In this document: positions 1 to 32,412 of the stretch, one piece after another | Layout of the letters: every line of letters begins with the position of its first letter | Position numbering within the stretch: position 1 is the stretch's first letter | The notes under the pieces: model-generated | Told to the model about the DNA's origin: nothing | What the model saw: the letters and a program-made list of their open reading frames with translations, nothing else | Database searches by the model: none | Assembly (NCBI RefSeq): GCF_000622245.1 | Contig: NZ_KK211417.1 | Location: 1-32,412 of the forward strand | From: Fusobacterium perfoetens ATCC 29250 | Lineage (GTDB): Bacteria > Fusobacteriota > Fusobacteriia > Fusobacteriales > Fusobacteriaceae | Direction of reading: 5' to 3' | DNA length: 32,412 bases | Translations under genes and position numbers: made by a program

Positions 1-436
1 ATGAATAATAATCTTGCTTTCTATAAACATAAACTTAAATATATTTTTTCTATTTCTTTGAATACTGAGATGATATTTATTCTTTCTTTTATGAAAAAAA
101 TATTTTTAACAATATCAATTTTTTTTACATTGCGCTATTTCTAAGTTCAGTTTCTCTTAATTCCTTTGTACTTCTTATCTTCATAAATTTATTCAACCTT
201 TTTCTTATAAATCTAAATTTTGTTCTTCTTATAAGTAAAGTTTCTACTGAAAATTGTGCTTCTTCCCTTAATTCTCAACTTCTCAATGTTTCACAGATTC
301 GTATGATTTTTCCTTTATCTACTGGTTTCATTAGAAATTTTTTCTTTAATAATCTAAAATTATTTTAAAATCTTTCTGATACTACTTACTTATTCTATTA
401 AATATTCTTTAAAAAAAAACTGATATATAATTTTAG
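1..436. repeat. Diverged direct repeat, copy 1
   Basis: This stretch aligns along its whole length, in the same orientation, with 12747-13182. Long shared blocks include TTCCTTTGTACTTCTT, CATAAATTTATTCAA and AAATCTTTCTGATACTACTT, with many substitutions and small indels between them. On the minus strand, both copies carry broken pieces of one reading frame (key part KRLNKFMK.RSTKELRETEL), interrupted by stops and frameshifts. It therefore looks like a decayed coding sequence, plausibly mobile-element derived. I do not recognise the family. Confidence 0.7.
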
Positions 437-489
437 AGTTATCACTAATATTCATATTTTTTCTAGAGATATATTTTGTAATCCTCATA

Positions 490-1107
490 TTTATACTACT
501 ATTCTCTTGAAAGGTTCAATATTAAAGGTAATTGGAAATTTCTTAATTTTTATCTTTGGAGACCTCTTAGAAAATCTTGGCAAAAATGTTCTCTTGATAT
601 TATTTTTTCTTTCGTTAAATCTAATAATTTTATTACTCTTAAAAATAAAATTTCTATCACTTACAGAAAATATCTTAATAGATTTTATGTTAATTCTAAT
701 AATATTTAAAATATCTTAGTCTATATCTTGCAAAAACAATTATCGCTAAATATAGAATTACTTTTTTGATTCTAAAAACATTACATTTTGGTATCAAAAA
801 CCAGATAATATTTTATTACTCTTCCTTTAAAAGATTTCTTTGGACGTTTAATTTCTCATATTACTCCTAAACACTTTAAAATGATTAGAAAATATGATAT
901 TTATTCTAAAAATAATAAAACCAAAAAAATTAAAATTCTTAGATTTAATTTCTTTAGAAAAAACTTTTTTAAGTAGAAAGGATATATAAAAATTTCAAAC
1001 AGAATCTACTCTCTTATTATAAGTATTGAACTTCTATGATTTTAATAGGATTTTATACTCCTAAATATGGTTTTCACTATGTTTTTCCTTTATCATTTAG
1101 TGCTTAA
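490..1107 (+). pseudogene. Decayed IS91-like (Y2) transposase remnant
   Basis: Three-frame reading of the plus strand recovers consecutive pieces of an IS91-family transposase. Near 557 is a segment with YRKYLNRFYVN. Near 760-800 is FFDSKNITFWYQKPDN. At about 827-960 is LPLKDFFGRLISHITPKHFKMIRKY, the conserved 'RLI.HIP..HFKMIRYYG' block of the family. Near 1040-1090 is a piece with GFYTPKYGFHYVF. Stops and frameshifts separate the pieces, and the N-terminal zinc-binding and catalytic tyrosine parts are not visible. The element is dead. Family assignment is from remembered motif similarity only. Confidence 0.65.
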
Positions 1108-1261
1108 TAACTTTCATAAATATAACCCTAACTTATGTTTTTTATAATTTAAAAATCTCTATATTTTATGTTATACTACATTTTTTTTTATAAATTTTAT
1201 CTTTCTTTTTATGCTCTTTTTAATAAATTTTTTGATTAAAAAATATAATTTCTTAAATAAT

Positions 1262-1290
1262 AAAAAAGCACGATTTACATCGTGCTTTTC
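1262..1290 (-). terminator. Rho-independent terminator after hgdB
   Basis: AAAAGCACGAT and ATCGTGCTTTT form an 11-bp stem with a 4-nt loop, followed on the minus strand by a T-rich run. It lies 14 nt beyond the hgdB stop. The stem core GCACGAT/ATCGTGC is the same as in the terminator after gltS at the other end of the cluster. Confidence 0.9.
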
Positions 1291-1303
1291 TATCATTTTT
1301 ACA

Positions 1304-2434
1304 TTATAAACTTTCTGCAAAAGCTTGTAATGAAGTTCTAGCTTGTCCAAAGTCGACCATTTGTTGATCAAATCCAAATTTAATATGAGGTAATCCAGCT
1401 TCATTAAGAGCTTTTCTTAATGATGGATATTCCATTTCTTCTGGGTCACAGAATTGCATCATTACAACTACAACTCCATCAGCTCCAGCTTCTTTTGCTT
1501 CTCTTGCCACATATTTTGGACGTTCTTCAATTAATGGATCATAAAGAATTGTATCATTATCTTGATTAGCAAATTGCACCGCTAATGCCCTAATTGGATC
1601 TTCTATATCCATTGGAACATCTGTTCTAATTGCTCTTGATTCTTGAGCTACATCATCAGCAACTATTGCTATTTTATATTCATCAAATAATCCTAATAAT
1701 GTAGGGTTATCCATAATAATTCCTGATGTTAAAACTTTTACTCCATTCCATTTAACTTCTGGTAATTTTGCTAGTTCAGCATTTAATTCCTTTAACATTG
1801 CTGTATGTTCATCTTTTAACATAAAGAAAGCACTTTTTAATACAGCAGATCTATTTACTGCAGATACAGCTTCTGGATGTTTTCCAGCTAATTTTACAAA
1901 TTCTCTTCTTACTGCTCTACTTTCATTATAAACTTTAAATGCTTCATACATTTTATCATTTTCTATTTTATGACCTGCTATTTCTTCTAATTGTCCTTTT
2001 AATCTTCCAAACTCATTCATTGTATATTTGATTCCATATTCTGGTTTTCTATTTTGTGGATGAGCTAAAAACATAAATGGTAATTGAGGAATAGCTACTT
2101 TAAAGTTTTGAGTTAATGGACGTAAAGTATCACACATAGATGATAAAATTACTCCTGATAACCCATCTAATTTTCCTTCTAAAGCCATTTCTAAACTCAT
2201 TTGCGCTATTGTACAATAGAAAGAAGCAAAATATTCTTTGGCTCTACTAATAGTTCCATGTGTCCCCCAAACACCAAATGGTACCATTCCAGCAGCATAT
2301 ACTATTTCTTCAGGAACATAATAAGGAAAACATCCTATTATTTTTTTACCTTCAGTTTTATATTTAGCCATTTGTTTTTCTGGATGATATGCTACCTCTT
2401 TAAAACTATTTAATAATTCCTCAATTCTAGTCAT
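1304..2434 (-). CDS. hgdB: (R)-2-hydroxyglutaryl-CoA dehydratase, beta subunit
   Basis: 376 aa, near the size of HgdB in the Acidaminococcus/Clostridium family. With HgdA it forms the [4Fe-4S] component that removes water from (R)-2-hydroxyglutaryl-CoA to give glutaconyl-CoA, by radical chemistry after one-electron reduction by HgdC. The family pattern is visible: an N-terminal GCFPYYVPEE segment, an SSMCDTLRP cysteine in the middle, and a C-terminal MMQFCDPEEMEYPSLR segment whose cysteine is a likely cluster ligand. The start ATG follows GGGAGGAG at 7 nt and shares one base with the hgdA stop (TAATG), so the two subunits are translationally coupled. It is the last gene before the terminator at 1262-1290. 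The activity depends on strict anaerobiosis. Confidence 0.93.
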   Translation of the reverse strand: MTRIEELLNSFKEVAYHPEKQMAKYKTEGKKIIGCFPYYVPEEIVYAAGMVPFGVWGTHGTISRAKEYFASFYCTIAQMSLEMALEGKLDGLSGVILSSMCDTLRPLTQNFKVAIPQLPFMFLAHPQNRKPEYGIKYTMNEFGRLKGQLEEIAGHKIENDKMYEAFKVYNESRAVRREFVKLAGKHPEAVSAVNRSAVLKSAFFMLKDEHTAMLKELNAELAKLPEVKWNGVKVLTSGIIMDNPTLLGLFDEYKIAIVADDVAQESRAIRTDVPMDIEDPIRALAVQFANQDNDTILYDPLIEERPKYVAREAKEAGADGVVVVMMQFCDPEEMEYPSLRKALNEAGLPHIKFGFDQQMVDFGQARTSLQAFAESL

Positions 2435-3687
2435 TATTTGTCTCCTCCCTCTTTAGCTAATCTTTTAGCTTTATTTGCTTCCATTACTTCAAATAATCCT
2501 TCTACACGAGTTCTGTATTGTTCATCAGAGAAGTTTCTAGGGTCTGCTTGGTCCCCATCAAATCCTGCAACAGCAACTCCTAAATCTTTACGGAATCTTC
2601 TTTCCATTTCAGGCATATATCCACTCCATGGTTTACAACTTCTGTTATAGTGAACTAATATTCCATCAACATGATTTTCCTTACATAGAGTTTCTCTCCA
2701 TTCAACACCTTTTTCTAAGCAAACTGAGTTTGGTGCAACACAATAAGCTCTCATTAATTCATCCATATTGTTATACACAAATCCAAATGCTGGTGCATAA
2801 ACAACTGCTGTAGTATTTATTCCTTTTTCTTTTAATGGAGCAAATAATTTTTGTAATTGAGGCCAACATGGAATTCCTTCAAACATAATTCTATAGTTTT
2901 CGTCATATTTCCATGTTGATTTTCCAGTTTTTACATTTTCTTCTAATTCTGCTGCTAAAGCTTCAAAAGCTTCTGCTGTAGATTTTTTAGCACGTGCAGT
3001 TACTATATCTGCCATATGGTTAAATAAGTCAAATCCTGCAAATGGAGCTGGTTTATATTGTAAATAAGAACATACTTTTAACCATGCTTTTGCTGAACGA
3101 TTTGCATTTTCACAAGCTTCTTCAAATTTCTTCATATCCATTTTACGACCAGCTATTTTTTCAAGTTTTTCAATAGCTTCATCAAATTGTCCTCTTAAAT
3201 AATCTACTTGTGCTTGACTTACTTCTCTAGTATTACTGTATGGAACATCAATCATAATTAATGGAATATTATGCATTCTTGCTAAGTTTTCATACCATTT
3301 AGTCATACAGTTACAAATATTATTACAACACAATACAAAATCTGGTTGAGGCATTGGTTTTTCTTCTGCTTCATATCCTGCTGCATAAGCTAAATTTATT
3401 CTTGCATAAGCACAAATATCATTATCAAATCCCATAGCTTCTGCATGTTCACACATTCTTTCTCCACCATGTTTTGCTCCGATTGCTGCTGCTTGGTTTT
3501 CTGGATAAACTAATTTTAATCCTAAAGCTTCACATATTTCTGATGGGAATTTAGAAGATGACCACCCTACAGGTTCTCCTTTTTTCTTAGCTTCCCATGC
3601 TGCTTGATATACTTCTCTTTCTACTAGTTCTCTAAGTACAACCTTAGCTGGTTTTTTTTCTTCTACTGGCTTATTTACTTCGCTCAT
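2434..3687 (-). CDS. hgdA: (R)-2-hydroxyglutaryl-CoA dehydratase, alpha subunit
   Basis: 417 aa from the preferred start. It pairs with HgdB in the dehydratase. Cysteines typical of iron-sulfur ligands are seen in the DFVLCCNNICNCMTKW region and in VHYNRSCKPWSG, which is the conserved 'NRSCKPWS' motif of the HgdA family. A longer reading frame extends upstream to 3720. However, the ATG at 3687 is preceded by AAAGGAG at 8 nt, begins MSEVNKPVEEKK, and falls one base after the hgdC stop, so I chose 3687. The end overlaps the hgdB start by one base. The order hgdC-hgdA-hgdB is the usual one in glutamate fermenters. Confidence 0.93.
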   Translation of the reverse strand: MSEVNKPVEEKKPAKVVLRELVEREVYQAAWEAKKKGEPVGWSSSKFPSEICEALGLKLVYPENQAAAIGAKHGGERMCEHAEAMGFDNDICAYARINLAYAAGYEAEEKPMPQPDFVLCCNNICNCMTKWYENLARMHNIPLIMIDVPYSNTREVSQAQVDYLRGQFDEAIEKLEKIAGRKMDMKKFEEACENANRSAKAWLKVCSYLQYKPAPFAGFDLFNHMADIVTARAKKSTAEAFEALAAELEENVKTGKSTWKYDENYRIMFEGIPCWPQLQKLFAPLKEKGINTTAVVYAPAFGFVYNNMDELMRAYCVAPNSVCLEKGVEWRETLCKENHVDGILVHYNRSCKPWSGYMPEMERRFRKDLGVAVAGFDGDQADPRNFSDEQYRTRVEGLFEVMEANKAKRLAKEGGDK

Positions 3688-3688
3688 T

Positions 3689-4474
3689 CTATTCACTCCT
3701 TTGTATTTTTTGATATGCAAATAATGCTGCTCCGATTGCTCCTGTATATTGAGTTAATGGAGATGTTTTTACTTCTTTACCTAATTCTTCAGACATAGCT
3801 TTTACTACACCACCATTTAAAGCAACACCACCTGTCATAACCAAATCGTCTTCTAACCCTACTCTTTTTGCTAATCCTCCAACTCTTCCTGCTACAGAAC
3901 GATGAATTCCTCTTATTATATCTCTTTTATCTGTTCCTTTAGCTAATTGTGATATAACTTCTGACTCAGCAAATACTGTACAAGTTGAGCTTATACTTAC
4001 ATCTTTTGTTGATTCTGCAGATAAAGTTTGTAAGTCACTAACTTTAACTTCTAGAACTTTTGCCATTACATCTAAAAATCTTCCTGTTCCAGCAGCACAC
4101 TTATCATTCATTACAAAATTTATTAATATTCCATTGGGACCAACTTTTAAAACTTTAGCATCTTGTCCCCCAATATCAATTACTGTTCTTACATTTGGAA
4201 ACAGATAATTAGCACCTTTAGCATGACAGCTCAATTCACTCATTTGATAGTCTGCCCATTCTAAAAGAGAATTACGCCCATATCCTGTAGCTAAAACACA
4301 ATCAATGTCTTCTCTTTTTAAACCAACTTTTTTAGTTACTTCTTCGATAACTCTTCCTGGTCCACTTGTACCTGCTCCTACATTAATAACGGCTTTACTG
4401 ATTATTTCTTTTCCATCTTTAAGTATTACACTTTTTGATGCAGTAGAACCTATATCAATTCCCATTGTGTACAT
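3689..4474 (-). CDS. hgdC: 2-hydroxyglutaryl-CoA dehydratase activator (ATPase)
   Basis: 261 aa, the usual length. It is an ASKHA-fold ATPase that uses ATP to drive one electron from ferredoxin or flavodoxin into HgdAB. The phosphate loop [10 protein letters not shown] (residues 5-14) and the second loop IDIGGQDAK (99-107) are present. C126 (KCAAGTGR) and C165 (STCTVFAES) match the two cysteines per subunit that hold one [4Fe-4S] cluster across the dimer. The first ATG is preceded by GGAGG at 6 nt, preferred over a second ATG three codons on. It is separated from gcdA by about 100 bp containing a strong stem-loop, so its level may differ from that of the upstream genes. Confidence 0.94.
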
Positions 4475-4526
4475 TAACTTCCTCCGTTTCCTTTTTTAAA
4501 ACTTATATTTTTTATTAAAACAATAC

Positions 4527-4561
4527 AACAGTATTTCATCTAATAAAGATGAAATACTGTT
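4527..4561 (-). promoter_or_regulatory. Stem-loop between gcdA and hgdC
   Basis: AACAGTATTTCATC and GATGAAATACTGTT make a perfect 14-bp stem with a 7-nt loop. On the transcribed (minus) strand the stem is followed by GTATTGTTTT, a weak T-tract. It may act as a partial terminator, a processing site or a 3'-end stabiliser between the gct/gcd and hgd parts of the operon. I saw no strong separate promoter downstream of it. Confidence 0.7.
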
Positions 4562-4579
4562 AAATATTAATTTAATTTT

Positions 4580-6340
4580 TTATTTTTTTGTATAGTTATC
4601 AAAATCACGTGTAGCTCTTGGTAATAACATTTGATGGAATGCACAAATAGCTTTTGGATTTTGATATGCTGCTTCAACAAAAGCTTCAATATATGGACGA
4701 ATCATTGTCATATCTACTATTTCATCAACCATTCCTGCTACTGCACAAGCTTTTGGTCTTGATTCTGCTGTAAATTTATCTATTAAAGCATTCATCTTAT
4801 CTATTGTAGGTTGTAAATCTTTACCAGCTTTTTTATCTTTAGCTAATTTTCTTGAATACATAGCTATAGAAGCTGTTTCTCCATTCATTACATACATTTC
4901 TGTAGCTGCAGTTCCTACTGTAAATACGTTAGTATTGTTTCCTTGTGGCCCTCCTAATACATAGTGAGCTGCTGCACTTCCTTTTCTTAATGTAACTTCA
5001 AATTGAGGTACATTAGAATTTTCAATCGAATAAATTAAAGATTGTCCTAATCCTAATAATTCAGCTTTTTCAGCATCATCACCTACATCTATTCCAGATG
5101 TATCTTGAATCCATACAATTGGTAATTTATCTCTTCCACAAAGAGTCACAAATTCATTCATTTTTATTAATCCTTGACGATATAATTTTCCTCCAATTCC
5201 TATTGAATTTTCTTTATACTCAGGATATTTCATTAATAAACCTTGAACGTTAGCAACAACACCTACTAATAATCCATTAACTTTAGCCATACCTGTTACT
5301 ATTTCTGGTCCAAATCCTTTTTTGTATTCAGTAAATTCTGAATTATCAAATAGACGAGCTATAACTTCATATATATCGTAAGTTTTCTTTTGATTTATAG
5401 GAACTATTGAATATAAATCCTCTGCTGAATATTTAGGAGCTTTTGGAGTATCTACTCTAAAGAACTCTAAATCATATGTAGGTAACATATCTATATATTT
5501 TTTTATTCCTTCTATTACTCCTAATTCTTCTTGGTAAACTTCTCTCATAAATCCAGTTTCATTAAAATGAATTGATACTGAACCTGGTGGATTTTGTTTT
5601 CCTGCTTTTGTAGTAGCTTCAGCTATTTGTTCAGCTGATTCCATATCAATAAATCCTTTTGGATTCATCCCTCCTACAATCCCTGCTCCTCCTACTGCCA
5701 TATTTGCATTTCTATGTGCAATAATTACAGTTGGACTTATACTATGATATCCTCCACCAGCTGGATTTGTTCCATAAATTCCTACTATTACAGGAATTCC
5801 TAATTGTTGTAATTCAGCATTTCTAAAGAATGGAGTTCCTCCACCTCTTCTATTAGGATAAACTTTATTTTGTTCATCAAATTTAACACCACTACAATTT
5901 AATACATACACTAAAGGAATTCTTAAAGTTTTTGCTGTATCAGATGCTCTTAATAAGTTATCAGCTTGTCCAGCAACCCATGCTCCTGCTAATTTTTTAT
6001 TGTCTGATGCTACTATTACAGCCCATTTTCCATTTATTCTTCCTAATCCTTTAACTATTCCTGTTGAACCATTAGCATTTCCTTCAGGATTATAAATAGT
6101 ATTTAAAGGGCACCAAGTTCCTTTATCTACTAAAGCAGCTATTCTTTGTAAAGCTGTCATTTGTCCTGATTCATTTAAAGATTCGTCAGTACGTCCTTCA
6201 GACTGAACAGTTTTTATTGTTTCATGTATATCAAGTTCTATAGCTTTTAAAGCTTCAGTATTTTCAGAATTTGCTGTTGCTAAAGGCTTTCCAACTGTTG
6301 GCATATTTTGAAAATATCTTGGCATTGAATAATTATTCAT
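4580..6340 (-). CDS. gcdA: Glutaconyl-CoA decarboxylase, alpha subunit (carboxyltransferase)
   Basis: 586 aa, the usual length for GcdA. It transfers the carboxyl group of glutaconyl-CoA to biotin on GcdC, releasing crotonyl-CoA. It belongs to the acyl-CoA carboxyltransferase (crotonase-like) family. Recognisable parts are GTWCPLNTIYNPEGN near the N-terminus, the glycine-rich NPAGGGYHSISPTV and MAVGGAGIVGGMNPKG segments in the first half, and WIQDTSGIDVGDDAEKAELLGLG followed by GSAAAHYVLGGPQG in the second half. The ATG has TAGGAGGAAATAA directly upstream. It lies 41 nt after gctB. It should sit on the cytoplasmic face, docked to GcdB in the membrane. Confidence 0.95.
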   Translation of the reverse strand: MNNYSMPRYFQNMPTVGKPLATANSENTEALKAIELDIHETIKTVQSEGRTDESLNESGQMTALQRIAALVDKGTWCPLNTIYNPEGNANGSTGIVKGLGRINGKWAVIVASDNKKLAGAWVAGQADNLLRASDTAKTLRIPLVYVLNCSGVKFDEQNKVYPNRRGGGTPFFRNAELQQLGIPVIVGIYGTNPAGGGYHSISPTVIIAHRNANMAVGGAGIVGGMNPKGFIDMESAEQIAEATTKAGKQNPPGSVSIHFNETGFMREVYQEELGVIEGIKKYIDMLPTYDLEFFRVDTPKAPKYSAEDLYSIVPINQKKTYDIYEVIARLFDNSEFTEYKKGFGPEIVTGMAKVNGLLVGVVANVQGLLMKYPEYKENSIGIGGKLYRQGLIKMNEFVTLCGRDKLPIVWIQDTSGIDVGDDAEKAELLGLGQSLIYSIENSNVPQFEVTLRKGSAAAHYVLGGPQGNNTNVFTVGTAATEMYVMNGETASIAMYSRKLAKDKKAGKDLQPTIDKMNALIDKFTAESRPKACAVAGMVDEIVDMTMIRPYIEAFVEAAYQNPKAICAFHQMLLPRATRDFDNYTKK

Positions 6341-6381
6341 TTATTTCCTCCTAAATTTATAACATTATATTTTTAAAGAAA

Positions 6382-7182
6382 TTATTTTTCTTCTACTGGA
6401 ACTTTAATGAATGCTTGTCCTGGATCTATTTCTTCTCTTATCATTTTTATTACTTCAGGTGATGGAGCTTCTAATGGAACTGCTCTAGATACATCAATAT
6501 CAAATCCTGTATTTTCTTTTACATCTTCTGGAGAAGAAGTTGGATAATATCCTGCAAGATACATACGTTTAGTTTCTTCATCAAATTTTAATATTCCTCT
6601 ATCTGTAACAACCATTATAGGTCCTCTATTTCCTGGTAATCCTACTTTTTCACGTCCACCAGGTCCATCCATCCATCCTGGAGAAGTTATATAGTCAACT
6701 TTATCTATAAATCTTCTTTTTTCATGTTGCATCATTATTATAGTATTAGCATATGTTGCTATTCCATTAGCTCCTCCTGAACCAGTGAATCTAGTTTTTG
6801 GATGATTATAATCTCCTATTGAAGTTGAGTTAACATTTCCATATGGATCTATTTGAGCTCCTCCAATAAATGCAACTAATCTGCTTTCATCATGTAACCA
6901 TTCATTTGCTTCAAATCCTATGAAACGAATATTAGGCCATTGTACTGAACAGTGAGCCATAAATCTATTATCTCCAACACTTCTTGGTACTTCTATTGGA
7001 TTACAATCCATAAGTCCGCTTTCAACTATAATATTGCATTCAGGTGCAAATACTTTTTTAGCGACAGAAGCTCCAATTAATGGAAGTCCAGTTCCAACTA
7101 TAACTATTTGTCCATTTTTTATTTGTTTTGCAATTGTTACCGCTTGCATTTCTTTATTTGTATAATTAGTATAATCTGCCAT
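6382..7182 (-). CDS. gctB: Glutaconate CoA-transferase, subunit B
   Basis: 266 aa, close to the 265-aa Acidaminococcus fermentans subunit. With GctA it moves CoA from acetyl-CoA to (R)-2-hydroxyglutarate, supplying the dehydratase substrate. Glu54 in VESGLMD (residues 53-59) falls at the same number as the catalytic glutamate that carries CoA in the A. fermentans enzyme. The oxyanion-loop glycines GSGGANG are also present. The ATG immediately follows the gctA stop. Its ribosome site, GAGGAGG, is built from the final gctA codons (EEVK), implying tight coupling for a balanced heteromer. Confidence 0.95.
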   Translation of the reverse strand: MADYTNYTNKEMQAVTIAKQIKNGQIVIVGTGLPLIGASVAKKVFAPECNIIVESGLMDCNPIEVPRSVGDNRFMAHCSVQWPNIRFIGFEANEWLHDESRLVAFIGGAQIDPYGNVNSTSIGDYNHPKTRFTGSGGANGIATYANTIIMMQHEKRRFIDKVDYITSPGWMDGPGGREKVGLPGNRGPIMVVTDRGILKFDEETKRMYLAGYYPTSSPEDVKENTGFDIDVSRAVPLEAPSPEVIKMIREEIDPGQAFIKVPVEEK

Positions 7183-8145
7183 TTATTTTACCTCCTCAGC
7201 TTTTTTAGCATATCCTAGTCCAGGAACTATATTTAAGTTTATTAAACGAGTTGCTCCTAATTTATTTAAATAAGCTTCGTGAGTAGGTACATCATATACC
7301 CATTCTTTTAAGAATGCTTCAAAATCTTCTTGTGTTTTACTTGCTACATCATACATTTTTAAGAAAGCATTATCATAATCATAGAATCCGTAACATTGAG
7401 ATGGATGTGCACCATATGGAGCATGAACAACTGCATCAACACAGAATCCAGCTATTGAATTTTTAGTAGGATCTAAACGAATTTCTTCATTACTTACTAC
7501 TTGTTCACAAGTAACAATACAACGTTTAGCTGCTATAGCTATATCAACATCATGGAATTCATCTCCTATTATAGAACAAGTTCCATCTGGAGAAGCTTTT
7601 TGTACATGTATTATTGCTAAATCTATTTCAGGAACAGGTACTGCTACTACCTTTTCTCCTGGTTTAAATGGATTTTCAACATAAACAAACTTATCATTAG
7701 GTAATTTATCTATTGTCTCCCTTACTTCTTTTGAAATTCCCCATTTATTTACTAAATCAGTTCCCATCATCAAACGAACTGGTAAATATGGTAATCCTAA
7801 TGAAGCTGCATGTAACATTAGCATTATAACATCTTGAGAATAGTCTTCCATATTTAATTTTCCTTGCTCATACCATGCTCTAAAACGTCTAGAAACATTT
7901 GTTACTCCTGAGTTAGCTGTATAACAGTTAATATAAGCCTTTACTCTTCCAGCCCCTATTAACATATCCCAATCTCCACCTGCAGGTCCTGATTCTCCTA
8001 CAAAATCTGTAAATCCTTGTCTTAAAATTTCATAAACTAATGCATATGGTTTTCTATTTGTTGTAAATCCCCCTATAACCATATGATCTCCATTTTTGAC
8101 ATATTTTGCTACTGCGTCTTTTAAAGACATTATTTTACTTTCCAC
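7183..8145 (-). CDS. gctA: Glutaconate CoA-transferase, subunit A
   Basis: 320 aa, essentially the family length. It is the partner of GctB in the glutaconate/2-hydroxyglutarate CoA-transferase. The N-terminal HMVIGGFTTNRKPYALV and GESGPAGGDWDML segments are typical of the family-I CoA-transferase alpha fold. The start is a GTG: AAGGAGG lies 8 nt before it, while the next in-frame ATG (residue 6) would be 23 nt from that site. gctA comes 46 nt after gcdB and abuts gctB. Placing the transferase between the decarboxylase membrane subunits and gcdA puts the whole pathway in one transcription unit. Confidence 0.95.
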   Translation of the reverse strand: MESKIMSLKDAVAKYVKNGDHMVIGGFTTNRKPYALVYEILRQGFTDFVGESGPAGGDWDMLIGAGRVKAYINCYTANSGVTNVSRRFRAWYEQGKLNMEDYSQDVIMLMLHAASLGLPYLPVRLMMGTDLVNKWGISKEVRETIDKLPNDKFVYVENPFKPGEKVVAVPVPEIDLAIIHVQKASPDGTCSIIGDEFHDVDIAIAAKRCIVTCEQVVSNEEIRLDPTKNSIAGFCVDAVVHAPYGAHPSQCYGFYDYDNAFLKMYDVASKTQEDFEAFLKEWVYDVPTHEAYLNKLGATRLINLNIVPGLGYAKKAEEVK

Positions 8146-8191
8146 GTCAAAAACCTCCTTAAAGTTTTATTTTATAGTATTTTTTATAAAA

Positions 8192-9334
8192 TTATTTACC
8201 AAAAACCATCATAAAGAATCCAGCAGCAACTGCTGAACCAATAACTCCTGCAACGTTTGGTCCCATTGCATGCATTAATAAGAAGTTTGTTGGATTAGCT
8301 TTAGCTCCTTCAACTTGTGCTACTCTAGCTGCCATTGGTACTGCTGATACTCCAGCTGATCCAATAAGTGGATTTATCTTTCCTCCAGTTATTATACATA
8401 AAACTTTTCCTAATAAAACTCCACCAACAGTTGAAAAACAGAAAGCCATAAGTCCCATACCTATAATAGCTAATGTTTGAGTACGTAAGAATATAGTTCC
8501 ATTTGCTGTTGCTCCAACTGATAAACCTAATAATAAAGTTACTAAGTTACATAGTGCATTTTGTGCTGTATCAGATAAACGTGCAACAACTCCTGATTCT
8601 TTTAATAAATTACCATACATTAACATACCAATTAATGGTGCTGTTGATGGTAATAACAAAGCACAGAATAATGTAACAAAAACTGGGAAAACCACTTTTT
8701 CTACTTTTGTTACTTTTCTTAATTGTCCCATTTTTATTTTTCTTTCTTTTTCACTTGTCAAAGCTCTCATTATTGGTGGTTGAATCATTGGAATTAACGC
8801 CATATATGAATATGCAGCCACTGCTATTGGTGCTACTAATTCTGGTGCTAAATTATTAGCTATATAAATAGCTGTTGGTCCATCAGCCCCTCCAATTATT
8901 CCTATTGCTGCTGCCTCTCCTACTGTAAATAGTCCAGTTGCATTAGCTAACATAAATGCTATATAAATTCCAAATTGTGCTGCTGCTCCAAGTAATAAAC
9001 TAATTGGATTAGCAATTAATGGTCCAAAATCTGTCATGGCCCCAACACATGTAAAAATTAAACATGGAAATAAACTACTTTTTACTCCACTATATATAAT
9101 TCTTAATACTCCTGAAGAGTACCATGGCTCAGCTTCTTTCATAAGACCTGCTAATGGTAAATTTGCTAAAAACATTCCAAAAGCTATTGGTAAAAGTAAT
9201 AATGGCTCATATTTTTTTACAATAGCCATATATATTAATACAAATGAAATTAAAATCATAACAAGTTCTTGCCATGTAGCTCCAACAAATCCTGATTCTA
9301 ACATAATTCCTTTAAAAACTTCTATAAAATTCAT
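8192..9334 (-). CDS. gcdB: Glutaconyl-CoA decarboxylase, beta subunit (Na+ pump)
   Basis: 380 aa, multi-spanning membrane protein of the OadB/MmdB/GcdB family. It decarboxylates carboxybiotin and exports Na+ in the process. Hydrophobic helices run through the whole length. The conserved [13 protein letters not shown] segment is near residues 98-110, and [18 protein letters not shown] begins at 148. The family's essential aspartate lies in this GG.DGPT motif. [20 protein letters not shown] near the C-terminus is also a family hallmark. The ribosome site AAGGAGGAG lies before the ATG, 13 nt after gcdC. The Na+ gradient made here can pay for uptake by the Na+-linked symporter at 11460. Confidence 0.95.
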
Positions 9335-9347
9335 TTACAACTCCTCC

Positions 9348-9809
9348 TTATTTTAATGTAATTAGAGTTGCATCTGTATCTACTGCGTCACCTTTTTTTA
9401 CTAAGATAGTATCTACTACCCCGTCAGTAGCTGCTACAACTTCTGTTTCCATTTTCATTGCTTCCATTATTATTACTATTTGACCAGCTTTTACAGGTGT
9501 TCCTGAAGTTACTTTTACATCTAAAATTGTTCCTGGTAATGGTGCTACTACTGTTGATGCTCCTCCTGAAACTGGTGCTGCAGGTGCTGCTACAGGTTGT
9601 GGTGCTGGTGTATTGTTTACTGGTTGTGGTGCTGCTACAGGTTGTGGTGCTACTGGAGCCTGAACTTCTACTTTAACAGGTGCAGCTGCAATAGCTGGAG
9701 CTGCTATTTCCTCACGTGTCATTGGTCTATAATCTTCTACTCTCTCTAATTCTATTTCATATCTTTTTCCATTTACATTGGCAATATACTTCATTGTTTT
9801 AAAAACCAT
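9348..9809 (-). CDS. gcdC: Glutaconyl-CoA decarboxylase, gamma subunit (biotin carrier)
   Basis: 153 aa. A short N-terminal domain (MKYIANVNGKRYEIEL) is followed by an alanine/proline linker (about residues 37-85) with repeated PQPVAAP-like units, then a biotinyl domain. The biotin lysine is K119 in EAMKM. Biotin swings between GcdA and GcdB, and the flexible linker allows this. The linker is coded by imperfect tandem DNA repeats around 9560-9680, where length changes by slippage would be easy. The start is uncertain. The first ATG (9809) has AAAGG directly against it, and the second (9794, MKYIANV) lies 15 nt beyond AAAGG and fits the family N-terminus better. Confidence 0.92.
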   Translation of the reverse strand: MVFKTMKYIANVNGKRYEIELERVEDYRPMTREEIAAPAIAAAPVKVEVQAPVAPQPVAAPQPVNNTPAPQPVAAPAAPVSGGASTVVAPLPGTILDVKVTSGTPVKAGQIVIIMEAMKMETEVVAATDGVVDTILVKKGDAVDTDATLITLK

Positions 9810-9883
9810 CCTTTCATAATCTTTTCATAATCTCTTATTTTTCTTAATATTTTATTTTTTAGAATTAAATCTTAACTAAATTA

Positions 9884-10171
9884 TTATTTAATTTCTTTTA
9901 TAGACTTAATTCTATATTCTCCTCTTTTAGAACGTAATTCCTCTGAAATAGCTGATATTATTACAGCACAATGTTCTTCATCAACATTTTCTTCAACAGG
10001 TTTTACTACTTTAGGAGTTGCTTTATTTTCTCCTAATCCTAGAGAATTAAAAATTTTAGAGAAAATTACAATAGCTATAGCTAATATTGCTAACGCTGTA
10101 AAAACAACAGATAAACCTAACGCAGAAACTATTACAGATTCAAATATCCCCATAGTATTTCCAGTAAACAT
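9884..10171 (-). CDS. gcdD: Glutaconyl-CoA decarboxylase, delta subunit (OadG-like anchor)
   Basis: 95 aa. One N-terminal membrane helix (about residues 10-38, LGLSVVFTALAILAIAIVIF) is followed by a charged linker and a short cytoplasmic tail (CAVIISAISEELR...). This is the OadG-like plan: a small subunit that holds the decarboxylase complex together at the membrane. The ATG has GGGAGG 8 nt upstream. It is the first gene after the promoter at 10238-10266. The symbol follows the A. fermentans gcdABCD naming and is less certain than the family assignment. Confidence 0.85.
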   Translation of the reverse strand: MFTGNTMGIFESVIVSALGLSVVFTALAILAIAIVIFSKIFNSLGLGENKATPKVVKPVEENVDEEHCAVIISAISEELRSKRGEYRIKSIKEIK

Positions 10172-10199
10172 CTCTTACACCTCCCTTATTTTATTTTAT

Positions 10200-10216
10200 A
10201 TTCCATATTATGGAAT
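10200..10216. promoter_or_regulatory. 17-bp palindrome in the gcdD leader, probable operator
   Basis: ATTCCATATTATGGAAT is a perfect palindrome (8-bp arms, one central base). It sits about 15-31 bases after the expected start of the gcdD transcript. A bound repressor here could block elongation. The neighbouring IclR-type regulator is the obvious candidate, since TTCCA/TGGAA half-sites are common among IclR operators. The binder is inferred. Confidence 0.6.
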
Positions 10217-10237
10217 GCATTTCATTTTTACAAAATA

Positions 10238-10266
10238 ATTATAATACATTTTGTTTTTTCCGTCAA
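10238..10266 (-). promoter_or_regulatory. Sigma-70-type promoter of the gcd-gct-hgd operon
   Basis: On the minus strand there is TTGACG, a 17-base spacer, and TATAAT. This is one mismatch from the full consensus. The start point should lie near 10231, giving a leader of about 60 nt before gcdD. It is the strongest promoter-like match I found in the window, as expected for a main energy pathway. Confidence 0.85.
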
Positions 10267-10344
10267 TATATTTTATTATTTTATTTTGACTTTTTTTCAG
10301 ATAATTTTGTACTTTTTCTTTTCATATAGTTTTTTTATAGTTTC

Positions 10345-11094
10345 TTAAAAATATCCCATTTTATTAGAAACTTCTTGTGCTGCTAATTTTATTATTTTTT
10401 TTAAAAATTCTACTCTCTCCTCTGAAAAAGTTTTAGGTTTTGCTACTACAACTCCTAAAGAAGCAATTACCTGTCCTGAACTATTCCTTATAGGAGCTCC
10501 TATTCCAAAAGTTCCTTTTGCATAATCTCCTGATGATGTAGATATTCCTTCTAATCTTATTTTTTTTAATTTTTCTCTTAACTCTAATGGAGTTACTTTT
10601 AAATTACTTTTTCCTTTATCTAATACTTCTCTTATATATTTATCAATAAAGTCATCACTTTGAAAAGCTAATATAGCTTTTCTTATAGCTCCATAATGAA
10701 GATATAATTCATCTCCGAATTCCTCTACTAGTTTAAGAGTTCTTTTTCCATCTATTCTTTCTAAAACTATTCCTTTATGTTCAACTGGAATAATCAAAAA
10801 TGTATCTTCTCCCGTTTCCGTAGCAATTCTTTTTAAAACTTCATGTGCTATATTTTGCAGATGTAAATGTTTGGATGCTGATGTTCCTAAGGGAATTAAA
10901 GCCGGTCCTAATCTATATTCATGTGATTTTTCATCTTTTACCACATATAATGCCATACATAAAGTTTTTAATATTCTATGAATAGTACTTGGAGGTATAT
11001 TTAATTCACTTGAAAGTTGAGCTATTGAACAAGTATCTTCACTTTTTTTTAATAATTCTAATAATTCTATTGCTTTTAATAAACTTTGTACCAT
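10345..11094 (-). CDS. IclR-family transcriptional regulator
   Basis: 249 aa. An N-terminal winged helix-turn-helix (about residues 5-65; CSIAQLSSELNIPPSTIHRILKTL at about 22-45) is followed by an IclR ligand-binding domain with GTFGIGAPIRNSSGQVIASLGVV near the C-terminus. It lies between the fermentation operon, same strand, and the divergent gltS, so it probably controls one or both. The inducer is unknown; glutamate or a pathway acid is a reasonable guess. The start is fixed by an in-frame TAA immediately before the ATG. The Shine-Dalgarno site is unusually far away, separated by a hairpin (see 11098-11135). Confidence 0.9.
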   Translation of the reverse strand: MVQSLLKAIELLELLKKSEDTCSIAQLSSELNIPPSTIHRILKTLCMALYVVKDEKSHEYRLGPALIPLGTSASKHLHLQNIAHEVLKRIATETGEDTFLIIPVEHKGIVLERIDGKRTLKLVEEFGDELYLHYGAIRKAILAFQSDDFIDKYIREVLDKGKSNLKVTPLELREKLKKIRLEGISTSSGDYAKGTFGIGAPIRNSSGQVIASLGVVVAKPKTFSEERVEFLKKIIKLAAQEVSNKMGYF

Positions 11095-11097
11095 TTA

Positions 11098-11135
11098 CAT
11101 TTTTTTAATATATTTTTAGTATATTAATCCTCCTT
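11098..11135 (-). promoter_or_regulatory. Displaced Shine-Dalgarno, hairpin and AUG-UAA before iclR
   Basis: AAGGAGGA (11128-11135) is followed by TTAATATA-N7-TATATTAA (8-bp perfect stem, 11105-11127), AAAA, then ATG TAA and the iclR ATG. Folding the hairpin would bring the ribosome site to about 5 nt from the ATG of ATGTAA and 11 nt from the iclR ATG. The palindrome could equally be an autoregulatory operator. Confidence 0.6.
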
Positions 11136-11159
11136 AAAAATATTTTATAGTATATATAA

Positions 11160-11188
11160 ATTATCCCTTATTTTTAAATTTTAGTCAA
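11160..11188 (-). promoter_or_regulatory. Promoter of the IclR-type regulator
   Basis: On the minus strand there is TTGACT, a 17-base spacer, and GATAAT. The expected start point is near 11153, which leaves a leader of about 60 nt holding the displaced ribosome site and hairpin. Confidence 0.65.
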
Positions 11189-11355
11189 CTATTTTTTCTT
11201 TTTATTCTAATATTCTCTTGTTTTGGAATATATATTTTTTGAAATAATATATATTATATATATTAATATTTTATTTTTATTAAATTTATGAATTTTTATT
11301 TTATTTTTTTATATGATACTATTTATTATATATAATTTTATTTTAATTTTATACT

Positions 11356-11426
11356 GTTCTAACTATTTTAGAACTATTAGTACTAATTAAATTCCTAAAA
11401 ATATATTCTAAAAAAAGAATATATTT
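11356..11426. promoter_or_regulatory. Three inverted repeats upstream of gltS
   Basis: Three perfect dyads are packed into 71 bases. GTTCTAA-N5-TTAGAAC is at 11356-11374, ATTAGTACTAAT at 11376-11387, and AAATATATTC-N8-GAATATATTT at 11399-11426. The last ends 33 bases before the gltS ATG. They could be operators for the divergent IclR protein or another regulator, and the third could form a leader hairpin. The remaining divergent spacer (11189-11355) is AT-rich, and I cannot place a convincing -35/-10 pair for gltS in it. Confidence 0.55.
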
Positions 11427-11459
11427 ATAATAAATATTATATTACAGGGGGTATTATTT

Positions 11460-12680
11460 ATGACTTTTACTTTTAATATGGCTGAAACTTTAGCTATAGC
11501 TATTTTAGTATTACTAGTTGGTAGTGCTATCAAAAAGAAATTTCCTATCTTAGAAAGATTCTTTATTCCTGGACCAGTTGTTGGTGGTGTTGTCTTTTCT
11601 ATAATTCTTTTAATAGGACATATTACTGGTTCATTTTCTTTTGCTTTCGATGGTATTTTAAAAGATTTCTTAATGGTTGCTTTCTACTCAACAGTTGGAT
11701 ATTTAGCAAGTTTTGAATTATTAAAAAAAGGTGGAGTTGGAGTTGTTTTATTCTTGTTATCAGCTGTTATTCTAGTAGTTATTCAAGATTCATTAGGAGT
11801 TTTCTTAGCTAAAATCTTTGGTTTACATCCTTATATAGGACTTGCTGCTGGTTCTATTCCTTTAACTGGAGGACATGGTACTGCTGGAGCTTTTGGTCCA
11901 TTATTAGAAGAAGCTGGTGCTGGTGGGGCTTTCTCTGTTGCAATTGCTTCTGCTACATATGGATTAGTAGCTGGATGTTTAATAGGAGGTCCTATAGCTA
12001 AAAAACTTATGGAAAAACATAATTTAATTGCTAAGAAAGATCAAACTCCTCACCAAACTAAAAGAGAAATAGATAATGAAGTTTTTGAAGGAGACATAGA
12101 TACTTATGAAGAAAAAGTAAGCGAAACTACTATTTTCCAAGCTGTTGTTTTTATAGGATTAGCTATGGGATGTGGAGCATGGATTCCTCCTTTTGTTAAA
12201 GAACATTTAGGATTCGCTATCCCTGTTTATTTAGGACCTATGGTTGTTGCTGCTTTACTTAGAAATGTTATGGATATGGCTAAAAAGAAATTACCTTTAA
12301 ATGAAATTTCTATGTTAGGAAATATAGCATTATCTGTATTTCTTTCTATGGCTTTAATGTCTATGAAACTTTGGGAACTTGCTGCTTTAGCATTACCTTT
12401 AATTGCTATGCTTTTAATTCAAACTTTCATAATGGGAATATTTGCTTATTTTATTACATTTAATATTATGGGAAGAGATTATGATGCCGCTGTTATAGCT
12501 TGTGGACATTGTGGATTTGGTTTAGGAGCTACTCCTAATGCAATGGCTAATATGGAAGCATTTACTAAAGCAAATGGTCCATCTGTTAAAGCTTTCTTTG
12601 TTATTCCTTTAGTTGGGTCTTTATTTATTGATTTCTTCAATGCAGTTATTATAACTTTCTTTATGAATATGTTTAAATAA
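11460..12680 (+). CDS. gltS: Na+/glutamate symporter, GltS family
   Basis: 406 aa, the usual GltS length. It is a membrane protein that imports glutamate with Na+. Two inverted halves are separated by a charged cytoplasmic loop (about residues 180-225, rich in K/E/D). Family features include FIPGPVVGGVVF near residue 35, GLAAGSIPLTGGHGTAGAFGP near 125-150, and the second-half counterpart ACGHCGFGLGATPNAMANMEA near 345-370. The start follows CAGGGGG at 8 nt. It is the only plus-strand gene of the cluster, divergent from the IclR regulator. Its placement beside a complete glutamate pathway supports glutamate as the substrate. Confidence 0.9.
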   Translation: MTFTFNMAETLAIAILVLLVGSAIKKKFPILERFFIPGPVVGGVVFSIILLIGHITGSFSFAFDGILKDFLMVAFYSTVGYLASFELLKKGGVGVVLFLLSAVILVVIQDSLGVFLAKIFGLHPYIGLAAGSIPLTGGHGTAGAFGPLLEEAGAGGAFSVAIASATYGLVAGCLIGGPIAKKLMEKHNLIAKKDQTPHQTKREIDNEVFEGDIDTYEEKVSETTIFQAVVFIGLAMGCGAWIPPFVKEHLGFAIPVYLGPMVVAALLRNVMDMAKKKLPLNEISMLGNIALSVFLSMALMSMKLWELAALALPLIAMLLIQTFIMGIFAYFITFNIMGRDYDAAVIACGHCGFGLGATPNAMANMEAFTKANGPSVKAFFVIPLVGSLFIDFFNAVIITFFMNMFK

Positions 12681-12698
12681 AATAAATATAGAAATAAT

Positions 12699-12730
12699 AA
12701 AAAAAAGCACGATTTTTATCGTGCTTTTTT
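12699..12730 (+). terminator. Rho-independent terminator after gltS
   Basis: AAAAAAGCACGAT and ATCGTGCTTTTTT form a 13-bp stem with a TTTT loop, ending in six Ts. The core is identical to that of the hgdB terminator at 1262-1290. Confidence 0.9.
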
Positions 12731-12746
12731 AGTATATAATATTATA

Positions 12747-13182
12747 CTCATAAATAATAATTTTATTCCTCCTCATAATCATAACCTTAAATATATTTTT
12801 TCTAAATATTTCTTTAAATACTGGGATAATATTTCTTCTTTCTTTCATGATACACATAAATAATATATTCTTAACAATATCAACTCTTTTTTTCTATAAG
12901 TTCGGTTTCTCTCAGTTCCTTTGTACTTCTTTCCTTCATAAATTTATTCAATCTTTTTCTTGTAAATCTAAATTTTATCTTTCTTATAGAAGTTTATGCT
13001 GAAATAGGCTTCTTCTCTTGATTTTAAACTTCTTAATGTTTCTTATATTCATATGATTTTTTTCTTACTAATTTTATTAAAAATTTTTTCCTAACTAATC
13101 AATAATTATTTAAAAATCTTTCTGATACTACTTTCTTTTTCATTTTCATTAAATATCCTTTTAATAAAATCGATATATAATT
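12747..13182. repeat. Diverged direct repeat, copy 2
   Basis: Same orientation and overall alignment as 1-436. The minus strand again carries broken pieces of one reading frame (RFTRKRLNKFMKERSTKELRETEL, then after a frameshift a piece with KNILFMCIMKERRNI). No IS91-like part follows this copy. Instead it runs into the truncated ATPase fragment. Confidence 0.7.
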
Positions 13183-13270
13183 TTATATTTCTAAAAAATT
13201 AGAAATGTATGAATAGATACTTGCTTATGTTATGTAAAATGTTATTATTGCTAAAGATTATAGTTCATTT

Positions 13271-13389
13271 GTAGATGTTGGTTTATTAAATAGACTTTCT
13301 TTACTTTCTCCAACTGCTTTTGGAGAGGGAAATAGACTTTTTACAGAATTTAAAGGAGCTTTAACAGAAAACTATATACTTCAAAGTTT
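13271..13389. repeat. Near-identical direct repeat, left copy (partner 32294-32412)
   Basis: 118 of 119 bases match 32294-32412, in the same orientation, 19,023 bases apart. The only difference is A/G in AAATAGACTT versus AAATAGGCTT. The right copy is cut by the end of the window, so the true repeat may be longer. Confidence 0.95.
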
Positions 13390-13681
13390 AATACCTCAAT
13401 TTGAAGTTTCTCCTAGATATTGGTCTGATAATGTCTATGAAATAGATTTTATTATTCAAAATGAAAATGATATTCTCCCTATTGAAGTCAAAATAGAAAA
13501 AAATACTAAAGGTAAAAGTCTTTTAAAATTTAAAGAAAAATATTCAGATGATGTAAAATTAAGAGTTAGATTTTCTTTTGATAATTTAACTCTTGATGAT
13601 GATTTATTAAACATACCTTTATTTATGGCAGACTACAGTAAAAAATTTATTGATATAGCTTTAAAAAAATTAAATAAATAA
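13271..13681 (+). pseudogene. 3' fragment of a DUF4143-type ATPase gene
   Basis: The frame encodes the last 136 residues of the same kind of ATPase as at 31370. It begins exactly at VDVGLLNRLSLLSPTAFGEG and runs to a normal stop. The ATPase core with its Walker motifs is missing. The C-terminal PD-(D/E)XK-like part is intact (EIDFIIQNENDILPIEVK). The open frame continues upstream only to 13238 as unrelated sequence (NVIIAKDYSSF), with no start or ribosome site. The first 119 bases match the end of the window with one difference, so the duplication is recent or kept alike by gene conversion. Confidence 0.85.
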
Positions 13682-13686
13682 TCATA

Positions 13687-13740
13687 AATGTGAAGATTTA
13701 TATTTTTATAGTATATAAAATCTTCACATTTTTATTTTAT
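13687..13740 (+). terminator. Terminator after the ATPase fragment
   Basis: AATGTGAAGATTT (13687-13699) and AAATCTTCACATT (13718-13730) form a 13-bp stem with an 18-nt AT-rich loop, followed by a T-rich stretch. It starts 6 bases after the fragment's stop, so it is the original terminator of that gene. Confidence 0.8.
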
Positions 13741-13853
13741 AATCTAATTTTCAATAATTTTTATTTTTTCATTTTTATTCAAGATTTTATAAAGAGTTAT
13801 CTCAAATATTTTTGGGTGCTACCTCAATGATTTTTTATAAATTTTTAGAAAGT

Positions 13854-13893
13854 CAAAAAAAGAAAAAACCCCACAAACACAAGGCTTGTGAGG
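13854..13893 (-). terminator. Rho-independent terminator downstream of the helicase gene
   Basis: On the minus strand CCTCACAA and TTGTGGGG pair (one G-U) around a 9-nt loop, followed by TTTTTTCTTTTTTT. It lies about 160 nt beyond the helicase stop. The sequence between (13894-14050) has no gene that I can support. It contains a short direct repeat, GGTAAC-ACACA-GGTAAC on the minus strand, near 13976-13995. Confidence 0.8.
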
Positions 13894-14050
13894 TGTTGTA
13901 TATAAAAATAAACTGTAAAAAATTATCTTTTTGAGAATTGGAAATCCTTGATTTTATTAGTATGAATATACATTTTGTTACCTGTGTGTTACCTACAAGG
14001 GTATTTTTTATAGTTCTGAAAAGTTTATTACTATAATTTTTTAACTATTC

Positions 14051-16555
14051 TTACTTTCTTATAAAATCTTTTGTATAAAATTTTATAAAATTTTCTCCAT
14101 CAAAATGATAATGATTCAAAAGTTTAAATATTTCATCTTGATTGTAACTTTTTAACATCGATAATCCTTTTGCTAATTCTTTTGTATTTTCTTTTAATAA
14201 TTCTAATTTCTCTTTATCTATACATCTCATTTTATCATTAGGATAAGCATCTTTTGAAATATAATTACTTGGATGAATTATTATAGGAATAGCTTCAAAT
14301 CTGTTAGATAAATTATAAGTTTCTTCAAACCAATGTATAGATCCTGATAATTGATTACAATAATTTTTTGAGATTGTTTCACTTTTTGCTTCATTTTTAC
14401 ATTCAATTACTAAATAATATTTTGGAGTTATTGCCCATAAATTATCAGGTCCCTTACCTTTATCTTTATCTGGTCTTATTGAAGGAAATCCTAATAGTTC
14501 CCCTAATTCCATTATTCCTTCTTCAAAAGAATTATAATCAGCATCATCAAAGTTTAAGTTTATTCTTATTGTATTCATTTTTATACTATATTCATTTGAA
14601 GTTAAATCTTTTAACTTTTCAATCAATAAATCTACTTGTGGTTTTGGCTCAATTATTTTCCTTTGTTTTTTTATTCCTTCAATTGGATTTACTAATAGTT
14701 TTGAATAAATGTGTGCATTATTCAATAAATTCTGTGCTTCTATAATACTTATAGAATTAAAATATTTAGCAGCTTTTTGGAGTAATAACCCTTTTAATTC
14801 TGAACTAATTGTCAAATTAGTTTCAGCAAATTTTATTATTTTTTTTACTCCTAATTCTATTTCTCCTTTTAAAACCAAGTCATAACATTCCCTTAACAAT
14901 TTTGTTTCAGAAGTTATAGCTAAAGTTCTATCATATTTTTTATCTGCTAATTCCCCTTTTAATGATTGAATCCACTCTTTATTTCTTTTTAAGCAATAAT
15001 CCATGAGTTCATTAAGAACTTCAATGGTTACTTCATTTTGGCTTTTTACTGCTTCCATTAATTGCATTGAAACTTCATACTGAGTTAATGTAGCTACTGA
15101 AAATAGTTTTTCTAATTTAAATTTATTTCTTACAATTAAATCCGTTAATAAATCTCCTAATAAAATTACTACACAATAGTCATCACTTGAACGAACACCT
15201 CTTCCCATTCCTTGTTCAATTTTTTGAATTGTATTAGCCATTGTTTCTATATTATTTCCTAAAATCCCCTCTATTAATTTTGCATATTTTCTTTCTACTT
15301 TAGGTAAATCATCAATTACTAAAATTCTACACATTTCATTAGGTAAATCTATTCCCTCATACCTATTAACTAAAACTACTAAACCAACATGCCTATTTTT
15401 TAAATCTTCTATACTTTTTTTTATATTTTCTTTTTCTACTATTAAATCTGCATACTCTTTCCATCCATTAGCTTTTTTTATAGAAGATACTAATACAATT
15501 ACATTATAATCTTTAGATTTTTCCTTTAAACTCAACTTTATTTCATCATCATTTAAATTTGGATTCATTAATTTAGGAGTTAAAATCATTCTTTCTCCTA
15601 TATCTGAACATGTTTTAGGAGTTATTGCTTCATCTAAACTTGATAAATTCAAATAACTTGATAATAAATTGTCATTAGCTAATGTAGCTGTGGTAAATAT
15701 TCTTCTTTCACATTTTTGATATGATTGTATTGTGTCTATTGGTATCTGATCAAAAGTTATTTCTATACTATTTTTGTCAATAATGCATTCATACCATTTT
15801 AAATTTTCTTTTACCAAATCAATTTTAAAAGTTACTTCTTTTTCTTCTAAACCTTTTTTCTCTCTTTCTTCTTCTTCTAATAAAAGTTTAAATACTTCAT
15901 TACATTTTTTTTGCCATATCCAAAATGGAACTACCATAGCTCCTTGTAATCTACCATATTTAAGTTCTTCATATTTTAAAGGATCTTGTTCTTTTAAGGT
16001 AGTTTCAAATTTTGAAAGTATTTTAGTATAAATTTCTCGATCTTTACTAAGTTTTATAGTAAACTGTTCTTCTAATATTGATAATATAGCATGAACATCA
16101 TCAAATAAAATTGTCCCTATCTCCCCTTCTTTGAATTTACTTTTTCCATTAAATAATTGATGTGAATTTATCACCAATATTGATTTTCCTAAATAAAAAT
16201 CAGGATCCTTGTCATTATCTGTTACCTCTATTCCTAAGTTAATAGCTTCTTTTTTTACCTGTTCTTTTAAAAAATTATTTGGAACCACATAAATTGCAGG
16301 GCCTTTTTTTTCATTTAAAGAACTTTTTAAAATTAGTAATGATACTAAAGTCTTTCCTCCCCCGGTATTCATTTTTATTATTGTATCTTTTTTGCTTTCT
16401 CTTTTTTCATACCACTCTTCTAAAACTTGAGATTGGACATCTCTTAAATATTCATATTTTTTAGGTAATGCATTAAATAATTCAGTAGGATTTATTATAG
16501 TATTCTTTGAATTTTTCTTTCCAATTGAATTAAAATTTATATTTAAAGCTACCAT
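14051..16555 (-). CDS. SF2 helicase with C-terminal PD-(D/E)XK-like nuclease domain
   Basis: 834 aa, one gene with its own promoter and terminator. The N-terminal half is an SF2 helicase: LRDVQSQVLEEW before motif I, Walker A MNTGGGKT (62-69), motif II FDDVHAI (DDVH at 151-154, where DEAH is usual), TTATLAN (motif III-like), and QKIEQGMGRGVRSSDD (motif VI). The last region resembles the Helicase_C_2 (DinG/Rad3-like) type. Near the C-terminus, PDNLW (P703-D704) and VIECK (E718, K720) have the spacing of a PD-(D/E)XK nuclease core, followed by QLSGSIHWF. The ATG has TAGGAGG upstream. A helicase-nuclease fusion in accessory DNA suggests phage or plasmid defence, but I cannot match it to a named system. 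Confidence 0.8.
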   Translation of the reverse strand: MVALNINFNSIGKKNSKNTIINPTELFNALPKKYEYLRDVQSQVLEEWYEKRESKKDTIIKMNTGGGKTLVSLLILKSSLNEKKGPAIYVVPNNFLKEQVKKEAINLGIEVTDNDKDPDFYLGKSILVINSHQLFNGKSKFKEGEIGTILFDDVHAILSILEEQFTIKLSKDREIYTKILSKFETTLKEQDPLKYEELKYGRLQGAMVVPFWIWQKKCNEVFKLLLEEEEREKKGLEEKEVTFKIDLVKENLKWYECIIDKNSIEITFDQIPIDTIQSYQKCERRIFTTATLANDNLLSSYLNLSSLDEAITPKTCSDIGERMILTPKLMNPNLNDDEIKLSLKEKSKDYNVIVLVSSIKKANGWKEYADLIVEKENIKKSIEDLKNRHVGLVVLVNRYEGIDLPNEMCRILVIDDLPKVERKYAKLIEGILGNNIETMANTIQKIEQGMGRGVRSSDDYCVVILLGDLLTDLIVRNKFKLEKLFSVATLTQYEVSMQLMEAVKSQNEVTIEVLNELMDYCLKRNKEWIQSLKGELADKKYDRTLAITSETKLLRECYDLVLKGEIELGVKKIIKFAETNLTISSELKGLLLQKAAKYFNSISIIEAQNLLNNAHIYSKLLVNPIEGIKKQRKIIEPKPQVDLLIEKLKDLTSNEYSIKMNTIRINLNFDDADYNSFEEGIMELGELLGFPSIRPDKDKGKGPDNLWAITPKYYLVIECKNEAKSETISKNYCNQLSGSIHWFEETYNLSNRFEAIPIIIHPSNYISKDAYPNDKMRCIDKEKLELLKENTKELAKGLSMLKSYNQDEIFKLLNHYHFDGENFIKFYTKDFIRK

Positions 16556-16605
16556 TCACTTTCCTCCTAAATTTTATAATTTTTATCTTAAAATTTTCAC
16601 ATATT

Positions 16606-16614
16606 ATTATATCA
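16606..16614 (-). promoter_or_regulatory. Extended -10 promoter of the helicase gene
   Basis: The minus strand reads TGATATAAT, a perfect TGN-TATAAT extended -10, about 50 nt before the helicase ATG. No clear -35 is present, and none is needed for this promoter type. Confidence 0.55.
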
Positions 16615-16652
16615 TATATTTCGATAAGAATTTCATTTTTATAATTTCTTGA

Positions 16653-17453
16653 CTATTTTGATATTTTTATTCTATAGCTTATATTTCTTCCTTCTCTTAT
16701 TTTCTCTATAAGTCCTAGTTCTAACATTTCCTTTAAATTTTTTATTACTCCACTACTTGTTAATCTTATTAGTACTTGTAATTCCTCATTTGTTATAGTT
16801 CCTTTTTCATCTAATATATCTAATATTTTTCTATAAGTTTTCTTTACTGCAACTCCATTTATTGTATAACTTATCTTTGGTAATGTTATTCTATATACTC
16901 CACCTAGTGATTCTATTGTGGGTTCTAACTTATATTCTTTGTATTCTCTAAGTATTTTCTCTATCCCTTTACCTGCTCTATTTGTAATTCCTAAATATCT
17001 AAAAATTTCCATTATCTCATTATTTCTACAAACTGATATTCCTAGAGTTAATCCTTTAGGAGAAATATTACTTGGTATCTCTCCTAAAGATATTATCTCT
17101 ATTCTATCATTATATATTTTAACTATAGTATTCCCTTTAATTATATAATCTCTATGAATAATAGCATTACATATAGCTTCTCTTATGCTTTCTATTGGAT
17201 AGCTTTTTAATTCTGATATAATCTTTTCCATTTCTTTAAACTGATGTATAAGAGAACTATCTATTTTCTGTCTATTAAAATTAATCATATCAATAATTTC
17301 TATTCCAAGTTTATTTTGGTCTGAAAAAAGTTCTCCTATTGATGTTACTTTTCCATCAGAATTTAAAAGATTAAACTTTATCATTGTATCTTCTAAAGTC
17401 AAATTTTTTTGTTTTGATTCTTCTTCTAAAAATCCAAAACTATATTCTTTCAT
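16653..17453 (-). CDS. HATPase_c_4-type ATP-binding protein, N-terminally truncated
   Basis: 266 aa. The first 40 residues match the middle of the AlbA_2/AAA_4 plus HATPase_c_4 protein family (LLNSDGKVTSIGELFSDQ). This is followed by the HATPase_c_4 signature REAICNAIIHRDY (91-103), a GLTLGISVCRNNEIMEIFRYLG segment and GITNRAGKGIEKI. Residues about 205-262 look like a winged helix (TITNEELQVLIRLTSSGVIKNLKEMLELGLIEKI). Family members are usually about 450-500 aa and start with the Schlafen-like AlbA_2 domain, which is absent. AAAAGGAG at 10 nt before the ATG suggests the short form can still be translated. It lies 52 nt after the rep-like gene and may share its transcript. Confidence 0.7.
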   Translation of the reverse strand: MKEYSFGFLEEESKQKNLTLEDTMIKFNLLNSDGKVTSIGELFSDQNKLGIEIIDMINFNRQKIDSSLIHQFKEMEKIISELKSYPIESIREAICNAIIHRDYIIKGNTIVKIYNDRIEIISLGEIPSNISPKGLTLGISVCRNNEIMEIFRYLGITNRAGKGIEKILREYKEYKLEPTIESLGGVYRITLPKISYTINGVAVKKTYRKILDILDEKGTITNEELQVLIRLTSSGVIKNLKEMLELGLIEKIREGRNISYRIKISK

Positions 17454-17505
17454 AATAAAAAATCTCCTTTTTATATTATTACTTATTATATCATTTTATT
17501 ATTAT

Positions 17506-18558
17506 TTAATCTAATAATATTGTTGTTGAAATTGTATTGTATATATTTTTTAATATCTTGTATGTATCTACAATAATTACATTATTTAAATTTTCATACT
17601 CAAATAATATTTTTCTTACTTTAGTTATAGCATTTTCTCTTGTATTAACATTATCTATTGCTAATCCTAAAGCTCTTCTTACAACTTCATAATCTAATAT
17701 CAGTCCTTGATTTTGATAAATAAATTCCGTATAATTAATTTTTCCTTGTTTTCTTCTTTCCATTAACCAATTTGCTAATTCATTTGCCCGTAAACTATAT
17801 AAACGTTCTATTTCTTTAAAATCTAAAAAATTGTCTAAAATATACTTTTTATAATTTTCAAAATAGTTTCCTAAAATATCAAGATTTTCAAATTCAAAAG
17901 TATTAAAAGTTCTTCTCAATCTAATTCTTTTTGAAACTTCCATTCTTATCCTTTGTGGTAAATCACTATATGTCTTAGTAATTTCTTCAAATAATTCAGT
18001 AGGTAGTTTACTTTCTAAGTTCAAATATTGATTGTAAATTTCTAATCTACTATTATAATTTTTTCCTGAGCAGTTATTTTTATTCGGAGAATAGATTACT
18101 ATTTCCATTTCTCTTTCTAATAAATTGATATATCCTTTTGTAGATATTCCAGATAACTTTTTATTATATACATTTGCTAAAATATAAAAAATATTTTGAT
18201 AACCTGTAAAACATTCATCTATATTCATTAGATATGTAAATGGTATATCCACTCTATTTAAAACTATACCCTGTATAATTCCATTCACTTCATATTCTCT
18301 TAAAAGATTATAAACTAAATATCTCTGTACTTCAAAACATTCACTTCTTCTAGTTATTAAAAAAGCATTAGTTCCCTTATAAAATCTAGGATAAGATATC
18401 TTAACTATAAGATTACCAGTTCTAGAAAGTTCTAACACATTACAAAAATTATATCCATAATTACTTTTTATATTTTCAATATTATAAATTAATGTATTTA
18501 TTTCATTTATATTAGTAAAAGTATTATTTAATTTTATTGCTATTTCTATTGTATCCAT
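17506..18558 (-). CDS. Putative replication initiation protein of a small replicon
   Basis: 350 aa, cytoplasmic in character, without membrane segments. The layout recalls initiators of rolling-circle plasmids and filamentous phages: an N-terminal region with ELSRTGNLIVKISYPRFYKG, then NRVDIPFTY (101-109, like the 'R-[LVI]-D' strand of Rep proteins). Further on are NSRLEIYNQ and QRIRMEVSKRIRL, which resemble the paired 'RiE..K' motifs. I cannot point to a sure nicking tyrosine, so the function is a guess from pattern. The ATG has AAAGGAGG upstream. Immediately upstream is a large nested hairpin (18594-18655) that would suit an origin. Alternative: a phage-derived DNA-binding protein. Confidence 0.5.
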   Translation of the reverse strand: MDTIEIAIKLNNTFTNINEINTLIYNIENIKSNYGYNFCNVLELSRTGNLIVKISYPRFYKGTNAFLITRRSECFEVQRYLVYNLLREYEVNGIIQGIVLNRVDIPFTYLMNIDECFTGYQNIFYILANVYNKKLSGISTKGYINLLEREMEIVIYSPNKNNCSGKNYNSRLEIYNQYLNLESKLPTELFEEITKTYSDLPQRIRMEVSKRIRLRRTFNTFEFENLDILGNYFENYKKYILDNFLDFKEIERLYSLRANELANWLMERRKQGKINYTEFIYQNQGLILDYEVVRRALGLAIDNVNTRENAITKVRKILFEYENLNNVIIVDTYKILKNIYNTISTTILLD

Positions 18559-18593
18559 ATAGATACCTCCTTTAGTATTAATTCTTATTAATT

Positions 18594-18655
18594 TCAGTGA
18601 GCAGTCAGGAGTGCCATAATTTTCAATTATGGCTTTTTATCTTCCTGCTCACTGA
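18594..18655. repeat. Large nested inverted repeat (possible origin or cruciform)
   Basis: Outer arms TCAGTGAGCAG (18594-18604) and CTGCTCACTGA (18645-18655) enclose a second perfect hairpin, GCCATAATT-TTC-AATTATGGC (18613-18633). The inner hairpin is followed on the plus strand by CTTTTTATC, so it could also terminate plus-strand transcription. It lies 36 bases upstream of the rep-like ATG. It is more GC-rich than the surrounding spacer, as if under selection or imported. Confidence 0.75.
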
Positions 18656-18795
18656 TTTAGAAGATAAAACACTATTTTTATATGTTCTTTAATATAAAAT
18701 AAGCTATTTATAAGTATTTTTTATTATAAATTTGTTACTTTTATTCAATCTATAAAAGTAGATAAATATATATACCCCCAAATGATAAGGAGGTA

Positions 18796-18815
18796 TTCTT
18801 TTTTTAAAAAAAGAA
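18796..18815. repeat. 20-bp perfect palindrome, TTC(T)7(A)7GAA
   Basis: TTCTTTTTTT immediately followed by its own reverse complement. It lies just after AAGGAGG on the plus strand, but no standard start codon follows that site. The rest of 18656-18850 shows no supportable gene. Confidence 0.6.
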
Positions 18816-18850
18816 AAATTTAATGTTTATACATATACATTGTTGTAAAA

Positions 18851-18883
18851 TAAAAAAATGAGAGGTCTTTTTTAACCTCTCAT
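18851..18883 (-). terminator. Terminator after the AbrB-like gene
   Basis: ATGAGAGGT and ACCTCTCAT form a 9-bp stem, followed on the minus strand by seven Ts and a T-rich stretch. It starts 13 nt beyond the stop of the 55-aa gene. Confidence 0.85.
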
Positions 18884-18895
18884 CAATACTTCCTT

Positions 18896-19063
18896 TTATT
18901 CTTTCTTTATAATTATTGTATTAGTTTCTTTATTATACTCCATATTAACAGTTCTATCATTACTTGTAATTCCCATATCTTTTATGATACTTTGATTAAT
19001 GGAAATATTATACTGTTCTGATATTCCTTTCTTAGGACTTCTATAACTTAGTTTCTTAATCAT
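18896..19063 (-). CDS. Small AbrB/MazE-like protein (55 aa)
   Basis: The frame begins MIKKLSYRSPKKG and ends NTIIIKKE. The segment ISINQSIIKDMGITSNDRTVNMEYNKETNTIIIKK follows the swapped-hairpin AbrB pattern 'I.IPK.I...LGI....V.V.Y......I.IKK'. It may be a transcription factor or the antitoxin of a lost toxin. The ATG has ATGGAGG at 8 nt, a good ribosome site, and a terminator follows, so it is a complete gene too short for routine calling. Iteron-like repeats begin 20 bases upstream and may be its operator. Confidence 0.7.
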   Translation of the reverse strand: MIKKLSYRSPKKGISEQYNISINQSIIKDMGITSNDRTVNMEYNKETNTIIIKKE

Positions 19064-19083
19064 AATTTATACCTCCATATTAT

Positions 19084-19172
19084 TGTATATATACATGATA
19101 TTGTTATATAAAATTATTTTATTACAATATCTTGTGGTTATAGTATATGTACATAGTATTGTTGTATAAATT
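19084..19172. repeat. Two iteron-like 31-bp repeats
   Basis: GTATATATACATGATATTG... (19084-19114) and GTATATGTACATAGTATTG... (19142-19172) match at 26 of 31 bases, 58 bases apart, in the same orientation. A weaker third copy (ACATATACATTGTTGTAAAAT) lies near 18831-18851. Regular spacing upstream of a small DNA-binding-type protein suggests binding sites for it or for the rep-like protein. Confidence 0.6.
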
Positions 19173-19175
19173 TAT

Positions 19176-19214
19176 AATATAAAAAGTGTTAAAGAAATAA
19201 ATTTCTTTAACACT
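19176..19214 (-). terminator. Terminator of the sugar-acid operon
   Basis: AAGTGTTAAAGAAA and TTTCTTTAACACTT form a perfect 14-bp stem with a 4-nt loop, followed by TTTTTATATT on the minus strand. It lies 7 nt beyond the stop of the UxaA-family large subunit. Confidence 0.9.
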
Positions 19215-19221
19215 TCTTCTT

Positions 19222-20382
19222 CTAAGCATAATTACAAATACGCATTACAGAAGTTTCTATAAATCCTAATATTTCTGCTCTCGTCATTTTTCCACTAGCC
19301 ACCTCTAAAACTTCCTTTAATAACATATCGCCTAATGTTTTTAATGATTTTTCTCCATAGATTAAAGGACTAGCATTAAAGTCTATATTATCTTTCATAT
19401 TTTCATATGTTATTTTATTTCCAGTTATTTTTATTACTGGAGCTATTGGATTCCCTGTAGGTGTTCCCCTTCCAGAAGTAAATAAAATTATTTGAGCTCC
19501 ACCTGCTATCATTCCAGCTATAGATGAAGGATCATTTCCTGGAGTATCCATTATTACTAATCCTTTTTTTTCTATTGGTAAAGCATAATCTATAACATCT
19601 TGAATTTCTTTTGTTCCTCCTTTATGAATACAACCTAATGATTTTTCTTCTAGAGTTGTAATTCCTCCAGCCTTATTTCCTGGAGAAGGATTTCCTGCTC
19701 TTACACTTTCTCCAACCATTTCTAAACTTTTTTCATATCTTTCTATTATTTCATATATCCTATTTTTTATCTCTTGATTCTTTGCTCTTTTAGCTAAAAT
19801 ATGCTCAGCTCCTATAAATTCAGTTGTTTCACTTAAAACTGCTGTTCCTTGATTTTCCACAATTCTATCACAAACTTCTCCAACTACAGGATTAGCAGCT
19901 AATCCTGATGTAGGATCAGAACCACCACATTCTGTTCCTATTATTAATTCACTTATTGGAAACTTTTCTTTTTGAATTAAACTAGCTTCTTGAACTAATT
20001 CAATCGCATATCTAGTTCCTTTTTCTACCGTTTTTAAGGTTCCTCCCTCTTCTTGAATTATTAAAGTTTTCATTGGTTTATTTGTTCTTTTCTTTATTTC
20101 TTCCACAACTAAATCCATTTGACAATTTTCACAACCTAATGATACAACAACAATTCCATATATATTGGGATTTGCTGCATAACCAGCCATCATATCCATA
20201 GTATACTTTTGATCAGCAGGAACTTGGGAACAACCATTTTGATTATTAAAAGTAACAGTTCCTTTTACCTTTTCAGATATCATTCTTGCTGTATCAGAAG
20301 CACAAACACTAGCAGGAAGAATCAATACATGATTTCTTACCCCTACTTTTCCATCTGCTCTTTTATAACCATAAAATTCCAT
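19222..20382 (-). CDS. UxaA-family aldonate dehydratase, large (C-terminal) part
   Basis: 386 aa. It matches the catalytic C-terminal part of altronate/galactarate dehydratases. Cysteines of the metal site are visible at NGCSQV (C51), LGCENCQ (C84, C87) and GTECGGSDPTSGLAANP (C152). FTSGRGTPTGNPIAPVIK follows near residue 305. The SAF-domain half is a separate gene just upstream (12-nt gap), as in other two-gene members of the family. It should dehydrate a six-carbon sugar acid to a 2-keto-3-deoxy acid for the kinase and aldolase of the same operon. The substrate cannot be read from sequence. The sulfolactate lyase SuyB is also a homologue, but the DgoK/DgoA neighbours argue against that role. 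Confidence 0.85.
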   Translation of the reverse strand: MEFYGYKRADGKVGVRNHVLILPASVCASDTARMISEKVKGTVTFNNQNGCSQVPADQKYTMDMMAGYAANPNIYGIVVVSLGCENCQMDLVVEEIKKRTNKPMKTLIIQEEGGTLKTVEKGTRYAIELVQEASLIQKEKFPISELIIGTECGGSDPTSGLAANPVVGEVCDRIVENQGTAVLSETTEFIGAEHILAKRAKNQEIKNRIYEIIERYEKSLEMVGESVRAGNPSPGNKAGGITTLEEKSLGCIHKGGTKEIQDVIDYALPIEKKGLVIMDTPGNDPSSIAGMIAGGAQIILFTSGRGTPTGNPIAPVIKITGNKITYENMKDNIDFNASPLIYGEKSLKTLGDMLLKEVLEVASGKMTRAEILGFIETSVMRICNYA

Positions 20383-20394
20383 ATTATCTCCTTA

Positions 20395-20670
20395 TTAATT
20401 TTTTTCACTTTTTATATTATGTGTATGAACATGAGTTCCTTTTTTTATTTCTTCTATCGCTATTCCTATTACTTCTCCATATTTTTTTATAATTTCCCCT
20501 TTATTTATATTTTCTAAAGCTATTTTATGATAAATAGGAATATCTTCTAGAATTTCTATTTCTTTTATTTTTTCATCAACTGTTTTATATTCTATTTTTT
20601 CTCCTTTTTTTATATATTCTATTGCCACAATAATATTATCATTTTTACTAATAGTAATTCCTTTTATCAT
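20395..20670 (-). CDS. UxaA-family dehydratase, small (SAF-domain) part
   Basis: 91 aa from the preferred start. It resembles the N-terminal SAF domain of UxaA: a first strand MIKGITISKNDNIIVAI, a middle AL.NINKGEIIKKYGEVIGIA, and an ending KKGTHVHTHNI, where the HVH segment is a family hallmark near the active site. The frame extends to a TTG at 20706 overlapping dctM. The ATG at 20670 has GAGGAG just upstream and begins at the domain boundary, so it is preferred. It acts with the large part encoded 12 nt downstream. Confidence 0.85.
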   Translation of the reverse strand: MIKGITISKNDNIIVAIEYIKKGEKIEYKTVDEKIKEIEILEDIPIYHKIALENINKGEIIKKYGEVIGIAIEEIKKGTHVHTHNIKSEKN

Positions 20671-20689
20671 ATTTCTCCTCTTCTTTTTC

Positions 20690-21979
20690 TTAATAGAATA
20701 ATTCAACTAATAAAGTTGAAAAATGTGGTATAAATGTTAAAAGTATTAAAACAATAACTAATAAAATATAAAATGGTACTGCTTCTTTTATAAAATCTTT
20801 TATTTTACATTTTGTAATTCCACAAGTAACGAACATTAAAGTTCCCATTGGTGGAGATAAAGTTCCAATTGAAACATTAAATATAAATATCATTGCAAAT
20901 TGAATAGGATCTATTCCAAATTTTAAAGCTATTGGTGCAAATAATGGAACTAATATAATCGTAATAGCATTTCCTTCTATAAACATTCCTACTAAAATTA
21001 AAAATATATTTACGATTATTAAAAAGGCATATTTACTTTCAAAAGAATTTACTATAAAATCTGTTAATTGTTGAGGTACTCTTTCTTTTGTCAAAACCCA
21101 AGATAGAGCTGCCGCAGCTCCAACTATTAACATTATAGTTGAAGTTGTTATTACTGTTTCCTTTATTCCAATTATAATTTTCTTTAAATCTAACTCCTTA
21201 TAAACAAATCCCAATATTAAAGAATAAATTATAGCCACTGATCCAGCTTCTGTAGGAGTAAATAATCCTATTCTTATTCCACCTATTATTATTATAGGTA
21301 AACACAAAGGTAAAGCTGCTCCCTTAAGTGCTGTTAAAAATTCTTTCTTAGTTACTTTTCTTTCATAAATAGGAAGATATCCTCTTTTTTTAGACATTAT
21401 ATGTACTAATATCATTAATGAAACACACAGTAAAGTTCCTACTCCTATTCCTGATACAAATAATTTTCCAATAGATACATTTGCTATTGAACCATATAAT
21501 ATCATTCCTATTCCTGGAGGAATTAAAGGGGTTATCATAGCGGAAGTTGCTGTTACAACTGAAGAAAATTCTTTTGAAAATCCTTTTTTCTCCATTTCTG
21601 GAACTAACATTTTTGCTTCCATAGCTGCATCAGCCAAATTAGAACCTGATAAACCTCCCATTAAAGTAGATAATAATACATTAACTTGTGCTAGTCCTCC
21701 TGTCATTCTCCCTGTTAAAACAGTACAAAACTCCATTATTCTTTGAGTTACACCTGAATAATTCATAAAAACTCCAGCACAAACGAAAAATGGAATTGCT
21801 AATAATGGTATACTTTCTATACCTGAGGTTATTCTCTGAGCCATTATTAATTGAGGAACTCTTGGAGTTAAAATAAAATAAGTTGCTGTTCCCGCCAAAA
21901 TAGAAATAAATACAGGAACTTTTAAGAAAAGAAAAACTAATAATATTATTCCTACTAATCCTATAATACTAATCTCCAT
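20690..21979 (-). CDS. dctM: TRAP transporter large permease, DctM family
   Basis: 429 aa with about 12 hydrophobic segments. This is the ion-coupled channel subunit of a TRAP transporter. Family patterns include GLSGSNLADAAMEAKMLVPEMEKKGFSKEF (about residues 110-140), ITPLIPPGIGMILYG (about 150), LFTPTEAGSVAIIY (about 238) and GTLSPPMGTLMFVT (about 375). The ATG lies inside the end of dctQ (11-nt overlap), with AAAGGAGG upstream. Together with DctP and DctQ it should import the sugar acid broken down by the other operon genes, driven by Na+ or H+. Confidence 0.92.
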   Translation of the reverse strand: MEISIIGLVGIILLVFLFLKVPVFISILAGTATYFILTPRVPQLIMAQRITSGIESIPLLAIPFFVCAGVFMNYSGVTQRIMEFCTVLTGRMTGGLAQVNVLLSTLMGGLSGSNLADAAMEAKMLVPEMEKKGFSKEFSSVVTATSAMITPLIPPGIGMILYGSIANVSIGKLFVSGIGVGTLLCVSLMILVHIMSKKRGYLPIYERKVTKKEFLTALKGAALPLCLPIIIIGGIRIGLFTPTEAGSVAIIYSLILGFVYKELDLKKIIIGIKETVITTSTIMLIVGAAAALSWVLTKERVPQQLTDFIVNSFESKYAFLIIVNIFLILVGMFIEGNAITIILVPLFAPIALKFGIDPIQFAMIFIFNVSIGTLSPPMGTLMFVTCGITKCKIKDFIKEAVPFYILLVIVLILLTFIPHFSTLLVELFY

Positions 21980-22478
21980 CTACTTCCTCCTTTTTAAATT
22001 CTATTAATTCTATTCCAAAAATCTCTTTTATTTCTACTAAAATATAATTTATAATCATTAACAAACATCCTATTGGAATTGCTGAATAAATATATTGACT
22101 AGGAATATGTAATATATTTGTTGTTCTATTTGTATTAATAAACTGTTGAACTAAACTACATCCATTTTTTAAAATAAATACTAATGTACTTATTGTTATT
22201 ATAGCTATAAAAATTTCAATAATTTTTTGAATTCTTTCAGGAAATAAATCTACTATCATATCTATAGCAATATGACTCGAATATCTAAAAGCTGCACTTG
22301 CACCATAAAATATAACCCATATAGCTAGTCCTAATTGTACTTCTTCTTGCCATATAATTGGATTATTAAAAAAATATCTCATTATACTTCCAAAAAAAGT
22401 TATTATGATTAAAATAATTAAAGCTATTCCTGCTATAACTAAATCTAAATTTAAAATATTAGATATTATTTTTTTCAT
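21969..22478 (-). CDS. dctQ: TRAP transporter small permease, DctQ family
   Basis: 169 aa with four membrane helices (about residues 10-35, 45-65, 85-110, 130-150). WQEEVQLGLAIWVIFYGASAAFR is the typical second-helix region of DctQ, and HIAIDMIVDLFPERIQKII follows. It bridges the binding protein and DctM. It lies 16 nt after dctP and overlaps dctM, giving the standard P-Q-M order. Confidence 0.9.
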   Translation of the reverse strand: MKKIISNILNLDLVIAGIALIILIIITFFGSIMRYFFNNPIIWQEEVQLGLAIWVIFYGASAAFRYSSHIAIDMIVDLFPERIQKIIEIFIAIITISTLVFILKNGCSLVQQFINTNRTTNILHIPSQYIYSAIPIGCLLMIINYILVEIKEIFGIELIEFKKEEVDGD

Positions 22479-22494
22479 AATTATAACTCCTTTA

Positions 22495-23505
22495 TTATTT
22501 TATGATTTCTTTAATTCTTTCTAGTAATCCTTTAGACCAAGTTTCTGTTATTTCTTTATATTGATAGAAAGGTTTCGCTTTTTCATTAAACTCATCAAAA
22601 TCTATTTCTGTTACTTTAACTCCTTCTTTTTTCAATTTCTCTAAACAATCAATATCCGCTTGTTCTGCTAATTTATTTTGATAATCTCCTGCTTCTCTAC
22701 AAGTAGAAATTAATAACTCTTGTTGTTCTTTTGTTAAACTATTAAAGAAAGATGTTCCTACAACAATAGAAGATAAATCTCTGATATGACCATCTAACAT
22801 TAAATTTTTAGCAACTTCTTGATATTTTCCACTATAAATAACTGATAATGGATTTTCTAATCCTTCAATAGTTCCTTGTTGTAATGATGTGTAAACTTCT
22901 GATAAAGCCATTGGAGTTGGTGTTGCTCCCAATACTTCAAATCCTTTAACATGAATAGTACTATTTTGCGTACGAATTTTCATTCCTTTTAAATCTTTTA
23001 CACTTTTAACTGGCTTAGTTGTTATAGTATGTCTAACCCCATATCTCCAATTTTCTCCTATTATTTTCATTCCTTTGCTTTCTAATTGAGTCATTTGTTC
23101 TTTCCACCAGTCGCTTGCAACTAATTTATCTAATTGTTCCCAATTTTCAAATAAATATGGTGCTTGCATTATTCCTAAGTCAGGAACTCCTCTATCTGCA
23201 TAAAAAGGTCCATTTCCTATTGCTGCAATGGCATCCCCTGCTAACATTTGATCTATTAAATCACTTTTAGAACCTAATTGTCCTGATGGAAAAACTTCTA
23301 ATTTCATTGTTCCGTTACTACGTTCATCTAAAATTTTTGCCCAATAAAGAGCTGCCTCTTGAACAGGATCTCCAGGATTATTATCATGTCCAAATTGTAA
23401 TACAATTACATCATTTTTTTCATTAACAACTTCTTTTTTTTCGCCTCCACATCCTCCAACAAGTAAAGTTCCTAATAACATTGATACACATAAAATTTTT
23501 TTCAT
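22495..23505 (-). CDS. dctP: TRAP transporter substrate-binding lipoprotein, DctP family
   Basis: 336 aa. A lipoprotein signal is seen (MKKILCVSMLLGTLLVGGC, with lipobox cysteine C19), so it is anchored outside the membrane. The mature part follows the DctP/SiaP plan: LQFGHDNNPGDPVQEAALYWAKILDERSNG, FPSGQLGSKSDLIDQM, then GMKIRTQNSTIHVKGFEVLGATPTPMALSEVYTSLQQGTIEGLENPLS. The arginine in KIRTQ is the conserved residue that grips the substrate carboxylate. The position between the IclR regulator and dctQ fits a sugar-acid transporter. GGAGG lies close before the ATG. Confidence 0.92.
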   Translation of the reverse strand: MKKILCVSMLLGTLLVGGCGGEKKEVVNEKNDVIVLQFGHDNNPGDPVQEAALYWAKILDERSNGTMKLEVFPSGQLGSKSDLIDQMLAGDAIAAIGNGPFYADRGVPDLGIMQAPYLFENWEQLDKLVASDWWKEQMTQLESKGMKIIGENWRYGVRHTITTKPVKSVKDLKGMKIRTQNSTIHVKGFEVLGATPTPMALSEVYTSLQQGTIEGLENPLSVIYSGKYQEVAKNLMLDGHIRDLSSIVVGTSFFNSLTKEQQELLISTCREAGDYQNKLAEQADIDCLEKLKKEGVKVTEIDFDEFNEKAKPFYQYKEITETWSKGLLERIKEIIK

Positions 23506-23519
23506 ATTTTCCTCCTTTT

Positions 23520-24263
23520 TTATCCTAATAAAATTGATATTTTATTTGCTACTTCTTTTATTTTTTCTCCTCTTTTTTTCATTTCATTTTCTGAAACATT
23601 TCCATATAATCCAGCAATACTTATAGCTCCTATAACCTTTCCATCTTGAAATAAAGGAGCAGCCACACAAGAAATATCTTCATCTCCTTCACGATAGTCT
23701 TTTGAATAACCTCTTTCTTTAGCCTCTAATATATCTTTTTTTAATTTATATGGGTCTATTATTGTATATTTAGTTTTTGCTACTAACTTTATTCTTTGAA
23801 TATATTCTTCGATTTCTTTTTCTGTAAATGTTGATAGAATAGCTTTTCCTAATCCTGTATAATATAAAGATTTTTTACTTCCTAGAACTGCTGTTATTTT
23901 TATATTTTTTGTACTTTCTATTTTTCCAACATATAAAACATAATCGCCATCTTTAAGAGCTAAAAAAATAGTTTCATTATATTCTTCATTTAATTTTTTT
24001 AAAAATGGATTAACAACGTCTATAATTTCTCTTTTATTTTTTACAGATAAAGATAATTCTAATATTTTATTTCCTAATATATATCTTTTATTCTCTTCCG
24101 ACTCTTGATATATGTACTCTTTTTTTAATAAAGCTTTTACTATATCATCTACAGAACTTCTAGGAATTTCCAATTCTTTTGATATCTCTGAAATTGTCAT
24201 TCCTTTTTTTGAGGAAGCTATAATTTCTAAAATTTCTAGAGTTTTTAAAGTTGATTTATTCAT
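23520..24263 (-). CDS. IclR-family regulator of the sugar-acid operon
   Basis: 247 aa. A winged helix-turn-helix (ISEISKELEIPRSSVDDIVKALLKKEYIY, about residues 25-55) is followed by an IclR effector domain (YTGLGKAILSTF near 120, DISCVAAPLFQDGKVIGAISIAGL near 205-230). It is encoded inside the operon, 4 nt after the kinase, so it probably controls its own transcription through the ACGTAAATACGT palindromes upstream of the aldolase gene. The likely inducer is the sugar acid or its 2-keto-3-deoxy derivative. It differs clearly from the IclR protein at 10345. Confidence 0.9.
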   Translation of the reverse strand: MNKSTLKTLEILEIIASSKKGMTISEISKELEIPRSSVDDIVKALLKKEYIYQESEENKRYILGNKILELSLSVKNKREIIDVVNPFLKKLNEEYNETIFLALKDGDYVLYVGKIESTKNIKITAVLGSKKSLYYTGLGKAILSTFTEKEIEEYIQRIKLVAKTKYTIIDPYKLKKDILEAKERGYSKDYREGDEDISCVAAPLFQDGKVIGAISIAGLYGNVSENEMKKRGEKIKEVANKISILLG

Positions 24264-24267
24264 AAAA

Positions 24268-25212
24268 TTACTCCTCTTTTAAAATTTTCATTGCTCCTTT
24301 TACTGAAAAATCATTTTCTAAAATTAATTCAATATCAGAAAATATATTTAATTTTTTTAAGATTAGATACAAAGCATTAGAAATTATATTATTACCTACT
24401 ATTACAATCTTGTTATATTTATTTTGATAATTATTTTTATAAATAGCTTTTATATCTCCCTCTATTATTATTCCAAGTAAATAATTTTCTTTTTCTTCTA
24501 ATGATAAATTTTGAGCTAAATCAAGCCCACGTAACATAAATGTAGATTGATTTATACCATATTTTTTACTCATCTCATAACCTAATAACAAAAATTTTTC
24601 ATTTATTTTATTACAAAACTTTCCTTCTACAGAATTTTTTAAAATAGTATTTTTAGTTAATACCTCATATAATTCTCCACTCATTGTTGTTGTAAAATCA
24701 ACCACATTTTTTTCTCTTATTTCAATAATTTTATTATGAGACCCTGGTAAAAGTAGTATAAAATCTTCTTTTGTATCAAGTTTATCTAATATTCCAAAAA
24801 CTTCCGTTTCTTCTCCTCTAATAACATCTATACTTTTTAAGTTATCTTCTAAAAAATATTGTTTTTCAACTTTTATTCCAGGAATTAACAAAATATTAAA
24901 CTCTTTTAATTTGCAAACTTCTATTTTTTCTCTTATCTTTTTTAAATTCACTGGAACTTTTATATGTTTAACTTCTTTTAATCCTAAGGAAGAAGTGATC
25001 ATTCCAGAAGCGACAATATATTCAATATCTTCTTTTTCAAGTTTATTTTCCTCAAAAATTTTTTTTAAAAACTCATATAAATTTTGAATAAATAATTCTT
25101 TACCTATTTTTACTCCATTCGGTGATTTTTTTTCAAAAATTATTTTTTTATCTTTAATAATTCTTATTCTTAAATTCGATGTTCCAGCATCTATTGCTAT
25201 TATTTTTTTCAT
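24268..25212 (-). CDS. 2-keto-3-deoxy-galactonokinase family (DgoK-like)
   Basis: 314 aa, the usual DgoK length. The N-terminal phosphate loop IAIDAGTSNLRIRII is the family signature (sugar-kinase/Hsp70 fold). Next are YIVASGMITSSLGLKEVKHIKVPV (family 'GM(I/V)GS..GW.E..Y...P' region), IDVIRGEETEVFGIL and ILLLPGSHNKII, then a C-terminal GNNIISNALYLIL segment. It should phosphorylate a 2-keto-3-deoxy-hexonate at C6 for the aldolase encoded just upstream, whose stop overlaps this start by 4 bases. The family suggests the galacto-configured acid. The exact stereochemistry is not certain. Confidence 0.85.
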   Translation of the reverse strand: MKKIIAIDAGTSNLRIRIIKDKKIIFEKKSPNGVKIGKELFIQNLYEFLKKIFEENKLEKEDIEYIVASGMITSSLGLKEVKHIKVPVNLKKIREKIEVCKLKEFNILLIPGIKVEKQYFLEDNLKSIDVIRGEETEVFGILDKLDTKEDFILLLPGSHNKIIEIREKNVVDFTTTMSGELYEVLTKNTILKNSVEGKFCNKINEKFLLLGYEMSKKYGINQSTFMLRGLDLAQNLSLEEKENYLLGIIIEGDIKAIYKNNYQNKYNKIVIVGNNIISNALYLILKKLNIFSDIELILENDFSVKGAMKILKEE

Positions 25213-25856
25213 ATTTTTGTCGCCTCTATATTTTTTAAAATATTTTTTGTATTTTTAATCTTTTCTCTTAATTCTTCAAATTTATTTTCTTTTATTAATT
25301 TATTATCTATAAGAGAACTTCCTAAGCCTACACTACAAAAACCTCTTTTAAAAAATTCATTCATATTTTTTTCAGAAACTCCACCAACTGCCATACAATC
25401 GAAATTATTTAATGGTCCTTTTAAAGCCTTTAAATATGTCATAGGCATTTCATTTGCTGGGAATAATTTTAAAATTTTACAACATTTGTATTTCAATGCT
25501 ATTGCAGCTTCAGAAGGAGTTAAAAAACCACAAACACATAAAATATTTGTTTTTTCTACTTCCTTTAAAATTTCTTCATCTGTATTTGGAGTTAAAATAA
25601 ATTTTACATTATTTTTTATTGCAAATTTTAATCTTTCTTTAGTAGTAACTGTTCCTGCGCCTATTATAAAATCATTTTCATACTTTTTTAGAATTTTAAA
25701 TTGTTCTTCGATATCATTACTATTTAGTGCAATTTCTAAAACTTTTATTTTTTCTTCTTTTAAAATTTCAAGAAGTTTTTCTAAATGAAGTGTTGGAACA
25801 TTTCTTAAAATCGTAACAATTTTCTCTGCTTTTATAATTTCTTTTATATCATTCAT
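25209..25856 (-). CDS. 2-keto-3-deoxy-6-phospho-hexonate aldolase (DgoA/Eda family)
   Basis: 215 aa. It is a class I aldolase that splits the phosphorylated 2-keto-3-deoxy acid into pyruvate and glyceraldehyde 3-phosphate. The Schiff-base lysine is K130 in KLFPA, the catalytic glutamate is E41 in EIALNS, and R18 and the GAGTV loop (67-71) are present. The LNS after the glutamate and the AVGGVSEKN phosphate loop are more like DgoA (phosphogalactonate) than Eda (phosphogluconate), matching the DgoK-like kinase next door. It is the first gene of the operon. GGAGG lies upstream of the ATG, and the promoter and palindromes are at 25886-26036. Confidence 0.88.
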   Translation of the reverse strand: MNDIKEIIKAEKIVTILRNVPTLHLEKLLEILKEEKIKVLEIALNSNDIEEQFKILKKYENDFIIGAGTVTTKERLKFAIKNNVKFILTPNTDEEILKEVEKTNILCVCGFLTPSEAAIALKYKCCKILKLFPANEMPMTYLKALKGPLNNFDCMAVGGVSEKNMNEFFKRGFCSVGLGSSLIDNKLIKENKFEELREKIKNTKNILKNIEATKI

Positions 25857-25885
25857 AAAAATAAGACCTCCTTCTTATTATAATT

Positions 25886-25901
25886 TAACGTAAATACGTT
25901 A
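25886..25901. promoter_or_regulatory. Operator-like palindrome 1 of the sugar-acid operon
   Basis: TAACGTAAATACGTTA is a perfect 16-bp palindrome between the predicted -10 and the aldolase ATG. A further half-site (AACGT) follows at 25906-25910. The same core recurs at 26025-26036. Confidence 0.7.
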
Positions 25902-25925
25902 TTATAACGTGTTTATGTTTTTTAA

Positions 25926-25954
25926 ATTTTACTTTACCACTTTTTTAAATTCAA
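25926..25954 (-). promoter_or_regulatory. Promoter of the sugar-acid operon
   Basis: On the minus strand there is TTGAAT, a 17-base spacer, and TAAAAT. It lies between the two palindromic sites. A second TATAAT closer to the gene (inside AACGTTATAATAACG... near 25901-25908) lacks a good -35. Confidence 0.5.
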
Positions 25955-26016
25955 CACTTTTTCAAAAAATATATTTTTATTATATTTTTTGTTTTAAAAT
26001 AATACTATATTTCCGA

Positions 26017-26037
26017 TTTACGTGACGTAAATACGTT
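26017..26037. promoter_or_regulatory. Operator-like palindrome 2 of the sugar-acid operon
   Basis: TTTACGTGACGTAAA (26017-26031) and ACGTAAATACGT (26025-26036) are two overlapping perfect palindromes. The second, extended to ACGTAAATACGTT, is shared exactly with site 1, 138 bases away. Paired sites on both sides of a promoter are suited to looping or cooperative repression by the operon's IclR protein. Confidence 0.7.
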
Positions 26038-26106
26038 GCTATTTTTTGTTTTTTTTATTTTAAAACTTTCTAACTTTGTATTAAAAAATTTAAATATTAT
26101 ATTAAC

Positions 26107-26141
26107 TAAAAAAAAGATAGAGATATTACTCTCTATCTTTT
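26107..26141 (-). terminator. Terminator of the WYL-regulator operon
   Basis: AAAAAAGATAGAGA and TCTCTATCTTTTTT form a stem with a 6-nt loop, followed by a T run on the minus strand. One arm overlaps the last codons of the 114-aa gene. It is A/T-symmetric and could also stop plus-strand transcription. Confidence 0.85.
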
Positions 26142-26477
26142 TTCTTCAATCCCAAATAAATTATTAAATAGTCCTTTTGGATTTTTATTTGAAAAGTCTA
26201 TTTCCTTATACTCATCTTCTTTTAAAGTTATAAACTTTATTTTCATTTCTTTATATTCATATAAATAATCATTATCTTCTTTCTTTAATTCTTTTTGAAA
26301 ATCTTCTATATTATCACTATTAATAATAAAATTTCCTATTGATAGTAATACCAGAGATTTATTTTCTTTTAACATTATAGAAGATATATCATCACATGAA
26401 TAATAGAAATGTTCTCCTAAGACCTCTACTCTTTGAATAGTGTTTTTATTATTTTTTATTAAATCCAATAATTTCAT
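26133..26477 (-). CDS. Protein of unknown function (114 aa), last gene of the WYL operon
   Basis: No family recognised. It is a soluble, charged protein: HFYYSCDDISSIMLKENKSLVLLSIGNFIINSDNIEDFQKEL suggests a compact alpha/beta fold, ending in a lysine-rich tail (KNPKGLFNNLFGIEEKR). The ATG has AAAGGA at 8 nt. It lies 33 nt after the 371-aa gene and is followed directly by the terminator. It shares the operon of the hydrolase-like and DUF697-like proteins, so a linked role is likely, but nothing in the sequence says which. Confidence 0.7.
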   Translation of the reverse strand: MKLLDLIKNNKNTIQRVEVLGEHFYYSCDDISSIMLKENKSLVLLSIGNFIINSDNIEDFQKELKKEDNDYLYEYKEMKIKFITLKEDEYKEIDFSNKNPKGLFNNLFGIEEKR

Positions 26478-26510
26478 TATTATATCCTTTATTACTTTGA
26501 TAACTATTGC

Positions 26511-27626
26511 TTAGTTTTCTAAAAGTATTTTTATTTTGTTATCTAATATTCTTATCTTTTCATCATAATATTTATCTAATTTAGAATTAACATATTCTTC
26601 TTTTAACTTTCTTATAAATGTTTCACTTTTATAAAACTTATACAAAGTTACAATAAATCCTCCTATATCTAACTTATTAAAATTTTTTGTTATAGAGGTA
26701 TATATTAAATTACTCGTAGTGGAAATCATATTTGAATATAATATTATTTTCTTTGTTCTAACCTCATATATTTTTCTATTATCTATTGTTTCATTATAAT
26801 AAAAATTATGTAACATTGTTATAATAGAACTTATTAACGAAGAAAATAAAACTCCACGAGAAATACTATAAAAATCTATTCTATATTCTTCACCTAATAA
26901 TTGTCCTGCAAATTCTGGAGAAATATTATTTAAAATAGGAACTGGTAATCCCATTTTAGTAAATGCATCACTCGAAAAATGTAACCCTTGTTTTAAAAAA
27001 GCTACAGGTAATAATAATTTATCTTCTCTTATTTGAATAAAAAAATTTTGAAATACTTCTGATATTAAAATAGGTCTTTCTATTTTCATATTTTTTATTG
27101 TATAAGATTCTAGAGAAAAGTTGTTTTTAGTTAAAGTATTAGTAATAATATTTACTGTTCCAAAGATCCACCCTAATAGTGGATCATGTCCTAAAGTAGT
27201 GTATCTATGATTAGCCCCTGATATTCCATGAGAAAATTTTTCAAATTGACTATAAAATTCTTCTTTTGTAGTTAAATACTTTGTAGCATCATATGGAACT
27301 GATCCCAATAATATTTCCGCATATCTTTCTTTTTTAGTTTTTTTACTTATTTGTTTACTAATTAAATCTGGAATTTTATCTCCTTCTGATGCATTAGAAA
27401 ATCTTAATGAGTTGTTATCTATAAAAAATTGTCTTGCTATTTGTAAAAAAACACCTAAAAATAAAAGTTTAGTATCTAGTTCATTTAATTTAGTTTTATT
27501 TTTAAATTCAATTTCATAATTTTTTTTAGTTTCTTGATATTTATTAAATTCTTTTTTTATATCTTTATCTGTAGCATTTATATTTTTTATTTTCTCTATT
27601 AATTTTTTTCTTAAGTCTTCATTCAT
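26511..27626 (-). CDS. Putative membrane-associated metal hydrolase, YdjM-like signature (371 aa)
   Basis: An N-terminal charged, partly helical part (1-50) is followed by several hydrophobic stretches (about 52-70, 150-165, 255-275). Histidines and aspartates cluster: SHG (H133), NHRYTTLGHD (H140, H147, D148) and LHFSSDAFTKMGLPVP (H216, D220). The last has the same spacing, H-x3-D-x2-T-x2-G-x-P, as I recall for the YdjM family of membrane-bound putative metal hydrolases, which also have an HR..TH motif before it. This protein is about twice the length of YdjM and the HR-to-H spacing is two residues longer, so the link is distant. It lies 20 nt after the DUF697-like gene. The substrate is unknown. 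Confidence 0.6.
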   Translation of the reverse strand: MNEDLRKKLIEKIKNINATDKDIKKEFNKYQETKKNYEIEFKNKTKLNELDTKLLFLGVFLQIARQFFIDNNSLRFSNASEGDKIPDLISKQISKKTKKERYAEILLGSVPYDATKYLTTKEEFYSQFEKFSHGISGANHRYTTLGHDPLLGWIFGTVNIITNTLTKNNFSLESYTIKNMKIERPILISEVFQNFFIQIREDKLLLPVAFLKQGLHFSSDAFTKMGLPVPILNNISPEFAGQLLGEEYRIDFYSISRGVLFSSLISSIITMLHNFYYNETIDNRKIYEVRTKKIILYSNMISTTSNLIYTSITKNFNKLDIGGFIVTLYKFYKSETFIRKLKEEYVNSKLDKYYDEKIRILDNKIKILLEN

Positions 27627-27646
27627 AATTTTTTTCCTAATATTTT

Positions 27647-28093
27647 TTATTTTTCTTCTAATATTCTTATCATTTCTTCTTTTGTTTTTTCTTCACCACT
27701 TTTATATCCATACTTATAATTAATTTCTGCTTTTCTTTTTTCTTCTCTCTCTTTTTCCTCAAAATAATTTACTACTAACCAACCAACACTTTCTGTAGCT
27801 GTAGCTGCTGTTCCAGATTTTATAACATTTCCCCAAAGTGGTATCCAACCCACTAATTGTCTTGCTATTTGTCTTCCTACCATTCCTCCTCCTACTGCTG
27901 TTAATATATTTCTCGCTGCCTGCTCTGTTATATCTCTATTATATATTTTAGCTAAAGATATAACCATTCCAACTTGAATTCCTGTTATAGAAATTATATC
28001 TCCACAAGGTACTTGAGCTAATCCTGCTCCTACTCCTCCTGCTGCTATTGCTGCTGCATGAATAACTGCATGACATTTATCTCTTCTTGACAT
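27647..28093 (-). CDS. DUF697-like small membrane protein (148 aa)
   Basis: Glycine- and alanine-rich hydrophobic segments cover residues 8-30, 35-50 and 60-110. The pattern GAGLAQVPCGDIISITGIQVGMVISLAKIYN, then AVGGGMVGRQIARQLVGWIPLWGNVI, is that of DUF697 domains, which usually follow a GTPase domain in Era-like proteins. Here the domain stands alone. The tail (112-148) is strongly charged and likely helical (EEKEREEKRKAEI). It may insert in the membrane under some condition, with the tail in the cytoplasm. The ATG has AAGGAGG at about 9 nt. It lies 39 nt after the WYL regulator. Confidence 0.75.
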   Translation of the reverse strand: MSRRDKCHAVIHAAAIAAGGVGAGLAQVPCGDIISITGIQVGMVISLAKIYNRDITEQAARNILTAVGGGMVGRQIARQLVGWIPLWGNVIKSGTAATATESVGWLVVNYFEEKEREEKRKAEINYKYGYKSGEEKTKEEMIRILEEK

Positions 28094-28132
28094 ATCTTAC
28101 TTCCTCCTTGTATAAAATAATTTATTTTTTAT

Positions 28133-29053
28133 TTATTTAATAATTTTAATATCTTTTCCTTGACTTAATATCCATTTATTTATTCCGTTTCCAAAAACTT
28201 CCACTTTTACTATATAATATCCTTCTCCATTTTCAATAATTTCTGCTGTTGGTAATTTATCTAATACTGCTTCTATTGAGTTTCCTGTATATTTAAATTT
28301 TATTCTTTGTAATTTCCCACCTGTCATAAATTGAACTCTTTTTCTAAATTCTCCTTCTTCAAATCTATCTTTATAAGGGATTGGAAAATGCTCTTCTAAT
28401 ACTCTATATTTTTTTACTCTATCTATTCTATAAATAGTAGGAAATACATCATCTTTATTTTCAAAATATTTTTCTTTATCTATTCCATCTATATGAGCTA
28501 GTACATAAAAATAATATTCAGAAAACATAATTCCTACTGGTAAAATTACTCTCTTTACTACTGATTTATCTGTTTTTTCATATTCAATTTCTATTTTTAA
28601 ATGTTTTTGTACTGCTTCGCCTATTTCCCAAAGACTTTTAAGATAACTTTTTTTATGTTGTAACTCCATATAATGAAATTTTTCATTTTCGATTAATTTA
28701 GATACTTTTAAATAACTTTCTCTAGGTACACATTGTTTCATTAGTTTATCTATTATTTCCATCATTTCTGATTTCAAAAAAGCTCTACTGTCTAATAATA
28801 TTTTACTTACTGCTAAAATTTCACTATTAGTCAATTTTTGATTATCATCATTTTTTAAAATATATCCATTAAGTTTTTCATTATAAACAATCTCTGAAAT
28901 ATTATTAGTAGTTATTAAAAAATTTCTTAAGTCACTTATATCTCTATGAATACTTCTTTCACTTACTCCATATTCCTGAGCTAATTTTTTTCTATTTATT
29001 TCTTTTCCATTTAGTAATCTTAAATAAATATCTAAAATTCTTTGATTTTTCAT
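28133..29053 (-). CDS. WYL-domain transcriptional regulator
   Basis: 306 aa. An N-terminal HTH (RKKLAQEYGVSERSIHRDISDLRNFL, about residues 22-48) is of the DeoR/HTH_11 type. A WYL domain follows (KHLKIEIEYEKTD...VILPVGIMFSEYYFYVLAHIDG, about 153-195) with the WCX-type C-terminal extension. Members sense ligands, often nucleic acids or nucleotides, and many control defence operons. It is the first gene of a four-gene unit. A 15-bp palindrome overlaps the -35 of its own promoter, indicating autoregulation. GGAGG lies 4 nt before the ATG. It is clearly the operon's regulator, but its signal is unknown. Confidence 0.9.
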   Translation of the reverse strand: MKNQRILDIYLRLLNGKEINRKKLAQEYGVSERSIHRDISDLRNFLITTNNISEIVYNEKLNGYILKNDDNQKLTNSEILAVSKILLDSRAFLKSEMMEIIDKLMKQCVPRESYLKVSKLIENEKFHYMELQHKKSYLKSLWEIGEAVQKHLKIEIEYEKTDKSVVKRVILPVGIMFSEYYFYVLAHIDGIDKEKYFENKDDVFPTIYRIDRVKKYRVLEEHFPIPYKDRFEEGEFRKRVQFMTGGKLQRIKFKYTGNSIEAVLDKLPTAEIIENGEGYYIVKVEVFGNGINKWILSQGKDIKIIK

Positions 29054-29089
29054 TTTTCCTCCATTATTTAATTACTTAAGATTTATCTA

Positions 29090-29127
29090 AATATATTTTA
29101 TATTATTGAGATTGACAAAAATTGTCA
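29090..29127 (-). promoter_or_regulatory. Promoter and overlapping palindromic operator of the WYL operon
   Basis: On the minus strand there is TTGTCA, a 17-base spacer, and TATATT (-10 at 29090-29095, -35 at 29113-29118). The -35 is one arm of the perfect palindrome TGACAA-TTT-TTGTCA (29113-29127). A protein bound there would exclude RNA polymerase. The WYL protein is the natural candidate. Confidence 0.65.
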
Positions 29128-29132
29128 TTTAT

Positions 29133-29165
29133 AAAAAAATGAAGATATTTATTACCTTCATTTTT
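29133..29165 (-). terminator. Terminator after the Doc toxin gene
   Basis: AAAAATGAAG and CTTCATTTTT form a 10-bp stem with an 11-nt loop, with T runs on both strands. It lies about 40 nt beyond the doc stop and just upstream of the WYL operon promoter, insulating the two units. Confidence 0.75.
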
Positions 29166-29206
29166 ATTATTTATTAGTTCTTTTTATTGAAAGTAATCCC
29201 CATTAA

Positions 29207-29548
29207 TTATTCTTTTTCATTTCCTTTAGCTATTCTTAAACCTAATTCAACTATTTCTTCATTTGTTATTTCTTTCTTTTTATTATTTAAGTCTAGGAAT
29301 ACAAGCATTGCAAGTATTCCTATTCTTTTATTCCCATCTAAAAATGGATGATTTCTTATAAGACTATTGCATAATTGATTAGCTTTATCATCTAATGTTT
29401 TATATAAATCTTCTCTACCAAAACTTATAAATGGAGAATTAATAGCTGTTTCTAAAAGTCCTATATCTCTTATTCCTCTTATACCACCAGTTTTATCTAT
29501 TATTTTTTCATGTAAGAATATAATATCTTCTATTGACAACTTAATCAC
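29207..29548 (-). CDS. doc: Death-on-curing (Doc/Fic) toxin
   Basis: 113 aa, somewhat shorter at the C-terminus than the 126-aa P1 Doc. The Fic motif HPFLDGNKR (H67-R75) is complete, and GGIRGIRDIGLLETAI (21-36) is the conserved N-terminal region of the family. Doc proteins phosphorylate EF-Tu and stop translation. The start is GTG, sharing its G with the TAG stop of the 31-aa partner gene, with AAGGAG at 8 nt. This overlap means toxin translation depends on the partner. The C-terminal end (GLRIAKGNEKE) looks normal. Confidence 0.9.
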   Translation of the reverse strand: MIKLSIEDIIFLHEKIIDKTGGIRGIRDIGLLETAINSPFISFGREDLYKTLDDKANQLCNSLIRNHPFLDGNKRIGILAMLVFLDLNNKKKEITNEEIVELGLRIAKGNEKE

Positions 29549-29643
29549 TATGATAACTCCTTAAAAGCCTTTAAATATTTTTCTAAATAATAATCTGCTA
29601 ATTTTTCTAATATTTCTTTATCTGTATTAATTTTATCTTTCAT
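29548..29643 (-). CDS. Minimal Doc antitoxin candidate (31 aa)
   Basis: The product is MKDKINTDKEILEKLADYY followed by LEKYLKAFKELS, a short amphipathic helix. It has GAGGTAAAACT before the ATG and shares one base with the doc GTG. The usual partner Phd (about 73 aa) has an N-terminal DNA-binding part and a C-terminal helix that blocks Doc. Only a segment like the latter is present here. It may be a true minimal antitoxin or the rest of a larger one. It lies 15 nt after the 170-aa gene. Confidence 0.7.
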   Translation of the reverse strand: MKDKINTDKEILEKLADYYLEKYLKAFKELS

Positions 29644-29658
29644 AGTTTTACCTCTTAA

Positions 29659-30171
29659 TTATGCTATATACTCCACATATTTAATTTCAAATTGATATTC
29701 TTTATCATAACTTTTAGCTCTTAAGAAAGAATAACCTGTTTCCTCATCTCTTTCTATTGCTATTACTATTATTTCCCAAAGAACTCCTTGATAATATATT
29801 TTTATCTTCTTTCTCTTCCTTGTTGCTTGTTCTAATTGTAAGAATAAATTTTTAAATAATATTTTTTGCCTTATACTTGGATGTAAATTAGCATAAGTTA
29901 TAAATAAATTTCTTAGAAAGACACTTTCTTCTTCTATATGACTAAACTTTAGCATATCAGGAAAGTATTTTGTATTTTTCTCATTTAAGCTAAATATAAT
30001 TGACTTCTTTTCATCAAATATATCAAAACTTACTTCTAATCCTTTTTCAAATCCTAATCCTTCAACTATAAGATTACAAATAGTTTCTTTTTTTAGTTCA
30101 AAATATTCTTTATCTTTGTATAAAATTTCTTGAACAAGTTTAGGAAATGTTACTCTTACTTTTCTTCTCAA
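29659..30171 (-). CDS. Protein of unknown function (170 aa), possibly DNA-binding
   Basis: Not recognised with confidence. The N-terminus (VRVTFPKLVQEILYKDKEYFELKKETICNLIVEGLGF) has the strand-helix-helix look of a ribbon-helix-helix domain. The C-terminus (KKIKIYYQGVLWEIIVIAIERDEETGYSFLRAKSYDKEYQFEIKYVEYI) looks like a small beta-barrel of the WYL type. The start is TTG at 30171. GGAGG is 7 nt before it, while an out-of-frame ATG lies too close. It has its own promoter (30203-30230) and probably heads the transcript of the antitoxin-doc pair, so it may regulate them. This would explain how the 31-aa antitoxin lacks a DNA-binding part. Confidence 0.65.
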   Translation of the reverse strand: MRRKVRVTFPKLVQEILYKDKEYFELKKETICNLIVEGLGFEKGLEVSFDIFDEKKSIIFSLNEKNTKYFPDMLKFSHIEEESVFLRNLFITYANLHPSIRQKILFKNLFLQLEQATRKRKKIKIYYQGVLWEIIVIAIERDEETGYSFLRAKSYDKEYQFEIKYVEYIA

Positions 30172-30202
30172 TCATTTCCCTCCTAACTTCTCTATTAATA
30201 TA

Positions 30203-30230
30203 ATTATACACCCTATATAAAAGTACTCAA
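30203..30230 (-). promoter_or_regulatory. Promoter of the 170-aa gene / antitoxin / doc unit
   Basis: On the minus strand there is TTGAGT, a 16-base spacer, and TATAAT, ending 31 nt before the TTG start. The expected start point is near 30196. Confidence 0.65.
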
Positions 30231-30257
30231 AGAGAACATTTTTTTATAATATTCTTT

Positions 30258-30572
30258 TTAGAAACTATGTTTTTTCAATGATTCTACTGTTCCTTGAAAT
30301 AGTGTTTTCTCTCCTAAAAGTTTATTATCACAATCTAGGAAGAATACTTTAAATTCTTCATTATTCTTTATTCCCATATTAATATTTAAAAATTCTATTA
30401 ATTCTCGCATTGTTCTTATTCTTGTGAAGTCTTTATTTTTTAATTTTTCTTTTCCTATGATATATATAAGATTTTTTAGTTCTTCTATTTCCTCATTTAT
30501 TTCGTAGCTTTTCATCTTATAAACTACTTCATCTACATCTTTACATTTTAAAAATTTTAATATCTTTTCCAT
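30258..30572 (-). pseudogene. Truncated RadC-like (JAB/MPN) protein
   Basis: 104 aa. MRELIEFLNINMGIKNNEEFKVFFLDCDNKLLGEKTLFQGTV (about residues 55-96) matches the start of the RadC JAB domain ('E.F.V.FLD..N.LI..E.LF.GTV'). The frame then ends with ESLKKHSF and a stop. The later metal-binding HxHPSGDP.PS part is missing, so it cannot be an active metalloprotease-fold enzyme. GGAGG lies before the ATG, and the remaining protein may still be made. RadC-like genes are common passengers on plasmids and integrative elements, in keeping with the integrase fragment nearby. Confidence 0.75.
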
Positions 30573-30593
30573 AATTTTCCTCCATAATAATAG

Positions 30594-30615
30594 AGGACTT
30601 CCTATTGGAAGTCCT
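30594..30615. terminator. 9-bp perfect hairpin at the end of the 114-codon gene at 30602
   Basis: AGGACTTCC-TATT-GGAAGTCCT spans the stop codon of the upstream minus-strand gene. The T-tract is on the plus side (TATTTTCTT), so as a terminator it would work mainly for plus-strand transcripts. On the minus strand it may only stabilise the 3' end. Confidence 0.5.
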
Positions 30616-30946
30616 TATTTTCTTCTATATAATATTTATTACTATCATTTTCAAATCTTGACATAGTAATCATATATTCTTCTATAGCTTTCTTATAATT
30701 AGTTACCATAAGAATAAAGTTTTCATATGTTGTTTCTCCATATTCTCTATATTCTCTACAGCAATTATATTTATTTTTAATTTCCTTAAATTCTATGCGA
30801 TAGTCAGGTGCTTTTCTATTATCCATATAAAATTTAACCACTTTAGGAGTTAGACTTTGTTTTGATGTAGTTATTAAAACTTTTTTCATTTGCCCTAAAA
30901 TAGGTTTTACTTCTGCTGTATCCATTTGTACTCTAAAGTTTCCCAT
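30602..30946 (-). CDS. Small protein of unknown function
   Basis: 114 aa from the ATG at 30946, beginning MGNFRVQMDTAEVKP. The charged C-terminal part (FKEIKNKYNCCREYREYGETTYENFILMVTNYKKAIEEYMITM) looks like a real helical protein. The frame extends upstream to a TTG at 31018, and that extension (KLRIRYLLFLLYLFLIKGNILGC) mimics a lipoprotein signal. However, it lies antisense to a convincing integrase stretch on the plus strand, and no ribosome site precedes the TTG. I therefore prefer 30946, where AGGA lies close before the ATG. If the extension were real, this would be a lipoprotein. Function unknown. Confidence 0.45.
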   Translation of the reverse strand: MGNFRVQMDTAEVKPILGQMKKVLITTSKQSLTPKVVKFYMDNRKAPDYRIEFKEIKNKYNCCREYREYGETTYENFILMVTNYKKAIEEYMITMSRFENDSNKYYIEENKDFQ

Positions 30947-31262
30947 ACATCCTAAGATATTACCTTTAATTAAAAATAGATACAATAAAAATAATAAATA
31001 TCTAATTCTTAACTTCAAAGGTCAAAAAATGAAGTATGATAATTACTATAGAGAAAAGTTTCTTCCTATCATGGAACAATTAAACATGAAACATAGACCA
31101 CACGATTGTCGTCATACTTTTGCTACACTTCTTAGTAATGCCAATGCTAATGCTACTGCTATTAAGAAAATGATAGGACATGAAAGCTATATTACTACTG
31201 AAAAAATATATACTCATAAGGATATAGAAGAACTTAGAAAAAATGTTGAACTAATAAAATAA
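30942..31262 (+). pseudogene. C-terminal fragment of a tyrosine-family integrase
   Basis: The plus-strand frame reads PIHPKILPLIKNRYNKNNKYLI then LNFKGQKMKYDNYYREKF, continuing with HRPHDCRHTFATLL, IKKMIGHESY and TTEKIYTHKDIEELR to a stop. The second half of the catalytic set is present: H-x2-R (HDCR), GH, and the nucleophile Y in IYTH. The first arginine and the N-terminal arm- and core-binding domains are absent, and the open frame ends at a stop near 30828. The most evident start, the ATG at 31029, has no ribosome site. Neighbouring genes were therefore probably once part of an integrated element whose integrase has been lost. Confidence 0.8.
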
Positions 31263-31269
31263 TAAATAA

Positions 31270-31325
31270 TGTGATAGTTTACACAATATTTTATAGAAAA
31301 ATGTGTAAATTATCACATATTTTTA
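31270..31325 (+). terminator. Terminator after the integrase fragment
   Basis: TGTGATAGTTTACACA and TGTGTAAATTATCACA pair over 16 bases with one G-U, closing a 16-nt loop, followed by TATTTTTA. It begins 8 bases after the integrase stop. Confidence 0.75.
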
Positions 31326-31335
31326 TAAAAAAATG

Positions 31336-31344
31336 TGATATAAT
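31336..31344 (+). promoter_or_regulatory. Extended -10 promoter of the DUF4143 ATPase gene
   Basis: TGATATAAT is a perfect TGN-TATAAT element 25 bases before the ATG. The position of a -35 (CATATT) is poor. The same extended -10 serves the helicase gene at 16606. Confidence 0.5.
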
Positions 31345-31369
31345 ATAATAAATAGTTAGGAGGTTTATT

Positions 31370-32412
31370 ATGAAAAGATTTATATTAGATGATTTGATAA
31401 AATGGAAAAATTCAAAATATAGAAAGCCTCTTATTTTAAAAGGGGTTAGACAAGTAGGAAAAACTTGGATTTTAAAAGAATTTGGAAAGTTATATTATGA
31501 TAATGTAGCTTACTTTAACTTTGATGAAAATATTGAATATCGTCAATTTTTTGAAACTACTAAAGATATAAATAGAATATTACAAAATCTTATGCTTATA
31601 AGTAATCAAAAAATAGAACCTAATAATACTTTAATAATATTTGATGAAGTACAAGATTGTCCAGAAGTTATAAATTCTCTTAAATACTTTTATGAAAATG
31701 CTCCAGAGTATCATATAGCTTGTGCTGGTTCTCTTTTAGGAATAACATTAGCTAAACCTTCGTCTTTTCCAGTTGGAAAAGTTGATTTCTTAAATATTTA
31801 TCCTATGACATTTAGTGAATTTTTATTAGCAAATGGAGATGAAAATCTTAAACTTTTTTTAGATAGTATTGAGGATATTGAAAAAATACCTGACGCTTTC
31901 TATAATCCTTTATATGAAAAATTAAAAATGTATTATATAACTGGTGGTATGCCTGAACCAGTATATATGTGGACTAAAGAAAGAGATACTGATTTAATGA
32001 TAAAAAGTTTAAATAATATTATAGAAGCTTATGAGAGAGATTTTGCAAAACATCCTAATGTAAAAGAATTTCCTAAAATTTCTATGATTTGGAAATCAAT
32101 TCCATCTCAACTTAGTAGAGAAAATAAGAAGTTTATATATAAAGTTGTCAAAGAAGGAGCAAGGGCTAGAGAATATGAAGACGCTCTTCAATGGTTAGTA
32201 AATGCTAACTTAGTTTCTAAAGTATATAGAAGTTCAGCTCCTAGAATACCTTTATCAGCTTATGATGATTTATCTGCTTTTAAAATATATTTAGTAGATG
32301 TTGGTTTATTAAATAGGCTTTCTTTACTTTCTCCAACTGCTTTTGGAGAGGGAAATAGACTTTTTACAGAATTTAAAGGAGCTTTAACAGAAAACTATAT
32401 ACTTCAAAGTTT
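31370..32412 (+). CDS. ATPase with DUF4143 C-terminal domain (cut by window end)
   Basis: At least 347 aa; the 3' end lies outside the window. The ATG has TAGGAGG at 7 nt. Walker A GVRQVGKT (25-32) and Walker B TLIIFDEVQD are complete, followed by the family motifs AGSLLGI and PVGKVDFLNIYPMTFSEFL, then YITGGMPEPVYMW. These are typical of the archaeal-type AAA+/DUF4143 ATPases, which often carry a PD-(D/E)XK-like tail. Here the tail is outside the window but is seen in the fragment at 13271. Such genes are frequent in variable parts of anaerobe genomes. Their role is unknown, and links to toxin or defence functions have been proposed only loosely. Confidence 0.92.
   Translation, partial: MKRFILDDLIKWKNSKYRKPLILKGVRQVGKTWILKEFGKLYYDNVAYFNFDENIEYRQFFETTKDINRILQNLMLISNQKIEPNNTLIIFDEVQDCPEVINSLKYFYENAPEYHIACAGSLLGITLAKPSSFPVGKVDFLNIYPMTFSEFLLANGDENLKLFLDSIEDIEKIPDAFYNPLYEKLKMYYITGGMPEPVYMWTKERDTDLMIKSLNNIIEAYERDFAKHPNVKEFPKISMIWKSIPSQLSRENKKFIYKVVKEGARAREYEDALQWLVNANLVSKVYRSSAPRIPLSAYDDLSAFKIYLVDVGLLNRLSLLSPTAFGEGNRLFTEFKGALTENYILQS
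32294..32412. repeat. Near-identical direct repeat, right copy (partner 13271-13389)
   Basis: It is part of the complete ATPase gene and matches 13271-13389 at 118 of 119 bases in the same orientation. Homology starts exactly at GTAGATGTTGG. The window ends inside the repeat. Confidence 0.95.

Follow-up and report, generated by a model that had tools for sequence, protein, structure and literature searches.

Millman et al. (2022), as cited in PMC10952713, described Bunzi as an anti-phage system; the citing article lists a TerB domain (PF05099) for it, and according to a 2026 review (PMC12926258) its mechanism was unknown. The WYL proteins CapW, of CBASS, and BrxR, of BREX, form homodimers of HTH-WYL-WCX architecture and act as repressors at palindromes that overlap or adjoin the promoter; CapW sites overlap the -10 element, and the BrxR site lies downstream of its promoter. 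The PafBC motif is tTGTCRgtg-N8-TAnnnT. Single-stranded DNA activates PafBC, which wedges itself between the promoter DNA and the sigma domain usually in contact with the -35 element (PMC11804915). SiwR, likewise an activator, recognises a palindrome on the upstream side of -10 (PMC10693628); both are WYL activators in the mycobacterial response to genotoxic stress.

We suggest that an operon of Fusobacterium perfoetens ATCC 29250, lying in the 32,412-nucleotide stretch of DNA analysed here (the window), is a variant of the Bunzi superfamily that has a WYL regulator in control and a DUF697 protein as partner, and that, as far as its gene content tells, it would work in a Bunzi-like manner. It resembles Bunzi in pairing a BnzB-like protein with an adjoining membrane-type partner, in that the partners of its relatives match segments of BnzA, and in its defence-island setting; it differs in carrying two extra genes, for a WYL regulator and for an accessory protein of 114 aa, and in having neither BnzA, nor TerB, nor a match to the N-terminal part of BnzB. 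A search for BnzA (PDLC03833) gave no match in the whole F. perfoetens genome at E 1, and TerB gave none in the four operon proteins (Pfam); because both were searched for and not found, we do not file the operon as canonical Bunzi. The partner protein of a close relative, L026, has a weak TerB match (0.018, below cut-off).

The operon and its BnzB-like protein

The features of the operon are as follows.

29095-29126, minus strand: composite WYL promoter GACA-N5-TGTC-N13-TAAAAT, the one place in the 2.1-Mb genome that matches the composite pattern
28133-29053, minus strand: WYL regulator gene, 306 aa (ORF call)
27647-28093, minus strand: DUF697-like gene, 148 aa (ORF call)
27671-27709, minus strand: degenerate candidate docking segment GYKSGEEKTKEEM in the DUF697 protein (proposed by eye)
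26511-27626, minus strand: BnzB-like gene, 371 aa (ORF call)
26937-27290, minus strand: conserved core of the BnzB-like protein (comparison of 64 proteins)
26133-26477, minus strand: 114-aa gene (ORF call)
26108-26145, minus strand: operon-end terminator, an A/T-extended hairpin 3' of the 114-aa gene that folds much more strongly than shuffles (MFE -19.2 kcal/mol, z -4.5)

From the WYL end, the genes are separated by 39, 20 and 33 nt, and the composite promoter is located 41 nt upstream of the WYL start codon. It overlaps the palindrome TGACAA-N3-TTGTCA (29113-29127), which is the sole copy in the window and appeared in 0 of 100 shuffles. With gaps, palindrome and hairpin all present, the original prediction of four same-strand genes under one palindrome-overlapped promoter and one terminator is borne out, and of the toxin-antitoxin pair that it placed next to them the toxin part was recovered, as an adjoining Doc/Fic gene (29207-29548; Pfam/NCBIfam). 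The empty-site comparison found the flanking gene of the operon in none of the same-genus genomes.

The 371-aa protein matches the PADLOC profile for BnzB (PDLC03834) with an E value of 1.8e-44 over positions 225-500 of 504, that is, over its C-terminal half, the N-terminal 224 positions being unmatched. By this match it is a diverged homologue of BnzB, the second Bunzi component, and its gene is the only BnzB-like one in the whole F. perfoetens genome. Neither this protein nor the 114-aa protein matched any Pfam or NCBIfam family. Over 64 BnzB-like proteins, D113, G146, H147, D148, P149, G152, F155, G156, H216, D220 and P230 are invariant, H140 and R141 are nearly so, and conservation is 90% or more at every residue of the core. 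AlphaFold2 gives a confident (pLDDT 85.7), mainly helical model, and the hydropathy profile has no clear transmembrane segment. A fold search with this model against the PDB and viral models returned nothing at E < 0.001, its best scores being middling Z values for helical proteins, which does not demonstrate a new fold, and Pfam and hhalign matched the protein to no known hydrolase family. As the protein matches neither a solved fold nor a hydrolase family, a putative enzymatic (hydrolase) activity is proposed from the conserved residues only; the metal-hydrolase signature first ascribed to the protein thus stands as a near-invariant His/Asp set and falls as a match to a known family.

Kinship of the BnzB-like protein with YdjM (PF04307) was considered and rejected: its H-x3-D-x2-T-x2-G-[LI]-P stretch is similar to that of YdjM-type membrane hydrolases but not significantly so, there was no Pfam match, and hhalign gave a probability below 1% and a score no better than for unrelated families. 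Both hhalign runs aligned the H-x3-D stretch.

The 114-aa protein has no convincing match in the libraries searched and none on plasmids, and its gene is absent from every other BnzB-like locus. Clear relatives were found in two Fusobacteriota genomes only, away from BnzB-like genes; one lies at a contig edge, and in the other genome a tandem pair adjoins a 615-aa Gly-rich hairpin protein. We regard the protein as a lineage-specific accessory with relatives known from Fusobacteriota only. The 615-aa neighbour itself has a weak match to LeoB.

Partners and surroundings of BnzB-like genes

The 148-aa protein scores 31.1 bits against PF05128 (DUF697; Pfam gathering cut-off 27.7). It shares this domain with typical DUF697 proteins and differs from them in being devoid of a GTPase domain and coupled to a BnzB-like gene. 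Its hydropathy is marginal, with one segment at 1.64, and confidence in its structure model is low (pLDDT 68.8). There is no direct match to BnzA (PDLC03833). The protein is, however, 47% identical to the DUF697 part of a protein at another BnzB-like locus (L052), which is there fused to the N-terminal domain of BnzA, and 40% identical to the BnzB-adjacent partner in a Pelotomaculum (L055); three further genomes of Fusobacteriota have weaker homologues next to a BnzB gene, and the loci in which DUF697 stands alongside BnzB-like genes include L024 and L025. Because homologous pairs are found in Pelotomaculum and in other Fusobacteriota, the DUF697/BnzB-like pair is not limited to close relatives, and, judging by sequence, the DUF697 protein occupies the position of BnzA in the operon.

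DUF697 is one of several solutions. Over some 90 loci from several phyla, most BnzB-like genes adjoin a partner from one of several recurring classes: Gly/Ala-rich hairpin proteins (c1), coiled-coil proteins (some with a membrane head), DUF697 proteins, dynamin-like GTPases, and large proteins that contain EF-Tu domain III (as on pNP40) or a beta-helix. The match of the c1 hairpin protein is to BnzA residues 293-408, and that of the DUF697 protein of L052 and of a protein of L082 is to the BnzA N-terminus; these partners are therefore fragments of BnzA or related to it. When 90 BnzB-like proteins are placed on a tree, at least 8 changes of classified partner type and at least 18 of WYL presence are needed, which points to repeated exchange, and BnzB-like loci thus appear to swap their partner proteins across several phyla.

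Partners that are otherwise unrelated share a short motif. Among the 135 immediate neighbours of BnzB-like genes, 23 have G[YMIFVHLT]xx[AGC][SA]xx[YF][EK]x[KRE], a pattern formulated after inspecting the proteins; none of the 1127 other proteins of the loci has it. Its weight comes from its presence in unrelated clusters (coiled-coil/DUF697, EF-Tu-DIII/beta-helix and dynamin). We posit that it may serve in docking. The segment GYKSGEEKTKEEM of the F. perfoetens protein fails this pattern, whose canonical form elsewhere is G[YM]xx[AG][SA]xx[YF]ExK[LF]. By eye, the segment resembles GVYEGMSKSEEEI in the partner of L026.

The distribution of BnzB-like genes in Fusobacteriota is patchy and accessory: 6 of 98 genomes carry one, namely F. 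perfoetens and five genomes from one genus of another family, and the other six genomes of the same genus as F. perfoetens have none. A scan of 84,980 species genomes yielded 80 loci, with nearest relatives about 40% identical, and plasmids, phages and prophage-like contigs supply more; for viral contigs an alignment-based scan found 24 loci and a single-protein scan none. By record titles, the phyla include Bacillota, Spirochaetota, Bacteroidota, Desulfobacterota and Pseudomonadota. The surroundings are those of defence islands (CRISPR, BREX, AbiE, Qat and Juk): 148 proteins sampled near BnzB-like genes gave matches to Cas3, Cas5, QatB, PglZ, AbiEii and JukA at E < 1e-20, and control regions from the same genomes gave mostly helicase look-alikes among the matches shown, a comparison that is qualitative and in which the BnzB and QatB matches of one control region (L207), which overlaps a BnzB-like locus (L100), were discounted as control matches.

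The WYL regulator and its promoter

The 306-aa regulator contains an HTH_11 domain (PF08279, 34 bits, cut-off 25) and a WYL domain (PF13280, 28.3 bits, cut-off 21.8), with the WYL arginine stretch YRIDR at residues 208-212; phmmer found no match among PDB sequences. Over its length it is 38% identical to the WYL protein of a BnzB-like operon in Desulfosporosinus. WYL genes make up 27 of the 486 genes within three genes of BnzB-like genes and 4 of the 469 further away, against a background of 0 to 12 WYL genes in each sampled genome. At the level of sequence comparison, then, the gene is a member of a cross-phylum clade that travels with BnzB-like genes.

Members of this clade share a promoter element. 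GACA-N5-TGTC occurs within about 200 nt of 7 of 21 clade members, where 0.02 would be expected, and its extension GACA-N5-TGTC-N12/13-TAnnnT, a pattern formulated by comparing loci after they had been inspected, has 25 sites in 1.09 Mb of loci as against 0-3 in shuffles. The palindrome stands at 11 of 99 promoters of BnzB-like/WYL operons and at 9 of 533 others, and the enrichment persists when the three loci that suggested the pattern are left out (8 of 94 against 9 of 533, p 0.0015). The exact palindrome pattern has no site in 13 of the 21 WYL operons, and a pattern-free palindrome search gave results that were mostly chance. Most of the nine background matches are the same or nearby sites viewed from a divergent gene. 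The composite promoter is, by these comparisons, common to operons of several phyla.

In the F. perfoetens promoter, the position at which a -35 element would normally precede TAAAAT lacks the consensus; the original prediction had read the promoter as TTGTCA-17-TATATT (29118-29090), a sequence that is indeed present and offers an alternative reading. Canonical -35 boxes at composite sites were examined as a candidate and rejected, with a mean of 2.05 of 6 positions as compared with 2.39 of 6 at random TANNAT.

The operon resembles the CapW and BrxR loci in having an HTH and WYL protein as the first gene of a defence operon and a palindrome at the promoter; unlike in those loci, 12-13 nt separate the end of the palindrome from the -10 element downstream, and there is no -35 box. 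It shares with PafBC and SiwR a site between -35 and -10 and the conserved WYL arginine, and with PafBC promoters a TGTC about 12 nt before TAnnnT, near -26, in the absence of a -35 element. PafBC is, however, a heterodimer of Actinomycetota, whereas the operon encodes only one WYL protein, its palindrome is symmetric, and its relatives belong to other phyla.

Proposed working and rival readings

We propose, with a probability of roughly 0.6 for the reading as a whole, mechanism included, that the operon is a WYL-switched, membrane-anchored immune unit of the Bunzi superfamily. Phage infection or DNA damage would yield the WYL ligand, most likely a single-stranded nucleic acid, and the liganded WYL dimer on GACA-N5-TGTC would substitute for the missing -35 contact, in the manner of PafBC, and so switch the operon on. 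The DUF697 protein would enter the inner membrane and anchor the BnzB-like protein through its C-terminal helix, whereupon the His/Asp centre of the latter may damage the membrane or a membrane-linked substrate and thereby stop the infected cell; the 114-aa protein is perhaps a brake. As to the direction of WYL control, we slightly favour activation over relief of repression because the layout is like that of PafBC and SiwR, the repressor sites of CapW and BrxR being at or downstream of -10. The same Bunzi-like system could well be governed by a repressor of the CapW/BrxR type, with a palindrome that covers the -35 region and keeps RNA polymerase off in healthy cells until a ligand releases the repressor, and this we consider quite plausible, if short of an even chance. 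CapW and BrxR, the best-studied WYL proteins of defence systems, do repress from promoter palindromes, the WYL gene heads its own operon as autoregulated repressors do, and TTGTCA is readable as a -35 box. What relatives conserve, though, is only the palindrome and a -10 element 12-13 nt after TGTC, the -35 hexamers being at or below random, and GACA-N5-TGTC sites do not overlap the -10 element as CapW sites do. A wider generalisation, in which BnzB-like systems across phyla combine a hydrolase-like core, membrane or GTPase-type partners swapped through the docking motif and a PafBC-like WYL activator at a promoter without a -35 box, is offered only tentatively.

The protein pair invites other readings. 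Tight pairing of BnzB-like and partner genes in distant species would suit a toxin-antitoxin logic, where a DUF697 or BnzB-like membrane toxin is neutralised by its partner or by the 114-aa protein until a phage removes the neutraliser, as would the adjacency of the 114-aa family to the hairpin protein with the weak LeoB match in another Fusobacteriota genome; we nevertheless think this unlikely, given that partners are repeatedly swapped for unrelated proteins, which is unusual for a specific antitoxin, and that the 114-aa protein is missing elsewhere. It is somewhat less likely still that the pair forms an envelope or superinfection-exclusion module that remodels the membrane to keep incoming DNA out, rather than acting in abortive immunity. 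BnzB-like pairs do occur in prophage and plasmid genomes, one of them on pNP40, a lactococcal plasmid known for phage resistance, but the His/Asp conservation suggests catalysis. A wholly undescribed four-gene system, as originally predicted, now seems very improbable: no other genome or locus searched has exactly these four genes, yet the BnzB homology and the BnzA-linked partners tie the operon to Bunzi, the 114-aa gene is an accessory, and it is the PADLOC match of the 371-aa protein that led us to replace that idea with a Bunzi-related one. Other parts of the prediction fared better. A WYL-governed unit of defence type with a lone DUF697 protein and a hydrolase-like protein is supported, and recurrence in distant species, which the prediction proposed to check for the four genes, holds for the DUF697/BnzB-like pair (Bacillota, other Fusobacteriota) and not for the 114-aa gene; the WYL, DUF697 and BnzB-like genes are neither confined to close relatives nor part of a known housekeeping pair.

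The cross-phylum composite promoter, the motif shared by the partners and the exchangeability of these partners are new. The operon and its relatives reduce Bunzi to a core of a BnzB-like protein and a membrane partner, link its control to WYL proteins, and make the residues, the partner motif and the promoter testable. Should the promoter function in the way its layout implies, WYL-dependent sigma adaptation in defence would be widespread beyond the Actinomycetota.

Surroundings of the operon in the window

On its upstream side, the four-gene operon adjoins a gene for a Doc/Fic death-on-curing toxin (29207-29548, minus strand), which starts with GTG. Farther along lie a RadC fragment (30258-30572) and a C-terminal fragment of an integrase (31029-31262), which we regard as the remnants of an integrated element. 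Elsewhere, the minus strand at 14051-18558 encodes proteins of 834 aa (helicase-like), 266 aa and 350 aa, and these look like defence or mobile-element genes. We also note two mutually related palindromes, at 25887-25919 and 26022-26039 (AACGTAAATACGTT... and ACGTAAATACGT), 5' of an operon of KDPG-aldolase-like and TRAP genes; the IclR-type regulator encoded at 23520-24263 may use them as its operator.

BnzB-like genes and their partners at other loci

The lactococcal plasmid pNP40, known for the phage resistance it provides, encodes WYL, BnzB-like and EF-Tu-domain-III proteins in one operon (locus L014, 5070-8657). On plasmid pLLI11B (locus L015, 4070-10490), one WYL and one BnzB-like gene are followed by a complete BnzA-BnzB pair, the genes of the Bunzi anti-phage system. 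On a phage-like contig (L161, 4180-6047), a BnzB-like gene paired with a hairpin protein gene is flanked by a DNA methylase gene on one side and terminase genes on the other.

A tandem homologue of the 114-aa protein adjoins a 615-aa Gly-rich hairpin protein, itself a weak match to LeoB, at locus L114 (8537-11043). Another Fusobacteriota genome (L189, G070:C36), without a BnzB-like gene, encodes DUF697 proteins in series, two stand-alone and one GTPase-fused.

Possible extent of the WYL regulon

In Treponema (L049), three further copies of the composite promoter (GACA-N5-TGTC-N12/13-TAnnnT) occur 3' of the BnzB-like operon, at 10972, 12197 and 14736, close to AbiE-like and NYN-nuclease-like genes. 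It is possible that the WYL regulon extends beyond the BnzB-like operon.
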